Assembly (NCBI GenBank): GCA_945902075.1 | Contig: CAMDMA010000020.1 | Location: 1-61,666 of the forward strand | Origin: Candidatus Kuenenia stuttgartensis | GTDB taxonomy: Bacteria; Planctomycetota; Phycisphaerae; Phycisphaerales; SM1A02 | Length of the DNA: 61,666 nucleotides | Direction: 5' to 3' | In this document: positions 1 to 61,666 of the stretch, in pieces | Position numbering within the stretch: position 1 is the first letter of the stretch | Layout: each line of letters begins with the position of its first letter | Position numbers and translations under genes: made by a program | The notes under the pieces: generated by a model | Databases searched by the model: none | What the model saw: only the letters and a program-made list of their open reading frames with translations | Told to the model about the DNA's origin: nothing

Positions 1-122
<122 letters not shown>

Positions 123-253
123 GAATATTCTTAGACACGTCGCTCGGAGCAATCCGAGTCGTGAATTCGTCAACACAACCTCGTCTCCGGTTTCGGAGAT
201 AGTCGATCGGTAACGATCGGTGAAGGTTTCCAACTGCTGCTTGATATACACAA

Positions 254-290
254 CGATAACCCCGTGCTTTGCGCGGGGTTATCGCATTTT
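254..290 (+). terminator. Intrinsic terminator after 16S rRNA
   Basis: An 11-bp perfect stem CGATAACCCCG (254-264) and CGGGGTTATCG (274-284) with a 9-nt loop is followed by a short T-run (287-290). It sits about 140 nt after the 16S end and probably ends a transcript that holds 16S only. Confidence 0.85.
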
Positions 291-292
291 AC

Positions 293-839
293 CTTCGAGT
301 TGTTCGCCATCATAATTTTCGTGTTGAACATGCGGTTTTGGAACAGGGTGACGATCATCGCTGGCGTCTCCGTTCATGGAGTTACGTTCCGAGGTGCGCG
401 CCGTTGCTGCGAAGGACGGTGACCCACGTGCGCAGCGATTGCGCTTCCTAGCGTGGCGCGTTGGGATTTCGGCACAATCGCCTGAGTCCAAAAAAAGCGC
501 GGTTCGCCCGTTTGGGCGTCCCGCGCTTGGTAGGACTTACTTCGTGTCCCACAGTTTTCCGGATGGTCCGCAAGGCCGATGTCCATCGGAGCCCGCGATC
601 TCATTCCAGCGATGCTCTGCCAGTGTCCAGTTGGCGCGAGCGTTTGAATGGGCCTCGTTCAGTGGCCGATTCGGAAGCGATTGTCCAGATCGCTGTGTCC
701 CTGTCACCTGTAAATAGACACAGATACGTTCCACCTTGCGCAAGAAATCAAATCTTCTTTCGCGACGGACCTCCCCCAAGAAGGCAGGAGTCGAACCACA
801 CATCCTGTTCGGTACCACAATCACATCGTGTGTAGTGAA
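293..839. other. Gene-poor spacer after 16S rRNA
   Basis: No convincing gene is seen here apart from the minus-strand terminator at 490-528. The minus-strand frame from about 824 to 537 might hold a heavily decayed C-terminus of the neighbouring IS3 transposase, because it follows on from it and ends just before the terminator, but residue similarity is too weak to call. No tRNA cloverleaf was found. Confidence 0.5.
490..528 (-). terminator. Intrinsic terminator, minus strand
   Basis: AAGCGCGG (495-502) pairs perfectly with CCGCGCTT (521-528). An inner stem CGCCC (505-509) and GGGCG (514-518) closes a GTTT tetraloop. A run of seven A at 490-496 becomes a U-run at the 3' side on the minus strand. 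It would end a minus-strand transcript coming from the IS3 relic upstream at 840-1388. Confidence 0.7.
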
Positions 840-1388
840 TCAACCGCGGTGTTGATCGACCACGGTTGGTGTTCGCAGCGTAAGCCCATCTCGCAGTTTG
901 TCGTGCATGACCTCGATGCTCCAACGCTTGTCCCTTCGGGTTGGTGCCACCATCGGTCTGCGAGTCGCCGCAGCCTCCTGCGGTTTGGGCGATTTCGGCT
1001 GAGATTCAAGACCTTCCGTGCGGCCGACCAACGCCGTGCGCTTGTGGTAGACCAGGCAGCCCTCACGACGCACCTCGGCTAGAGGGTTTGCCGAGACTTC
1101 GCGAATCGTCGCGCCGGACAAGCGCAGTACATGGCACTCAGGCAGACGGAAGGCATCGCGCGGGTATCCAATCAACTCCCGTGGCTGGGCGAGTGCAAGA
1201 GTTTCTCAACCGACGCCCTGCAGGATCGCCGTGTCGAGGCCCATGTCGGTGGCCAGTCGCTTCACTTTGGCGTTCTCATACTTCAGTTGCTTCGGCCGAG
1301 GGGCCTCCGTCACGCCCATCAGAGCAAAACTCGGCTGCGACAGGGCACAGGCGATCAGGTCTTCCCTGCAACGCTTCTTCTTTTTCAC
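840..1388 (-). mobile_element. IS3-family transposase relic (OrfA/OrfB remains)
   Basis: Reading the minus strand from a GTG at 1388, preceded by GGGAGG, gives a start like IS3 OrfA (MKKKKRCREDLIACALSQ). It then jumps to the end of OrfA, including KQLKYENAKVKRLATDMGLD, which matches the leucine-zipper segment of that family. The helix-turn-helix part between them is missing. After an in-frame TGA at 1206-1208 the same frame continues as OrfB-like sequence: a RELIGYPRD...CHVLRLS block, then RREGCLVYHKRTALVGRTEGL, then KRWSIEVMHDKLRDG and TVVD, the first catalytic Asp region. The usual RYGYRRI segment is deleted. The D-D-E core after the first Asp is not recognisable. The element is therefore dead, truncated and old. 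Ends and terminal inverted repeats were not found. Confidence 0.75.
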
Positions 1389-1650
1389 GCGAACCTCCCG
1401 CTCTCTAGAGGCCGGATTGTCTGAGATGAAGTGTCGGCAATCTGTTGAAGGATTCAGGGGCAGTGCGATTGAACCTCACAGCGCGAATCTAGTTGCATTC
1501 GCAATCGCGAGCGCGTTTTTCGAAGCTGAGACGACGAGTTTCGTCGCGATGTTTGAAAGACTCCGAGGCTCGAAACTGAAGGGTGAATCGGCGACAAGTT
1601 CGTTCGTTGCGGCCGGAACCGCTTCATGGATAAACTCGTTGTAATCATCG

Positions 1651-2064
1651 ATGACGGTATTCGCGAGGTCACAAGATAAACAGAAGTGTTTGGCTCGTGC
1701 CCGTGCGCATCGCGGTAACTGGCCGCGACCTGCGGTGATGGTGGCGACGGCGTTGATAGTCTTGCGGCACTCACTGACGCCAACATCGGTATCGCCGTAT
1801 GAAACGGCGCAAAGGCATTACATCACGTCGCAGACGTTTGGATTGATCCTACCGGCATGCGACCTCCCGCGCGATTTCTTCGCGATGCCAAATCGACGAT
1901 GCACGTGATCCACGCGAACCTCGCGATCTCAATCATTTCCAACATGCTTGGTCGCGTGCTCGCAATCGCAGGCTTGACGAATCCGCTTGTTACCGCAGTG
2001 CTTCTGCTGTTCAACGGCTTGACGATACTTGTGCTGGGTTTCGGATCTCGTCATTTGATCTTTC
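1651..2064 (+). pseudogene. Broken heavy-metal (P1B) P-type ATPase, C-terminal part
   Basis: The first frame reads VFARSQDKQKCLARARAHRG and PAVMV, matching the DK...VAMVGDG stretch before the hinge motif of P-type ATPases. One base is missing around 1741-1744, and the neighbouring frame continues GDGVDSLAALTDANIGIAV, the GDGxND hinge motif. An in-frame TGA follows at 1800-1802. Behind it come the AADV-like segment and the last two membrane helices (VIHANLAISIISNMLGRVLA, then LTNPLVTAVLLLF). The order and spacing fit copper/cadmium/zinc-type ATPases. The actuator domain, the CPx helix and the DKTGT phosphorylation site are absent or unrecognisable upstream (1389-1650). The Asn of GDGVND is changed. 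From 2065 to 2311 nothing more could be assigned. Confidence 0.75.
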
Positions 2065-2311
2065 GTTACCTGCGATGGAGATCTACTGCGGGACCTTATT
2101 TTTACAGCACTCCCTGTTGTGATTTTCGGTGGTTTTTCGCTGCCTGTGTTTTCATCTGGGCCGCGCGCATCGACCACTTCGAAGATCTCGGCTCGCCTGC
2201 AATACGTGCGCTCTTTGACGAGTTTCCGCTATCCGAAGCGGAGTCTCTCGGTTCGACGCAATGCATGGCGCATGAGTCAGACGTTCCTCTGGACACCAAC
2301 TGAATCGGTGC

Positions 2312-2317
2312 TACGTT
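2312..2317 (+). promoter_or_regulatory. -10-like TACGTT, leaderless geometry
   Basis: TACGTT ends exactly 6 nt before the ATG at 2324, and no SD site is present. A transcript would begin at or next to the start codon. Confidence 0.5.
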
Positions 2318-2323
2318 TTGTCC

Positions 2324-4084
2324 ATGAAGTACTTCGTTCGAGAGTTGTCCGTGCTTGCTTCCCCACTTGTGGCACTCGTTGCGGTGGCGCGTGCGGATAT
2401 TCATTTCGTCGATGCAACGGCGGGAAGCGGGCTCGAAACATTCCTTCACACTCCGAACTCGCTGTCAACGCCGGGTTTGAATGAGTGGATTTTGAGCGGC
2501 GTGGCCGTCGCAGATTTGAATGGCGACGAGTGGCCGGACATCATCGCGACAAAGGGCGGCGTTGGCCAGGATCGGCTGTACAGCAACAATGGGAATGGGA
2601 CGTTCACGAATACCGCTGGTCCACTCGGTGTGGCTGCCGTGCATGCCGCAAATGGAGTGTCGTGCGCGGACTATGACCGCGATGGTGATATCGATATCTA
2701 CATGACGAGTTACGGATCGTCGACCGGAAATGTCGGAGAGCCCGGAAGAAATCGGCTGTATCGCAACGATACGACGGTGTTCACAGAAATTGCCGGAGCC
2801 GTCGGTGTTGCCTTTACGTCGCCGACGACATCGGTGGGCGACGGCGCTGCGTGGGGCGATTATGACCTTGACGGCGATCTTGATCTCGCGACCGCGGGGT
2901 GGTCTTCAAGCGGGCTTGGGAATCGACTCTTTCGCAATGACAACGGTATGTTCACGGATGTCACGAACTTGGCGCTCGTGATTCCGTCGAGTTGGGGATT
3001 TCAACCGACGTTTGTCGATCTGACCGGCGATGGATTTCCAGAGCTACTGATCGCAGGTGATTTCGGAACGAGTCAAGCGTTTATAAACAAGCGCGACGGA
3101 ACGTTTGAACTCGCAACAAACGCGCTCGGCCTCGGCATCGATCAGTACGGGATGGGCGCATGCGTCGCCGACTTCAACCGTGACGGCACTGCTGACTACT
3201 ACGTCACGAGCATTCATATGGAGAGCCCGAAATCCGGGACTCATAATGGCAATGCCCTCTATATAAACGGCGGCGATGGAATCTGCGTTGAGTCGGCTCT
3301 AGAGCGCGGATGCAGCGATGGCGGTTGGGGCTGGGGCGTCATGGCTGCTGATTTTGATCACGACGGATGGGAGGACATCGTTGAGGTCAATGGGCGCAAC
3401 GCGGGTGAGTGGGCGAATGAGCAGGAGTATGTCTACCGGAATCTGGGGGATGGTCGTTTCGTGCGACTCGGCGCGGATGCGGGGATCACGCTCGCGGGGG
3501 ATGCACGTTGCGTAGTGACGTTTGACTATGACCGCGACGGTGATCTCGATGTGCTCATGTTCGTCAACGCGGGGCCGATGAAACTTTTTCGAAATGAATC
3601 GACCGTGGGTGGGAGAGGCCTGACCCACTGGCTCAAGCTCACGCTTGAAGTCGCCCCAGAAGCTGGCGCGGTGTCGCGGTGTGCGCCGCATGGTTTCGGC
3701 GCGGTCGTCGAGTGCACGGTCGACGGGGTCGTGCAGTGGCGATTTCCGCATTCCGGTAGCGGATTTCATTCCAGTAGCGAGCCAGTGGTGCACTTCGGTT
3801 TTTCGTCGGGCACCGTTGCGACATCGCTGCGCGTGTATTGGCCAAGCGGTCAGACCACCGAGTGGACCAACGTTGCGCTCGATTGCCATCTCAAGATCAA
3901 GGCGCCGGGGATCGCGGATCTAGACGCGAGCGGAACCGTCGATGCGACCGACCTCAGCCAACTCATCGCAGAATGGGGAGCGGATGACCTCGAGCGACGA
4001 GAGATGCGTCGGGCCGATCTCGACCGAAACGCGTCCGTGGGTGCCGGTGATCTGTCGATACTCCTGGCTGCTTGGGGGTCGTAA
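2324..4084 (+). CDS. Secreted FG-GAP/VCBS repeat protein with ASPIC/UnbV domain and dockerin-like end
   Basis: A 586-residue protein. Residues 1-25 form a signal peptide ending at VARA. The body holds repeated FG-GAP/VCBS calcium loops of the form DxDGDxD (DLNGDEWPDI, DYDRDGDIDIY, DYDLDGDLDL, DYDRDGDLDVL), consistent with an integrin-alpha-like beta propeller. An ASPIC/UnbV region (HWLKLTLE...VYWPSGQTTEW) follows at about residues 430-525. The last 55 residues contain two dockerin-like loops (DLDASGTVDATDLSQLIAEW and DLDRNASVGAGDLSILLAAW). The protein should be exported and probably binds calcium or carbohydrate at the surface; its target is unknown. ATG 2324 was preferred to a TTG two codons upstream because of the TACGTT hexamer at 2312-2317. 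Confidence 0.88.
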   Translation: MKYFVRELSVLASPLVALVAVARADIHFVDATAGSGLETFLHTPNSLSTPGLNEWILSGVAVADLNGDEWPDIIATKGGVGQDRLYSNNGNGTFTNTAGPLGVAAVHAANGVSCADYDRDGDIDIYMTSYGSSTGNVGEPGRNRLYRNDTTVFTEIAGAVGVAFTSPTTSVGDGAAWGDYDLDGDLDLATAGWSSSGLGNRLFRNDNGMFTDVTNLALVIPSSWGFQPTFVDLTGDGFPELLIAGDFGTSQAFINKRDGTFELATNALGLGIDQYGMGACVADFNRDGTADYYVTSIHMESPKSGTHNGNALYINGGDGICVESALERGCSDGGWGWGVMAADFDHDGWEDIVEVNGRNAGEWANEQEYVYRNLGDGRFVRLGADAGITLAGDARCVVTFDYDRDGDLDVLMFVNAGPMKLFRNESTVGGRGLTHWLKLTLEVAPEAGAVSRCAPHGFGAVVECTVDGVVQWRFPHSGSGFHSSSEPVVHFGFSSGTVATSLRVYWPSGQTTEWTNVALDCHLKIKAPGIADLDASGTVDATDLSQLIAEWGADDLERREMRRADLDRNASVGAGDLSILLAAWGS

Positions 4085-4150
4085 AGGTGCTGCGCGTGCG
4101 CGACGCGTGAGATCCCACTCGAATCGTTGAGAGTGCCACGCGCGTCGTAC

Positions 4151-4720
4151 TCAGTCGGTGTAGCCGTTATAGATGCCACCGCCGCCGAAGCCAAAGCTGT
4201 TCCATCCGCCGCGATACGAGCCGTAGCCTTGTCGAAGACCGCCGGTGGTGTTTCCCTCGTAGTTTGGCCCGTACGAGCCAGCACCGCCGCCGCCGGTTCC
4301 AAGCGGTGCCTGCATCTGTCCGTTGTTGTCGCGGCCGAGGTTGCCATTGTTGACGCGTGCACCAAACTGTGCGGGCGCGTAGCCCGGAAGTGGTCCTGCG
4401 CCCGACGCGCCGCCCTGGCTTCCGGTTGAATTTCCGTGGTAATGCACGTGGTAATGGATGTCGCTTCCTGCCATCTGGGGACGCATCTCACCTGGTGCCT
4501 GGTTGTAGCCGGTGCCTTGCGGGGTCATCGTATTGGGATCAGTCTGGGTCGGCTTTCCGGCGAAGGACGAGTCTTGCAGATCACCCGGCTTCCCCGCGAA
4601 CGATGAGTCGGAGTCCTGTCGCGGACCAATCATGCCCATCGCAATCGATGGCGCGGTCGATCGGTGAGCGGAGCAAGCGACGAGGAGGAACGGAGCGACG
4701 ATGAGGAGAAGGCGCTTCAT
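4151..4720 (-). CDS. Small glycine-rich lipoprotein
   Basis: A 189-residue protein beginning MKRLLLIVAPFLLVACSAH, a lipoprotein signal with lipobox LVAC. The mature part has a duplicated DSSFAGKP motif (about residues 38-57), a His-rich DIHYHVHYHG segment, and a low-complexity Gly/Asn/Tyr/Gln tail (GGGGAGSYGPNYEG...SFGFGGGGIYNGYTD). No enzymatic domain is recognisable. It lies convergent to the FG-GAP gene and divergent from transketolase. The start at 4720 is supported by the signal peptide and by GATCCT ending 6 nt upstream; no SD is seen. A structural or metal-binding envelope lipoprotein is possible, but function is unknown. Confidence 0.75.
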   Translation of the reverse strand: MKRLLLIVAPFLLVACSAHRSTAPSIAMGMIGPRQDSDSSFAGKPGDLQDSSFAGKPTQTDPNTMTPQGTGYNQAPGEMRPQMAGSDIHYHVHYHGNSTGSQGGASGAGPLPGYAPAQFGARVNNGNLGRDNNGQMQAPLGTGGGGAGSYGPNYEGNTTGGLRQGYGSYRGGWNSFGFGGGGIYNGYTD

Positions 4721-4726
4721 GTAGGA

Positions 4727-4732
4727 AGGATC
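4727..4732 (-). promoter_or_regulatory. -10-like GATCCT, leaderless geometry
   Basis: On the minus strand GATCCT (one mismatch from the TATCCT seen before ruvB and folC) is followed by exactly 6 nt and then the ATG at 4720. Confidence 0.35.
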
Positions 4733-4820
4733 GGCGCGGCCCTGCGGGGAGGATGAAAGAAACCGACCGCGCCCCTGCGCTGCGCGAACGGAACCCCAAC
4801 CGCATGAGTTCTTCGGACCG

Positions 4821-4826
4821 TACCAT
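4821..4826 (+). promoter_or_regulatory. -10-like TACCAT before transketolase
   Basis: TACCAT is the same hexamer found before ltaE, ribH and pabB. It ends 23 nt before the ATG at 4850, predicting a short leader of about 17 nt without an SD site. Confidence 0.4.
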
Positions 4827-4849
4827 CCGCGCAACCATCGCATCGCAGC

Positions 4850-6985
4850 ATGCAGGAGCCTTCCTTGACGACCGCTATGACCGCATTTCCCATCCAGAAC
4901 GCCGGCACTCCGATCGGGACGCCGGACATTGACAATCTTGCGATCAACACCATCCGCACGCTCTCGATGGATGGCGTGCAGGCGGCTGATTCTGGTCATC
5001 CCGGCACGCCCATGGCGCTTGCTCCCGTTGCATACACGCTTTGGCAGGACATTCTGCGCTACGACCCCGCCAACGCTCACTGGGCGAACCGCGACCGATT
5101 TGTATTGTCGAACGGTCATGCATCGATGCTGCTTTACTCGCTGCTGCACCTCGCGGGGGTGCAGCGACTTGATCATGACGGCCGACAGACCGGCGAGCTC
5201 GCGGTGCCACTCGACGATATCAAGCGGTTTCGGCAACTTGGCTCACTCTGCCCTGGCCATCCGGAGTCGCACCTCACGACCGGTGTCGAGACGACAACCG
5301 GACCGCTTGGTCAAGGACTCGCCACGAGTGTTGGTATGGCGATGGCCTCGAAGTGGCTCGGTGCGCGCTACAACCGGCCGGGGTACACGCTGTTTGACTT
5401 TCACGTCTACTCGATCTGCGGCGATGGCTGCATGATGGAGGGAATTTCTGGCGAAGCGGCCTCGCTTGCAGGGCATCTCGGCCTCGCGAACCTTTGCTGG
5501 ATCTATGACTTCAATCGAATCACGATTGAGGGCTCGACCGACCTTGCGTACAACGATGATGTTGCGACCCGTTTCATGGGATATGGGTGGAACGTGCTTC
5601 GTGTTGGTGACGCGAATGATGTGCCGCAACTCCTTCGCGCCTACCAGAGCGCAACACGCACCATTGATCGGCCCACGCTTGTTGTTGTGGATAGTCACAT
5701 CGGCTTCGGTTCGCCGAAGAAGCAGGACACAGCGTCGGCACATGGCGAACCGCTTGGTGAAGAGGAAATCAAGGCGACGAAGCGTGGCTATGGTTGGCCG
5801 GAAGACGCGAAGTTTCTCGTGCCCGACGGCGTTCGGGAGCGTTTTGCCGAGAAGATCGGCGCGCGCGGTGCGGCTGCGAGTGCGGAGTGGAACGCTCGAT
5901 TTGTTGCGTATGCAAAGGCATATCCATGGCTGGCGGAGGAGGTTCGCACGATGCTTGCGCGCGGACTGCCGGATGGCTGGGATAAGGATCTCAAAGCGTT
6001 TCCGGCTGATGCGAAGGGCAACGCCTCGCGCAACACTTCGGGTCAGGTGCTCAATGCGATCGCGAAGAACGTGCCTTGGATGATCGGCGGATCTGCTGAT
6101 CTTGCGCCGAGCACAAAGACGCTGCTTACATTTGATGGTGCTGGTTCGTTCCAGAAGGACGCGTACGGCGGGCGCAATTTGCACTTCGGTATTCGCGAGC
6201 ACGCAATGGCAGCGATCGTGAATGGTCTCACGCTCTCAGGGCTGCGTGCGTATGGATCCGGATTCTTGATCTTCAGCGATTACGCACGCGGTGGCCTGCG
6301 ACTCGGCGCAATCATGGAGATCCCCGCACTGCATGTGTTTACCCACGACTCGATCTATGTCGGTGAGGACGGGCCGACGCACCAGCCAATCGAGCAACTC
6401 GTCGGTCTGCGTGCGATTCCCGGGATGCACGTCTTCCGTCCATGCGATGCAAACGAGGTTGTCCATTGTTGGCGTGCCGTGATGACGCTCACGCATCATG
6501 CATCGGCGATGATTCTCACGCGCCAAAATTTGCCGACACTCGACCGCTCGATCTATTCGTCCGAAGAGGGTTGCTCGCGGGGCGCATATGTGCTGTCGGA
6601 TGCCGAAGGTGGAACCGCCGATGTCATCCTCATCGGCAGTGGGAGTGAAGTTCATCTCTGCATCGCCGCAAAGGAAATTCTCGCGAAGGATTCGGTGAAA
6701 GTGCGCATCGTTAGCATGCCATGCACTGGAATCTTCGATGAACAAGATGAGGCATATCGCGCGAGCGTCCTTCCATCAGCCGTGCGCGCACGGGTGACAT
6801 GCGAAGCAGCAAGCACGATGGGTTGGGATCGCTACGCCGGCCTCGACGGCGAGTGCATTGGGATGACATCGTTCGGAGCAAGTGCCCCGGCGAAAGATGT
6901 TGCGGCGAAATTCGGATTTACCGCGGAGAACGTCGCAGCTGCCGCACGGCGATCACTCGCACGCGTGCGCGGAGGTGCACGGTGA
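4850..6985 (+). CDS. tkt: Transketolase
   Basis: A 711-residue thiamine-diphosphate enzyme of the pentose phosphate pathway that moves two-carbon ketol units between sugar phosphates. Visible features: N-terminal DSGHPGTPMALAP, the ThDP/Mg site GDGCMMEGISGEA at about residues 191-203, the catalytic-Glu stretch FGIREHAM at about 446-453, and GEDGPTHQPIEQL at about 503-515. Length and motif order match the usual enzyme (about 660-700) plus a short N-terminal addition. A second in-frame ATG at 4877 is possible. The stop overlaps the GTG start of rpiB by 4 nt, so the two pentose-phosphate genes are translationally coupled. Confidence 0.97.
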   Translation: MQEPSLTTAMTAFPIQNAGTPIGTPDIDNLAINTIRTLSMDGVQAADSGHPGTPMALAPVAYTLWQDILRYDPANAHWANRDRFVLSNGHASMLLYSLLHLAGVQRLDHDGRQTGELAVPLDDIKRFRQLGSLCPGHPESHLTTGVETTTGPLGQGLATSVGMAMASKWLGARYNRPGYTLFDFHVYSICGDGCMMEGISGEAASLAGHLGLANLCWIYDFNRITIEGSTDLAYNDDVATRFMGYGWNVLRVGDANDVPQLLRAYQSATRTIDRPTLVVVDSHIGFGSPKKQDTASAHGEPLGEEEIKATKRGYGWPEDAKFLVPDGVRERFAEKIGARGAAASAEWNARFVAYAKAYPWLAEEVRTMLARGLPDGWDKDLKAFPADAKGNASRNTSGQVLNAIAKNVPWMIGGSADLAPSTKTLLTFDGAGSFQKDAYGGRNLHFGIREHAMAAIVNGLTLSGLRAYGSGFLIFSDYARGGLRLGAIMEIPALHVFTHDSIYVGEDGPTHQPIEQLVGLRAIPGMHVFRPCDANEVVHCWRAVMTLTHHASAMILTRQNLPTLDRSIYSSEEGCSRGAYVLSDAEGGTADVILIGSGSEVHLCIAAKEILAKDSVKVRIVSMPCTGIFDEQDEAYRASVLPSAVRARVTCEAASTMGWDRYAGLDGECIGMTSFGASAPAKDVAAKFGFTAENVAAAARRSLARVRGGAR

Positions 6986-7443
6986 GGGTTGCGGTTGCCT
7001 CGGATCACGCGGGATTTTCGCTGAAAGAATCGATTCGCCAGGAGATTGCAGCGCTCGGTCACACGGTGATTGACCTTGGCACTCATTCTGTCGAACCTGT
7101 CGACTATCCCGATTTCGCTGAGCGCATTGGCCTCGCGGTGGTGAGCGGGGAAGTGGATCGTGGAGTGCTCTTCTGCGGCTCTGGGATTGGTGCGAGTGTC
7201 GCAGCCAACAAAATTCCCGGCGTGCGTGCGGGAAACTGCAGCGACACCTACTCCGCGCACCAAGGTGTCGAGCACGACGCGATGAATGTGCTTGTACTTG
7301 GTGGGCGCACAGTCGGCGCGGCGGTTGCAAGTGAGATGGTGCGCGCGTATCTCGGCGCTGCGTACACCCATGAGGCACGGCATGAGAAGCGGCTCGCCAA
7401 GGTGCTCGCGATTGAGGCGAGGTACGCCGGCGCTGTGAGTTGA
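6982..7443 (+). CDS. rpiB: Ribose-5-phosphate isomerase B
   Basis: A 153-residue RpiB/LacAB-type isomerase converting ribose 5-phosphate and ribulose 5-phosphate. It starts MRVAVASDHAGFSLK, the family's N-terminus with the substrate-binding DHAG. The catalytic Cys is Cys65 in VLFCGSGIG, and the GASVAANKIPGVRAG loop follows. The GTG start overlaps the transketolase stop (GTGA), which fixes the start. A strong GC hairpin follows the stop. Together with tkt it completes the non-oxidative branch in one operon. Confidence 0.96.
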   Translation: MRVAVASDHAGFSLKESIRQEIAALGHTVIDLGTHSVEPVDYPDFAERIGLAVVSGEVDRGVLFCGSGIGASVAANKIPGVRAGNCSDTYSAHQGVEHDAMNVLVLGGRTVGAAVASEMVRAYLGAAYTHEARHEKRLAKVLAIEARYAGAVS

Positions 7444-7490
7444 TCTTGCTGCGATACTCCGAGCTTCGAACGAACAGATTGAAAAAGCAC

Positions 7491-7516
7491 GCGGCCCCGC
7501 ATCACTGCGGGGCCGC
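7491..7516. terminator. GC-rich hairpin between convergent rpiB and FKBP genes
   Basis: A perfect 10-bp stem GCGGCCCCGC (7491-7500) and GCGGGGCCGC (7507-7516) with a 6-nt loop lies between two convergent genes. There is an A-rich run just upstream (7481-7486), which gives a U-tract on the minus strand; the plus side lacks a clear T-run. It may serve both directions. Confidence 0.7.
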
Positions 7517-7549
7517 GGCATTCAATGCAGTTTCACTTTCCGAAATGCG

Positions 7550-8479
7550 TCACTTGCCAGCAGCTGGCGCGGCGCCTTGGCTCGGGATTGCGATGAGTTC
7601 GACATCGAAAATCAGTGTCGCCTTCGGCGGAATTGCGCCTTGACGACCGCGCTCGCCGTACGCAAGAGCGTAGGGAATCACGAGTTTGCGCTTACCGCCA
7701 ACCTTCATGGTTCCAACGCCTTCAGTCCAACCCTTGATCACACCGCCGAGAGGAAACTCGACAGGCTGACCGCGGTCAAGGCTCGAATCGAACGGGGTTC
7801 CGTCGGTCAACCAACCTGAATAGTGCACCTTGACCGTTGCTTGTGGTCCTGCCGGCATTTCGCCGGTTCCCTCGACGAGGTCGATGTACTGGAGGGTGGA
7901 GTCCGTACCGTCCGGAGCCTTCACCGGCATGCTCGTCAACTCGCCGGTGTACGGGGCACCTGGAAGGCGCGGCTTCTCGTTGTCGCTCACGACTGAGCCA
8001 TCATTCGCATTGAGGACAACCTCGTGGGCCTTGCCGTTTGCGTAGATCATCACCGTCGCCGTTGCTGGTTCTGCGGTGAAGTCGAAGGTCGCGCTGCGGA
8101 CGCTGCCTGCGTGTTTCGCCAGGGCTGCTTTGACCGCCGAAGCGATCGTCAGCGTTGGCGCACTCGCGGCGCCAGTCGCGCCGTCGATGATGACCTTCTT
8201 GGAGAAGCCGCCGCTTGCGACGGTGACCTCAAATTGGACATTACTCTGAGCACCGTTGCCGAGGATTGCGCGCGCATCAAGCGCGGTGCTTCCCGCGACT
8301 GCCGCTTCAGCGATCTCGATCGCCTTCGCAATATCGATCTTGAGCGCGGAGAGCGCTTGCTCGACCTCGCTTGGCTCTGGCGGGATACTCGTGTAGTCAA
8401 CTTGGGCGGTTGCGTTCATGGTGAGCGAAAGGGTGAGTGAGAGGCCGGTCAGCGCGGCGAGGAAGGTATTGGTCTTCAT
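7550..8479 (-). CDS. Secreted FKBP-type peptidyl-prolyl isomerase with PepSY-like N-terminal repeats
   Basis: A 309-residue protein with a signal peptide ([19 protein letters not shown], cut near NATAQ). Residues about 40-180 hold two weak repeats resembling PepSY: an [12 protein letters not shown] helix, then [11 protein letters not shown]...[10 protein letters not shown], and a second copy ending [13 protein letters not shown]. The C-terminal 100 residues are a typical FKBP domain ([53 protein letters not shown]). It should assist folding of exported proteins. The start at 8479 has GGAG five nt upstream on the minus strand and a TAGCAT -10 within the palindrome at 8504-8515. The pairing of PepSY-like repeats with FKBP is unusual. 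Confidence 0.9.
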
Positions 8480-8503
8480 GGAGTCTCCGGGATTTGAGGT
8501 TGA

Positions 8504-8515
8504 GATGCTAGCATC
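8504..8515. promoter_or_regulatory. Palindromic -10 shared by divergent genes
   Basis: GATGCTAGCATC is a perfect 12-bp palindrome that contains TAGCAT on both strands. It lies 25 nt upstream of the FKBP ATG (minus) and 54 nt upstream of the mini-lipoprotein ATG (plus). It could serve as -10 element for both directions or as an operator. Confidence 0.45.
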
Positions 8516-8530
8516 GGCTCGCAAGGTCGA

Positions 8531-8550
8531 CCGACGCGAAATCGCGTCGG
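8531..8550 (+). promoter_or_regulatory. Leader stem-loop before the mini-lipoprotein
   Basis: CCGACGCG (8531-8538) and CGCGTCGG (8543-8550) form a perfect 8-bp stem with an AAAT loop in the predicted 5' leader. It ends 7 nt before the AAGGAGGA SD site (8558-8565). It could stabilise the mRNA or influence SD access. Confidence 0.4.
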
Positions 8551-8568
8551 TTCGGCGAAGGAGGACGC

Positions 8569-8877
8569 ATGCCAAGGACGATCGATTTCAGCAAAATCAC
8601 CGGCTTGATTTTCGTGGGCTGCGCAGCTTTTTCACTCAGCGCATGTGAAGGAAGCGCGGAGGGTGGTGATCAGGGGGGCGCGACTTCTGCATCGGCGGTC
8701 GGCGGAACATCGCCGGGTAGGGAGGCTGCGCAGCACCAGACTGGTGTTTCCGCGGAGGATGGGCGCGGTGCACGGTCGGCCTACGGAAAGGCGATGGAGA
8801 GCGCGGAGCGCCTGAAGGATGATGTCGCCGAGTACAACCGAAAACTCGAAGAGGCGGCCGATGGTAAGTACAAATGA
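8569..8877 (+). CDS. Small lipoprotein
   Basis: A 102-residue protein with one of the strongest SD sites in the window (AAGGAGGA, 4 nt before ATG). The N-terminus ends in a lipobox FSLSAC at about residues 21-26. A Gly/Ala/Ser-rich linker follows. The last 40 residues ([20 protein letters not shown]...) are charged and likely helical. It resembles small envelope lipoproteins with a helical tail; no known family is recognised. It is transcribed divergently from the FKBP gene across a shared palindrome. Confidence 0.7.
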
Positions 8878-9012
8878 TTTCGTGACTTGCGGACTCCGAC
8901 GGGGAGGATGTGCTTTCGCATTCGCGGGTTGAATCCGTCTCGCACTGCGCGGCGATTCCCCCACGCTCTCAGATCGTCTCAGTGGAGGCAACTGTCGGCA
9001 GAAGGAATCACG

Positions 9013-9786
9013 ATGATCGCGCCACAATCTGCTCTCCACCGCGCCAACATGAACGAAGCCAACACGAAGGCTCATCTCGATGCGCAGTGTGATGAGGACT
9101 CTGAGGATTGCGATTGCTGCGCCGGCAGCGGGCGGAAGACTTCAGCCCAGGCCACGGAGTCGGAGCATGGGTCAGCGGCGCAAGTACCGCTCGGCCCTCG
9201 CCCAGAAGTTGATCAGCCGCGAATCGCGCGGGCGGTGCGCGAGATTCTCATCGCGATGGGCGAAGATCCCGATCGAGATGGCCTGCTCGAAACACCAAAG
9301 CGCGTGGCCAAAGCATATTCCGAGATGTTCCGGGGACTTCGCGAGGACGTGTCAAAGCACCTCGCGCGGACGTTTGAGCAGCGCTCCGACGAACTTATCA
9401 CCGTGACCAACATCAACTTTTTTTCTGTCTGCGAGCATCACCTCCTGCCGTTCCATGGCCAAGCTCATGTGGCGTACATCCCAAGGCACGGAAGAGTGGT
9501 GGGTTTGTCGAAACTTGCACGCACGGTCGAGGTCTTCGCACAACGCCCTCAGCTGCAGGAGCGTCTCACCGATCAAATCGCGGACGCTCTCGTAGAGCAC
9601 CTCGACGCGGCTGCCGTCGCGGTCCTCGTTGAGGGCGAGCACATGTGTATGAAAATGCGTGGCGTACGCTCGCACGATGCGCGCATGACGACGGTCGCCC
9701 GTCGCGGAACGTTCCGTACGGATGAGCGTCGAGGTGCTGAGGCAGTCCAGTTTGTTCGCGATCTCGCGCACCGTGCGAGAGCATGA
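9013..9786 (+). CDS. folE: GTP cyclohydrolase I
   Basis: A 257-residue enzyme that turns GTP into 7,8-dihydroneopterin triphosphate, the first step of folate/pterin synthesis. The catalytic part starts near residue 70 ([20 protein letters not shown], then [12 protein letters not shown]). Zinc ligands are Cys140 and His143 in VCEHH and Cys212 in GEHMCM. The [16 protein letters not shown] segment is canonical. An AGAAGGA SD site supports ATG 9013. The N-terminal 65 residues are not part of the family core and include a Cys/acid cluster ([11 protein letters not shown]). The stop lies 6 nt from the convergent aminopeptidase stop. Confidence 0.95.
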
Positions 9787-9792
9787 TGCGAG

Positions 9793-10908
9793 TTAGCCGA
9801 GCTGATCAGGATTCAGGCCCTTCAGTTCCTCGGCGAGAAAGATGCCATCTTTGCGAATGATCTCACCATCAAATGCGATGGTGCCGCCGCCGTGATCCGC
9901 CCGTTGAATGCAGACGAGATCCCAGTGGATTTCGCTGCGATTTCCGTTCTCTGTCTCTTCGTAACAGCGACCGGGCGTGAAGTGAAATGACCCTGCGATC
10001 TTTTCGTCAAACAGGATGTCTTTCATCGCGTGCGTAATGTGCGGATTGAAGCCGATCGCAAACTCGCCAATGAACCGAGCGCCTTCATCGGTGTCGAGGA
10101 TGTCATTCAACTTCGCGCTATCACCTTGGCAGGAAGCCTCAACGATGCGCCCATTTCGGAAGACGAAGCGGACGTTTTCAAAACTCTGTCCGTTGTAGAC
10201 GGTCGGCGTGTTGTAGTGAAGCACACCGTTGACGCTATCGCGCACTGGAGCTGTGAAGCACTCGCCGTCTGGAATGTTTTTGTCACCACAGCAGGGAACC
10301 ACACCAACACCCTTGATTGAGAAGATGAGATCTGTCTCGCCTGGGCCCTTGATGTGCACGCGATCCGCGCGGCGCATTCGTGCCGCAAGCGGCTCGCAGG
10401 CGGCGGCCATGCGCGCGTAGTCCACACAACAGACTTTGAAGTAGAAGTCTTCGAACTCCTCTGTGCTGCGTCCTGCGAGCTGCGCCATCGACGGACTCGG
10501 CCAGCGGAGTACGCACCACTTCGTATGGTTCAGCCGCTGCTCGAAGTGAACCGGCTTTTGATAGAGCCGCGCCACCCGCTTCATTTCGTCGCCGGGAACG
10601 ATGGTCTGTTCGCTCACGTTGTAACCACCACGAAGTCCAACATAAGCCTGCATCTGCTTCATGCGATACAGATCGCAGTCGCTCCACGTTTGAAGATTTT
10701 TTTCCTCTCCACGGTAGAGCTCAGCCATGATGCGCGCTGATCGCTCAGCGACATGCGGTTGGCCGCCGACCGCGCGGGCTGCGCGAACGAGTGCGAGTGT
10801 CATCTCCACGGGAATATCGAACGACTCAATGAGAACATTCTCGCCCTTCTGAAGTTTGGTCGAGTGTCGGACGAGTAGTTCGGCAAGTTGGGTGTATCGC
10901 GGATCCAT
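9793..10908 (-). CDS. M29-family aminopeptidase (AmpS/AmpT type)
   Basis: About 371 residues. The start MDPRYTQLAELLVRHSTKLQ is typical of M29 metallo-aminopeptidases. Likely metal ligands and catalytic residues are in the C-terminal half: Glu in FIGEFAIG, Glu in LFDEKIAG, His in SFHF, Tyr in GRCYEE, and His/Asp in EIHWDLV. The enzyme would release N-terminal residues using two divalent metals. ATG 10908 is preferred because GGAG lies 6 nt upstream on the minus strand; ATG codons at 10920 and 10935 are alternatives. It is last in a minus-strand operon after threonine aldolase and a HAD phosphatase, suggesting amino-acid or peptide catabolism. Confidence 0.9.
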   Translation of the reverse strand: MDPRYTQLAELLVRHSTKLQKGENVLIESFDIPVEMTLALVRAARAVGGQPHVAERSARIMAELYRGEEKNLQTWSDCDLYRMKQMQAYVGLRGGYNVSEQTIVPGDEMKRVARLYQKPVHFEQRLNHTKWCVLRWPSPSMAQLAGRSTEEFEDFYFKVCCVDYARMAAACEPLAARMRRADRVHIKGPGETDLIFSIKGVGVVPCCGDKNIPDGECFTAPVRDSVNGVLHYNTPTVYNGQSFENVRFVFRNGRIVEASCQGDSAKLNDILDTDEGARFIGEFAIGFNPHITHAMKDILFDEKIAGSFHFTPGRCYEETENGNRSEIHWDLVCIQRADHGGGTIAFDGEIIRKDGIFLAEELKGLNPDQLG

Positions 10909-10956
10909 ACGGGGCTCCATGCATGTTCGTGGCATGCGATCGGGTGGGGGCCGAGT

Positions 10957-11625
10957 CTACGCGAGGAGCGTGATGACGGCGGCGACAGTCACTGCGCGAA
11001 CGTTTGGAAAGACAAGATCTGCTTCAGATTGCCGCTCAACCGTATGGCCCTTCGAGGTGATGGCGATACAACGCATTCCAGCAGCTTTTGCCGCTGTGAT
11101 TCCCGCAGGAGCGTCTTCAAACACGACACATCGGGCAGGTTCGATACCGATACGCGATGCAGCGAGCAGAAAGCACTCAGGATCGGGCTTCGAGTGCTTG
11201 ACGTCGCGGCCGGTCACGATCGCGTCAAACGCGCCGACGAGTTCGAGCCCATCGATCGCGCGTTGCACATTGAGTGGTGGACCCGACGAACCGACTGCGG
11301 TGCGGAAGCCGACAACTCGAAGCGATTGCACGAGTTCGCGCGCGCCGTCCATGATTGGAAATCGCACACCAACGATCTCGCGATATGCGGCTTCCTTCTC
11401 ATGATCGAGTGAGGCAATTTCGTCATGGGTCAATTCGCCGCGGCCTGCGCGAAGCCAGCATTCACGCAGCAAATCTTCGTTTCGGCGGCCGAAGTGGCTG
11501 TAGTAATCGTCGACGGTGACGGCGACTCCATGGCGCGCACTGATGAGTCGCCATGCTTCAAAGTGGGCGTCGTAACTATCGACGAGCGTTCCGTCGAGAT
11601 CAAAAATGGCGGCGTAGGTGTTCAT
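10957..11625 (-). CDS. HAD-superfamily hydrolase, beta-phosphoglucomutase-like
   Basis: A 222-residue HAD phosphatase/mutase of subfamily IA. Motif I is FDLDGTLVDS with two Asp near residues 8-10; motif II is GSSGPP; the motif III Lys is in KHSKPDPECF; motif IV is VVFEDAPAGITAAKAAG. A helical cap lies between motifs I and II. The substrate cannot be told from sequence; sugar phosphates are usual. It starts 17 nt after the aldolase stop and ends about 50 nt before the aminopeptidase start, in the same minus-strand operon. No SD site is evident. Confidence 0.9.
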   Translation of the reverse strand: MNTYAAIFDLDGTLVDSYDAHFEAWRLISARHGVAVTVDDYYSHFGRRNEDLLRECWLRAGRGELTHDEIASLDHEKEAAYREIVGVRFPIMDGARELVQSLRVVGFRTAVGSSGPPLNVQRAIDGLELVGAFDAIVTGRDVKHSKPDPECFLLAASRIGIEPARCVVFEDAPAGITAAKAAGMRCIAITSKGHTVERQSEADLVFPNVRAVTVAAVITLLA

Positions 11626-11642
11626 GAGCGTTTGAATTCGGA

Positions 11643-12689
11643 TCAAGCGGTATGTGGCTCAGTTGCTGCGGCGTGGATCGAACGCGCGGCAGCGTCGATA
11701 TCGGTGGCGGATACATCGAGGTGTGTCACCATGCGAACACGCCGAGGCCCCATCGGGATCGCGGCGACGTGATAACGAGCAAGCCGTGCGCAGAACTCTG
11801 ACGCAGTCCCGAGGCGCTGGTCTAGAGAAAAGAAAACCATGTTGGTCGGTACCTCATCGGGTGTGCCTTCGAGCATCAGGCCAGGAATCTCGGCGATGAA
11901 CCTTGCAAGAGCTCGCGCATTGGCGTGATCGTCTGCGAGGCGTACGACATGGTGATCAAGCGCATGAATTGCCGCGGCAGCGAGAAGGCCAGATTGCCGC
12001 ATGGCCCCCCCAAACATTTTGCGGAAACGCCGTGCACGCGCGATGAGCTTCGTGCTGCCAGCAAGTGCGCTTCCAACAGGTGCGCCAAGGCCCTTCGAGA
12101 AGCACACCGAAACACTATCCACGTGTTGCGTGAATGAAGTTGGTGCGATGTTGAGTGCGACGCATGCGTTCATCAAACGCGCGCCGTCGATGTGCACGTG
12201 AAGTCCACAATCGCGGCCCGCTGCAGCAACAGCGGCAAATTGTGCAACGGGCCAAACAGTGCCGCCGCCCTTGTTGTGGGTGTTTTCCATGACGAGCATT
12301 CGAGAGACAGGATTGTGTTGATCACGATTGCGAATCGCTGTGCGGACCTGCTCTGGTTCGAAGAGCCCGCGTGGGCCATCGAGCGGTGCAATCATGCAGC
12401 CGGACAGTGCCGCAGGGGCGCCAGTCTCGTAATGAATGATGTGACTCTCTCGGTGGGCGATGATCTCGTCGCCCGGCTCGCAGATCGAGCGGATCGCAAG
12501 TTGATTCGCCATGGTTCCAGAGGGAACGAAGAGCGCGGCCTCCGTACCAAGAAGAGCCGAGATTTTGGCCTCAAGGGCCTGCACCGTGGGTTCGTCACCG
12601 AGAACATCATCGCCAAGTGGGGCGGCCATCATGGCCTCGCGCATCGCCTGGGTCGGTCGTGTGACGGTGTCGCTACGAAGATCAATCAT
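11643..12689 (-). CDS. ltaE: Low-specificity L-threonine aldolase
   Basis: A 348-residue PLP-dependent fold-type I aldolase that cleaves L-threonine or L-allo-threonine to glycine and acetaldehyde. The N-terminus [20 protein letters not shown] and [11 protein letters not shown] are diagnostic. The PLP-binding Lys sits in [14 protein letters not shown], and the Asp of [11 protein letters not shown] contacts the cofactor ring. Length is normal. It leads the minus-strand operon aldolase-HAD-M29. The start at 12689 has no SD, but TACCAT lies 8 nt upstream. Confidence 0.95.
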
Positions 12690-12697
12690 GGGGGCGG

Positions 12698-12703
12698 ATG
12701 GTA
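12698..12703 (-). promoter_or_regulatory. -10-like TACCAT, near-leaderless geometry
   Basis: TACCAT on the minus strand ends 8 nt before the ltaE ATG at 12689. The flanks CGTACCAT match the element before pabB. Confidence 0.5.
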
Positions 12704-12848
12704 CGGATCGCGGACGGACGCGGCGTTGATCGCGAAAGCATGCAGGTTTGATGGGCTTTTCTCTGTGCACCAAAGGGATCGCTGCAGCACATGTCCGAGA
12801 ATGCCGATGATGCAACGAATGAAGCAAGGCCTGCAGCGAGGGATAAAA

Positions 12849-15656
12849 ATGTCGAAGAGGCAGCCGAGCACCGTCAGCCCTTTATCGTGGGCTCGCACCG
12901 CGATTTACTCGTCTTTTTGCACGTCAATGTGCACGACGGCGATCGCGTTTGGTCAGGCGGAGTTGGTAGGCGGCATGCAGGATCCACGGGAGGCGAGCGT
13001 GCCGCGACGGTTGCTCGCACGCTTTGATTTCGAGGAAAACGCGACGTTTCCGATGGAATTGCCGGCTGGGTGGGCGCGTGTTCTTTCGGAAAGACCTTCT
13101 GGGAATGCCGACGGCACGAACGCTGTGGCCAAGTCCCGAGAGAAGTCTTTGGGTGTTCCAGACCTTCCGAACTTTGGGTCGGTCAAAGCGGAGGCGGGTG
13201 CTGGTCGAGGCCACAGTCACTGGTCGCTTCGGTTTGTCGTGGATGGCGCATCGATAGCGGTTTCAAGCGATCCCTCGCGCGTTCCCGTTGCTGTTGGCGC
13301 CCAGATCGCGGTAACTGCGTGGGCTCGTACGAAGGATCTGAAATTCGCGAACGTTCGACTTTCTTTACAATTTTGCGACGAGAATGCGACGCCAATCGGG
13401 CTCATTTACGCGAGCGAGTTGCTCCGGAGCGAGTCGGACTGGCGACAGCTTCGCATTGAGCCACCACCGGCACCCACGGGTGCGCGGGGGGTTTCGCTTT
13501 GGCTCGAAGTCGTTCAGCCGCGCTCGTTGAAGTCGAGCGACGAATCTCGTTTTGCTGTGACACAGCCGGACATTGCAGGAAGCGCGCTGTTCGACGACAT
13601 CGAGGTTTGGCAGATGCCTACGGTGGCATTCGAAGCGGATGGGCTGGGAGTCGTCGAACCCGGCGCGAAGGCAACGCTCACGTTGCGCTGTAATGATCCT
13701 GCTTCCGGCACGACGAGCGCGGTGGTGCGCGTGCGTGATGCAACCGGCGCGACCGTCCACAGCGCAAGCCTCGAAGTGCCACCCGATCGTGGAGTTTTGC
13801 TTGAGATGCCGCAGCTTCCGACGGGCTGGTACGAGGCAGAATCACGATTTTCAGCGGGAAATGAGCTGATTGCCAATCGGCGCGCACGGTTTGCTGTGCT
13901 GCCACGCGATCCATTTGAGCCTGATGAGCCGCCGCGTTTCGGCGCATCGCTTGGAGCGGGAGCGATGCCGATCGAACCCGCGGTAGATCTCGCGCGGGCG
14001 GCGTTCGTCGTGCTTCCGATCTGGGAGTCCACCACTGACACGCGTCAGTCCAAGCATGAAGTCGACCTCTTGCGAGTGAAGGTTGCGGCGTTGCTTGATC
14101 GCCGCGTTGAGCCGATGTTCCGGATCATGGGTGTCCCGGTGACGCTTGCGCGCGAACAGCGCATCGACACGGCAGATACGCTCGCACTCTTTGCGCTCGA
14201 GGAAAGTCGCTGGCGGCCGACGCTCGAGCCGTGGCTGCTTGCATTTGGGCAGCAGGTTGAGCAGTGGTTTATCGCTGATGAGCCGGTTGAGGCGACCCGT
14301 GCGGACATGTCGGAACGGGTTGAGACGCTCTCTCGCGCACTCGAAAATGCCATCGCAGGGCCGGCGATTGGTCTGCCGTGGTCGCCGTCGGAACCGCTTG
14401 TCGAGCCACTTGCTTCCGTGCTCAATCGCGGGCGGCACACCCTCGAAATTGTCGCGGATCCTGCGTGGCGGGAGAGTTCGGGCGAGATGTACGCGGGTCT
14501 GCCCACGGGTCCGCGCGCGATGGTTCGAATCGTGCCGCTTCTTCCCGGCAGTGTGGACGATCATGAGCGGGCGATCGATCTTGCCTTGCGAGCGATCGAC
14601 GCATGGCGCGCGGGGATCGACAACATCGCAGTTGACGTTCGTGCGGAGTCGCTTCCACTGATACCTGGTCCGCCGCTTGAACTCGCCGCCTGGAGGCAAG
14701 TTTCGACGCGCCTTTGCGGACGAAGGTTTGTGGCGGAAATCCCGGTCAAAGTAGGAATCCGGGCGCTTCTTGCCGACGGTCCGCGTGGACCTATGCTCGC
14801 GATGTGGAATGAAGGTGCCGAGGTCTTGTCGGAGGTGGCGGTTGATCTCGGGACCAGCGCCGTCTTCGCGACGGATCTTTGGGGTCGCGGATCAAAAATC
14901 GATCCGACGGCACGCGGGCACCTGTTACAGGTTGGTCGCGAACCGCTGTTCGTCGAGGGTGTGAGTCGCGAAATGTGCCTACTTCGAAGCGGTTTCCGTG
15001 CAAATCCAGTTTTTGCTGTCGCGCGACGTGCTGCTCAGGAAGGTGTCCTCGTTCTCGCGAATCCGTGGAGCGTTCCAATGAGCGGCGTGCTCACGATTGC
15101 CGCGCCAGATGTGCTCGGTTTGTCTCCGAAGACGCATCGATTCACGATCGAGGCGCTTGGTGAAGCGCGGCTTCCGGTGCAATTCAGTGTCCCGCGCTCG
15201 ATGGCTGCGGGTGAGACATTGGTGCGCGTCGATATCGACGCGACCGCGATTGAACCGTTTCGTGCTTCACTTCAGGCACCGCTTGAAGTCGGTTACCGCG
15301 ATGTTGCCATCGAGTCGTCGTGGCGGCTTGCACGTTCGATTGAGAGCGGCGCGATTGATCTCGTGCTCACCCTCAAGGTAGCCAACGTGAGCGCAAATCC
15401 GGTGGATATTGAGGCATTTGCGGTTGCAGATGGCTACACGCAGAGCAAGAAACCGATCACCGGACTTGCCCCTGGCGCAACTGCGGTGCGAGTTTTTCAC
15501 TTCGCCGACGGTGCGCGAAGGCTATCTGGGCGCGACATTCGAGCAGGCGTACATGATGCGGAGGCCGATGCGCGGCAACTTCGCCGCATCGCCATTCCGC
15601 CGCTGCTTCCGCCTGCGGAGTCGGTGGTCGGCGTACCCGACGAGGCAGCGCGCTGA
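12849..15656 (+). CDS. Large secreted protein of unknown function
   Basis: A 935-residue protein. Residues 1-37 look like a signal peptide ending near AIAFGQA. Residues about 55-260 look like a beta-sandwich, carbohydrate-binding-type module (LLARFDFEEN...WSLRFVVDG...VAVTAWARTKD... SALFDDIEVWQ). A middle part of about 350 residues mixes helices and strands (RAAFVVLPIWESTTD, QWFIADEP, NIAVDVRAESLPL) in a manner that could be a TIM barrel like a glycoside hydrolase, but no catalytic pair can be named. The last 250 residues look like Ig/NEW3-type beta domains (GVLVLANPWSVPMSGVL, DLVLTLKVANVSANPVDI). The ATG was chosen for the AGGGA SD five nt upstream and the signal peptide. Function is not recognised; polysaccharide binding or cleavage is a guess. 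Confidence 0.75.
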   Translation: MSKRQPSTVSPLSWARTAIYSSFCTSMCTTAIAFGQAELVGGMQDPREASVPRRLLARFDFEENATFPMELPAGWARVLSERPSGNADGTNAVAKSREKSLGVPDLPNFGSVKAEAGAGRGHSHWSLRFVVDGASIAVSSDPSRVPVAVGAQIAVTAWARTKDLKFANVRLSLQFCDENATPIGLIYASELLRSESDWRQLRIEPPPAPTGARGVSLWLEVVQPRSLKSSDESRFAVTQPDIAGSALFDDIEVWQMPTVAFEADGLGVVEPGAKATLTLRCNDPASGTTSAVVRVRDATGATVHSASLEVPPDRGVLLEMPQLPTGWYEAESRFSAGNELIANRRARFAVLPRDPFEPDEPPRFGASLGAGAMPIEPAVDLARAAFVVLPIWESTTDTRQSKHEVDLLRVKVAALLDRRVEPMFRIMGVPVTLAREQRIDTADTLALFALEESRWRPTLEPWLLAFGQQVEQWFIADEPVEATRADMSERVETLSRALENAIAGPAIGLPWSPSEPLVEPLASVLNRGRHTLEIVADPAWRESSGEMYAGLPTGPRAMVRIVPLLPGSVDDHERAIDLALRAIDAWRAGIDNIAVDVRAESLPLIPGPPLELAAWRQVSTRLCGRRFVAEIPVKVGIRALLADGPRGPMLAMWNEGAEVLSEVAVDLGTSAVFATDLWGRGSKIDPTARGHLLQVGREPLFVEGVSREMCLLRSGFRANPVFAVARRAAQEGVLVLANPWSVPMSGVLTIAAPDVLGLSPKTHRFTIEALGEARLPVQFSVPRSMAAGETLVRVDIDATAIEPFRASLQAPLEVGYRDVAIESSWRLARSIESGAIDLVLTLKVANVSANPVDIEAFAVADGYTQSKKPITGLAPGATAVRVFHFADGARRLSGRDIRAGVHDAEADARQLRRIAIPPLLPPAESVVGVPDEAAR

Positions 15657-15665
15657 ACTTGGACG

Positions 15666-16244
15666 CTAGCGCCAAAGCCCCGGTGATGGTGTTCGTCCGA
15701 ACAGACTCTGAAACGTCAGACGGTCAATCCGCCACGCATCGCCGTCGAGGCAGACTCGCAAAATCCAGCGAGTCGGAATGGTGCCAGAGGATTGAGCTGT
15801 CGCCGTCGCACACGCGAGCTCGACTTCGCCGGTGACGGCATCGATCGTTCTTCCAGAGATTCGCGTGATTCGGTTGGATTCGATTCGATTGCGCCGCTCA
15901 AGTGACTGCAGCGCGGCGCGGATTTCTGACACGGAAAAACTCGGATTTTCACGCGCCCCGTAGTTCAAAACCGCGTCCTTCGTGAAGAGTTCGAGCGCGC
16001 CCTCAGCGTCCGCGGAGACCGCTCGACCGACGAGCGCCTCCGCCACGGCAAGTGCCTCCTCTCCCGGGGTCACGACTGCGCGGCCGATCAAGATCGCGAT
16101 GATTGCGCACAGCAGCGTCCCGGCTGCGACGGCAAGTTCGCGCCGGCCGCCGCCCGTAAGAGCCCGCCAAAGGGCGAGGGCTGCGACGGCGACGAGAACA
16201 GTCGCGAGTGGCACGGGATTTTCAAAAAGCCATTCTGTCATCAT
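15666..16244 (-). CDS. Membrane-anchored protein with NTF2/SnoaL-like domain
   Basis: About 192 residues. Two hydrophobic segments (VPLATVLVAVAALALWRAL and LAVAAGTLLCAIIAILIG) anchor it. The rest resembles an NTF2/SnoaL-like fold: ALVGRAVSADAEGALELFTKDAVL, a central helix, and strands WILRVCLDGDAWRIDRLTF. No catalytic residues can be assigned. The minus-strand SD GGAGG lies 7 nt before ATG 16244. It is convergent with the large secreted protein, only 9 nt apart. Confidence 0.7.
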   Translation of the reverse strand: MMTEWLFENPVPLATVLVAVAALALWRALTGGGRRELAVAAGTLLCAIIAILIGRAVVTPGEEALAVAEALVGRAVSADAEGALELFTKDAVLNYGARENPSFSVSEIRAALQSLERRNRIESNRITRISGRTIDAVTGEVELACATATAQSSGTIPTRWILRVCLDGDAWRIDRLTFQSLFGRTPSPGLWR

Positions 16245-16440
16245 CACCTAGCCTCCGGCGGGGATCCTCCCGATTCTCGCAGGCAGCTGCGGTCGGGGGT
16301 GAATGGGGCGGCCACCCGTTGGCATTTTCTGCATACGTGAACGGCGCTCGGTCGATCTTCGCCGATGCGGCGGAGCCGCGCCCAGCAGGCCGGAGTGCGG
16401 CGCAGCCTGGTCGCGCTGTATCGCGATTTCGGTTTGCACG

Positions 16441-19400
16441 ATGGCCACCAGTCCGCACACGCCCCTCAATAGCCCGACCCGATTGATCATTGGGCCAGAC
16501 GCAAACTTGCTTGATCGAAATCTCCAGTCACTTGGGGAGCGGAATCTTGATGTTGCGAACGCGATCCGAGCTGCGACACCCGCTCAGGTCGAGTGGAGCA
16601 TTGCTGCGGATGGCTCTCGGGTGGCGACCCTCGATGGCCGCGCACTCGCCTCGCGTCATCAGCCACGCACGGAGGCAGTCAATTTCGCTGATGCCACCGA
16701 CCTCCGCGATCGTGCTGTCATCGTCGTGCTTGGATTTGGGCTTGGCTATCACGTGATGGAGTTTTGCGAGCGGCTTGGGCGGTCCGGACTTGTGGTGGTT
16801 CTTGAGCCGGATATTGCCTTGTTGCGGGCCGTGCTCGCGGAGATTGATTGCACAGTTGCATTCAATAAGGCAAACATTTTGTTCTTCCGAGGTGACGAAC
16901 AGGCCGGCAGATATGCCGAGCGATTTGCTGGAACCGAGGGCGTACTCATCCAGGGCGTCCAGCTCGTTGAGCATCCCGCGAGTCGATCTCGTGTCGCGCC
17001 CTTTGCAAAAGAATTCGCGCAGTGCATCACCGAAACGGTGCGCGGTGCCCGCGTCACGGCCGCGACAGGACTTGCGCGGAGCGCCCAAACAATCCGCTCA
17101 ATCCTCGGCAATGCACGTCACTACATCGGAGGAGAAGGACTCGCGCCGATCGAGGGAATCGCGAAGGGTCGCCTCGGCATCGTCGTGAGCGCGGGGCCCA
17201 GTCTTCGGCGAAATCTACACCTCCTCGCAGCACCCGGTGTGCGCGAGCACTGTGTGATCGTTGCCACGCAGACAGTACTGAAACCGCTACTTGCCGAGGG
17301 AATCAAGCCACACTTTGTCGCCGCGCTCGATTGGCATCGCATTTCAAAGCGTTTTTATGAAGGTTTGCGAGAGAAGGATGTCGCAGAGACGACGCTGGTC
17401 CTCGACCCGCAGGCCAATGCCGTCATCGCAGCGAGTTACCCCGGACCGATCCGAACCATCGCAGCGCCACATCTTGACGCACTGCTCGGACCGCTCGCGC
17501 GCGACATGGGTCGACTCCCCGCAGGCGCGACTGTTGCCCACCTCTGCTACCAGATCGCGCGTTATCTCGGCTGCGATCCTGTAGCGATGATCGGACAGGA
17601 TCTCGGATTCACCGATGGTGTCTACTACGCGCGCGGAACTGCAATCGATGAAGTGTGGGCACCCGAGCTAAATCCGTTCAACACGATGGAAAATCTTGAG
17701 TGGTCGCGTATTGCACGCCATCGCTCGCATCTCGTGAAACGACGCGATGTCCACGGGAAGTCGATTTTTACGGATGCGCAGATGGAGACATATCTGCAGC
17801 GATTTGAGTACTTTTTCTTGCAGGACGAGCGGCGTGGGTTGCGCACGATCGATGCCACGGAGGGCGGTGTCCGGAAGTCCGGCACTGAAGTGCTCACGCT
17901 CGCGGAGACGCTTGCCGCGTATGCAACCGAGTGCGTTCCAGAGATTCCTCTTGCATCGCGCACTGTTGATGAAGGCCGAATCAAGCTGGCTTCAAAGCGA
18001 CTGCGAGAGGTTGAGGAAGATGTGCGTGTCATCCGAACCGCATCGAAACGGACAGGCGATGCGCTCGCGCAGTTCACCGGTGCGACGCCGCGTTCAGAGC
18101 CTGAAGAAAAGCTATGGAAGACGATCGAGAGTGAGCGTGGCAAAGTTTCGCAGCGACTTGAAACACTGAGAATTCTCGACGAGTTCAGTCAAGTTGGTGT
18201 ACTCAAGCGGGCCAAGGCTGATCGGCGCATTGAGCAAACTCGTGACATTGCAGCCGGGGAGAAGCAGCGACTTCAATTCGAGCGCGATCTCGTCAATGTG
18301 CGTTGGATTGAGGAGACTGCAGACGAGTACCTCTCCATGCTCGCCGCAGCAATTGCGCGTCTTGAGTGCCGTGATGGATCTCGTGCAACGCTCGTCGAGG
18401 ATGATGAAGCGATTGTGGCCGCGAAGGTTGACGGCGCACTTGGTCGTGCGCTCGGTGAATCTGGTGTCGCCGTTCAAGTGCGCGCTGCGTTTATTGTTCC
18501 AATCGATCCGTGGCGAGGTGGACTCGGAACTCCGCGAAGCCTCGCAGAAACGATCGCAGGGCGACCGGTCATTCAGTGGACCTTGGAACGGCTCGGTCGA
18601 TCGCATGAGGCCGTTTCAATCGTGCTTCTGGTCCCTGAGGGGTATGACATCGATGGCTTACTCGACCGAAAGCGTATTGGGTTGCCGATCGAGATCCATC
18701 GCACAGAGGGCTCGCCGTTTGGACCGGAGCGCACGGCGATCGCGGCGGCAAGATTGTGGAGCGATAGTTCATGGAGAGGCGGCATCGCCGGGCTCACCTG
18801 CTACGACGAGATTCTCGCTGCACGCGCGTCGGTCGCGGCAATGGAGCGCTTCGGAATCACAGCAGCGATTCTTGTGGGCCCAGACTGGCCGCTTGTTTCA
18901 GTGACCGGAGAGATTGGCTGCGACGCATTGGTCCGTCGCCACCGTACCCGGCCTGAACTCTTACGCGTCGTCTTTGATCAATCACCACCTGGGCTTTCGG
19001 GCATTGTGATTGAGCGTTCGCTGATGCAGGAACTTGCCCGTGGGGGGCGACACGCCTCCATCGGATGGATGCTCGCGTATGAGCCGTCACGCCCACAACA
19101 GGATCCAATCTCGAAAGATATCTGCGTCCAAATCGACCACGTTGTCCGAAGATCGTTTGTGCGAGGGATCTTCGATACGCCGCGCAATATGACACGTATG
19201 CGCCGTGCGATCGAGCCGGGGCTCAGCGAGCATGGAGGTGGTATTGCGGATATCGATCCAATCTCTGCGGTCAAGATGTTGGAGCACCAACTCTTCGACA
19301 CGGTTCCGTACTACACGCCGCAGCAGTTGATTGTCGAGTTAAATACTGGCCGCCAGGGTTCAGGTGCGTCAAGTCCGCATCGCATGGGCTCGGTACAACG

Positions 19401-20157
19401 CGCCGTTATGACGGAGCGAAGATTTGCCAAAATCGTTGAGCAAGTTGCGGAGAGTCGAGACTGTGTGATGACTTTCGCTGGTGCTGGAGATCCACTCCTC
19501 CATCCGGACGTTGCAAATTTTGTCCGTATGGCGAAGAGCGCGGGGGTTCGAGGGGTGCACGTTCGCACGGAGCTCGTCGCTGATGCGGCAACAATCGCTT
19601 CGATCATTGAAGCCGGCGTTGATGCGATTAGTGTTGAACTTGATGCGGACACCAGCGAAACGTATCGACGCATGCATGGAGTGAATCGGTTTCAAGACGT
19701 CATCGCAAACATTGAGCGGATTTTCTCGGCGCGCCAGCTGTTCGCGGGTACCGGTGGAACTGCGTATGCCGTCCCGTGGATCGTGCCTCGACTTCAGCGT
19801 CGCCTTGAAAGCTACGAAGACATTGACACATTCTTTGATCGCTGGCAGCACATCCTTGGAACGGCGGTGATTGAGGGTGCTCCACCATTTGAAGATTCCG
19901 CGGAGAATCCGTCGGTTCCCCTTGCAAGCGCGCTATCTCCATCATCAGCGATGTGGCGTGAGATGTTGCGGAGGATGCTTATTTTGTCCGACGGGTCGGT
20001 CCCCTTGTCAGAACTTGATCTTCGCGGGGATCGGATTTTTGGTCATGTTGATCGTGGGCCGATGTTGCAGTTGTGGCGCGATCTTGTTGCGCGACGAAAG
20101 CAGATTCGTCGCGATAGCGGCGAGGGTCACCAAGATTTGAGGACAAGGACGCCATGA
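16441..20157 (+). CDS. Maf/DUF115 glycosyltransferase fused to a nucleotidyltransferase-like and a cysteine-less radical SAM/SPASM-like region
   Basis: A 1238-residue multidomain protein heading the nonulosonic-acid operon. Residues about 90-130 hold a Rossmann-like VLGFGLGYHVMEF. Residues about 220-400 form the DUF115/MAF_flag10 region (GIVVSAGPSLRRNL, DWHRISKRFYEGL, AMIGQDLGFTDGVYYARG), the family that transfers nonulosonic acids to flagellin. A charged helical linker spans about 500-680. Residues about 682-880 resemble a cytidylyltransferase (IPV-type strand, RGGLGTPRSLAETIAGRPVI). From about 957 the order follows radical SAM: a strand at the cluster position, GAGDPLLHP at about 1014-1022, GVDAISVELD, then a SPASM-like end (MLILSDGSVPLSELDLRG, about 1179-1196). 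The CxxxCxxC positions are Gly970, Ser974 and Ser977, so no 4Fe-4S cluster is expected. The start lacks an SD; ATG 16303 is an alternative. Confidence 0.8.
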   Translation: MATSPHTPLNSPTRLIIGPDANLLDRNLQSLGERNLDVANAIRAATPAQVEWSIAADGSRVATLDGRALASRHQPRTEAVNFADATDLRDRAVIVVLGFGLGYHVMEFCERLGRSGLVVVLEPDIALLRAVLAEIDCTVAFNKANILFFRGDEQAGRYAERFAGTEGVLIQGVQLVEHPASRSRVAPFAKEFAQCITETVRGARVTAATGLARSAQTIRSILGNARHYIGGEGLAPIEGIAKGRLGIVVSAGPSLRRNLHLLAAPGVREHCVIVATQTVLKPLLAEGIKPHFVAALDWHRISKRFYEGLREKDVAETTLVLDPQANAVIAASYPGPIRTIAAPHLDALLGPLARDMGRLPAGATVAHLCYQIARYLGCDPVAMIGQDLGFTDGVYYARGTAIDEVWAPELNPFNTMENLEWSRIARHRSHLVKRRDVHGKSIFTDAQMETYLQRFEYFFLQDERRGLRTIDATEGGVRKSGTEVLTLAETLAAYATECVPEIPLASRTVDEGRIKLASKRLREVEEDVRVIRTASKRTGDALAQFTGATPRSEPEEKLWKTIESERGKVSQRLETLRILDEFSQVGVLKRAKADRRIEQTRDIAAGEKQRLQFERDLVNVRWIEETADEYLSMLAAAIARLECRDGSRATLVEDDEAIVAAKVDGALGRALGESGVAVQVRAAFIVPIDPWRGGLGTPRSLAETIAGRPVIQWTLERLGRSHEAVSIVLLVPEGYDIDGLLDRKRIGLPIEIHRTEGSPFGPERTAIAAARLWSDSSWRGGIAGLTCYDEILAARASVAAMERFGITAAILVGPDWPLVSVTGEIGCDALVRRHRTRPELLRVVFDQSPPGLSGIVIERSLMQELARGGRHASIGWMLAYEPSRPQQDPISKDICVQIDHVVRRSFVRGIFDTPRNMTRMRRAIEPGLSEHGGGIADIDPISAVKMLEHQLFDTVPYYTPQQLIVELNTGRQGSGASSPHRMGSVQRAVMTERRFAKIVEQVAESRDCVMTFAGAGDPLLHPDVANFVRMAKSAGVRGVHVRTELVADAATIASIIEAGVDAISVELDADTSETYRRMHGVNRFQDVIANIERIFSARQLFAGTGGTAYAVPWIVPRLQRRLESYEDIDTFFDRWQHILGTAVIEGAPPFEDSAENPSVPLASALSPSSAMWREMLRRMLILSDGSVPLSELDLRGDRIFGHVDRGPMLQLWRDLVARRKQIRRDSGEGHQDLRTRTP

Positions 20158-20876
20158 GCGATTGCACGAACGACAGCGAAGTTCTTGCGGTGGTGATAGG
20201 TCGTGCCGGGAGTAAGGGACTTCCGCGAAAAAATGCACTTCCTGTTGCGGGAATTGCGATGATCGCTCACACAATCCGATTTGCGCACGCGTCAACGCGC
20301 ATCTCTCGTGTCGTTGTTTCAACCGATGGCGAGGAGATCGCAGCGATCGCGCGCCAGGAGGGAGTCGACGTACTCCTGCGACCGGAGAGTCTTTCGAGTG
20401 ATACCGCGACCGTCGATGCCGCAGTACGACATGCGGTTGAGGCGAGCGGCTCACAAGCGAAGATGATCGTCATTCTCTATGGAAACGTGCCAGTTCGTCC
20501 AGCCGATCTCGCGGATCGAGCAATCGCTCGGCTTCGTGAGAGCGGTGCGGACAGCGTTCAGAGTTACTATCGCGTTGGTAAGACGCATCCGTACTGGATG
20601 TCGAGGATCGGTGTCGACGGTCGGATCTCGCAGTTTGTCGAGAATCAAATCTATCGCCGACAGGAACTGCCGCCATTGTTTATGCCTGATGGCGGTGTCA
20701 TCGCGGTGACTCGCGCCAGTCTCTTTGATGTCCGCGATGGTGAGCCGCATGCATTCTTCGGGCGCGACCGCAGAGGTATCGAAACCAACGAGGGTGACGT
20801 GATCGATGTCGATAGTGCGCTTGATCTTGCTGTCGCCGAAGCGATTCTCCGACATCGCGAGGGAGTGTCTGCATGA
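20154..20876 (+). CDS. neuA: CMP-nonulosonic acid synthetase (cytidylyltransferase, NeuA type)
   Basis: A 240-residue enzyme predicted to activate a nonulosonic acid with CTP. The nucleotide-binding signature is VIGRAGSKGLPRKN (about residues 15-28), and VVVSTDGEEIAAIA and LLRPESLSSDTATV follow as in NeuA. The Asp pair in NEGDVIDVDSALDL is at the usual metal-binding place. Its ATG overlaps the stop of the fusion gene by 4 nt (ATGA), and its own stop overlaps neuB the same way. The exact sugar (sialic, legionaminic, pseudaminic) cannot be read from sequence alone. Confidence 0.9.
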   Translation: MSDCTNDSEVLAVVIGRAGSKGLPRKNALPVAGIAMIAHTIRFAHASTRISRVVVSTDGEEIAAIARQEGVDVLLRPESLSSDTATVDAAVRHAVEASGSQAKMIVILYGNVPVRPADLADRAIARLRESGADSVQSYYRVGKTHPYWMSRIGVDGRISQFVENQIYRRQELPPLFMPDGGVIAVTRASLFDVRDGEPHAFFGRDRRGIETNEGDVIDVDSALDLAVAEAILRHREGVSA

Positions 20877-21922
20877 ATATGAATCCAGAACCATTCTTTC
20901 TCGGTGGTCGTGAGGTCGCACCCGGACGCACGCCGTTTGTCATCGCTGAGATCGGCGTGAATCACGATGGGAACATCGAGCGCGCCCGTGAACTCGTTCA
21001 TGCAGCTCGCGCAGCTGGTGCAGATGCGGCAAAATTTCAGATGTTTGACGCATCGATGTTGATGTCGCTCGATTCTGTACTTGCTGTCTATCAGCGCGAA
21101 CGCGGCGCTCGGGATCCCCGCGAATTGCTGCAAGGTCTCCAACTTGATCCGTACGAGCTCGGAAGACTTGCAGAGGAATGCGTTTCGATCGGTATTGTGC
21201 CAATGGTGACCGTTTTTTCATTGCCGCTTGTCCAAGTCGCTCGCGAGCAGGGGTGGCATGCGTTCAAGATGGCATCCCCAGATCTCGTGAATCTGCCGCT
21301 TCTCCGTGCGATTGCAGAGTTGGGAAAGCCAATGGTGGTCTCAACTGGTGCGGCGATGCGAGAAGAAGTTGTACAGGCAGCGAATTGGCTTGCAGATGTG
21401 CGTCAACTTGCGTTTTTACAGTGCACCTCGAGTTACCCAACGCCTGATGATCACGCAGCGATTGGTGGAATGCACGAGATACGTTTGCTCGCGCGGCGAA
21501 TTGTTGGTTACAGCGACCACACTGCAGTTGTGGACTCTGGTGGTATCGCAGTAGCCGCAGGTGCTTGTATTCTGGAGAAGCATCTGACCTACGACCGCGC
21601 GGCTCCGGGTCCGGACCACGCAGCGAGCCTTGATCCTGCGCAATTCGGTGCGTATGTCGCGCTCGCGCGTCGTGCTGCTCGCATGATCGGTGCTCACACA
21701 AAAGAGTTGCAGGAAGTTGAGCGGGATGTTCGGCGGGTGAGCCGTCAATCGCTTGTCGCTACGCATGATCTTGTGGCGGGGAGCGTTCTTGCACAGACAG
21801 ATCTCTGCGTGAAACGCCCAGGAACAGGGATTTCTGCGAGTCTGCTGCATTCGATCGTTGGTCGAACCCTTGCACGTGCGGTGGCTGCAGATCGAGTGCT
21901 CATGGCTGAGGATCTCGCGTGA
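20873..21922 (+). CDS. neuB: N-acetylneuraminate synthase-like (NeuB/SpsE family)
   Basis: A 349-residue TIM-barrel synthase that condenses phosphoenolpyruvate with an N-acetyl amino sugar. Features: FVIAEIGVNHDGNIERA near residue 22, ADAAKFQMFD with the PEP-contact Lys, AFKMASPDLVNLPLL, VSTGAAMREEV, LQCTSSYPTP and GYSDHT (metal/PEP site). The C-terminal 60 residues (SRQSLVATHDLVAGSVL...KRPGTGISASLLHSIVGRTL) are the antifreeze-like SAF domain that closes the active site. ATGA overlap with neuA and GTGA overlap with neuC indicate translational coupling. Confidence 0.93.
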   Translation: MNMNPEPFFLGGREVAPGRTPFVIAEIGVNHDGNIERARELVHAARAAGADAAKFQMFDASMLMSLDSVLAVYQRERGARDPRELLQGLQLDPYELGRLAEECVSIGIVPMVTVFSLPLVQVAREQGWHAFKMASPDLVNLPLLRAIAELGKPMVVSTGAAMREEVVQAANWLADVRQLAFLQCTSSYPTPDDHAAIGGMHEIRLLARRIVGYSDHTAVVDSGGIAVAAGACILEKHLTYDRAAPGPDHAASLDPAQFGAYVALARRAARMIGAHTKELQEVERDVRRVSRQSLVATHDLVAGSVLAQTDLCVKRPGTGISASLLHSIVGRTLARAVAADRVLMAEDLA

Positions 21923-23055
21923 GGCGGATCGCAGTTGTCACCGGCACTCGCGCGGAATGGGGCCTGCTCGCGCCGGTTTGTGATGCGATTCGATCTCGTA
22001 CCGATCTCATACTTGAGCTCTGCGCGGGCGGTGCACACCTCCTCTCGCAGTCTTCTGGCGCGGCACCGACTATTGCGGAGGTCGAAGCGTTTCGACACCA
22101 GAGGCTGCATCGGTTCTCCATGCAGTTTGACGGGGAAAGTGGTCGCAGCGCGGATGCATTGGCACTCGGTCGTGGTGTGACCCAGTGCGCGACGATTTTT
22201 GCCAACATTGCTCCGGACATCGTCGTCGTGCTCGGTGATCGCATTGAAGCTTTTGCGGCTGCAAGTGCAGCTTCTATTGCCGGAATTCGTGTCGCCCACA
22301 TTCATGGCGGAGATCGTGCAGAGGGGGTGGCCGACGAGGCGATGCGTCATGCGATCACAAAGCTTGCGCATATTCATTTTCCTGCGAGCGAAGAGAGTGC
22401 ATGGCGTATTGAGCGGATGGGTGAAAATCCGCGAAGCATCCATCTTGTCGGTTCGCCCGCGATTGACGCGCTGGCGTCGATTCCAGTTGCCACTGACGCT
22501 GAACACCGTGCGTGTGGTTCGCCGGACTACATATTCCTCATGCACCCAGTTGGCCGGAGTAATGAGGCCGAGGAGGTTGATGCGCGTGTCGTGCTCGAAG
22601 CGTTGTGTGCGCGCGGGCGCGTCCTCGCGCTTTCGCCAAACTCAGATCCTGGACGTGATGGCATCGCGCGTGCGATCGCGGTTCAGTCTTCGCGTGGCGA
22701 TCGAGTGTGTGGCATGGCGTATCTTTCACGCGCACAATTTGTTGGCTTACTTCAGCATCCGCGAGTGCAGGCGATTGTTGGGAATTCGAGCGCTGGACTC
22801 ATTGAGTGTGCTGCGCTTCGAGTTCGGGCCATCAATCTTGGTTCACGCCAAAATGGAAGAGAAAGGGCGGGAAACGTCATCGAGCTTCCGTTGGCAACGA
22901 CTGATGCTGCCCTCGCTGCTCTTGACAGTCTCCCGACAATGATGCCGAATGGAAAGCATCCGTTCGGTGACGGCGGCGCTGCGCCGCGCATTGCTGAGTT
23001 GCTCGCCCATTGCGATTTTTCGCAGCATCCGTGCACGAAACGCAACATGTACTAG
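21919..23055 (+). CDS. neuC: UDP-N-acetylglucosamine 2-epimerase, hydrolysing type (NeuC family)
   Basis: A 378-residue GT-B fold enzyme that should release an N-acetylmannosamine-type sugar from a UDP-HexNAc for NeuB. The start MRRIAVVTGTRAEWGLLAPV is the family signature (Trp replaces the usual Tyr after AE). IAPDIVVVLGDRIEAFAAA, VAHIHGGDRAEGVADEAMRHAI, and the UDP-binding IVGNSSAGLIECAAL with INLGSRQNGRERAGNVIEL follow. The GTG start overlaps the neuB stop by 4 nt. It is the last gene of the operon; the next gene begins 142 nt further with its own SD. Confidence 0.93.
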   Translation: MRRIAVVTGTRAEWGLLAPVCDAIRSRTDLILELCAGGAHLLSQSSGAAPTIAEVEAFRHQRLHRFSMQFDGESGRSADALALGRGVTQCATIFANIAPDIVVVLGDRIEAFAAASAASIAGIRVAHIHGGDRAEGVADEAMRHAITKLAHIHFPASEESAWRIERMGENPRSIHLVGSPAIDALASIPVATDAEHRACGSPDYIFLMHPVGRSNEAEEVDARVVLEALCARGRVLALSPNSDPGRDGIARAIAVQSSRGDRVCGMAYLSRAQFVGLLQHPRVQAIVGNSSAGLIECAALRVRAINLGSRQNGRERAGNVIELPLATTDAALAALDSLPTMMPNGKHPFGDGGAAPRIAELLAHCDFSQHPCTKRNMY

Positions 23056-23197
23056 TTGTGCGGGCGGGTCCGGTTACCGCGGGGAATCTTCCCGCTTCAA
23101 CGATGTCGACAGGCGCAAAGTCAATCTGGGCGTCGATTGGACCGATCTTCCATCGACGCGGCGTTTCGCGTGGCCAGAGGCCAGAAGGGTTTTTTCC

Positions 23198-24100
23198 ATG
23201 CAATCTGACATGTCGCCCGTCGGTTCTCGCGAGGAGAGCATGCAGATCGCGCATCTCGCGGTCAAGCAACTCAGCCACATTGCGACGTTGCCCGAGGTCA
23301 CGCTTGGGATAATTGAGCTCGTCGAAAACCCCAACTCGAGTGCGCAGGATCTCAACGCGCTCATCGGTCGCGATCCAGCGCTCTCGGCGCGTGTACTCAA
23401 GGTTGTCAACAGCGCTTTTTACGGGCTACCGCGGCAGATCGGCTCGATTAACCGAGCGATCTCATTACTCGGCTTGAACGCCGTCAAGAACATTGCGATC
23501 GCAGCGAGCCTTGCCAAGCTCTTTCGTGGAGGCGCACTCTGCGATCGGTTTGATGCCAAGGATCTTTGGTCCCATTCCATTGCTGTCGCCACCGCTGCGA
23601 AATTGTTGGCAAAAGAAGCACGGATGAGCTCTGGCGATGAGGCGTTTCTCGCTGGGTTGATGCATGACATTGGCATCATGGTTGAGCTGCAATCGGATCG
23701 AGCAAAACTCGTAAAGGTCTTCGGCGATATGCAGTTTGATGGCAGCGGCAATCCACTGATCGATTTTCGTATGGCTGAGCGCGCTGTTTTTGGAGCCGAC
23801 CACGGGCACTTCGGTGAAGCGCTTTGTGAACAGTGGAAGTTTCCGCGATCGCTTGCGCTTGCATGTGGGCATCACCACGATCCCATGCATGCGCCTGCAG
23901 AATCACGCCATATCCCGTGGTTGGTACATGTCGCCGATCGACTTGCAACGGAAGTCGACGGGTTCCGCATGGATATCTTTGATCGCGCCGTGCCTCGTGA
24001 AGCGCTCGAGGCGCTTGGATTGTCTACGGCACAATTAGACTCTGTGCGTTCGCAGTTGGTGGTCGCACTCGACGAAGCGACGGCGACCCTTGCAGTCTGA
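23198..24100 (+). CDS. HDOD domain protein
   Basis: A 300-residue protein that is almost wholly an HDOD domain. Residues 20-110 show the pattern TLPEVTLGIIELVENPNSSA...LIGRDPALSARVLKVVNSAFYG and the QIGSINRAISLLGLNAVKNIA helix. A degenerate HD-like segment GLMHDIGIMVELQ follows, with GHHHDP further on. HDOD proteins usually act in signalling or regulation without phosphohydrolase activity; no extra receiver or GGDEF domain is present. An AGAAGG SD lies about 8 nt before the ATG. It lies behind the neu operon but is separated from it by 142 nt. Confidence 0.9.
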   Translation: MQSDMSPVGSREESMQIAHLAVKQLSHIATLPEVTLGIIELVENPNSSAQDLNALIGRDPALSARVLKVVNSAFYGLPRQIGSINRAISLLGLNAVKNIAIAASLAKLFRGGALCDRFDAKDLWSHSIAVATAAKLLAKEARMSSGDEAFLAGLMHDIGIMVELQSDRAKLVKVFGDMQFDGSGNPLIDFRMAERAVFGADHGHFGEALCEQWKFPRSLALACGHHHDPMHAPAESRHIPWLVHVADRLATEVDGFRMDIFDRAVPREALEALGLSTAQLDSVRSQLVVALDEATATLAV

Positions 24101-24114
24101 TTCTTGGCGCTAGG

Positions 24115-24135
24115 GCATGTATCGGTTCTACATGC
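24115..24135. other. Short inverted repeat between HDOD and Lon-N genes
   Basis: GCATGTA (24115-24121) and TACATGC (24129-24135) form a 7-bp stem with a 7-nt loop. No T-run follows. It could be a weak terminator for the HDOD gene or an operator upstream of the Lon-N promoter at 24153-24158. Confidence 0.35.
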
Positions 24136-24152
24136 AGGTGGACTGAAGTCCC

Positions 24153-24158
24153 TATCAT
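24153..24158 (+). promoter_or_regulatory. -10-like TATCAT, leaderless geometry
   Basis: TATCAT ends exactly 6 nt before the ATG at 24165. No SD site is present. Confidence 0.55.
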
Positions 24159-24164
24159 CGCGCC

Positions 24165-24890
24165 ATGTCCTCGGCTGTTCGTGTCGATTTCTCCCGGCCA
24201 ATCGCCCTCTTTCCCCTGCCGACAGTGGTGGTTCTCCCACACACCGCAGACTGGCTCGTGGCCTTTGAGCCTCGCTATCGCCAGATGGTTGAGGACTGCT
24301 TGCGTGCTCGCATCGATGGCAAGTTGCTCTCTGCGGCACCGCTTGCAATGGCGACCTACTCGGCGCGGCAGTGGAAAGGCGAGCGCATCGGCGAGCCTCC
24401 GCTTCGTCCGGCAGTTTGCGTGGTGAAAATCGTCGACCACCGTGCGCTTCCAGACGGGCGCCACCAGGTGCTGCTCCACGGGGTGAGTCGGGCGCGAATT
24501 GAGGCAGTGTCGGAGCCCGACGGACGACGGCTCTATCGGCTTGGACGGTTGCAGCCTGTTGATGCGCGGTCGGGTTCGTCCCGAAGATTGCCAGCGCTGG
24601 AGGGGGCAATCTCACGTGTACTTGGATCGGGTCAGCTTGCGCGTATGCAGAAGTTTGAGCAATTGCGAGAGTGGATTCGGCAAGGTGCGGTGCCAACGGA
24701 GGTGCTGGTCGAACAGTTGAGTTTCATGCTCGCTCGGGGCGACGATGCCCGCTACGAGCTACTTGCCGAGCCGAGCGGTCGAGTACGGGCGAGGTTTGCC
24801 TTAAGCGAGTTACAACATCTCGCGGATATGCTCTGGCGTGCGTCTGAGCGGAGCCCGATACCCGCTGGTCGCGGCGTACACAGCAATTGA
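24165..24890 (+). CDS. Lon N-terminal (LON substrate-binding) domain protein
   Basis: A 241-residue protein with the LON/PUA-like N-domain only: IALFPLPTVVVLPHT, EPRYRQMVEDCL, PAVCVVKIVDHRALPDGRHQVLLHGVSRARI at residues about 14-120. A helical C-terminal half (QLREWIRQGAV...LEQLSFML, then ARFALSELQHLADMLW) follows. There is no AAA+ or protease part, as is common for stand-alone LON-domain proteins of unknown role, perhaps substrate recruitment. It lies 15 nt from the convergent cyclophilin stop. Confidence 0.88.
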   Translation: MSSAVRVDFSRPIALFPLPTVVVLPHTADWLVAFEPRYRQMVEDCLRARIDGKLLSAAPLAMATYSARQWKGERIGEPPLRPAVCVVKIVDHRALPDGRHQVLLHGVSRARIEAVSEPDGRRLYRLGRLQPVDARSGSSRRLPALEGAISRVLGSGQLARMQKFEQLREWIRQGAVPTEVLVEQLSFMLARGDDARYELLAEPSGRVRARFALSELQHLADMLWRASERSPIPAGRGVHSN

Positions 24891-24905
24891 TGCTTGATTG
24901 ATTTG

Positions 24906-25643
24906 CTATCGCAACGGCTTTGTATCGAGCGCAGTGTTCCACTCTGCGACGAGTTTCGCGTGGGCAGCGAGGAGTGCATCAGCATCACCCTCAATCTCGA
25001 TAGACGTCACCGGCTCGCCGGAAACGAGCCGCGCCGCAACATCAAGACCGTCGGTGATTGTTCCAAACACGACATAGACGAGATTCCAGCGTTCTTGCGG
25101 TTTGACGGTCAGAAAGATCCGGCAGGGATGTCCCCGCGCGTTGGCATCCTCTGTGGTGTTCGCAAGACACAGTCGCCCACCGATGTCAAACATAAATTTT
25201 GGTGAGAACTCGCGAGAAATGGAGTAGGGAACTTCGCGCACGTCGATGCGCGCGCCAAGTTGGCGAACGACGGGCGAGAAATCCTCCCAAGGACGACCGG
25301 TGTAGTAGCCGCGCCGGACGAGGTTCAGAAAATTCGCGCATGCGCGTGGCGCTGCCTTTGCGTGCAGCTCAACACGAATCGATCCAGATTTACTTTGAAA
25401 CACGACAAAGATCGGCGCCGCGCTGATCTGTTTCGTGTCCGCCGGTGGTTGCACAGAGGGGATCGGTATGGGCGGCACGCTCTCTGTCGGAACGTTTGCA
25501 GTCACCCCTTGCGCGGGCGATTCATCGATCGCTACGAAAGTACTTTCTGTTCGCGGGGCGGGTCGCTCGCATGCGTTGAGTCCAAGGCTTGTCACGATGA
25601 GTAGCACAGCGAGCATGCGCGTTTTTGCTGAGCAAAGAAGCAT
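24906..25643 (-). CDS. Cyclophilin-type peptidyl-prolyl isomerase lipoprotein
   Basis: About 245 residues. The N-terminus MLLCSAKTRMLAVLLIVTSL ends in lipobox LNAC, so the protein is probably lipid-anchored. After a Pro-rich linker, residues about 85-230 form a cyclophilin fold: SGSIRVELHAKAAPRACANF, LVRRGYYTGRPWEDFSPVVR, GGRLCLANTTEDANARG, RWNLVYVVFGTITDGLDVA. The usual FHR(V/I) Arg region is represented by FSPVVRQLG. The start is uncertain: ATG 25682 and GTG 25700 lie in frame upstream but would put a perfect inverted repeat (25686-25714) across or just before the start, and the lipoprotein signal fits 25643 best. Confidence 0.82.
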   Translation of the reverse strand: MLLCSAKTRMLAVLLIVTSLGLNACERPAPRTESTFVAIDESPAQGVTANVPTESVPPIPIPSVQPPADTKQISAAPIFVVFQSKSGSIRVELHAKAAPRACANFLNLVRRGYYTGRPWEDFSPVVRQLGARIDVREVPYSISREFSPKFMFDIGGRLCLANTTEDANARGHPCRIFLTVKPQERWNLVYVVFGTITDGLDVAARLVSGEPVTSIEIEGDADALLAAHAKLVAEWNTALDTKPLR

Positions 25644-25685
25644 TTCGGAAGAGCTTTCGGTTCTTGATTGGAGCGAGCGCATGTT

Positions 25686-25714
25686 GTTTCCGCGGATCAC
25701 AGAAGCGCGGAAAC
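25686..25714. promoter_or_regulatory. Perfect 9-bp inverted repeat upstream of the cyclophilin gene
   Basis: GTTTCCGCG (25686-25694) and CGCGGAAAC (25706-25714) form a stem with an 11-nt loop between the stop of the upstream minus-strand gene (25753) and the cyclophilin start. No U-run follows on the minus strand, so an operator or leader hairpin is as likely as a terminator. Confidence 0.5.
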
Positions 25715-25752
25715 TCCATCATCGACTTGATAGGTGCGCGGATCGCTGGCAG

Positions 25753-27360
25753 TCAGTTGTTGGTTGATTTCCGCGAGCCTCGACTTCCGCGACTCGTTTT
25801 TGAGGAGCTCCCGCCGCTCGATGAACCTGATTCCGGCGTTGCGGGGTTGGTTCGGGGGGCCGATGGGCTCGCGGCAGGGGTTTGCGAAGTTGGGCCACCA
25901 CGTGCGGGCGCGTCAGTTGCGCCGACATCGAGCCCCGTCGAATCCGAAGACGGGGCGTCACTTTCTGCAAGCAAAATCTCTGCCTGAAGCGCTTCGAGTG
26001 AACTGCGCTCAAACCTATCAGCACGTTCAAGGGCGAGGATCGTCTCGCTGAGATCATCAAAGCGCGCGAGTGTTGCCGTGGGTGCAGAGCCGGTGATTGC
26101 GCGGATGCGAGCGAGTGACTCTTTCAGCGCAGCTCGCCGTTTCTTTTGCGCGTCAAGTAATGCGAGACGCGCGGAGATCTCCCCAGAAATTCCCTGAGTC
26201 GTGCGATCAAGAAGGCGCGGGAGCACTCCGTCCGCTGCGATGCACGCGGACTCGGCGAGAGGTTCTATGCGCTGATAGGTGACATCGAGTGCATCAAGCA
26301 CCGCTTGATCGACGGTCGCATCAAACTCGGGACGTGCGATCACAGACTCCACGAGGAGATTGAGAATGCGCTCGTCATCGAACAATTCAGGATGGACAGA
26401 TCGCTGCCATTCTTCGACGAGTTTCCGCCCGGCTTGGCGAGGAAGTTGCACGCGTAATCGACGCAGCCCCTCGAGGTGCGCATCGCGAATCAGAATCTCA
26501 TTCGCAAACTCAGAGTCTTCAATCGCAACGAGCTGTTCATCGATCGTCGTAACCCGATCGGGGAGACCAAAACGCCACAGGGTTCCGGCCGAGGTTTCTA
26601 TTGCGGCACGCGCGGCGTCATTGTCACGTAGAAGCCGCGCACGGTCACGAAGTCGTCCGACAAGATTCTCAGCATATGCGAGCACGCTCGGCGCGATCAT
26701 CCCACGCACATCTTCTGCGAGCTTGAGCTTCGAGAGGATGTCGCCAAGCGAAATTGCTGTTGATGGCAGCAATCCTTCGCGCGACATGCGCTCGTTGAGA
26801 TCGGCGATACGTTCAAAGGCAAGCTTTGATCGATGCTCAATCGGCGTCGCGAGCTCAATGGAGCGAAAGAGCGCACGCTCCGCGGCGGCCGCAGTCGTCA
26901 TCGCTTTGTCGCGTAGAGCAAGAATTTCAACAAGCTCAGGAGTTGCCCGTGCGACGAACACGCGGCGCGCGCCATCGAAGGTGTACGCGGCTGGAAGGAG
27001 TTGCCGAATGCGGCGACCAGGATCATCAGAGAGCTTCCCGACAGTCTCTTGGTAGCGCACAAAAGCTTCTGCAATATCTTTGTTTGCGAGAAGCGTCTGA
27101 TCGACGGTCGAGAGAATCGTGCCGAAACGCTTAGCGTCCATTGCTTGCGGGACGAGTGTTCGTCGGAGGGAGTCCTCTGCTTGTTCTCGTGCGCGCTCGC
27201 GTTGCGCCGCTGCAGATGGCGTACGCTCTGGCTCTGGCTCCGTTGCCGGACTGAGTGTCGAGGCGGCAGCATCCTGCACGCGCCACGCTGCGTGGATGGC
27301 TGGGGGATTCACGAGCATGCCGAGCGGGATTAATCCGCCGAGGAGGCGATGTCGACGCAT
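25753..27360 (-). CDS. Secreted helical protein of unknown function
   Basis: A 535-residue protein with a signal peptide (MRRHRLLGGLIPLGMLVNPP, cut near IHA). Almost the whole mature part is predicted to be alpha-helical and charged (RERAREQAEDSLRRTL, AAAAERALFRSIEL, LVGRLRDRARLLRDND). The C-terminus is low complexity (Ser/Gly/Pro/Thr, SGSSSGGSSSKTSRGSRGSR). A motif TYQRIEPLAE (about residues 360-369) resembles TYTRLAPIAE in the large lipoprotein at 49 kb, so the two may be distant paralogues. No known domain is recognised. ATG 27360 is preceded by TACACT ending 6 nt upstream. Confidence 0.75.
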   Translation of the reverse strand: MRRHRLLGGLIPLGMLVNPPAIHAAWRVQDAAASTLSPATEPEPERTPSAAAQRERAREQAEDSLRRTLVPQAMDAKRFGTILSTVDQTLLANKDIAEAFVRYQETVGKLSDDPGRRIRQLLPAAYTFDGARRVFVARATPELVEILALRDKAMTTAAAAERALFRSIELATPIEHRSKLAFERIADLNERMSREGLLPSTAISLGDILSKLKLAEDVRGMIAPSVLAYAENLVGRLRDRARLLRDNDAARAAIETSAGTLWRFGLPDRVTTIDEQLVAIEDSEFANEILIRDAHLEGLRRLRVQLPRQAGRKLVEEWQRSVHPELFDDERILNLLVESVIARPEFDATVDQAVLDALDVTYQRIEPLAESACIAADGVLPRLLDRTTQGISGEISARLALLDAQKKRRAALKESLARIRAITGSAPTATLARFDDLSETILALERADRFERSSLEALQAEILLAESDAPSSDSTGLDVGATDAPARGGPTSQTPAASPSAPRTNPATPESGSSSGGSSSKTSRGSRGSRKSTNN

Positions 27361-27366
27361 GGCCGC

Positions 27367-27372
27367 AGTGTA
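27367..27372 (-). promoter_or_regulatory. -10-like TACACT, leaderless geometry
   Basis: TACACT on the minus strand is followed by exactly 6 nt (GCGGCC) and ATG 27360. It lies back to back with the EVE promoter at 27392-27397, only 19 nt away. Confidence 0.5.
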
Positions 27373-27391
27373 TGGAATTCCCGACGTGCGC

Positions 27392-27397
27392 TACCCT
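27392..27397 (+). promoter_or_regulatory. -10-like TACCCT, leaderless geometry
   Basis: TACCCT ends exactly 6 nt before ATG 27404 and directly abuts the earlier ATG 27398, so it favours 27404 as the start of the EVE gene. Confidence 0.5.
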
Positions 27398-27403
27398 ATG
27401 GAA

Positions 27404-27967
27404 ATGGCTCGATTCTGGCTTCTCAAGTGCGAACCCGACGTGTATTCCATTGGCGATCTTGCCCGCGATGGCACGACAGGATGGGATGCCATTCGCAATT
27501 ACCAAGTCCGCAACTTCCTACGCGACGACATGTCGCCGGGTGACCTTGGGATTTTTTATCACTCAAACGCGGATCCATCGGGTGCAGTTGGGGTGCTTCG
27601 AATCGAGAGGTCGGGAGTTCCTGATCCGACACAATTTGATCCGCGGAGCGAGTATCACGATCCACGGTCAACGCGTGCGGCGCCGACATGGCTGATGTGC
27701 GAGGTTCGCTTTGTCGAACGGTTCGCGGAGGTCATCTCGCTCGAGCGGATGCGGGGCGAGCAGGCGCTCGCGGACATGATGATTCTCCGCAAAGGAAATC
27801 GGCTATCGATCACGCCGCTCACGCAGGGGGAATTTGATTCCATCCGAGAGCTTGGGCGTTCAGCCGGTGCCGACGAACCAAGCGCGGAAGTCCAATCGCG
27901 AAAGGTCATTCCATCTGTTGGCGCGAAGTCGCCCCGGAAGCCTTCATCCTCAATCAAGCGGCGTTAG
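27404..27967 (+). CDS. EVE domain protein
   Basis: A 187-residue protein whose first 140 residues are an EVE domain (PUA-like fold that binds modified bases in nucleic acids): ARFWLLKCEPDVYSI, GWDAIRNYQVRNFLRDDM, GDLGIFYHSNADPSGAVGVLRI, EVRFVERFAEVISLERM, LRKGNRLSITPLTQGEF. The WLLKxEPxxYS start is the family hallmark. The C-terminal 40 residues are a basic Ser/Pro/Lys tail. An ATG two codons upstream (27398) is possible. It is divergent from the helical secreted protein. Confidence 0.92.
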   Translation: MARFWLLKCEPDVYSIGDLARDGTTGWDAIRNYQVRNFLRDDMSPGDLGIFYHSNADPSGAVGVLRIERSGVPDPTQFDPRSEYHDPRSTRAAPTWLMCEVRFVERFAEVISLERMRGEQALADMMILRKGNRLSITPLTQGEFDSIRELGRSAGADEPSAEVQSRKVIPSVGAKSPRKPSSSIKRR

Positions 27968-28037
27968 ACTACTTCTATCGAACGAGCGAATTCTGCACGC
28001 TCGGGACTGACTTCGACGGACGAATTGGAGAATCGAC

Positions 28038-28607
28038 ATGGGAATCCTACTTCTCGTTAGCTGTGGCGCACTTGTCCTCCTCGCGCTCCTTGTCGGCTTC
28101 TGGCTGATTGGGTTGTACAACACGCTCGCGCGCGGCCGTGTGGCGGTTCAGGGTGCGTGGAGCGATATCGAGGTGCAACTCAAGCGACGTCACGATCTCA
28201 TTCCGAATCTGGTCGAAACGGTGAAGGGTTACGCGAAGCATGAACGCGAGGCGCTCGAAGCAGTGATCGCGGCGCGCGCGCGGGCCGTGAGCGCGGGGCC
28301 AATCGATGCCAAGATTGAGGCTGAGGGCGGACTCACGCAGGCTCTCGGTCGTTTGATGGCTGTTGCAGAGGCGTACCCCGACCTGAAGGCCAACACGAAC
28401 TTTCTGGAACTGCAGGGCGAATTGGCTTCGACGGAAAACATCATCGGTGGAGCACGCTCGCGCTACAACAACACCACGGGTGGATTCAATCAGACGCTTG
28501 TGGTCTTCCCGACGAATCTCGTCGCCAACATGTTTGGATTTAAGGAAATGCCGTTCTTCGAAGTCGAGAACGCGGCCGAGCGCACAGCGCCACAGGTGAA
28601 GTTCTGA
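28038..28607 (+). CDS. lemA: LemA family protein (first copy)
   Basis: A 189-residue protein with one N-terminal membrane helix (ILLLVSCGALVLLALLVGFW) and the LemA core: YNTLARGRVAVQGAWSDIEV, LKRRHDLIPNLVETVKGYAK, ALGRLMAVAEAYPDLKAN, FLELQGELASTENIIGGARS and the NMFGFKEMPFF end. GGAG lies 8 nt before ATG, giving an SD-led start; a TAGACT hexamer near 27967 may be its promoter. It is followed within 20 nt by a membrane protein and then by a second LemA, forming a three-gene unit. The role of LemA proteins in bacteria is not settled; membrane-associated coiled-coil proteins are typical. Confidence 0.95.
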   Translation: MGILLLVSCGALVLLALLVGFWLIGLYNTLARGRVAVQGAWSDIEVQLKRRHDLIPNLVETVKGYAKHEREALEAVIAARARAVSAGPIDAKIEAEGGLTQALGRLMAVAEAYPDLKANTNFLELQGELASTENIIGGARSRYNNTTGGFNQTLVVFPTNLVANMFGFKEMPFFEVENAAERTAPQVKF

Positions 28608-28624
28608 TTGCTCCACATAGTGCC

Positions 28625-29419
28625 GTGCTTGGAGCGTTCCTTGCGGATCGGTTGCTGCCATCACTCGCAGTCGTAGGCGTGATCGGTGTCGTGATCGCCT
28701 TCGTCTTCGTTGTGATTGCGCTTGCTGCGCGACACGCGAAATCCGAGCGTGAGCGAACAGCGGCTATTGCTGCGTTTGCGCAGTCACGTGGCTGCCTGAT
28801 GCGCGGTGAGTATCCGCGGCTCCACACGCTTTTTCACTTTTTCCCGCTGTTTAAGCTTGGTCATTCGCGGCGTGGATACAACGTGGCCTTCGGGAACATC
28901 CGCATCGGAGGAATTGGCTGTGAGGTCCTTTTCGGTGACTACGATTACAAAGTCACAACGTCAAACGGGAAGCAGACGACGGTTGTGACCCACACCACAT
29001 CGTTCATCATTACCCGTCCAATCCTCGAAGTTCCCGAACAACTCACGGTGCGCGAAGAGGGTTTTTTCGACAGAATCGGCGAGTTTCTCGGCATAGACGA
29101 CATCGACTTTGAGTCGAGCGAGTTTTCGAAGCGCTTCCATGTGAAATGCTCTGATCGGCGGTTTGCGTTTGATCTCTTTGATCCGCGAATGATTGAGTAC
29201 TTTCTTGGATCGAAACCGCCCAAAATGGAGTTCCTTGAATGCGTGTTGCTCTGTACACGCGGGGCGGGTCGTTGGAAGATTGAGCAATTCGCTGCGGAAA
29301 TGGAATGGGTTGATGGGTTCTACGCGCATGTTCCTAGGCATGTCCGCGCAGAACGGCTCCCTGCTGCCGAACATGCCAGCGATCCAATTCTCAGTCCGAG
29401 TGATGGTGCTTCCGCATGA
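28625..29419 (+). CDS. Membrane protein of the LemA cluster (DUF3137-like)
   Basis: A 264-residue protein with an N-terminal membrane helix (LAVVGVIGVVIAFVFVVIAL), then a cytoplasmic or periplasmic domain of alternating strands: RRGYNVAFGNIRIGGIGCEVLFGDYDY, TTVVTHTTSFIITRP, DIDFESSEFSKRFHVKCSDRRFAFDLFDPRMIEYFL. The last stretch resembles proteins often placed beside LemA (DUF3137-type), where FDxxESxEFxxxF followed by A.xLFxPRxMexL is usual. The GTG start is the best in-frame choice; no SD is evident. Its stop overlaps the ATG of the second LemA (ATGA). Confidence 0.72.
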   Translation: MLGAFLADRLLPSLAVVGVIGVVIAFVFVVIALAARHAKSERERTAAIAAFAQSRGCLMRGEYPRLHTLFHFFPLFKLGHSRRGYNVAFGNIRIGGIGCEVLFGDYDYKVTTSNGKQTTVVTHTTSFIITRPILEVPEQLTVREEGFFDRIGEFLGIDDIDFESSEFSKRFHVKCSDRRFAFDLFDPRMIEYFLGSKPPKMEFLECVLLCTRGAGRWKIEQFAAEMEWVDGFYAHVPRHVRAERLPAAEHASDPILSPSDGASA

Positions 29420-30000
29420 ATAATCTCTCTACCGGCCCACTCTCTATCGGCTGTTGCATTACGGTGGCCGTGCTCGCTGTGCCGATTCTTTGGTTGGTCG
29501 CGACATACAACCGCTTTGCGCGCCTTTCGCAGCATGTGCGAGAAAGTTGGTCAGGCGTCGACGTCGAGCTCAAACGCCGACACGACCTTGTTCCCAATCT
29601 TGTCGAGACCGTACGAGGCTACGCGACGCATGAACGCGAGGCACTCGAGTCGGTGGTTGCTGCGCGTTCTCACGCTCTTCAGGCCGGTGATGAGTTGCGC
29701 GCGCGCGTTGCAGGGGAGGTTGAGCTTGGTCGTTCGCTTCAGCGGTTGCTTGCGATCGCAGAGGCGTATCCCGATTTGAAGGCGGATCGTCATTTCCTCG
29801 AACTTCAGCGCGAACTCTCGCTCACCGAAGATCGGATTGCAGCGGCGCGTCGCTTTTACAATGCCAACGTTCGCGAGATCAACGGACTCGCAGTTGCGGT
29901 TCCATCGAACATCGTCGCGTCCGTATTTGGCTTTACAGAACAGCGCTTCTTCGAGCTTGTCGATGGAACGGAGCGCGCCTCGCCATCAGTACGGATGTAG
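29416..30000 (+). CDS. lemA: LemA family protein (second copy)
   Basis: A 194-residue LemA paralogue: N-terminal helix GCCITVAVLAVPILWLVATY, then WSGVDVELKRRHDLVPNLVE, YATHEREALESVVAAR, LQRLLAIAEAYPDLKADRHF, LQRELSLTEDRIAAARRFYN and a C-terminal SVFGFTEQRFFELV. It differs throughout from the first copy while keeping the same landmarks, so the duplication is old. It is coupled by ATGA to the upstream membrane protein. ruvB starts 15 nt downstream but with its own promoter-like element. Confidence 0.94.
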   Translation: MNNLSTGPLSIGCCITVAVLAVPILWLVATYNRFARLSQHVRESWSGVDVELKRRHDLVPNLVETVRGYATHEREALESVVAARSHALQAGDELRARVAGEVELGRSLQRLLAIAEAYPDLKADRHFLELQRELSLTEDRIAAARRFYNANVREINGLAVAVPSNIVASVFGFTEQRFFELVDGTERASPSVRM

Positions 30001-30003
30001 CGC

Positions 30004-30009
30004 TATCCT
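30004..30009 (+). promoter_or_regulatory. -10-like TATCCT, leaderless geometry
   Basis: TATCCT ends exactly 6 nt before the ruvB ATG at 30016. The same hexamer precedes folC. Confidence 0.5.
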
Positions 30010-30015
30010 GCGGCC

Positions 30016-31053
30016 ATGGCCAAGGAACGCATGGTTTCACAGGCGGCGCAGCCGGAGATGGCCGAGGGGGATCTCGATCCGCATGCGCTCGAGATTCGTC
30101 CCCGCACGATTAGCGACTATGTCGGACAGCGCGAGCTCATCGAGCGCTTGTCTATCGCCCTCGACGCAGCGAAGGGGCGCGGTGAGACGATGGAGCATGT
30201 CTTGTTGCATGGCCCTCCCGGACTCGGGAAGACGACACTTGCTCACGTAATCGCTGCCGAAATGGGATCGCGTGCGTACGTGACAAGTGGCCCTGCTCTT
30301 ACGAAAGCGGGCGATCTTGTTGGAACGCTGACGAAGATGGAAGAGCGCGACGTTCTCTTCATTGATGAGATTCATCGGTTGCCAGCAAGCGTTGAGGAGT
30401 ACATCTATCCGGCGATGGAAGATCGGCGAATCGATTTCACACTCGATAGCGGCATGCACGCGCGGGTCGTCACGATTGCGCTCAAGCCATTTACGCTGAT
30501 TGGGGCGACGACGCGCGCGGGGCTGCTCACGCAAGCGTTGCGCAGCCGCTTTGGAATTGCGCATCATCTTGAGTTTTATTCCCATGACGATCTTGTGCGG
30601 ATTCTTGCGCGTGCTGCGGGAATCTTTGCGATGCGTCATATCGGCAGTGATGCATTTGATGCGATCGCGTCGAGGAGTCGTGGAACGCCGCGTATTGCGT
30701 TGCGGTTACTGCGGCGCGTACGAGACTACGCTGATGTCCGTGCCGCAGGGCGTGCGGATGCGTCCGTGGTGTCGGCGGCGCTTCGGCTTGAGGGGATTGA
30801 TGACCGTGGGCTCGACGAACTTGACCGGAAATACATGCGCGCCGTCGCGGACATCTACGCGGGCGGTCCGGTTGGGCTCGAAGCGATCGCGGCAACGCTC
30901 GCAGAAGACTCAGGGACGCTTGAGGATCTCGTCGAACCCTATTTGCTTCAGATTGGCTATCTCGCCCGCACGCGCCAAGGCCGCCGGCTCACAAAGCCTG
31001 GCGCCGACTCCATCGGCTTTGCGCTTCCAGTCACCGGTCAACTCTTCGACTGA
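30016..31053 (+). CDS. ruvB: Holliday junction branch migration helicase RuvB
   Basis: A 345-residue AAA+ motor that with RuvA drives Holliday junction migration in recombination. Visible: IRPRTISDYVGQRELIERL, Walker A GPPGLGKTTLA (about residues 66-76), Walker B LFIDEIHRLP (about 113-122), the YIYPAMEDRRIDF beta-hairpin region, sensor IGATTRAGLLTQALRSRFG and the C-terminal winged helix ending YLARTRQGR. Length is normal. ruvA and ruvC are not adjacent. Its last 16 nt overlap the 3' end of the convergent pssE gene. Confidence 0.98.
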   Translation: MAKERMVSQAAQPEMAEGDLDPHALEIRPRTISDYVGQRELIERLSIALDAAKGRGETMEHVLLHGPPGLGKTTLAHVIAAEMGSRAYVTSGPALTKAGDLVGTLTKMEERDVLFIDEIHRLPASVEEYIYPAMEDRRIDFTLDSGMHARVVTIALKPFTLIGATTRAGLLTQALRSRFGIAHHLEFYSHDDLVRILARAAGIFAMRHIGSDAFDAIASRSRGTPRIALRLLRRVRDYADVRAAGRADASVVSAALRLEGIDDRGLDELDRKYMRAVADIYAGGPVGLEAIAATLAEDSGTLEDLVEPYLLQIGYLARTRQGRRLTKPGADSIGFALPVTGQLFD

Positions 31054-31541
31054 ATAGGCGGTACGCCATTCCATACGAAGTCGCGGATGGCGCTGATGAG
31101 TCGGGGGCTCGCATGGGACCCGATGCGTTCTCCAGCCTTCATAGATCCGAGTCGATCAAGCATGTCGGGCAGCGCGGTTTCATCCCACGCGACAAAGAAG
31201 CCCGCGCGCGATTCAAGACTTCGCGCGCTTGCAGTCTGATGCTCATTGCGCGTTTCGCCGAGCGAAGCCTTGCGTGGAAGTACGAGAATGGGCTTCCCGC
31301 GCTCGAGGCAACTGAGAATGGTTCCCATTCCAACATGTGCGACGACGACGTCAGCGCGATCGAAAAGTGCCGATGCTTCGTTCGGCGGGACAAACGCCGC
31401 CTGGTCGAATCCAGAGAGATCGACGGTTGTTCCACCGTGTTGGAAGAAAATATCGCGCACCCCGCGCGCACGCGCCCAGCCAGCGACCGGTCCAACAAGT
31501 CGATCGAACGGGAGTTGCGAACCAACGGAGACGAGAATCAA
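31038..31541 (-). CDS. pssE: Alg13/PssE-like glycosyltransferase subunit
   Basis: A 167-residue GT28 C-terminal-type domain: ILVSVGSQLPFDRLVGPV at the start, RDIFFQHGGTTVD, FDRADVVVAHVGMGTILSCL (nucleotide-sugar-binding loop) and GKPILVLPRKASLGETRNEHQ. Alone it lacks the membrane half, which is supplied by PssD next door. The TTG start at 31541 overlaps the pssD stop by 4 nt and has GGGAG 7 nt upstream, so coupling fixes the start. The complex should transfer a sugar from a nucleotide donor to a lipid- or polymer-linked acceptor; the donor is unknown. Confidence 0.88.
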   Translation of the reverse strand: MILVSVGSQLPFDRLVGPVAGWARARGVRDIFFQHGGTTVDLSGFDQAAFVPPNEASALFDRADVVVAHVGMGTILSCLERGKPILVLPRKASLGETRNEHQTASARSLESRAGFFVAWDETALPDMLDRLGSMKAGERIGSHASPRLISAIRDFVWNGVPPIQSKS

Positions 31542-32023
31542 ACGACCGCTCCCGCGTGATACGCAGCGCCCTTGCGACGATCTGCTGCTGGCGGAAGTTC
31601 GGCACCAAGATGCGCCCATTGCGTGAGAGCAAGGTCAGCAAACTTCGCTGCATTTCGGCCGGAAAGCGACATTTCTTCGGCGTTTGCGAAGGAATCGAGC
31701 CAGAGCGTTCGCGCACCGACGATGCGTCCGAAGCGCAGGGCAAAAAAACCAGGAGCCGCACCGGTCGAGACAATCGCATGCGGTCGAAGGCGCACGACGA
31801 GCCAAAGTACGCACAGCACGGACCATGCAAGCCGTAGACGGTCCCAACGCGATGCCTCAGGAATCAGGACGAATCGATCGGGAAGAACCTCAGTCGCCAG
31901 TCCTGCATCGGTCGAAGCCCAAGTGACATCGCAACCGGTGAATGCGCTGCGGAGGCGGCGGAGTTGAGTCCAGTGTCCGCCGCGTGAGGAGATGGCGAGC
32001 ACGCGCGGGGTGCGGGATTTCAT
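31538..32023 (-). CDS. pssD: Alg14/PssD-like glycosyltransferase subunit
   Basis: A 161-residue protein starting RVLAISSRGGHWTQLRRL, the SxGGH signature of the Alg14/PssD family that anchors the catalytic Alg13-like subunit to the membrane. A hydrophobic stretch RLAWSVLCVLWLVVRLRP, then AIVSTGAAPGFFALRFGRIVG and TLWLDSFANAEEMSLSGRN, complete the usual pattern. ATG 32023 overlaps the lptD stop by 4 nt, so the pair is translated with lptD. This links the sugar transfer to outer-membrane polysaccharide assembly. Confidence 0.9.
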   Translation of the reverse strand: MKSRTPRVLAISSRGGHWTQLRRLRSAFTGCDVTWASTDAGLATEVLPDRFVLIPEASRWDRLRLAWSVLCVLWLVVRLRPHAIVSTGAAPGFFALRFGRIVGARTLWLDSFANAEEMSLSGRNAAKFADLALTQWAHLGAELPPAADRRKGAAYHAGAVV

Positions 32024-35000
32024 CGGTACCCGCCCATCGCAGGGTTGTACGCGCCGAAGTTTCCTGATTGCGACCCGGCCGGAATCGACAGAGAGAGGCC
32101 GACGAATGTGTCGTCTTCAATGAGGTCGTATCCCGCATTCATGTTGAGGTCAAAGTCGGGGAAGGTGCGCGTGATTGATCCAGCGACGGCCCGCATTTCT
32201 CCCGCTTGGAGGTCGTACTGGGGGCTGAATGCGATCAAGTAACGCTTGCCAGCGCGGTACAAGAATCCAGCTTGCAGGAGTTCGCTTGAAGTCGGTGCGA
32301 GATAGCGATACTCAAGATAGGTGCTGACCACCGGCGTGTGTCGCATCTCAAGGCCAAGCGAGCCAAGTGCGAGATTCGGGAGCACGCTGTCGTCATCCGT
32401 CACAAACTCGGTGTCGTCGAACAGGTACTTCATTGTGCCGCCGAGCGTGAGTGAGTCAGACATCTGCCACGTCGTCATGCCATAGACGTGGCTTCCCCAC
32501 TGCGAGAGTTCGGGTCGGAACGAGTAGAACGATGGAATGGGCGACTGCCGCCACTGGAGGCTTGACGCAGGATCAAGCGGATCGACGGGTTCTGGTGTGA
32601 AGTCGGAGCCTTCGTCATTCACCACGATGCCGGTATCGAGTCGCACCCAATCGACCGACTGCCACGCACCCGAACCACCGCGCTGCGTTTGAAGCGTGTT
32701 GCGCACACCGATGTTCGCGGCCGCGCCGCCCGTGGTGCCTTCGTAGTCTTGGTCGTAGATTGGAATCGATCCTTCAACGGTCGAATCCCAACCTGCCCAG
32801 AGCGTGCCATATGGCTCCACGATGTGGCGCATCCGATTCACATCGAGAAGACGACTCTGCACGGTGTCATCGACACGCACATAGTGAAGCGACCCGCGCA
32901 CGCCGCCGCCGGCCTGAAGGCGAATGTTCTCCGCATCGCTCGAATAGTCATTGAATTCGTCGAGCAGATACCCCGTCGCTTGGCCGTTCACAAACGGCGT
33001 GAGCGTCGCGCCATCCTTATCCGCGAGCGGGATGCTGACCTCGTGACGCGTATCAAGACGCGAGACGTAGTTGTCGCGATAGCCCGCGTCCGCGAACGCA
33101 TCGGAAATCGACTCGTTGGGCGCGATCGCACCGCCCCATGCGCCGACGGGAACGCCGAGCGAATTGGGCGTACCGCTCGTTGGCCGCAGCGACATCATGT
33201 TCGCTGACCACTGCTGCGTCCAAGTAAATCCTTCAAACGGCTCGTCGCCGTAGCGGCGATATGAGATTTCCGGCAACTTCTCAACGGTGTAGCCGCGGCT
33301 CGCAAGCAGGTACGAGTTGGAAACGAAGTCATTGATGTCGTACTTCGCAAGGAGCGACAGCGCGGTGTTGTCGCTGAGTCCGTTGAAGAAGACGCTGGTC
33401 TCGAACTCGCGGCGATTGTCGAAGTCCACTTCACGCCAACTCGACACGAATGTTTCGTCAGAGATGTAAGCAAACTGTGTTTGCATTGTGAAATCGCTCG
33501 AAAGCGCGGTCTGCCACTCGACGTCGGCGATTCCGCGGGGGCCTGCATCGATCGCGACATCAAGCCCCGAACTCGTGCGGTCATCGCCACCAAAGTCGTA
33601 GATGCCGTAGAGATCAACAACTCCGCTCCCGAGTTCGTCGCTGAGCTTAAAGGTTGTGCCGAGCCCCGGGCCACGCTCGGTGTATGCATCGACGGAGAGT
33701 TCCGCGTCGAGTCCAGCAACGGGTGCAGAACCGACCAGCGCAAGCAGATCCCAGTCGGTGCCAATCTCGACGCCACGGTTCTGCTGATAGCCGCCGTTGA
33801 TGCCACGGAGTGGGATGCGTTCCATCTGGCCTTCGTATCCCGGCAGCGGAAGAATGCGAGTTCCGCTGACTTGCAGGGCAGCGCCGTTGGCACTCACGTA
33901 CATGCCGCCAGAATTGGTTTCACCTGGTAGTTCTGGGCGCTTGGTCACGGTCACGCGATCGACGCCAATCGAAAGGTGTGGCGTGAAGAACTCACTCGTT
34001 GAAACCGTTGCGCGGTCCGCAGTCCACTGATCAGACGCGACTTGGCGCATCTCAGCGGCGCGCGTGTAGATCGGAAGATCTTCGCGTTTGCGATCGTAGG
34101 TTCGCAGCACCGCGTCAAGAATCGCCGCGCGATTGTTGACGAGGTCGTAATACACTTGCGCTCCGCGGAGCGCGTACTCACCGTCGCTCGCATGGACTGC
34201 ACCTTCGAGGTAGATGCCCTCAATCGCCGAGGCATCAATCGACCGCACGCCCTCACGAAGAGTTCGCAGCGCGTCAGGCGCGAGAAAAATCACACCGCGC
34301 TCCGCAGAAAGTTGAAGTCGACGCTCTGTGCCGGTGACCGTTGCGATGTACTCAAGTTCCACCATCCCCTGCACGGCGATACGGTCGAACTTCTCGTCGA
34401 TCACCACGGAATCTGCAGAAAAAGCAACTGTTCCATCGGGTCGAAAGATCGGCAACGCGCCAACGGAGGGAGTGGCGAGCGTAATGGAATCAGGAAGTAG
34501 AGGCGTCGCAGCCACCGCTTCAGCGATACCGCCGCCAGGCTCTGGTGCGCGTTCTTCCGGAGTGGTGCGGATATCGCGCGCGGTCTGCGTCAACGTGACG
34601 GCGGTGCCATCGGCGATGCCCTGCTGCAGTCCACGGAGGTAGCGCGCAAGACGGGCGTCTCCCGCGGCCACGAACGCAGTATCAGGCGGCGCACCGGATC
34701 CTGGGACGATCAGCGAGAGTTGAGTTTCGCCGAGGATCGTCGTCGTGACGAGGAGGTCGCGGCCACTTGCGCCGAGGCCAGCACGCCGAGTTGGCTCGTC
34801 GGCGCGCTCGAACCACACAGCAATCTGGGTGACGGCACCACTTGCAAGGGGAAGCCGATTGATCCACACAAGCGCACGTTTCGCGCTGAAGGAGTATCCG
34901 CCGAGCGTCACCCGAACATCGCCCTCAAGAAGGAGGCGCTGCGTGTCGTCCGTCTTCCATCGCCAACCACGTGTCGCCGAAAGAGAGCAGGTTCCGTCGA

Positions 35001-35211
35001 TCGGCTTGGTTGGAAGCACGAAGCCACCAAGAGTCGATCCGTCGATCATGCGTCGGGTGGAGGAGGCAGTGTTGTCTTTGCCGTCGCTGTTGCTCCCCGA
35101 GCCCGAGCGAGGCGATTGCGCGAAAACCGGCGTCGAGGCCGCGACCATCGACGCGATCGAGGTCGCGGCGAATAGTCGGAAATATCGGTGTTGCGCGGGA
35201 GTTTGGGGCAC
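32020..35211 (-). CDS. lptD: LptD/OstA-like outer-membrane lipopolysaccharide assembly protein
   Basis: A 1063-residue protein. It begins with a signal peptide (RLFAATSIASMVAASTPVFA). Residues about 70-370 contain OstA/LptA-like jelly-roll strands (DTQRLLLEGDVRVTLGGYSF, RIAVQGMVELEYIATV, GIYLEGAVHASDGEYALRG, QVYYDLVNNRAAILDAVLRT). The rest is a long series of amphipathic strands of a beta barrel (GVVDLYGIYDFGGDD, YLEYRYLAPTSSELLQAGFL, DLNMNAGYDLIEDDTFVGLS). The two pairs of Cys of E. coli LptD are not seen. GTG 35211 is favoured because TATTCT ends 6 nt upstream; a TTG at 35238 is in frame. It is the first gene of lptD-pssD-pssE. Confidence 0.85.
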   Translation of the reverse strand: MPQTPAQHRYFRLFAATSIASMVAASTPVFAQSPRSGSGSNSDGKDNTASSTRRMIDGSTLGGFVLPTKPIDGTCSLSATRGWRWKTDDTQRLLLEGDVRVTLGGYSFSAKRALVWINRLPLASGAVTQIAVWFERADEPTRRAGLGASGRDLLVTTTILGETQLSLIVPGSGAPPDTAFVAAGDARLARYLRGLQQGIADGTAVTLTQTARDIRTTPEERAPEPGGGIAEAVAATPLLPDSITLATPSVGALPIFRPDGTVAFSADSVVIDEKFDRIAVQGMVELEYIATVTGTERRLQLSAERGVIFLAPDALRTLREGVRSIDASAIEGIYLEGAVHASDGEYALRGAQVYYDLVNNRAAILDAVLRTYDRKREDLPIYTRAAEMRQVASDQWTADRATVSTSEFFTPHLSIGVDRVTVTKRPELPGETNSGGMYVSANGAALQVSGTRILPLPGYEGQMERIPLRGINGGYQQNRGVEIGTDWDLLALVGSAPVAGLDAELSVDAYTERGPGLGTTFKLSDELGSGVVDLYGIYDFGGDDRTSSGLDVAIDAGPRGIADVEWQTALSSDFTMQTQFAYISDETFVSSWREVDFDNRREFETSVFFNGLSDNTALSLLAKYDINDFVSNSYLLASRGYTVEKLPEISYRRYGDEPFEGFTWTQQWSANMMSLRPTSGTPNSLGVPVGAWGGAIAPNESISDAFADAGYRDNYVSRLDTRHEVSIPLADKDGATLTPFVNGQATGYLLDEFNDYSSDAENIRLQAGGGVRGSLHYVRVDDTVQSRLLDVNRMRHIVEPYGTLWAGWDSTVEGSIPIYDQDYEGTTGGAAANIGVRNTLQTQRGGSGAWQSVDWVRLDTGIVVNDEGSDFTPEPVDPLDPASSLQWRQSPIPSFYSFRPELSQWGSHVYGMTTWQMSDSLTLGGTMKYLFDDTEFVTDDDSVLPNLALGSLGLEMRHTPVVSTYLEYRYLAPTSSELLQAGFLYRAGKRYLIAFSPQYDLQAGEMRAVAGSITRTFPDFDLNMNAGYDLIEDDTFVGLSLSIPAGSQSGNFGAYNPAMGGYR

Positions 35212-35217
35212 CCGGGA

Positions 35218-35223
35218 AGAATA
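35218..35223 (-). promoter_or_regulatory. -10-like TATTCT, leaderless geometry
   Basis: TATTCT on the minus strand is followed by exactly 6 nt (TCCCGG) and a GTG at 35211 that starts lptD in frame. Confidence 0.45.
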
Positions 35224-35295
35224 ACGCCGCCGGAGCAACTCGGGGACTCGGTGGGCACTCGGCGCGGACTCGTCTCGTATGTCTCAGGAGTTCCC

Positions 35296-36267
35296 TCAGG
35301 ATCTCCAAGAAACGGGCTCGGTGAGTTGCGGTCCGGTTTCGCGCAGCAGTGCAAAGAGGGCGAAGATCGCGAGCGCGATACCGGCGATGCATGCGGCGGG
35401 AATGGGGAGCTCGATCGCGACGAGCCATGAGGCGGCGACAAGGCTCTTCCAAAGGCTTCCATAGCGGAGCAGTTTTTCCGTGACGCGCGGGCCGCGCGTG
35501 CCGCGCAACTTCCACAGCGCGAATGTGGCGCAGGCGAGGACGACGACCAGCGGAACAAAGAGACGGCGCGGTTCGACCCACGGCGGTAACAACTCGCCAT
35601 CGTTTCGGAACGAGCCTATTGCAACGAGTGCGGTGGTCCAAAAGATCCAGCCGCACGCACCGAGCACGATGGCGCGCCTTGTGAGTTTTGGCCGCTTTTC
35701 ACCGAGGACATACGCCACGGCACCGACGCCCATCGTCTGGCTCATCGCAAGCCAGATGGGAAGGGTCAGCGAAGTTTCGACCGCTGGCGCGAGCATCGAC
35801 GCAACGGTTGCAAGTCCCGCGAGGACGAGCCCGAGTGCCGGGATGTGCTTTCCAAATGCGTCATACATCAGCACGATGGTTGCGAGTGCCATCGCTGCGA
35901 GGAGTGCCGCGGTTCCGAAGGGCATTGCGCCAAGCAGGCCGATACAGAGCGACGCAGCAGCGAGTTGAATCGCGCGTTGCGGCCGGACGACGCCTGAGGG
36001 AATCGGTCGGCTCGGAGCAAATGCGCAGTCGTGCTTGGCATCAAGAAAATCGTTCAGCGCGGCACCAAAGGTGAGGAATCCAATCGCGAGGAGGGCGGAT
36101 GCTGAAAGTGCCTGCCAGAGCGGCATTCGTGCGACTTCTGCTTCGGCGAGCGCCGGATCTGTGCGCGCGATGAAGACCATCAGCCAGACATTGGCGACCG
36201 CCCCAAACGCGACCGGCAAGCGGGATAACTCCAGGGTCGCGATGAGTCGGCGGGCGAAGCGTTGCAC
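35296..36267 (-). CDS. UbiA-family prenyltransferase
   Basis: A 323-residue integral membrane protein with about eight hydrophobic helices. The UbiA signature NDFLDAKHDCAFAPSRPIPSG (Asp-rich, Mg-diphosphate binding) is at about residues 68-90, and the second Asp motif is weak around LMYDAFGKH. Such enzymes attach polyprenyl chains to aromatic or other acceptors; the acceptor is not readable. GTG 36267 is chosen because TATCAT ends 6 nt upstream on the minus strand; a GTG at 36285 and an ATG at 36309 are in-frame alternatives. It is divergent from ribH and 57 nt upstream of lptD, probably in the same direction unit. Confidence 0.87.
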   Translation of the reverse strand: MQRFARRLIATLELSRLPVAFGAVANVWLMVFIARTDPALAEAEVARMPLWQALSASALLAIGFLTFGAALNDFLDAKHDCAFAPSRPIPSGVVRPQRAIQLAAASLCIGLLGAMPFGTAALLAAMALATIVLMYDAFGKHIPALGLVLAGLATVASMLAPAVETSLTLPIWLAMSQTMGVGAVAYVLGEKRPKLTRRAIVLGACGWIFWTTALVAIGSFRNDGELLPPWVEPRRLFVPLVVVLACATFALWKLRGTRGPRVTEKLLRYGSLWKSLVAASWLVAIELPIPAACIAGIALAIFALFALLRETGPQLTEPVSWRS

Positions 36268-36273
36268 GGCGTG

Positions 36274-36279
36274 ATGATA
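36274..36279 (-). promoter_or_regulatory. -10-like TATCAT, leaderless geometry
   Basis: TATCAT on the minus strand is followed by exactly 6 nt (CACGCC) and GTG 36267. It lies 24 nt from the opposing ribH element. Confidence 0.45.
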
Positions 36280-36303
36280 CGTCACGTCACGCCCCCGATC
36301 GCC

Positions 36304-36309
36304 TACCAT
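36304..36309 (+). promoter_or_regulatory. -10-like TACCAT before ribH
   Basis: TACCAT ends 9 nt before the ribH ATG at 36319. No SD site is present. It is back to back with the prenyltransferase element. Confidence 0.45.
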
Positions 36310-36318
36310 GCGCCCCCT

Positions 36319-36810
36319 ATGCATACAGAGGTTCCATTGGCTGCCGACTCGCGGGGGCTGCGCATCGGTGTCGCGACTAGTCGCTATCACCACGAGGTCA
36401 CCGGACCGCTCCTCGAGGGAGCATGCCGCGCATTTCGCGAGGCCGGTGGCTCAGATGATGATCTGATTCTCGTCGATGCGCCCGGTTCCTTCGAACTCGT
36501 CTCGATCGCGCACGCGCTCGCTTCGCGCGCCGATGTTGATGCGGTTGTCGGGCTTGGCTGCATTCTCACCGGGGAAACCACGCATGATCGCTACATCTGC
36601 GAGGCGGTCGCGAATGGTTTCGCGGCGATTACCGCGCAGTGCGGTAAGCCGATTGCGTTCGGCGTGCTGACATGCCAAAGCTATGAGCAGGCCACTGCGC
36701 GAGCGGGTGGCGCGAAGGGCAATAAGGGAGTCGAAGCGATGGAAGCGGCCATCATCGCTGCACGGGCGGTTGTGCGGATCAAGCGGATCCCGCCGGGGAG
36801 GCCCGCGTGA
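36319..36810 (+). CDS. ribH: 6,7-dimethyl-8-ribityllumazine synthase
   Basis: A 163-residue lumazine synthase, the penultimate step of riboflavin synthesis. Features: RIGVATSRYHHEVTGPLLEGA (Phe/Tyr-Asn-type substrate loop), VDAPGSFELVSIAHAL, VVGLGCILTGETTHDRYICEAV with the phosphate- and His-bearing loop, and AFGVLTCQSYEQATARAG with GNKGVEAMEAAI. Its stop overlaps the nusB GTG start by 4 nt, an association common in bacteria. No FMN riboswitch fits in the short upstream gap. Confidence 0.96.
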   Translation: MHTEVPLAADSRGLRIGVATSRYHHEVTGPLLEGACRAFREAGGSDDDLILVDAPGSFELVSIAHALASRADVDAVVGLGCILTGETTHDRYICEAVANGFAAITAQCGKPIAFGVLTCQSYEQATARAGGAKGNKGVEAMEAAIIAARAVVRIKRIPPGRPA

Positions 36811-37331
36811 GCGACGAGAAGAAATCAGCGCGCAAAGGGCGCGTTCGCGCGGAGAGGCGTTGTGCATTGCTTGCGCTTTATCAATTCGATTCAGGGCTTG
36901 CCGACGATCTCAGCGCGGTGCGTGATGCGCTCGAAAGTGCGGCGGAAATAGATGAATCCGGTGAGTCGCCCGATACATCCACCGCCGCCGCCCGCGTCGC
37001 CGCGCGCGATCCCGATGTTGCTGCGGAGCGTGCGCGTGTGATCGAGGATGGACTCGGTTTCGCCGCCCTCGTGTGGGAGCACCGTCACGAGGCCGACAAG
37101 GCTGTACGGCCGTTCACAGCCGAGTGGCCGGTGCACCGACAGCCCATCGTCGACCGGAATGCGTTGCGCCTTGGGTGGTATGCCTTCACCCATGGAGGTG
37201 ATCCGATCGCGGTCGCAATCGACGAGGCAGTCGAACTGGTGAAGACGTTTTCGACTGAGAAATCCGGTGCGTTTGTGAATGCAGTCCTCGACCGTGTCGC
37301 CAAGTCTGCGTCGCCAGGACCGGTCGTATGA
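36807..37331 (+). CDS. nusB: Transcription antitermination factor NusB
   Basis: A 174-residue NusB. The RNA-binding N-terminus is RVRAERRCALLALYQFDSG, and the C-terminal core reads PIVDRNALRLGWYAFTH, PIAVAIDEAVELVKTFSTEKSGAFVNAVLDRV. A loop of about 30 Ala/Asp/Glu-rich residues (about 40-70) is inserted relative to short homologues. It acts with NusE on rRNA antitermination. The GTG start is coupled to ribH and the stop to ftsY (ATGA). Confidence 0.95.
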   Translation: MSDEKKSARKGRVRAERRCALLALYQFDSGLADDLSAVRDALESAAEIDESGESPDTSTAAARVAARDPDVAAERARVIEDGLGFAALVWEHRHEADKAVRPFTAEWPVHRQPIVDRNALRLGWYAFTHGGDPIAVAIDEAVELVKTFSTEKSGAFVNAVLDRVAKSASPGPVV

Positions 37332-38251
37332 GTATCTTTCGGTCGGCGTTTGATCTCATCAAGAAGGGCCTGCAGAAGACCGCAGAGGTCGTTGGTGCGC
37401 AGTTCCGTTCGCTCCTCCTCGGCCGTACGCTGAGCGAGGAACTCATCGATGAAATCGAGACGCGGCTCATCGCAGCGGATGTTGGAGTCAAAGCCGCGCG
37501 TGAGTTGGTCGCCGGTCTCCGCAAGGAATTTCGGTCAGGAACGGTCGCTCGCGGTGAGGATGCGCTGGAGTATCTCAAGACGAGTCTCAAGGCTCGTTGG
37601 CCACAGGGTTCCCGCGCCATCGCGGTCGCTGAGCAGAAGCCGACGGTTGTTCTTGTGGTTGGTGTGAATGGCGTTGGAAAGACAACGAGCGTCGCGAAGA
37701 TTGCCAAGAGTCTCAAGGACGAGGGCCGCACGGTCCTTCTCGCCGCTGCGGACACGTTTCGCGCGGGCGCTGTTGCACAGTTGACAGTGTGGAGCGAGCG
37801 TCTCGGAGTCGACATCGTGAAAGGCAAGGCTGGTGCGGATCCGGCTGCGGTTGCCTTCGACGCAGCCGATGCCGCACTCGCGCGCGGCGTCGATGTGTTG
37901 CTCGTCGACACGGCGGGGCGCCTGCATACGCAGGACAACCTCATGCGTGAGCTCACCAAGATCCGGAATGTCCTTGCAAAGAAGATTCCTGGTGCGCCAC
38001 ACGAAGTGCTCCTTGTTCTGGACGCGACCAGTGGCCAGAACGCAGTGCAACAGGCCAGACTTTTCGCGGCATCGGCGGGTGTTACGGGGCTCTTTCTCGC
38101 GAAGCTTGATGGAACCGCGCGCGGCGGGATCGTCGTCGCGATCCGCGAGGAACTCGATGTTCCGGTCAAGCTTGTCGGGGTTGGCGAGCGCCCGGAGGAT
38201 GTCGCGCCGTTTGACCCTGATCGTTTCGTTGAGGCGATGTTCTCGGCCTGA
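37328..38251 (+). CDS. ftsY: Signal recognition particle receptor FtsY
   Basis: A 307-residue SRP-GTPase that docks SRP-ribosome complexes at the membrane. It lacks the long acidic A domain and starts directly with the N domain (FRSAFDLIKKGLQKTAEVVG). G-motifs: GVNGVGKTTSVAKIA at about residues 112-126, DTFRAGAVAQL, DTAGRLHTQDNLM, and TKLD-type AKLDGTARGG. The C-terminal GVGERPEDVAPFDPDRFVEAMF is diagnostic. It is the third gene of ribH-nusB-ftsY. Confidence 0.97.
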   Translation: MSIFRSAFDLIKKGLQKTAEVVGAQFRSLLLGRTLSEELIDEIETRLIAADVGVKAARELVAGLRKEFRSGTVARGEDALEYLKTSLKARWPQGSRAIAVAEQKPTVVLVVGVNGVGKTTSVAKIAKSLKDEGRTVLLAAADTFRAGAVAQLTVWSERLGVDIVKGKAGADPAAVAFDAADAALARGVDVLLVDTAGRLHTQDNLMRELTKIRNVLAKKIPGAPHEVLLVLDATSGQNAVQQARLFAASAGVTGLFLAKLDGTARGGIVVAIREELDVPVKLVGVGERPEDVAPFDPDRFVEAMFSA

Positions 38252-38414
38252 ACTGGCTTCCCGCGGCAGGATGCGCCCCCGATGGAGCATTAGAAACGCG
38301 CAGAACTCGGCAGCCGGCTCGTCGAATGCAATCGTCTTGATCTACGATGCGGGGAACCGGCTCATTCCGTCCGTGCGGCGAAGCGTGCCGCGTGCTCAAT
38401 CGTCCGTTGGTTTC

Positions 38415-39083
38415 ATGTCCGCGATCCGCCCCGTTCATCACTTGCTCACCATGCGCCGCGCCTTCACGATCGTGGAGATGCTCGCGGTGATTGCCATCAT
38501 CGGCGTGCTTGTTTCGCTCATCGTTCCTGCAGTGGCCAACGTGCGCAAGGAGGCGCTTTCTGTCTCCTGTCAAGCGAATCTCCGTCAGCTGTTCACGGGC
38601 GTTGACACGTATCGCTCCATGATGAAGGGGCAACTTCCGATGTGTGACTTCCTTCCTGCGGCTACACCGGAGGGTCCTGTTGGTGGACTTGTGGAAGTAC
38701 TCGCGAAGACAGTTGGAACCGATTGTGCGTGTTGGTTTTGTGCCGCCGATGATGACGAAGACGGCTCTATCGAGGCGGGAACGAGTTACATCTATCTCCC
38801 GGGGCTCCTCCGCTACACACCGCAGGTACAGATTCAGGTGGCAGCGCTCATGGCATCAACAATCGGTGATATGTCGCTCACGCAGCGGCAGCGTGACCGC
38901 ATGCGCCGCGATGCCGAAGCCAAACTTGTGGGCGTGCTCTACGACCGAAGCCCGTCATCGTTCGCGGTCATCAGCGACAGTCAAGATCGTCATAAAATTG
39001 GCACGCGCGTGCCGCGAAACGGTGTCTACATTGACGGAAGTGTCGGCATCCTTCGTGAGCTCGACGACGACGCAGAGGGATGA
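38415..39083 (+). CDS. Type II pseudopilin-like protein (GspG/H-type prepilin)
   Basis: About 222 residues. The N-terminal part carries the prepilin motif RRAFTIVEMLAVIAIIGVLV, with Glu five residues after the probable cleavage point, followed by a hydrophobic helix; prepilin peptidase should process it. The rest has a Cys-containing segment (TDCACWFCAADDDEDGSI) and an end, RHKIGTRVPRNGVYIDGSVG, typical of planctomycete pseudopilin-like proteins of the H-X9-DG type. ATG 38451 (MRRAFTIVEML) would give the shortest leader and is equally possible. No SD is seen at either start. A TACGAT at 38343-38348 is a possible promoter. Confidence 0.85.
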   Translation: MSAIRPVHHLLTMRRAFTIVEMLAVIAIIGVLVSLIVPAVANVRKEALSVSCQANLRQLFTGVDTYRSMMKGQLPMCDFLPAATPEGPVGGLVEVLAKTVGTDCACWFCAADDDEDGSIEAGTSYIYLPGLLRYTPQVQIQVAALMASTIGDMSLTQRQRDRMRRDAEAKLVGVLYDRSPSSFAVISDSQDRHKIGTRVPRNGVYIDGSVGILRELDDDAEG

Positions 39084-39113
39084 GCACGCCGCTCTCGCGG
39101 CATTGGACTACGC

Positions 39114-39860
39114 ATGTCGATTCTCGAAGCCATCACCGACCGACGCGATCGCCTTGATGAAGCGCTTCGTGATCTGTGGGAAAATCGTCAACGAGAACTG
39201 CGCTTGGGTGTAGGCGGCGTCGCACTCGCGGCGCTGCTTGGCTATGGCGCATATTGGTGGATCGAGGTCCGCTTTCGTCCGCCGCCGTCGATCTTCGATA
39301 CGCCTGTCGATGACGTACTGGGCTACTTCGCTCTTGACGACTTTTCCATGCTTCCGATCGAAGAGCGCATCCGCTTTCTTCGCGAGCTCTCTGACCGATT
39401 CCGCGGGGGCGATCAAGCCGAGAGCGCACTCATGGCAGCGTTTCTCGCGGGGCTTTCTGGCCCGGCGCGCGAGCAGGCAACACAGAATGCGCGCATCCTC
39501 GCGAAGGACATCCTCGCGCAGGGTGCGGACGGTTACTTCAGAGTCCCTGAGAAGGATCGCGGGAAGTACATCGATGACTGGATGGTGAACTGGATCAAGA
39601 CCGGTGAGCGCATCGCGACCGGCAAGGACAGTACGAAACCTGACGATGAGCGCCTTCAGGATATGAAAGAACAAGGCGAACGTGGGCGTGCGCGCGCCGC
39701 CGAGACGCCGAGTGACCGTATGCCGAGCCTTACCGATGATGGCGCGATGCGCTTCCTCGACTTTTGGGCAAGCGACGTGGAACAGGCTTCGAGCCCGAAG
39801 GAGCAGGGGCAGATCGTTCGCTTTCTCGGTGATGTGCGGAAGCGTTTCGGCGGCGGGTGA
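39114..39860 (+). CDS. Single-pass membrane protein of unknown function
   Basis: A 248-residue protein. A charged helix (EAITDRRDRLDEALRDLWEN) precedes one membrane helix (LGVGGVALAALLGYGAYWWI). The outer part is helical (DFSMLPIEERIRFLRELSDRFRGG, ALMAAFLAGLSGPAREQATQ) with a Lys/Asp/Glu-rich tail. It follows the pseudopilin gene by 30 nt and may be co-transcribed, which hints at an envelope role. No family is recognised. It is convergent with hrpB at a distance of 12 nt. Confidence 0.75.
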   Translation: MSILEAITDRRDRLDEALRDLWENRQRELRLGVGGVALAALLGYGAYWWIEVRFRPPPSIFDTPVDDVLGYFALDDFSMLPIEERIRFLRELSDRFRGGDQAESALMAAFLAGLSGPAREQATQNARILAKDILAQGADGYFRVPEKDRGKYIDDWMVNWIKTGERIATGKDSTKPDDERLQDMKEQGERGRARAAETPSDRMPSLTDDGAMRFLDFWASDVEQASSPKEQGQIVRFLGDVRKRFGGG

Positions 39861-39872
39861 CTCGCGCTTCCG

Positions 39873-42407
39873 CTAACGCCACTCTTGGCGGGGGTAGCGG
39901 CGGCGAAGCTCGTTGCGCATCTCGGGGTAGAGCACGCGCCAGAAGTTCGCGAGATCCTGCGTCACCTGCAGCGGTCGGTAGTTTGGGCCAAGGATTTCGA
40001 CGACGAGTGACACGCGGCTTCCTGCAACTTTCGGTGTCTCGTCAAGGCCGTAAAAGTCTTGGATCTTCGCGCGACCGCGCGGTGGCTTGCCTGGCTCGTA
40101 CTCAATCTTCATGCGAAACCCACGCGGCATCGCGATTGCCGCAGGTGCCATCTTCTCGATGAATTGGATGTCATCCCACGAAAGTGCGCTGCGAATCGCG
40201 TCGATCGCGGCTTTCGCCTCGACCTCTCGCGCGCGCACGCAGCCTGAGACGATCTCGGTGCGGATGATGTCGAGATCTTCATCGGAGTAGGTGAGCAATC
40301 CACGCTCAGGAAACCACTCGGCGACGCAGCGCGTGCGCGCGAGCCATGGTTCGACATGTTCGTCCCATCCATCGAGCTTGATCTCGCCAGTATGAATCCG
40401 CGCGACGAGCTCGCGCTCGACCTCGGGAGAAGGCCTTGCCGCGCGTGACTTTCGCGCGAAAACCGTCTCAAGAAAGAGCTCTTCGTCGGCGACTTCGACG
40501 GCACGGAGTTCTTTGTTCCAGAGCGTTGCGGTGCGCGTCTGAAATGCGCCAGGTCGTGCGTCCTCGACGATGCGACGATCGACCGGATGCGCGATTGGAA
40601 TAGAGACGAGGCGATCGTTGTCGGGTCCCGATTCGCGAATTTCAAGTGCGACGAGAAACCCACTTTCTTGGACGAGAGATTCCTTCGCGAGTTCGACCTT
40701 ACGCCGGCCAGCAAGTGCGCAGTGCGGACGCATAGGTTCGAGTTTGAAGGCAATGCGATCTGGAAACCCAGCGACGAGGGCACGGGCGACAGCGTCATTG
40801 GAATTGTCGTGCCCCTCGTCTCTCACACTTCGCGCGAGTTGTTCAGCGACCAGTGCGGCCTCGCGACACGCGAGTCGATCCGCGTTCGAGGGAAGCGTGC
40901 GCGCCTCCGCGGCCTCGACGAGTTTCTCTCGAACAAGCGCATCGCTCTGTGGATCTGACTTTGCAAGAAGTCCGAGCAATACCTGAGCACCCATGCCGTC
41001 GACAGGATCGCGATCAGAGAGTGCCGCTGCGATGCGCGCGATGCGCCGTCCGCAGCCGAGCCGTGCGCCCTCTACGAGTGCACGTGCGAGCCTCGGGTGG
41101 GTCGGGACTCGTGCCATCGCGCGTCCGATGCTGGTGAGTCCACGTGCGTCGATTGCATCCAGTGTGGCAAGCGTGCGTCTGGCCTCCTCGACACGACCAG
41201 CGTCCGGCGCATCGAGCCACGGAAACCCGGCGAAATCCGCAACGCCAAGCGACATCGTCTCAAGCATCGCGCTCGCAAGATCGATTCGCGCGACTTCCGC
41301 AAGTGTGTGCGCGTCGCGGCGCTCATGCTCCGCAACGCTCCACAATCGGATCGCGCGGCCTGGCGCGGTTCGTCCTGCCCGTCCTGCGCGTTGTTCAGTA
41401 CTTGCCTTCGACACGGGTTCGACCCGAAGCGTGTCGAGCCCACGAAGCGGGTCATAGCGGTGGATGCGCGCGAGTCCGGAGTCGATGACTGTGCGCACAC
41501 CGTCGATGGTCAGACTGGTTTCTGCGACGTTGGTTGACACGATGATTCGTCGACGTTTCGTCGGATCGACCGCGCCGACCGCGCGATCTTGCTCCTCGGG
41601 GGTGAGTCCGCCGTGGAGCGGGAGAATGTCGACTTGCACACCAGCCCGCGACGCAGCGACACGCGCACGTTCGCAGGTACGCATGATTTCATACGCTCCC
41701 GGCATAAACACGAGAAGGTGGCCGGGATCTTCAGCCTGACCGCGTGCAAATGTGTCGAGTACACGCTCGATCGCCGCGCCCGCGAGATCCCACGTTGCTT
41801 CGCGCGAAGCCTTGGCGAGATATTCGATTGCGACCGGATACGACCGACCTTCTGCGAGAATCGTACGGCAGCCGAGAAACGCCTCGAGCCGTGTCGCTTC
41901 GAGCGTCGCACTTGTGACAATCAGGCGTAAATGCGGGCGACGCGCCTCCTGCGCAAGCTTCACGAGTCCGAGCGCGACGTCGACAGCCACCGAACGTTCG
42001 TGAAACTCGTCGAGGATCACAATGCCAGTCTTTGAAAGCAGCGGATCGCGCTGCATCTGCCGCACGAAAAGCCCATCGGTGACGAAGCGGATGCGCGTCG
42101 TGTCGGACACGCGACGATCATGGCGCGTTTCGTAGCCAACGAGGCCGCCAAGTTCGCTGCCAAGTTCATGCGCGACGCGTGCGGCAAGCATGCGAGCCGC
42201 GAGGCGGCGTGGCTCGAGCACAATGATGTTGCCTCGTCCACCGACTTCGCCACGATCAAGGTCAAGATCAAGCAGCATCTTCGGAAGTTGCGTACTTTTT
42301 CCGGAGCCGGTCGGCGCGACGACAACGAGTCTATTTTCCGTACGAATCGCGTTGCGGATCGCGTCTCTTGCGCGCTGAATGGGCAGTTCTTCTGGCGTTC
42401 GCGTCAT
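39873..42407 (-). CDS. hrpB: ATP-dependent RNA helicase HrpB (DEAH box)
   Basis: An 844-residue DEAH/RHA helicase. Walker A is TGSGKSTQLP at about residues 32-41, motif II is DEFHERS at about 134-140, motif III VTSATLEATRLEAF, motif V VSTNVAETSLTIDGVRTVID, and motif VI QRAGRAGRTAPGRAIRLW. The HA2 region follows, then the HrpB-specific C-terminal region (LSWDDIQFIEKMAPAAIAMP...GRAKIQDFYGLDETPKV...LGPNYRPLQVTQDLANFWRVLYPEMRNELRRRYPR). RNA target unknown. Its ATG overlaps the stop of the LOG gene (ATGA), so both are translated together. Confidence 0.96.
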   Translation of the reverse strand: MTRTPEELPIQRARDAIRNAIRTENRLVVVAPTGSGKSTQLPKMLLDLDLDRGEVGGRGNIIVLEPRRLAARMLAARVAHELGSELGGLVGYETRHDRRVSDTTRIRFVTDGLFVRQMQRDPLLSKTGIVILDEFHERSVAVDVALGLVKLAQEARRPHLRLIVTSATLEATRLEAFLGCRTILAEGRSYPVAIEYLAKASREATWDLAGAAIERVLDTFARGQAEDPGHLLVFMPGAYEIMRTCERARVAASRAGVQVDILPLHGGLTPEEQDRAVGAVDPTKRRRIIVSTNVAETSLTIDGVRTVIDSGLARIHRYDPLRGLDTLRVEPVSKASTEQRAGRAGRTAPGRAIRLWSVAEHERRDAHTLAEVARIDLASAMLETMSLGVADFAGFPWLDAPDAGRVEEARRTLATLDAIDARGLTSIGRAMARVPTHPRLARALVEGARLGCGRRIARIAAALSDRDPVDGMGAQVLLGLLAKSDPQSDALVREKLVEAAEARTLPSNADRLACREAALVAEQLARSVRDEGHDNSNDAVARALVAGFPDRIAFKLEPMRPHCALAGRRKVELAKESLVQESGFLVALEIRESGPDNDRLVSIPIAHPVDRRIVEDARPGAFQTRTATLWNKELRAVEVADEELFLETVFARKSRAARPSPEVERELVARIHTGEIKLDGWDEHVEPWLARTRCVAEWFPERGLLTYSDEDLDIIRTEIVSGCVRAREVEAKAAIDAIRSALSWDDIQFIEKMAPAAIAMPRGFRMKIEYEPGKPPRGRAKIQDFYGLDETPKVAGSRVSLVVEILGPNYRPLQVTQDLANFWRVLYPEMRNELRRRYPRQEWR

Positions 42408-43186
42408 CAGATCGCGCTCTCATGCCAAGAATCGCCGCCACGGCGCCGATGCCTTGGACCACCGCGAGTTCCGTCCCCGGAAACGCGCTCTTCCGCGTCG
42501 GTCTCGAATCGCGGAAGTTTCGGTGCGACGACCCGTTGACCCGTGTGCGATTCCCACACCACCTGCACAGCCTCTTCGACACTGTCCGTGATGGTGAACA
42601 TGTCGAAGTCGCCCGCGCTTACTGTTTCGTAGTCGTCGCGCAGCGTCTTCTTCATCCACTCGACGAGGCCCGACCAAAACTCGCGCCCGACGAGCACTAC
42701 AGGAAACGGAACGATCTTGAGCGTCTGTATGAGCGTGAGTGCCTCAAAGAGTTCATCCATCGTCCCGAAGCCGCCGGGGAAGATGATGAACCCGCGCGCA
42801 TACTTCACGAACATCACCTTGCGTACGAAGAAGTAGCGGAACTCGATGTCAACTGTTTGAAATGGGTTTGGCCGCTGCTCCATGGGCAGAACGATGTTGA
42901 GACCAACGCTTGTGCCGCCAGCTTCTTTTGCACCTTTGTTCGCGGCTTCCATGATGCCTGGACCACCGCCAGTGATGACGGCGAAACCCTTCTCAACGAG
43001 CAATCGTCCGCACTTCTCTGCTTGCACAAACGATGGGTGCGTGGGCTTGAGTCGCGCAGAGCCAAAGACCGCAACGCCAGGCGCGCACTTGGACATCGTC
43101 TCTACGCCATCGACGAATTCACTCAAGATGCGTAGAGCGCGCCAACTCTCGAGCGCGAGTGCTTGCTTTCGGTCTGTTGGTTCCAT
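42407..43186 (-). CDS. LOG family protein (Rossmann-fold nucleotide-binding, lysine-decarboxylase-like)
   Basis: A 259-residue protein with VAVFGSARLKPTHPSF, VITGGGPGIMEAANKGA and the hallmark PGGFGTMDELFEALTLIQ near residue 135. Members hydrolyse nucleotide 5'-monophosphates to release a base (cytokinin-activating type) or have unknown substrates. The C-terminal 30 residues are Arg/Gly-rich. ATG 43186 is favoured by TACCTT ending 6 nt upstream on the minus strand. It is the first gene of the LOG-hrpB pair. Confidence 0.92.
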   Translation of the reverse strand: MEPTDRKQALALESWRALRILSEFVDGVETMSKCAPGVAVFGSARLKPTHPSFVQAEKCGRLLVEKGFAVITGGGPGIMEAANKGAKEAGGTSVGLNIVLPMEQRPNPFQTVDIEFRYFFVRKVMFVKYARGFIIFPGGFGTMDELFEALTLIQTLKIVPFPVVLVGREFWSGLVEWMKKTLRDDYETVSAGDFDMFTITDSVEEAVQVVWESHTGQRVVAPKLPRFETDAEERVSGDGTRGGPRHRRRGGDSWHESAI

Positions 43187-43192
43187 GTGGGA

Positions 43193-43198
43193 AAGGTA
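43193..43198 (-). promoter_or_regulatory. -10-like TACCTT, leaderless geometry
   Basis: TACCTT on the minus strand is followed by exactly 6 nt (TCCCAC) and the ATG at 43186. Confidence 0.5.
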
Positions 43199-43309
43199 CG
43201 GGAGGTGCACGATCGTTGTGGATATGCAGTCGAAGTATGCATCCTCTGTGTAACTCCATAACACAAAGGTATTTAAGTGGAGAAAGTTGCTTCGGAAGGT
43301 AGGATTCGC

Positions 43310-43315
43310 TATCCT
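43310..43315 (+). promoter_or_regulatory. -10-like TATCCT before folC
   Basis: TATCCT, within GCTATCCT as before ruvB, ends 9 nt before the ATG at 43325. No SD site is present. Confidence 0.5.
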
Positions 43316-43324
43316 CTCTCATCT

Positions 43325-45283
43325 ATGCCAAAGGACTCCTCCGCGCGCGTTTCGAAGCGCAGCGTCTCTGAAACGAAGCAGCACCACTCGAAGCCGAGTG
43401 CAGCGAAACCCAACAGCGCGAGAGCAGGCGCGGAGAAGTCCGCGAAGGGCTCCGCGTCGGAAGTTCGTGAAGTTTCCGCGAGGACTTCGTCACGTCTCCC
43501 GAAGATTCCGCCGCGGATTCCAGTGCCGACATCGGTGAAGCCCTCGACGGTCGCCAAGTCGACAGACGCGCCGAAAGTTGCGGCGTCAACCAAGTCCACC
43601 GCCACGATGAAGTCGGTCGTCGATCCCAAGCCAGGCGTGAAGGGGAGCGTCGGGGGCAAATCTCCCGCAGCTGCGAAGTTCATTCCAACGGCCGCTGAAA
43701 TCGTCGAGGTTCGTACTGGTCCGACCATTTCCGAAGCGACCCGAAAGGCGATCGCTGCTGCGAGCCCTCGGCAAACCAACGATCAACCTCCTGCGCGCCA
43801 ACTTGGCCTTCGCGCGACGCGACCAGAGGAGTCTGCGAGCGTGCGCCCACTCGAGATGCGCACCGGACGAACAACGGAAGGCAGACAGCCAAAGAGTTCT
43901 GCCGACATCAATGGCTACAACGCAGCGGTGAGGTACTTGCTGGAGCGCACCGACTTCGAGCGCATGCGGTCGGTGAAGTACAACGAGACAACTTTCAAAC
44001 TCGAGCGCATGCACGAGTTGCTTGCAAAGCTTGGTAATCCGCACGCACACATTCGTACCGTTCATGTCGCGGGAACCAACGGCAAGGGATCGACTGTGCA
44101 GATGATCGCGTCGATGCTGCAGACCTGCGGCTACACGGTCGGTGTGTACACGAGCCCACACCTTGTCGAACTCCGCGAGCGCATCGTCATCAATGGACAG
44201 ATGATCGACAAGGCAATCTTTGCGGAACTCATGAAGCAGGTCGCGAAGGCTGCAGAGAAGGCCGGTATCGAGCCAACCTTCTTCGAGGCGATTACCGCAG
44301 TGTGCTTCAAGCACTTTGCAGAGCAGGCCGTCGATATCGCGATCGTCGAAGTTGGGCTTGGTGGACGGCTTGATTCAACCAACGTGATTCAGCCAGAAGC
44401 ATGCGTTGTGACTTCGATTGACTTTGACCACACCAAACTGCTCGGCAGCACGCTCGAGGAAATCGCTCGCGAAAAAGCGGGGATCTTCAAGGCAGGCGTT
44501 CCGGCATTCATCTTCGAGAGCGAGCCGTCAGTTGAACGCGCAATGGTCGAAGCTGCGGAGAAGAGTGGGGCGCAACTTCGTATCGTGAACAAGGACATCG
44601 ATTACTCCGCGCGTTTCTGCGTGACGGAAGACCTCGGACCGCACACGCGGGTTTGCCTTTACACCAAAAACTCGCGGCTTGAGCATCTTCCCGTTCCACT
44701 GCAGGGCGAGCATCAAGCGGCAAACTGCGGTCTCGCGCTTGCGGTCGTCGACCACTTGAAGACGGTGGGTTTCGATTGTCCCGAAGACAAGATCACTGCC
44801 GGTCTTGCTGCGACCACGATCGCCGGGCGTATGCAGCTTGTGTGGGATCGTCCGCGCGTGCTCGTTGATGGCGCGCACAACCCTGCCGCGGTTGGCGCGC
44901 TGATGCGCTGCGTCGGTGCACATGTGCCATATGACTCGATGATTTGTGTTTTCGGTTGCTGCAATGACAAGGATGTGCCGGGGCTCATCGATAAGGTGAA
45001 TCTAGGCGCGGACAAGATCATCTTCACACGAGCTGCCGGAAACCCGCGCGCTGCGGATCCGGAAGACTTGCAGAAGTTGTTCCATGAGCGCAGCGGGAAG
45101 ATGAGTCAGATTGCGCGCACGCTGCCGGAGGCGCTCGAGATGGCGACACGCGCAGTGAGTCGAGAGGATCTTGTGTGCGTTACCGGTTCGTTCTATCTCG
45201 TCGGTGAAACACTCAAGCATCTTCAACACTTCGACCGCTCGCGCGGCGGCAAGATTCCGGCACAAGTTCCCGATCGAGACTGA
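43325..45283 (+). CDS. folC: Folylpolyglutamate / dihydrofolate synthase with long disordered N-terminal extension
   Basis: A 652-residue Mur-ligase-fold enzyme that adds glutamate to folates (and possibly to dihydropteroate). The catalytic part begins near residue 196 (NGYNAAVRYLLERTDFERM), with P-loop VAGTNGKGSTVQMIASML at about 246-263, YTSPHLVELRERI, FEAITAVCFKHF, EVGLGGRLDSTNVI, SIDFDHTKLLGSTLEEIAREKAGI and VDGAHNPAAVGAL. This part alone has normal length. The first 195 residues are Lys/Ala/Ser/Pro/Thr-rich, basic and without fold signals. An in-frame GTG at 43277 would lengthen it further. folE and pabB lie in the same window, but not in one operon. Confidence 0.93.
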   Translation: MPKDSSARVSKRSVSETKQHHSKPSAAKPNSARAGAEKSAKGSASEVREVSARTSSRLPKIPPRIPVPTSVKPSTVAKSTDAPKVAASTKSTATMKSVVDPKPGVKGSVGGKSPAAAKFIPTAAEIVEVRTGPTISEATRKAIAAASPRQTNDQPPARQLGLRATRPEESASVRPLEMRTGRTTEGRQPKSSADINGYNAAVRYLLERTDFERMRSVKYNETTFKLERMHELLAKLGNPHAHIRTVHVAGTNGKGSTVQMIASMLQTCGYTVGVYTSPHLVELRERIVINGQMIDKAIFAELMKQVAKAAEKAGIEPTFFEAITAVCFKHFAEQAVDIAIVEVGLGGRLDSTNVIQPEACVVTSIDFDHTKLLGSTLEEIAREKAGIFKAGVPAFIFESEPSVERAMVEAAEKSGAQLRIVNKDIDYSARFCVTEDLGPHTRVCLYTKNSRLEHLPVPLQGEHQAANCGLALAVVDHLKTVGFDCPEDKITAGLAATTIAGRMQLVWDRPRVLVDGAHNPAAVGALMRCVGAHVPYDSMICVFGCCNDKDVPGLIDKVNLGADKIIFTRAAGNPRAADPEDLQKLFHERSGKMSQIARTLPEALEMATRAVSREDLVCVTGSFYLVGETLKHLQHFDRSRGGKIPAQVPDRD

Positions 45284-45421
45284 TGGCAGAGTAGACCCGG
45301 ATCATCGGTTCAACCGTGCATGACGCCTGCGATGTCGTCAAAGGTGATGTTGCGAACTCTCCGAACGATTCGCGCTATTCGTCCTTAGGGCGGATGGCAT
45401 CTTCGTTCGCGCTGATCTCTC

Positions 45422-45427
45422 TACAAT
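45422..45427 (+). promoter_or_regulatory. -10-like TACAAT before leuS
   Basis: TACAAT ends 9 nt before the leuS ATG at 45437, with no SD site and no room for a T-box leader. Confidence 0.5.
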
Positions 45428-45436
45428 TGCGGCCTT

Positions 45437-48352
45437 ATGTCCGCCCAGCCGAACTTCGAAGCCAACGAACTTCCCCACCGTTACACCGCTGCATTTGCGA
45501 ATGCGCTTGAGGAGCGTTGGCAAGCGTCGCTTCAGTGGGACGATGGCTCTGGCTACGGGTATCGCCAACCGAATCCGGGCGAGCCAGGGTTTGACGCGTC
45601 GAAGCCGAAGTTTTACTGCCTCGACATGTTTCCGTATCCATCAGGCGCGGGTCTGCATGTCGGCCACCCCGAGGGCTACACCGCGACGGACATCATTTGT
45701 CGTTACAAGAAGTTGAAGGGTTTCAATGTGTTGCATCCGATGGGATGGGACGCGTTCGGCCTGCCCGCAGAGCAGTACGCGATCCAGACCGGAGTGCATC
45801 CTGAGGTCACCACCAAGAAGGCGATCGACAACTTTCGACGGCAACTGCGACGCTTTGGCTTCATGTACGACTGGTCGCGCGAATTCGCAACGATCGATCC
45901 CGACTACTACCAATGGACGCAATGGATTTGGCTTCAGGCCTATGCGTCGTGGTTTGACCCAAGCCTGGGTGCGGCGCGTCCGGTTGCGGAGCTTGAAGCG
46001 AAGTTTGCCCGCGAGGATGTGGAAATTGCCGCGATCGGCGGCGGAACAAAGCGTTGGTCGATGTGTTCACTGCGCGAGCGGCAGGCACACGTCGACACTT
46101 TTCGACTCGCGTATATCGGTGAACAGACAGTGAATTGGTGTGCAAAACTTGGAACGGTGCTCGCCAATGAGGAGATCATCGACGGCCGCAGTGAGCGTGG
46201 TGGATTTCCAGTGCGGCGTATGCCGCTCAGGCAATGGATGTTTCGTATCACGGCGTATGCCGATCGCCTGCTTGATGATCTTGCACTCGTTGAGTGGCCA
46301 GATTCGACACGCGCGATGCAAGCCGAGTGGATTGGCCGGAGCGAAGGCGCGGAGATTCACTTCGAGGTCGAGGACGCGTCTGGTCGGCGTTTGGGTCATT
46401 CAGATGCGCAGCGACTCACCGTTTTCACGACGCGACCGGACACCCTTTTCGGTGCGACCTACATGGTTGTCGCGCCGGAGCATCCGCTTGTTGCGCAGGC
46501 GATTGCGCTGAGTGCGGACGAAAAGCTTGCTGAATATGTTGCGTGGGCAAAGAATCGCTCAGATGTAGATCGGCAGGAGTCGCGGAAGAAGACGGGCATC
46601 GCGACTGGGCTTTGGGCAGTAAATCCGGCGAGCGGCAACCGTATTCCGATTTGGACTGCGGACTACGTCTTGATGGGTTACGGCACGGGAGCAATCATGG
46701 CCGTCCCCGCACACGACGAGCGTGACTTTGAGTTCGCCTTGGAGTTTGCGCTGAAAATCGTGCAAGTTGTCGCCATCGATGGTGTCACATTTGATGGCAG
46801 TGCCGCGACGAAAGGAGAGGGCCGCGCGGTCAATAGTGCCAACATCGCCACACTTTCGATCGATGGACTTACAACGATCGATGCAAAGGCTGCAGTGATT
46901 TCTTGGCTCACGCAGCGCGGAATCGGTGCGCTCCGCGTGAACTATCGACTTCGCGATTGGCTGTTCTCCCGCCAGCGTTACTGGGGTGAGCCATTTCCGA
47001 TCGTGTTTGACGCCGAGGGCAATCACTATCCGATTGCCGCGACTGCGCTGCCGCTGACACTTCCGCCGCTCGCTGACTATTCACCAGTCGAAAGTGATGT
47101 TCCGCAGCCGCCGCTTGCAAAAGCGCGTGATTGGACGCACACGACTGCTGGTGCGGCGGGCGTTGATCCTGCGCTTCTTGCGCCGGAGACGCCTGTCGTT
47201 CGCGAAACAAACACGATGCCGGGCTGGGCGGGCAGCTGTTGGTACTACCTGCGCTATTGCTCTCCGAAAGATTCTGCGCATTTCGTCACGCCTGAGGCTG
47301 AACGCTACTGGATGCTCTCCCACAAGTCTGGAGGCGCACACAGCGGAACTCCGCTCTCATATGACGCCGCAACCTGTCATGCGGGCGGAGTGGACCTCTA
47401 TGTGGGCGGTAGCGAGCATGCAGTGCTCCATCTTCTCTATGCGCGCTTCTGGCACAAGATGCTCTTCGATATGGGCCTTGTGAGCACTCCAGAGCCGATG
47501 GGTCGCCTTTTTCACCAAGGGCTTATCACCAGCCATGCATATCAGCGTGCAGATAAGACCCTCGTTCCGATTGACGAGGTCGAGGAGCGCGATGGTTCGT
47601 TCATCGAGACAAAGTCCGGCGAGAAGGTTGTGCAGATCGTTGCCAAGATGTCGAAATCACTGCGAAATGTAGTGAATCCCGATGACATCATCGCTGAGTA
47701 CGGCGCCGATACCTTCCGGCTCTACGAAATGTACATGGGCCCGCTTGAAGCGTCGAAACCATGGAATACGCGCGACATCGTGGGAGTTTTCCGATTTCTG
47801 CAGCGTTCTTGGCGCCTCGCAATTGACGAACGCACCGGCGAGGTGTTGTGCGCCGCGCAGCCTGATGCCAAAGTTGAGCGAATTCTCCATCGCACGATCC
47901 ACAAGGTCGCTGAGGACATCGAGCGCTTGTCGTTCAACACTGCGATTGCGGCGATGATCGAGCTTGTCAATGCAGCAACGCGGCCAACGGGGCTCGTCGA
48001 TCCATCGCAAGGTGGAATGACTCGCGATCAGCTCGAGCGCTTCTCGCGAATCTTGTGGCCCTTTGCCCCACATATTGCTGACGAGATCGCGGCTCGACTC
48101 GGCGTGCAAGGCGGACTGTATGAGTCCCGGTGGCCAATGCACGATCCAGCGATGCTTGTTGACGACGAGGTCGAAATACCCGTTCAGATTCAGGGAAAAG
48201 TGAAGGCGCGGATCAATGTACCCACGAAGGCTGATACCGCGTCCATTGAAGCACTTGCACTCGCTCATGAGGATGTCATCGCGGCGCTCGCCGGGCGGCC
48301 AGTGAAGAAAATTGTGGTTGTTCCTGGTCGGATGGTAAACATCGTGATCTGA
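45437..48352 (+). CDS. leuS: Leucyl-tRNA synthetase
   Basis: A 971-residue class I synthetase. The HIGH signature is HVGHPEGYTATD near residue 74, followed by HPMGWDAFGLPAEQYAIQTG. The CP1 editing domain includes TVFTTRPDTLFGATYMVVAPEH and GYGTGAIMAVPAHDERD. WAGSCWYYLRYCSP, DLYVGGSEHAVLHLLYARFW and KMSKSLRNVVNPDDII (KMSKS near residue 737) follow, then the anticodon-binding and C-terminal domains ending KKIVVVPGRMVNIV. It is longer than E. coli LeuRS by about 110 residues, partly from an insert around residues 173-205. Its stop is followed directly by a short tandem repeat. Confidence 0.98.
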   Translation: MSAQPNFEANELPHRYTAAFANALEERWQASLQWDDGSGYGYRQPNPGEPGFDASKPKFYCLDMFPYPSGAGLHVGHPEGYTATDIICRYKKLKGFNVLHPMGWDAFGLPAEQYAIQTGVHPEVTTKKAIDNFRRQLRRFGFMYDWSREFATIDPDYYQWTQWIWLQAYASWFDPSLGAARPVAELEAKFAREDVEIAAIGGGTKRWSMCSLRERQAHVDTFRLAYIGEQTVNWCAKLGTVLANEEIIDGRSERGGFPVRRMPLRQWMFRITAYADRLLDDLALVEWPDSTRAMQAEWIGRSEGAEIHFEVEDASGRRLGHSDAQRLTVFTTRPDTLFGATYMVVAPEHPLVAQAIALSADEKLAEYVAWAKNRSDVDRQESRKKTGIATGLWAVNPASGNRIPIWTADYVLMGYGTGAIMAVPAHDERDFEFALEFALKIVQVVAIDGVTFDGSAATKGEGRAVNSANIATLSIDGLTTIDAKAAVISWLTQRGIGALRVNYRLRDWLFSRQRYWGEPFPIVFDAEGNHYPIAATALPLTLPPLADYSPVESDVPQPPLAKARDWTHTTAGAAGVDPALLAPETPVVRETNTMPGWAGSCWYYLRYCSPKDSAHFVTPEAERYWMLSHKSGGAHSGTPLSYDAATCHAGGVDLYVGGSEHAVLHLLYARFWHKMLFDMGLVSTPEPMGRLFHQGLITSHAYQRADKTLVPIDEVEERDGSFIETKSGEKVVQIVAKMSKSLRNVVNPDDIIAEYGADTFRLYEMYMGPLEASKPWNTRDIVGVFRFLQRSWRLAIDERTGEVLCAAQPDAKVERILHRTIHKVAEDIERLSFNTAIAAMIELVNAATRPTGLVDPSQGGMTRDQLERFSRILWPFAPHIADEIAARLGVQGGLYESRWPMHDPAMLVDDEVEIPVQIQGKVKARINVPTKADTASIEALALAHEDVIAALAGRPVKKIVVVPGRMVNIVI

Positions 48353-48394
48353 TTTCGTGCTCTCAGTTTCGTACTCTCAGTTTCGTACTCTCAA
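48353..48394 (+). repeat. Three tandem 14-bp repeats
   Basis: TTTCGTGCTCTCAG (48353-48366), TTTCGTACTCTCAG (48367-48380) and TTTCGTACTCTCAA (48381-48394) follow each other without gap, starting at the base after the leuS stop codon. Copies differ at one position each, so they arose by recent slippage. Confidence 0.9.
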
Positions 48395-49061
48395 GCTCGC
48401 GATGGGAGGTGTCCGCGGTTGCATCGTTGACAACGGTCTAGCGAGGCCCACAACTGCGCTCGCACTTTCTCGTGATCCCGATGACCTTGTCACGGTCGCG
48501 AATCCGATGCGGGATACGAACTTTCATTGCGTAGATGGCAACACCCCGACACAGACGCATCCGCCTGATCGGTCCATCCTCGAAAACACCTCAAAATGTG
48601 GCGCATTTGCGAGGTGATTCGCACTCGTCGAGAGGACGAAGGAAGTCGCATTGAATCAATACAAAAGCGATGACTCGTCCTCGATGTGCGTGACTGGGGT
48701 TAAGCGGTGTTTGCCAATAGGCAAGGGTAAGACCCCGCGTACTGCTTTCGCGCAGATGTCACGAGGAGCGCAACTGCATCGACCTCCGACGACCATTCGT
48801 CACGCGAGGCACGATCCGCACCCACGCGTGCCACCGTGCGAGAACGCCGCGCCATGACCGACCAAAAATCGTGCGCGAACCGATGGATATGTCGTTTCGC
48901 GCGACGGATTGGCGGTGCGCGAATTGCCAGAGGACGCGCTGCTGAAAGCGTTATCTTCACAGTGCCTCGCTCTAACGCTGTCAGGCCCGCCATCCGATCG
49001 GATAGGTATCAAGCCTCTGTTCGCAGAATGTGCGTTGTTTATGAATGGCGCGCCTCTGCGC
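48395..49061. other. Gene-poor 670-bp gap
   Basis: Short open frames exist on both strands, but none has family resemblance. One possible small gene starts at TTG 48651 with AAGGAAG upstream and runs to 48857 (68 codons), with low credibility. A compound hairpin GGGGT...ACCCC (about 48697-48737) contains the inner stem TTGCC/GGCAA. No tRNA, riboswitch or terminator could be assigned with confidence. Confidence 0.4.
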
Positions 49062-49067
49062 TATCTT
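49062..49067 (+). promoter_or_regulatory. -10-like TATCTT, leaderless geometry
   Basis: TATCTT (in GCTATCTT) ends exactly 6 nt before GTG 49074, which is in frame with the lipoprotein gene and gives a good signal peptide. Confidence 0.45.
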
Positions 49068-49073
49068 GCGCGA

Positions 49074-51602
49074 GTGCTTCGCCTTTCACTTGCGATGTTA
49101 GGACTTTCCAAAGTCGACTATGCGGCGCTGGTCGCGGTCATGGTCGTGCTTGTCGCCGGGCTGGTCGGGTGTGAAGCAGACACCCGACAACTTGAGCGGG
49201 TCGGGCGACCTGTCGTATTCAACGATCTCCGCGAGACGGCCGCCTGGTGCGAGAATTTCGATACGGCGTGGTGGAAGGAGATCGACGCTGCGTATGACGC
49301 GTACGACCTCGAAGTCGAACGCGTGGCACGCGCGGCATGGGCAACTTTTACGCGCGACATTGTTGACTTCAAGCAGATTGGTTTTCCCGACGAACCGCGT
49401 TCTGCGCAGGCGCTTTGGCGCCAACATCTTCGTGTGAAACGCCAACTCGGAGATGTTGAGCGAGAGTTCGTCGCGCGGCTTGATGCGGTGTTGCCGCCGC
49501 AGGCCGACGAGTTTCTCGCGCTGCTTTCTGCTCGTGCTGCCTTTTGGCGAGCGACTTCTTGCTGGGTGTTACCTTCGCAGCGAGCGGCGGGTCCGCTTGA
49601 GATCCTGGGAGTCGCAAAACGCACGGATACCGACGCCGTCATTGTTCGCGCCGCGACGGAGACATACACGCGGCTTGCACCGATCGCTGAGCGTGCAGCA
49701 CAGCAGCGATACGACGCATATATCGCGTATTGCGAGGCGCTTCCTTCCATCGAAGCCGAGATTTCCGCAGCAGTTCTTGCGCGGGCGTCCGTCACGGGCG
49801 ATCGCGCAATTCGTGCAGCGGATCGGCAGGTTGAGCGCGTTACGAAGTTACCCGAACAACGACGGGCGCGAATGAATGATCACGATTGCCGCGTGGCCGA
49901 CGAGGAACTGCGCGTTGCACTTCTTCGCGAAAATCGAGTGTTTGCTGAGTCAATTGGAGATGATGCTCGGCGTCAAGATTTTCTTGAGCGGGTGGACGCG
50001 TTTCTTCATGAAGGCATGCGAAGCGCACCATCGTTGCGCGCCTTGCGCGAACTTGCGCTTCGAACTGCGGAACGCGTGAGGCCGGGTGACGACAAGGTGC
50101 GCGTCCGTATCGAAGAAGTATTCACAACGGCGCTTGCTGAGCAGAGGATCCACCGTGCGAATCTCGCGTCCGCTTCGAAAGATGTACGGAAAAAAGCGTA
50201 TGAGCGCGGTGTGCAAGTTACTCGCCCGCTTTACGAGACGTTGAAGGAGTTGCTCGAGCCTTTGCCGATAGATCGGCTCGACAGTGCGGCTGTGTTGTTT
50301 GCGGGAGGGCAGCGTTCACTTGACGAAGCTGTTGAGGATGTGCTTCGTCAGCCAGACGCCGAACCCGTAGCCGAAGTTGCGATCGATGAGTCGATGGCGG
50401 CTTCTCGGAACGGCGACGTGCGACTGCTCTTTGGATATCCGCTTTCGCCTTCGACGATACGCACACTTGCAGCACGCCTCGCGCTGAGCGAAGCGGATAC
50501 GAAGGCACTCGATGATTTACGCGCAGTCGAGAGTATGCGCGTGATTGAGGCGACGAAAACTACGATCAAGACACTCACGGATACCGCGCGAATCATTGGC
50601 GACGATCCGTCGCGCGGAAACGCGGAGGCGCGAGCTCGTGAGTTGATGCGTGAGTTGCGGGCGGCAGCTGACCGTATTCGATCGATCGACCGTGATGCCA
50701 ATGCTCGTTTGTTGGCGGAGTCAGGGCGTCTTGGCCGAGTGCTGAGTGATGATCCGCGCATGGAAGTTGCACAACTCGAACTCGACTTGCTTGCGATGGT
50801 CGGTGTGTTGGCGCGTGACCGTGATTATGCGAATGTCGGTGGAGTGACATCGGAAGCCATCGCGAATCCATTTGAACTGGTTCGTGCGATGGATGCGACG
50901 GTTGAGCAGCGCGATGCAGCCGAAGCAATTGTGCTTGCGCGCGCGGATGATCTGCGCGCAGCACATGCTGATCTCGTCCAGGGAATTCAGCGTAATCTCT
51001 CCGATATTTTTGTGCGCACCTTTGATATGCGCTCGAGCGAGTCGCGTCCAAAGAGTGCGTGGTATCCGTCCGAGGTGGGCGCGAAAGGAGTGGCACTGCG
51101 CTTTGAGATTGCGGACGAAATCGGCCGCGTACTCGGCGCCGATGTTGCAGAGGCGTATCTCGCCGAGTTTCGTCGCGCCACAGAACCAGAGATGGAGCCG
51201 GAGCGACCTCATGCGCTTTCCGAACTTGATCGGTTCGCCAGGGGTCGACTGCTCAACGGTGCCACCCTTGAAGCAACATCCGACTTGCGACTGGTGGTTG
51301 ATGAGTTTTTGGATTCTGCAGACGAACACCGCTCGCGGGCACTCCGCCAACTTCATGAGTGGCGCGCGCGGTCGGTGCGTCTCGAAGGCTCCAAGGGAGC
51401 GAAACAATGGAATGACCTCGCGGAGAGTGCCCCCGTCGGATCAATCCTCCGTTCGCGGGTGCTTGATATTGACGCACGCGTGATTGCACGATGTGAATCA
51501 CTTCTTGCCATCGACGCCTCTGCGCGGCAAGGCCTCCAAATGCTTCGCGCATTTCCCGTCGATTTGCCTGCGCGAATGGCGCCGTACTTCGAGCCAAACT
51601 GA
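49074..51602 (+). CDS. Large helical lipoprotein of unknown function
   Basis: An 842-residue protein. A hydrophobic helix (YAALVAVMVVLVAGLVGC) ends in a lipobox, so it is probably lipid-anchored. The mature part is nearly all helical, rich in Arg, Glu, Ala and Asp (LRVKRQLGDVEREFVARLDA, ARELMRELRAAADRIRSIDR). The motif TYTRLAPIAER near residue 197 resembles TYQRIEPLAE in the secreted helical protein at 25.7-27.4 kb. No known domain. The start is uncertain: GTG 49074 fits the TATCTT-6-start rule; ATG 49041 and ATG 49095 are in frame. It heads a same-strand run leading to the DUF58 and transglutaminase genes. Confidence 0.75.
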   Translation: MLRLSLAMLGLSKVDYAALVAVMVVLVAGLVGCEADTRQLERVGRPVVFNDLRETAAWCENFDTAWWKEIDAAYDAYDLEVERVARAAWATFTRDIVDFKQIGFPDEPRSAQALWRQHLRVKRQLGDVEREFVARLDAVLPPQADEFLALLSARAAFWRATSCWVLPSQRAAGPLEILGVAKRTDTDAVIVRAATETYTRLAPIAERAAQQRYDAYIAYCEALPSIEAEISAAVLARASVTGDRAIRAADRQVERVTKLPEQRRARMNDHDCRVADEELRVALLRENRVFAESIGDDARRQDFLERVDAFLHEGMRSAPSLRALRELALRTAERVRPGDDKVRVRIEEVFTTALAEQRIHRANLASASKDVRKKAYERGVQVTRPLYETLKELLEPLPIDRLDSAAVLFAGGQRSLDEAVEDVLRQPDAEPVAEVAIDESMAASRNGDVRLLFGYPLSPSTIRTLAARLALSEADTKALDDLRAVESMRVIEATKTTIKTLTDTARIIGDDPSRGNAEARARELMRELRAAADRIRSIDRDANARLLAESGRLGRVLSDDPRMEVAQLELDLLAMVGVLARDRDYANVGGVTSEAIANPFELVRAMDATVEQRDAAEAIVLARADDLRAAHADLVQGIQRNLSDIFVRTFDMRSSESRPKSAWYPSEVGAKGVALRFEIADEIGRVLGADVAEAYLAEFRRATEPEMEPERPHALSELDRFARGRLLNGATLEATSDLRLVVDEFLDSADEHRSRALRQLHEWRARSVRLEGSKGAKQWNDLAESAPVGSILRSRVLDIDARVIARCESLLAIDASARQGLQMLRAFPVDLPARMAPYFEPN

Positions 51603-51626
51603 TCGCCTCGTGTGAGGTGCTTCGCG

Positions 51627-51632
51627 TAAGAT
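51627..51632 (+). promoter_or_regulatory. -10-like TAAGAT, leaderless geometry
   Basis: TAAGAT ends 7 nt before ATG 51640. No SD site is present. Confidence 0.45.
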
Positions 51633-51639
51633 TCCGCCC

Positions 51640-52917
51640 ATGGCGCGCGAGCATCTGCCCATTCAAATCGGACTTCCGCCTGAGCCGGCGTGGCAAATGT
51701 CTGAGCCGATGCCCATCTCGTATATCGCTTTTGTGCTTGGTGACGAGATGCCAGATCCGGGTGAAGCTTTTCTTGCAGCAGGTCGTGCTTTTGAGATGGC
51801 GCCGCAAGAGACGGAGCCACTCCCGATTGATGATGAGCGCGTGGTGTGGGCGTTTTCCCTTCGGATTCCACGTCGGGAAGCGCGCATCATGGTGTGGTGC
51901 GAACGGGCGGAGGAGGGTGCAACTCCAGATGGTGCGGCGAGTGACGCGAAGTGGGTGGTTTTCGTCGAGACACTTCTCGATACCGCGCGGCCGGTCGATG
52001 ATGCAATCTCGCTTGCAGCCACCGCGGCGCGAACTGCTGGAGATCGCACAACGCTGCTCTACGACCCAAGCCTCGGCGTCGCGTGGCGACCGGCCGAGTT
52101 TCGAGAACTTTTCTTTTCGGATGACAGCGTCGACAGCGGTCGTTCAACAACGCTGGTAGATGAGCGTCACCTCTATCGCGTCGAGCTCACAGCGCGCGAC
52201 CGCACCAATGGACCGTATTGGATTGCGACTGTCGGACTCGCACGACTTGCGAAGCCTGAACTTGAGATGCTTGAAGTTCCAGTCTCGCTTGTGCGAGCAG
52301 CTCTTGAGACGATTGACGCACTCGCTGCGCGATTTGTGGCGGAGGATTTACCAGCTGCGGGCATTCCGTTTGAGGCTGGTCCCGACTTGCGCTTGGCGCT
52401 TGTCCCGGCTGCAGAACTGATGGAGACGCTCCCAGTTGGTGCGCCAGGTGATGCTGCAGATCGACGCGGAATTCCGCGAGGCCCACGCGCTGCGATTTGC
52501 GCTGCGTCGAAGCGCGGGGCGTTTCGTCAGATTTGGGTTTCGCCGACGGAGGAACTTGCGCGACTCGCATCGAACGACACCGGTCTTTTCCTTGCAACTC
52601 GCGTCGTCGACGTTCGCGCGACCATCGCGCGGCGGACTTGGAGTGACTTCATGGCTGCCCATGCGCGTGATGGTGCGCATCATGCCAGCGCGTTTCTCGC
52701 GAAAATTGCGCGGGGCGTGACGGATGGTGAGCGTTCGCATGTTTGGGTGGCGGTGGCGAGCGTCGCGGTCGACGGAGGCCGCGGACTACTCGGTCGCAGT
52801 GGATCGGAAGCTGTGGCCGTCGATTTTTCGCTTGCGGATGTTGGCGATTGGCGTGTGGTCGGCTTACGCGCCGATTTGCCCGAAGTTGGGCCCGAGAGTG
52901 CAGCGCTTCTTCGTTGA
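51640..52917 (+). CDS. Protein of unknown function with DUF2314-like C-terminus
   Basis: A 425-residue soluble protein with no signal peptide. The last part (GERSHVWVAVASVAVDGGRGLLGRSG..., then DVGDWRVV) resembles DUF2314, whose members show HMWV...GxLxN...DW. The centre has alternating strands and helices (WVVFVETLLDTARPVDDAIS, TTLLYDPSLGVAWRPAEFRE, HLYRVELTARDRTNGPYWIATVGLARL) without recognised catalytic residues. It starts 37 nt after the large lipoprotein. Function unknown. Confidence 0.72.
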   Translation: MAREHLPIQIGLPPEPAWQMSEPMPISYIAFVLGDEMPDPGEAFLAAGRAFEMAPQETEPLPIDDERVVWAFSLRIPRREARIMVWCERAEEGATPDGAASDAKWVVFVETLLDTARPVDDAISLAATAARTAGDRTTLLYDPSLGVAWRPAEFRELFFSDDSVDSGRSTTLVDERHLYRVELTARDRTNGPYWIATVGLARLAKPELEMLEVPVSLVRAALETIDALAARFVAEDLPAAGIPFEAGPDLRLALVPAAELMETLPVGAPGDAADRRGIPRGPRAAICAASKRGAFRQIWVSPTEELARLASNDTGLFLATRVVDVRATIARRTWSDFMAAHARDGAHHASAFLAKIARGVTDGERSHVWVAVASVAVDGGRGLLGRSGSEAVAVDFSLADVGDWRVVGLRADLPEVGPESAALLR

Positions 52918-53011
52918 TTGGCCAATCTGATTGACGATCGCGTCGCGGTATTCCGGAGCACTTCTCTGCGAGTTCTGACGGTCGATACTCGCCCTTCCAG
53001 AGCGAAGGTGC

Positions 53012-53017
53012 CACAAT
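53012..53017 (+). promoter_or_regulatory. -10-like CACAAT, leaderless geometry
   Basis: CACAAT (one mismatch from TAnnnT) ends exactly 6 nt before GTG 53024. Confidence 0.35.
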
Positions 53018-53023
53018 GTCACC

Positions 53024-54172
53024 GTGGCAGATATCTCGACAGCTCCGAAACGGCGAACCCGGATCATCACCGCGGGTGTGGTGTATACGCTCGTTGTGCT
53101 TATCGTTGGACTTGCGGCGGGGACGCGCCCCAACAACCTGCTCATTTGGGTCTTCTCGTGTCTTCTCGCAGCGATGATCGCATCGGGTGTGGTGTCCGGA
53201 TGGATGATGATGCCGGTGCGCGCACTTCGCATTGAGCCGCGGCGGGGTCGCGTCGGTGAGCCGCTACTCATTCGCTATGAAATCCGCAACGCATCTCGGG
53301 TTATCCCTGCGTACGACCTTCATGTCGTCGAGCGCGTGAATCCAAAGCTACTTGAGCTTGCGGGTGAAGCGTGGGTGATGCACGTCGGTCCTGGTGATCG
53401 CGTGCACGCTGAGGGCGTGTTTCGGCCGCTGCGGCGCGGTCCAGTGCGGCTCGCGACATTTGAAGTTTCATCGACATTTCCCTTTGATTTGCTGCGGAAG
53501 GTTCTCGTGTTCGATCAAGGAGCCGAGGTTCTTATTCACCCCAAGGTTCACGCGATTCGCCCGGCGATTTTGTCGCGGGTAACGGCTGGCGGAATCGGTG
53601 GTCAGCGACTCTCGTCGGAAGCTGGAGGTAGCGATGACTTCTTTGGTGTGCGCGAGTATCGCCCCGGAGACAGCGTGCGACAGATCGCTTGGAAGCGACT
53701 TGCTGGAACTGGCCGTCTCGCGACCATCGAACGAAGTCGATCGGTACCGCCGCGCGTTCGCTTGCTCCTTGATCTGCGTGCGCCAACCTCTGCACTCAAG
53801 GTCGCTGACGGCGAGGTCGCGCGCGAACTTGAGGAGGAAGCAATTGTGCTCGTCGCGAGTTTCCTCGCACTTGCGGATCGGCTGGGCTACGAATATTCGC
53901 TATCCGTTGCTGGCGTTGCCACGCCGCCGGTTTCGCTGCGTCGTGGGCATTTTCACAGGGAAAAGCTCATGTCCGTGCTTGCGGCGATCGATCTCGATGC
54001 CGCGCGCACAACAGGGAATGGGCTCTCTGCCAGTGACGAACGCGCCACCATTGTTGTGGTACATCCTGATCGCACCGATACCGGGATAGCGCCTGCAACG
54101 TCGTGGCACTTCACTGCGCGACAGCTTGACTCGTTGCTTGAGCCAGCGAGTGGTCGGGAGACCATCGCGTGA
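53024..54172 (+). CDS. DUF58 family membrane protein
   Basis: A 382-residue protein. Two N-terminal membrane helices (IITAGVVYTLVVLIVGLAAG and LLIWVFSCLLAAMIASGVV) are followed by a beta-rich part (IEPRRGRVGEPLLIRYEIRN, RGPVRLATFEVSSTFPFDLL) and the DUF58 signature DFFGVREYRPGDSVRQIAWKRLAGTGRL at about residues 203-230. A von Willebrand-like C-terminal half follows (RVRLLLDLRAPTSA, MSVLAAIDLD). The GTG start and the GTGA overlap with the next gene are clear. DUF58 genes normally sit beside a MoxR ATPase and a transglutaminase; here the transglutaminase is present, but no MoxR gene is in the window. Confidence 0.92.
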   Translation: MADISTAPKRRTRIITAGVVYTLVVLIVGLAAGTRPNNLLIWVFSCLLAAMIASGVVSGWMMMPVRALRIEPRRGRVGEPLLIRYEIRNASRVIPAYDLHVVERVNPKLLELAGEAWVMHVGPGDRVHAEGVFRPLRRGPVRLATFEVSSTFPFDLLRKVLVFDQGAEVLIHPKVHAIRPAILSRVTAGGIGGQRLSSEAGGSDDFFGVREYRPGDSVRQIAWKRLAGTGRLATIERSRSVPPRVRLLLDLRAPTSALKVADGEVARELEEEAIVLVASFLALADRLGYEYSLSVAGVATPPVSLRRGHFHREKLMSVLAAIDLDAARTTGNGLSASDERATIVVVHPDRTDTGIAPATSWHFTARQLDSLLEPASGRETIA

Positions 54173-56460
54173 CACTCCTTCGCCAACATCGACTTGCGAG
54201 CTTTCTGCTTGCACTGCTCGCGATTGTGGCCTTTGCGATCGCGGAGCTTGATTTCGGGATGCTCTTCGTGGGTGTGGTGCTCGCGGTACTCAGTTGGTAT
54301 GTCACCGAAGGTCCACGCGGACGTACGATTCCAGATTGGGCATCCAACACGCTTGTCGTTGGCGCAGTGGCATGGAATGGTTTTCAGTTTCTCATGCGCG
54401 GCGAGGTCGTCGACGCGATGGGTGTGCTTGGTCGCGTGCTCGTGTGGATCCTGATTGTCAAGCTCTACGCGCGGCGAACCCCGAGTGAAGAGAAGCAGCG
54501 GTTTGCGCTAGCCACAATGCTCGTCGTTGCGGGCTGTCTGGAAAGTGTGCAGTTCGCCTTCGGCCTTCTTGTCATCGCCTACACGGTTGTTGCGGTCTGG
54601 TCGGTCATGCTCTGGCGCCTCGCACGTAGCGCAGAGGCTGCTCGTGCATCGCGCTTCGCGACCAACGGCTTTGCGCCGCCCCTTGAGATCGCGATCGGTC
54701 GACGGGTGTTGCCGCAGTTTCGCGGACTCGTTGCGGTGTCGGTGCTCGCGGTCTTGTGCGGCGGCATCGGTGTGTTCATCCTGTTTCCACGATTCGCAGA
54801 GATAAGCGGCGGAAGTGGCGGCCGGGGGCGCTCGAGCGTCACGGGTTTTTCAGATGAGATTCGACTTCGTCGCGGCGACCGCATCACGGAGAGCCGCCGC
54901 GAACTTTTCACAGTGCGCTGGACCGATCCTGATGGAAGTCCGCGTCGACTGCTGCGCCCACTGCTCCTCCGCGGCGCGGTGCTTTCTTGGTACGACGAAC
55001 TCGGAGAGCGTTGGGTCGCGAATCGCGGCGAGGCCGGCATTCGGACAGTGCGAACTCCGGAGGATGGAAAGTTTGCGACGCTCTCGCGCGGCGTGCCAGC
55101 GGACATCGGGCCGGTTGCGACTGCGCAGATTGAGATGCGTTCATACGCGACGGAAGTGATTTTTTCGGTCTACGCGCCGATCGCGATTGCAACGAGCGAA
55201 CCACGATCGATCGCCCTCGATCCTTCAACGCTCATCCTGCGCGACGTTTCAACGGATCGAATGTCGCGCTATTGGAGTTACGAGCTTCAGGTGCAGCAGC
55301 AACCGTCTGCAGAAGTCTTAGACGCACTCACTGCCGGTAGCGATCCGACTGAGCGCGCGCTCGGTTTTCCGGTTGAGGCGGTTCGGCCGATTGCGCGATC
55401 GATCTTGGAGGAGGTGCGCCGAGGGGGCAATCTGCCGCCAGAACCCGGCGTGGACACATCGGCGAGCGAACGATTTCTCTACGGGCGCGAGGTTGCGCGC
55501 GCAATCGTTGCGTGGATGCGGACAAATTTTCGGTACACCACGGATCTCTCTGCGTTTCCGCGTGTCGAGGGCGAGGATCCAATCGTGAGCTTTCTTGCGC
55601 GCTATCGCGCTGGGCACTGCGAGTATTTCGCGAGCGCGCTCTGCGCAGTTCTTCGGTCGCTTGAGATTGAATCACGGATTGTGACAGGGTTCATTGCAAT
55701 CGAGTACGACGAAAGTGCGGAGCAGTACATCGTGCGCGAGTCGAATGCCCATGCATGGGTTGAGGTACGCACCGGCGCGGATGCTTGGATGGCAGTCGAC
55801 GCAACTCCTGAGGAGAGCTTGCTGCAGCTTCAAGAGAGAAACCGTTCGTTTGTCGATGGATTCCGCTGGATCTATGGACGGCTTGAGTTTCTCTGGAACT
55901 CGCGGGTTGTTTCCTATGACGCATCGACACAGTCGACGATGGCTGGTCGAGTTGGCACGGGATGGCGCGAGGCGGTTGGAGAACGTTTCTCACAACTCCT
56001 TGCACGAATGCGAGCGATCGCAGCGGAGCTGAGTTTGGGCAGCGCTGGTGGCGCATGGTTCGCGACCATTGCCGTGTGTATCTCGGCGGCCGGCCTCGCG
56101 TGGTTGATTGTCGTGTTCCGCCATCGCCGGTTGCGACGCTGGCTGCGATTGGGCACCGAGTCGCCGATCGAACAACGGAGGCTCCTGCGCGATGCGGCGT
56201 TCTACGTGGACGCGCTCGAGGCGCTTGAAGCAGCGGGTTTTTCCAAGCCGACGCACCTCACCCCGCGGGCGTGGGCGACTGCTCTCGCCGGGATGGACGC
56301 CGTCGTGGGTGAGCGCTTCGCTGAGGTGGCCGAGTCGTTCTACATGGTCCGATACGGCGGTATTCGCACCTCTCAACGTGAGGCAACCACCTACCAATCA
56401 CAGGTTCTCGCTCTTCGCGCTGCGCTTCGGCAAAAGCGAAGGGGAAATCGCGTCGATTGA
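54169..56460 (+). CDS. Transglutaminase-like membrane protein (TgpA/DUF3488 type)
   Basis: A 763-residue protein. The first 215 residues hold about six membrane helices (the DUF3488/TgpA N-region). A large extracytoplasmic segment carries a transglutaminase-core domain: Cys near residue 484 in RAGHCEYFASALCAVLRSLEI, His near 528 in SNAHAWVEVRTG, and Asp in WMAVDATPEE. A further helix near 625-645 (GAWFATIAVCISAAGLAWLIVV) and a DUF4129-like C-terminal part with LTPRAWATAL follow. It may cross-link or cleave envelope proteins. Coupled by GTGA to DUF58. Confidence 0.92.
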   Translation: MTLLRQHRLASFLLALLAIVAFAIAELDFGMLFVGVVLAVLSWYVTEGPRGRTIPDWASNTLVVGAVAWNGFQFLMRGEVVDAMGVLGRVLVWILIVKLYARRTPSEEKQRFALATMLVVAGCLESVQFAFGLLVIAYTVVAVWSVMLWRLARSAEAARASRFATNGFAPPLEIAIGRRVLPQFRGLVAVSVLAVLCGGIGVFILFPRFAEISGGSGGRGRSSVTGFSDEIRLRRGDRITESRRELFTVRWTDPDGSPRRLLRPLLLRGAVLSWYDELGERWVANRGEAGIRTVRTPEDGKFATLSRGVPADIGPVATAQIEMRSYATEVIFSVYAPIAIATSEPRSIALDPSTLILRDVSTDRMSRYWSYELQVQQQPSAEVLDALTAGSDPTERALGFPVEAVRPIARSILEEVRRGGNLPPEPGVDTSASERFLYGREVARAIVAWMRTNFRYTTDLSAFPRVEGEDPIVSFLARYRAGHCEYFASALCAVLRSLEIESRIVTGFIAIEYDESAEQYIVRESNAHAWVEVRTGADAWMAVDATPEESLLQLQERNRSFVDGFRWIYGRLEFLWNSRVVSYDASTQSTMAGRVGTGWREAVGERFSQLLARMRAIAAELSLGSAGGAWFATIAVCISAAGLAWLIVVFRHRRLRRWLRLGTESPIEQRRLLRDAAFYVDALEALEAAGFSKPTHLTPRAWATALAGMDAVVGERFAEVAESFYMVRYGGIRTSQREATTYQSQVLALRAALRQKRRGNRVD

Positions 56461-56525
56461 AAGAGTGCGTGCAGGCAGTCATTGTCTGTACATCGCGCGT
56501 GAAACCACGCTCACGGAGAACTCAA

Positions 56526-57386
56526 ATGCCAGCATCAAGATCTAGAACCACTGAGTGGCGACGTTCCCTTGAACAGTTGCGTGATCGCGAGGGCGCGATT
56601 GAGATCACTGTTGCCCGCGAGAGCGGAGGCGGCGATGAGGCCGCGTTAGAGGCAAGTGATCTCGTCTGGCGCGTGCGTGTACTTGACCTCTCTGAGAAGG
56701 AAGTTTGCGTCGATTTGCCTTTCGCACTTGGTCGTGCGGTCGAGTTACCAACTGGTACGGAGTTGATCGGAGCGATTGCGATCGGTCAGAATCGTTGGAT
56801 GTTTCGCACGAAAGTTGCTGGTGCCTGGACCCCGCGCGCACCATTTCCGCGCACACATCGCGGTATTCGCCTCGCACTTCCTGAGAGAGTCGAGCGTTGC
56901 CTTCGTCGCGCGTCGCGTGTTGATGTTGGTTCTATCAACTTGCCCAAAGTCGAAATGTGGCCGCTTCTCGAGCCGCGTTCGGTGCTGCCCGCGCAGCGTG
57001 CGAGTGAGCTTGCCTTCAAAGCGGTGCTGGCAGGCGAGCAGGCCCAGCCGGTGAGTGAAGCGTTGATGCCGACGACAGGTCCCGGATTCGCCGCGACACT
57101 GGTGAATCTTGGTGGAGGTGGACTTGGCATCCTCGTTGAGGCCGCCGACGCGTCGGCGCTTGCAAGACATCGGATGTTCTGGATTCGCTTTAGCCTTGGT
57201 GAAATCACGCCTGTGCCAATTTGTGCAGCGGCGCGTGTCGTCCACACGCACATGGACAGCAGCCATCGCGTCTATGTGGGCATTTCGTTCGACTTCGATT
57301 TCAATCCGGCTTACCAGCGTGTGGTTGGCGAGCAGATCGTGCATGCGATCGAGAAACTCACCAACGCGCAACGCCGAGCGGCGTAG
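56526..57386 (+). CDS. PilZ-like (YcgR-type) domain protein
   Basis: A 286-residue protein. Residues about 20-105 resemble the YcgR N-domain (LVWRVRVLDLSEKEVCVDLPF, VELPTGTELIGAIAIGQNRWMFRTKV). Residues about 110-280 look PilZ-like: RVERCLRRASRVDVGSINLP holds the RxxxR-type arginines, and after about 65 residues LVNLGGGGLGILVE stands where (D/N)xSxxG is usual. The Ser is replaced by Gly, so binding of cyclic di-GMP is uncertain. GGAG lies 6 nt before the ATG. It follows the transglutaminase by 65 nt and ends 9 nt from the convergent pabB stop. Confidence 0.7.
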   Translation: MPASRSRTTEWRRSLEQLRDREGAIEITVARESGGGDEAALEASDLVWRVRVLDLSEKEVCVDLPFALGRAVELPTGTELIGAIAIGQNRWMFRTKVAGAWTPRAPFPRTHRGIRLALPERVERCLRRASRVDVGSINLPKVEMWPLLEPRSVLPAQRASELAFKAVLAGEQAQPVSEALMPTTGPGFAATLVNLGGGGLGILVEAADASALARHRMFWIRFSLGEITPVPICAAARVVHTHMDSSHRVYVGISFDFDFNPAYQRVVGEQIVHAIEKLTNAQRRAA

Positions 57387-57395
57387 ACCTGGCAT

Positions 57396-58697
57396 CTAAC
57401 CTGCGAGTTGTTCGAGCGCGCGTGTTTTCGCGTGGGTCTCTGCGACTTCGGTCGCGGGATCGCTTTCGACGACGATTCCGCAGCCAGCGTGATATTCGAC
57501 GCGTCGCCCACCCTCGGTATTCATCGGACCAACCTGCGCGGTTCTGATCGCAACATTGAGGGCGGCATGGCCCGAGCGTGCAAAAAATCCGAGCGCGCCA
57601 CAGTAGAAATCTCTCGGCGCCGACTCCAGTTCATGAATGATCTGCATCGCTCGAACCTTCGGTGCGCCAGTGACAGAACCTGGTGGAAATGTTGATGAGA
57701 TCAGGTCAAGCCACGATGTGTGGGGCGCGATTCGTGCACGGATTTCTGCGACGCCGTGATGCACTGTGCGATGCGTTTCAAGGACGCGACCTTCGACAAC
57801 GGATACGGAGCCGATCTCCGCAATACGGCCAAGGTCGTTGCGCATCAGATCGACGATCATCGCGAGTTCTGCTGCATCCTTCGAACTCTGCTCAAGTTCT
57901 GCGGCGGGCACATGTGCCGGTCGCGTGCCCTTGATTGGGCGAGTCACGATGGTGCCATCCGGCTGAGCACGTAGAAAAAGTTCCGGGCTCATCGAGGTGA
58001 GACATCCGCCATCCGGCAGATCGATCGAAGCGCCAAACCATGCGCGATTTTCGGTGATGGCAGCATGAGCAAATGCGCGTGCGCTACCGCGAAGAGTCGT
58101 GCGGAAGCATCGAGCGATGTTCGCTTGAAATGCGTCGCCTGCGCGTATGTACTCGACTGCGCGCGCGACGCTTGCGGCGTACTGAGCATCGCTTTCCGCA
58201 GCTTCAAGCGCGTCGATACTCCACGCAGCGGGTGATCCACCTTCAGAAAGAGGTGGGGGCGCGCCAACGGCATGCAAGAAGCCGGTTGCGTGTTCAAAGC
58301 ACCAAGCATCTTCGCACCAGTGCAAAATGGCGAGCGGCGCGGTACCAGGTGCTCCATCGGTTGCGGTGGCCGGCTCAAAGATCGCACCAAGTCCATAGCC
58401 GAGGGCCACGATCCATCCGCCATCGAATGGAGGAGTGCCTTGGGCAGGAGTTTGGCTCGTGAGGCCACGAGGCGTACGGCGAAGCGCTGAATCGAGCGTG
58501 CGAATCACCTCTTCGCGCGAGGCATCGGCGCGGATGACAACCGTTTCACGCGGTCGGGCGAAGATCGACCAACCGTTGTGGGCGCGATCATCGCCACCTG
58601 AAACAAGTGCGGCGAGTGGCTCGTCGGCTGGCCAACGCAGCAGCGCATCGGCAGCGCTGACGAGGGGTTGGGTTGGAATGGGCGTGACGGTCGCCAT
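57396..58697 (-). CDS. pabB: Aminodeoxychorismate synthase component I
   Basis: A 433-residue chorismate-binding enzyme. The C-terminal core has YAASVARAVEYIRAGDAFQANIA, SMSPELFLRAQPDGTIVTRPIKGTRP, ELAMIVDLMRNDLGRIAEIGSV, VEGRVLETHRTVHHGVAEIR, FPPGSVTGAPKVRAMQIIHELE and GCGIVVESDPATEVAETHAK. The PIKGT motif, with Lys instead of the Ala of anthranilate synthase, indicates aminodeoxychorismate (p-aminobenzoate for folate) rather than anthranilate. The amidotransferase PabA is not adjacent. The start at 58697 has no SD; TACCAT lies 10 nt upstream. Confidence 0.94.
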   Translation of the reverse strand: MATVTPIPTQPLVSAADALLRWPADEPLAALVSGGDDRAHNGWSIFARPRETVVIRADASREEVIRTLDSALRRTPRGLTSQTPAQGTPPFDGGWIVALGYGLGAIFEPATATDGAPGTAPLAILHWCEDAWCFEHATGFLHAVGAPPPLSEGGSPAAWSIDALEAAESDAQYAASVARAVEYIRAGDAFQANIARCFRTTLRGSARAFAHAAITENRAWFGASIDLPDGGCLTSMSPELFLRAQPDGTIVTRPIKGTRPAHVPAAELEQSSKDAAELAMIVDLMRNDLGRIAEIGSVSVVEGRVLETHRTVHHGVAEIRARIAPHTSWLDLISSTFPPGSVTGAPKVRAMQIIHELESAPRDFYCGALGFFARSGHAALNVAIRTAQVGPMNTEGGRRVEYHAGCGIVVESDPATEVAETHAKTRALEQLAG

Positions 58698-58707
58698 CGG
58701 GAATCGA

Positions 58708-58713
58708 ATGGTA
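58708..58713 (-). promoter_or_regulatory. -10-like TACCAT before pabB
   Basis: TACCAT in CGTACCAT, identical to the element before ltaE, ends 10 nt before the pabB ATG on the minus strand. Confidence 0.45.
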
Positions 58714-58781
58714 CGGTCGCAGTCGGCGAAACCTTGCGGATTTCACTGATCCACGTCAATTCCGCGATTCAGCGGTGCTTG

Positions 58782-58787
58782 TACACT
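58782..58787 (+). promoter_or_regulatory. -10-like TACACT before ppdK
   Basis: TACACT lies about 60 nt before ATG 58847. A GGAAAG SD site lies about 10 nt before the ATG, so this gene has a normal leader unlike its divergent neighbour pabB. Confidence 0.4.
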
Positions 58788-58846
58788 CCGCGATTCACCG
58801 CGACGGGAAGACGTCGCGAACGCACACACCTGGAAAGTCACACCCC

Positions 58847-61666
<2,820 letters not shown>

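Follow-up and report, generated by a model that had tools for sequence, protein, structure and literature searches.

A planctomycete Maf glycosyltransferase fused to a cytidylyltransferase fold and a radical SAM/SPASM-like fold without cluster cysteines

The window (the whole analysed stretch of DNA, 61,666 nucleotides) encodes a single protein of 1238 residues, which combines a Maf glycosyltransferase, a cytidylyltransferase fold and a radical SAM/SPASM fold devoid of the cluster cysteines. The earlier note had described such a three-part fusion, and the observation is confirmed: the architecture is borne out by the PF01973 match and by structure models with a fold search, and the segments ISVELD, DGSVPLSELD..W and GAGDPLLHP are all found in the translated protein. 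The frame occupies positions 16441-20157 of the forward strand and translates without stops; the start of the gene is uncertain, because the mechanical ORF begins upstream at 16303 (1284 residues). The Maf part and the C-terminal "module" (residues 685-1238, i.e., the cytidylyltransferase-fold domain and the radical SAM/SPASM-like half) were modelled separately, with pLDDT of 93-95. We consider it probable that the module is a non-radical accessory of Maf. The chances are about even that the protein as a whole is a Maf flagellin glycosyltransferase joined to a formerly two-domain accessory, which serves the hand-over of acceptor and donor; the hand-over mechanism taken by itself is proposed tentatively.

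The Maf part (residues 1-653, positions 16441..18399, forward strand; delimited by PF01973 and the model) includes an N-terminal Rossmann-like subdomain, an MptE/sialyltransferase-like core and a C-terminal helical domain. PF01973 (MptE-like/Maf_flag10 core) is matched at residues 221-392 with E 1.4e-30 and 106.7 bits (cut-off 34.6), and the N-terminal Maf domain PF20157 reaches 15.4 bits, under its cut-off of 23.5. The model of this part (window positions 16498-18384, pLDDT 94.7, pTM 0.91) is aligned with the solved motility-associated Maf glycosyltransferase of Magnetospirillum magneticum, 5MU5, at Z 22.1 and rmsd 6.9 over 514 residues (model 1-621 to chain 8-648), and with CstII at Z 10.2; the profile match to 5MU5 has E 6.2e-14. 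The Maf part is predicted by this model to be complete, with the three-domain fold of 5MU5, compared with which the window protein has about 585 additional C-terminal residues forming two more folds. It is thought to transfer acidic sugars (nonulosonates) to flagellin.

The genomic context is that of Maf systems, namely, an operon with NeuA, NeuB and NeuC in addition to PF01973. All three genes lie on the forward strand: a NeuA/PseF-like CMP-nonulosonate cytidylyltransferase (20154..20876; PF02348, E 2.2e-20; 92.7 bits against PseF TIGR03584, under the cut-off of 205.7), the start of which overlaps the stop of the fusion gene (ATGA); the nonulosonate synthase NeuB (20873..21922; PF03102, E 2.6e-58; 286.9 bits against TIGR03569, under the cut-off of 399.65); and the UDP-GlcNAc 2-epimerase NeuC (21919..23055; TIGR03568, 292.5 bits, over the cut-off of 235.9). 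NeuA follows the module in 74 of the 98 loci with room for it, as counted by a neighbour rule for NeuA, NeuB and NeuC that can overlook a gene if its stop-to-stop frame extends a long way upstream; the NeuA genes of L003, L006 and L025 are of this kind and were found additionally by tblastn.

The cytidylyltransferase-fold domain (residues 685-930, positions 18493..19230, forward strand; borders approximate, drawn from the model and the fold search) contains the motifs SWRGG (777), VGPDWP (Asp815) and DTPR (Asp912). The module model (pLDDT 93.5) matches the Leptospira cytidylyltransferase 6OEW (Z 19.0, 214 residues over model 1-272) and the CMP-Kdo synthetase 1GQC (Z 14.3).

Comparisons below refer to 103 rows, i.e., fetched loci matched with the A1 profile, including the window's own locus L001; 109 were found, and six fragments (L014, L103, L106, L108, L162, L173) were dropped. 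Excluded beforehand were shorter or repeated loci, seven duplicate-genome copies (L071, L072, L078, L080, L083, L104, L105) and six ORFs, one each in L165-L170, which match the radical SAM part alone, come from 4 of the 28 phylum-sample genomes matching only that part (hand count), and carry CxxxCxxC in 6/6 cases.

The radical SAM-like barrel (residues 958-1160, positions 19312..19920, forward strand; borders approximate, from PF04055 and the fold search) matches Radical_SAM PF04055 at residues 988-1097 with E 1.6e-11, beginning at profile position 26 of 166. The fold claimed from the sequence holds in the structure prediction: the barrel is similar to MoaA 2FB2 (Z 20.8 over module-model residues 274-551), SuiB (Z 20.5) and BlsE (Z 19.9). 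In general, the radical SAM/SPASM enzymes (MoaA, SuiB, SkfB, anaerobic sulfatase maturase) have a similar barrel and C-terminal tail (Z 18-21), while the module differs from them in lacking CxxxCxxC, in having GxGD for GGE and, in the window's clade, in the loss of the SPASM cysteines. The former cluster loop lies at residues 966-978 (19336..19374, forward strand). A gapless alignment to six CxxxCxxC radical SAM proteins, on which two aligners agree, places Arg971, Gly975 and Ser978 at the three cysteine positions; the register Gly970/Ser974/Ser977 proposed earlier is incorrect. Neither CxxxCxxC anywhere in the module nor a cysteine in the three aligned columns occurs in any of the 103 rows, the window included, a count to be read with the A1 profile in mind, which may favour rows without cysteines because it was built from such rows. 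The first position is Arg in 83/103 rows. The window module has four cysteines in all (787, 827, 895 and 1008), none at a cluster or SPASM position. The cysteines are thus missing from a whole clade, a point that the earlier note had raised as a check, and neither a fold prediction without the barrel nor close homologues with an intact motif were obtained.

Mean column identity in the cluster loop is 0.88 in the window's genus (0.77 for the whole module) and 0.56 in the standalone set (0.43 for the module); conservation of the loop does not extend to the distant set (0.20 vs 0.25). We considered whether the cysteines are missing through a sequencing error or simple decay and rejected this, since they are absent in all 103 rows and the loop is conserved in both the genus and the standalone rows. 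At the place of the GGE motif, which we take to be a SAM contact, the window has GAGDPLLHP (residues 1014-1022, 19480..19506, forward strand), and the commonest forms among the module rows are GxGD. In two of four sets no other stretch of equal length is as well conserved; it ranks third of 530 in one further set, and 121st of 544 within the genus. We infer that the radical SAM-like half performs no radical chemistry, and the "Radical_SAM" label derived from the PF04055 annotation would mislead. Several f2 rows lack both the loop and the tail; this half is therefore able to decay.

The SPASM-like tail (residues 1165-1238, 19933..20154, forward strand), delimited by alignment with four-cysteine relatives, has lost its cysteines and contains no CxxC. 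The same alignment upholds Ser1190 as one of the SPASM positions and replaces Met1171, also named in the earlier note, with Trp1172. PF13186 gives no match in the window protein and is matched by 20/24 relatives at E <=0.01; the four cysteines (C464, C482, C527 and C530 of the A3 alignment) are kept in at least 90% of 24 diverse members. The tree, a quick midpoint-drawn one with several long branches, was built from 83 of the 103 rows (20 near-duplicates or problem rows removed). The four-cysteine pattern is present in 41 of its 83 rows (34 split rows, 6 whose locus has no Maf, and 1 fused row); most unfused relatives retain it, and the window's fused clade lacks it in each of its 34 rows. Parsimony counts four changes of the SPASM state, and by these alignments the loss of the SPASM cysteines appears as an additional event, separate from the loss of the cluster cysteines.

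The fusion itself is younger. Maf fusions account for 49 of the 103 rows, and in 43 others a Maf gene lies in the module's locus and on its strand; no Maf was found in the fetched locus for the other 11, some of which reach a contig end. Here L030, which consists of two overlapping ORFs, was counted as fused, and L146, L149 and L175, in which a long stop-to-stop frame merely overlaps Maf in another frame, were not. The cluster motif is also missing in unfused relatives across the phylum; the loss of the radical site is therefore older than the fusion. Parsimony gives two changes of the fused/unfused state, with the fusion later than the loss of the cluster cysteines, which demonstrates, as far as the tree goes, a later joining of the module to Maf within the window's clade. 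Contrary to what had been proposed, the loss of the cluster cysteines is not a feature of the three-part fusion.

The nearest named family is spiroSPASM, TIGR04321; the family named in the earlier note does exist, and no other NCBIfam profile matches the window protein better (residues 848-1213, profile positions 127-481, 63.8 bits; cut-off 250). It is matched by 24/24 relatives; for all seven that were scored singly it is the top match, at 71.4-159.5 bits, under the same cut-off, and one relative (L145) covers positions 75-506 of 510. Judging by these profile matches, the module is homologous to TIGR04321 along most of the model, below the curated cut-off. The window protein differs from spiroSPASM in being planctomycete, fused to Maf and devoid of the SPASM cysteines. 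For named pseudo-radical SAM/SPASM families NCBIfam offers a precedent, the pseudo-SAM/SPASM protein TIGR04347 (21.5 bits on the window protein, cut-off 525; weak match in 2/24 relatives). In open-licence PMC, we found no paper on spiro-SPASM, TIGR04321 or pseudo-radical SAM and none on nonulosonic flagellin glycosylation in planctomycetes; a title search there for DUF115 flagellin glycosylation and for a radical SAM pseudoenzyme lacking CxxxCxxC returned nothing on such a protein.

In the phylum sample of 392 genomes, 44 have the module and Maf (one of them, G341, with an eroded Maf), one has the module only, 30 have Maf only, and 317 have neither; the 45 module genomes were chosen by hand as having a match across both halves, either unbroken or in two pieces, with G125 and G234 included despite partial matches. 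Since 30 of the 74 Maf genomes have no detectable module, Maf has no general need for it. Within the window's order, the module is present in 26/26 Maf genomes of this sample. In the order set of 61 genomes, the module is matched in 52 (a fragment in G029; a weak partial match in G004, E 8.8e-4, was counted as absent), and flagellin is found in 52/52 of these; none of the 7 flagellin-less genomes has the module, and 2 genomes have flagellin without it. Fisher tests on the genome counts ignore kinship.

The radical SAM barrel and SPASM tail bind polypeptides in relatives. We presume that the module may serve Maf as a specificity or hand-over unit, with the barrel and the SPASM-like tail as the presumed site for the acceptor protein and the cytidylyltransferase-like half as that for CMP-sugar or CMP; the fusion would make the pairing of Maf and module permanent. 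The binding or docking role suggested in the earlier note would also agree with the data. The module could then correspond in function, without being related, to GlfM or to the flagellin-binding domain of FlmG: PMC13317340 tells of a ternary complex of GlfM with Maf-2 and flagellin, and the N-terminal domain of FlmG binds flagellin according to PMC7591256. Both the co-encoded Maf-2 factor GlfM and the FlmG TPR domain are partner or attached domains that bring flagellin to the glycosyltransferase; the likeness to the module is by analogy alone. The C-terminal helical domain of the solved Maf is described in PMC11339370 as weakly similar to flagellin chaperones; since the window Maf already has such a helical domain, adding another acceptor module would bring some redundancy.

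A rival view assigns activity to the cytidylyltransferase-like domain, which would make CMP-sugar for Maf in the same polypeptide, with the radical SAM-like half only structural. The fold matches cited above (Z 19.0 and 14.3) agree with it, as do Asp815 and Asp912, kept in at least 90% of 48 A1 rows, the NTP_transf_3 match in 8/24 relatives at E <=0.01, and the gene order Maf-module-NeuB-NeuC in L150 and L152, with no NeuA between. The window protein has a GGLGTPR-like first loop along with both aspartates; however, the glycine-rich loop is absent in L059, L062 and L063, the VGPDWP aspartate is retained in one (L148) of the 17 distant rows L145-L161, CTP_transf_3 has no Pfam match in the window protein and is present in 3/24 relatives, and a separate NeuA overlaps the fusion gene. 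We hold this view to be decidedly unlikely. The conserved SPASM cysteines could instead suggest a non-radical Fe-S or Zn protein, in which they bind a sensing or supporting metal and the window's clade is degenerate. Their retention in diverse members and in about half of the tree agrees with it, yet the module core is conserved in the f1 rows of the very clade in which 34/34 rows lack the pattern, and we consider this very improbable. A working radical SAM enzyme with displaced cysteines is hardly credible: GxGDPLLHP is among the most conserved stretches in three of four sets and the window module does have four cysteines, but the motif is missing module-wide in 103/103 rows, and so is any cysteine at the aligned columns.

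It is unlikely, too, that the module has its own task outside flagellin sialylation, such as regulation or the handling of a different sugar or protein, and that its union with Maf is a matter of convenience; three genomes are of interest here. G030, G341 and G403 retain the module with NeuB absent from the genome, and flagellin is absent from the G341 and G403 genomes. Their Maf is eroded (10-32% of conserved columns vs 84-98% in 14 intact relatives), while the radical SAM-like part keeps 73-89%. Against such a task, these modules are somewhat relaxed compared with 91-100% in the 14 intact f1 rows (leave-one-out columns); the three may form a single clade, weakly supported (SH-aLRT 85), and therefore represent one event; and of the 45 genomes with the module in the phylum sample, 44 have a Maf match. 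The retention of the module without NeuB, and twice without flagellin, argues against a purely flagellin role, flagellin-only docking included.

Returning to the accessory reading, we would offer its widest form as a doubtful extension: a phylum-wide family in which a cluster-less radical SAM/SPASM scaffold became a non-catalytic specificity factor for acceptor and CMP-sugar and was then fused to the glycosyltransferase, a cytoplasmic one acting on proteins, with the copy of one lineage outliving the sugar pathway and the flagellum by means of a second role. The data suggest that an enzyme scaffold was retained next to a sugar transferase for work other than radical chemistry, the radical SAM/SPASM fold having seemingly been kept and reshaped without that chemistry. 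The module is a concrete candidate for deletion or addition in a reconstituted Maf system. In a plasmid search, three records match the radical SAM part only; they are annotated as radical SAM or molybdenum cofactor proteins.

We believe that the module, i.e., the cytidylyltransferase-fold and radical SAM/SPASM-fold part at residues 685-1238 of the window protein, is best accounted for as a non-radical accessory module of Maf. The fusion gene (16441-20157, + strand) is a stop-free frame of 1238 residues; an alternative in-frame ATG at 16303, a putative start, would make the protein 46 residues longer. MptE-like/Maf and Radical_SAM both exceed their cut-offs in Pfam. The top NCBIfam match is spiroSPASM TIGR04321 (63.8 bits, cut-off 250), and PseD matches residues 246-481 (37.4 bits, cut-off 670).

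The earlier note proposed a radical SAM scaffold, which a fold prediction lacking a radical SAM-like barrel would have refuted; the barrel is present in the module model, which was built from a 48-row alignment (mean pLDDT 93.5, pTM 0.93). Structural hits to the second part of this model are MoaA (Z 20.8 over 245 residues, rmsd 2.9), SuiB (Z 20.5) and BlsE (Z 19.9). The first part resembles a cytidylyltransferase from Leptospira, 6OEW (Z 19.0 over 214 residues, rmsd 3.2), as well as the CMP-Kdo synthetase 1GQC (Z 14.3). The Maf-part model (46 rows, pLDDT 94.7, pTM 0.91) corresponds over almost its full length to Maf 5MU5 (Z 22.1 over 514 residues, rmsd 6.9); it also resembles the CstII sialyltransferase (Z 10.2).

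The cluster cysteines of six Cys-bearing radical SAM proteins align without gaps to Arg971, Gly975 and Ser978. Arg occupies the first of these positions in 83 of the 103 loci carrying the module (a gap in 10), and Gly the second in 72 (a gap in 8). CxxxCxxC occurs in none of the 103, the window included, neither at the cluster loop nor elsewhere in the module; thus, the cluster site is missing from every member examined, unfused and distant planctomycete families included. GxGDPLLHP stands where radical SAM enzymes contact SAM. Among stretches of equal length it ranks first for conservation in the standalone and distant alignment sets, third in the other-genera set and only 121st of 544 inside the window's genus. 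Since this motif stayed at the SAM-contact place, a ligand pocket may persist in the module. In five fused proteins of family f2 (L055, L058, L061, L064, L065), deletions have removed all or part of the former cluster loop and of the SPASM-like tail; their radical SAM-like half is therefore shrinking.

The four SPASM cysteines are retained in at least 90% of a diverse alignment (24 members). In the 83-row tree the window belongs to a 34-row clade (SH-aLRT 100) that includes 34 of the 35 fused rows, and the four-Cys pattern is found in none of these 34. It is present in the remaining fused row (L163) and missing in eight non-fused rows.

The module was found in 52 of the 61 Phycisphaerales genomes, a count that includes one fragment (G029) and treats one more weak partial match as absent. 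Flagellin is present in all 52 and NeuB in 49, and the module occurs in none of the seven flagellin-less genomes; 48 of these 61 genomes have PF01973. In the phylum sample of 392 genomes, 44 have the module and Maf, 1 the module alone, 30 Maf alone and 317 neither; among its Phycisphaerales the module accompanies Maf in 26 of 26 genomes.

A purely flagellin-bound role is argued against by three genomes of the window's family (G030, G341, G403), where the fused protein (L066, L171, L172) has an eroded Maf part and largely retains the module. No NeuB match was found in the three, and no flagellin match in G341 and G403. Of 151 conserved columns, their Maf parts keep 15, 37 and 48 (10-32%), against 84-98% in 14 intact relatives; retention is 57-71% for the cytidylyltransferase-like part, compared with 78-100% in the intact rows, and 73-89% for the radical SAM-like part, compared with 91-100%, the columns for intact rows being picked leave-one-out, so that denominators differ. 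The module therefore outlasts Maf, yet is somewhat relaxed itself. The three form a weakly supported group (85, open fork), hence perhaps a single event.

In an accessory module the barrel would hold the acceptor and the cytidylyltransferase fold the CMP-sugar. Catalytic activity of the latter as a cytidylyltransferase is less likely, given that a NeuA gene adjoins the fusion gene, the glycine-rich loop is missing in some members and the first Asp is absent in 16 of 17 distant rows. Published analogues are GlfM, required by Maf-2 for its complex with flagellin (as told in PMC13317340), FlmG, whose own N-terminal domain binds flagellin (PMC7591256), and a Clostridium Maf that accepts several donors, Kdo among them (PMC11339370).

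Since spiroSPASM (TIGR04321) and pseudo-SAM/SPASM (TIGR04347) are already named families, the idea that a SPASM-type protein can lack radical chemistry is not in itself new. As far as searches of the open-licence PMC literature show, four points are new: that the module is fused with Maf, that it is linked in operons across Phycisphaerales, that the cluster loop has been replaced throughout the clade, and that the module was retained after the sugar pathway was lost.

In the window (from a 3.3 Mb genome) the stop codon of the fusion gene and the start of a NeuA/PseF-like gene overlap (ATGA); NeuB and NeuC come next, each overlapping the preceding gene by coordinates. Upstream, a 1154-residue frame (12192-15656, +) has zero Pfam matches; judged by eye, a relative is located at L066:484-3288, again upstream of the module. 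Module and Maf are fused in 49 of the 103 loci; a further 43 carry Maf on the same strand, and in the other 11 the fetched stretch contains no Maf. By one neighbour rule, which can miss genes whose stop-to-stop frame reaches far upstream, NeuA follows the module in 74 of the 98 loci that have room for it (three further loci by tblastn), while the counts are 21 of 65 for NeuB and 38 of 64 for NeuC; NeuA is therefore the common neighbour within the order, and NeuB is often not adjacent. The majority of distant loci have no adjacent NeuA. L150:2089-7920 and L152:1912-7863 show the order Maf-module-NeuB-NeuC with no intervening NeuA. At two distant loci with no Maf nearby, a HAD-type phosphatase (PF12689) adjoins the module (L158:6226-7083 and L159:6359-6967, both on the - strand), and the module-adjacent proteins L153:3218-4225 (-) and L157:3456-4439 (-) each have GNAT acetyltransferase matches in two stretches.
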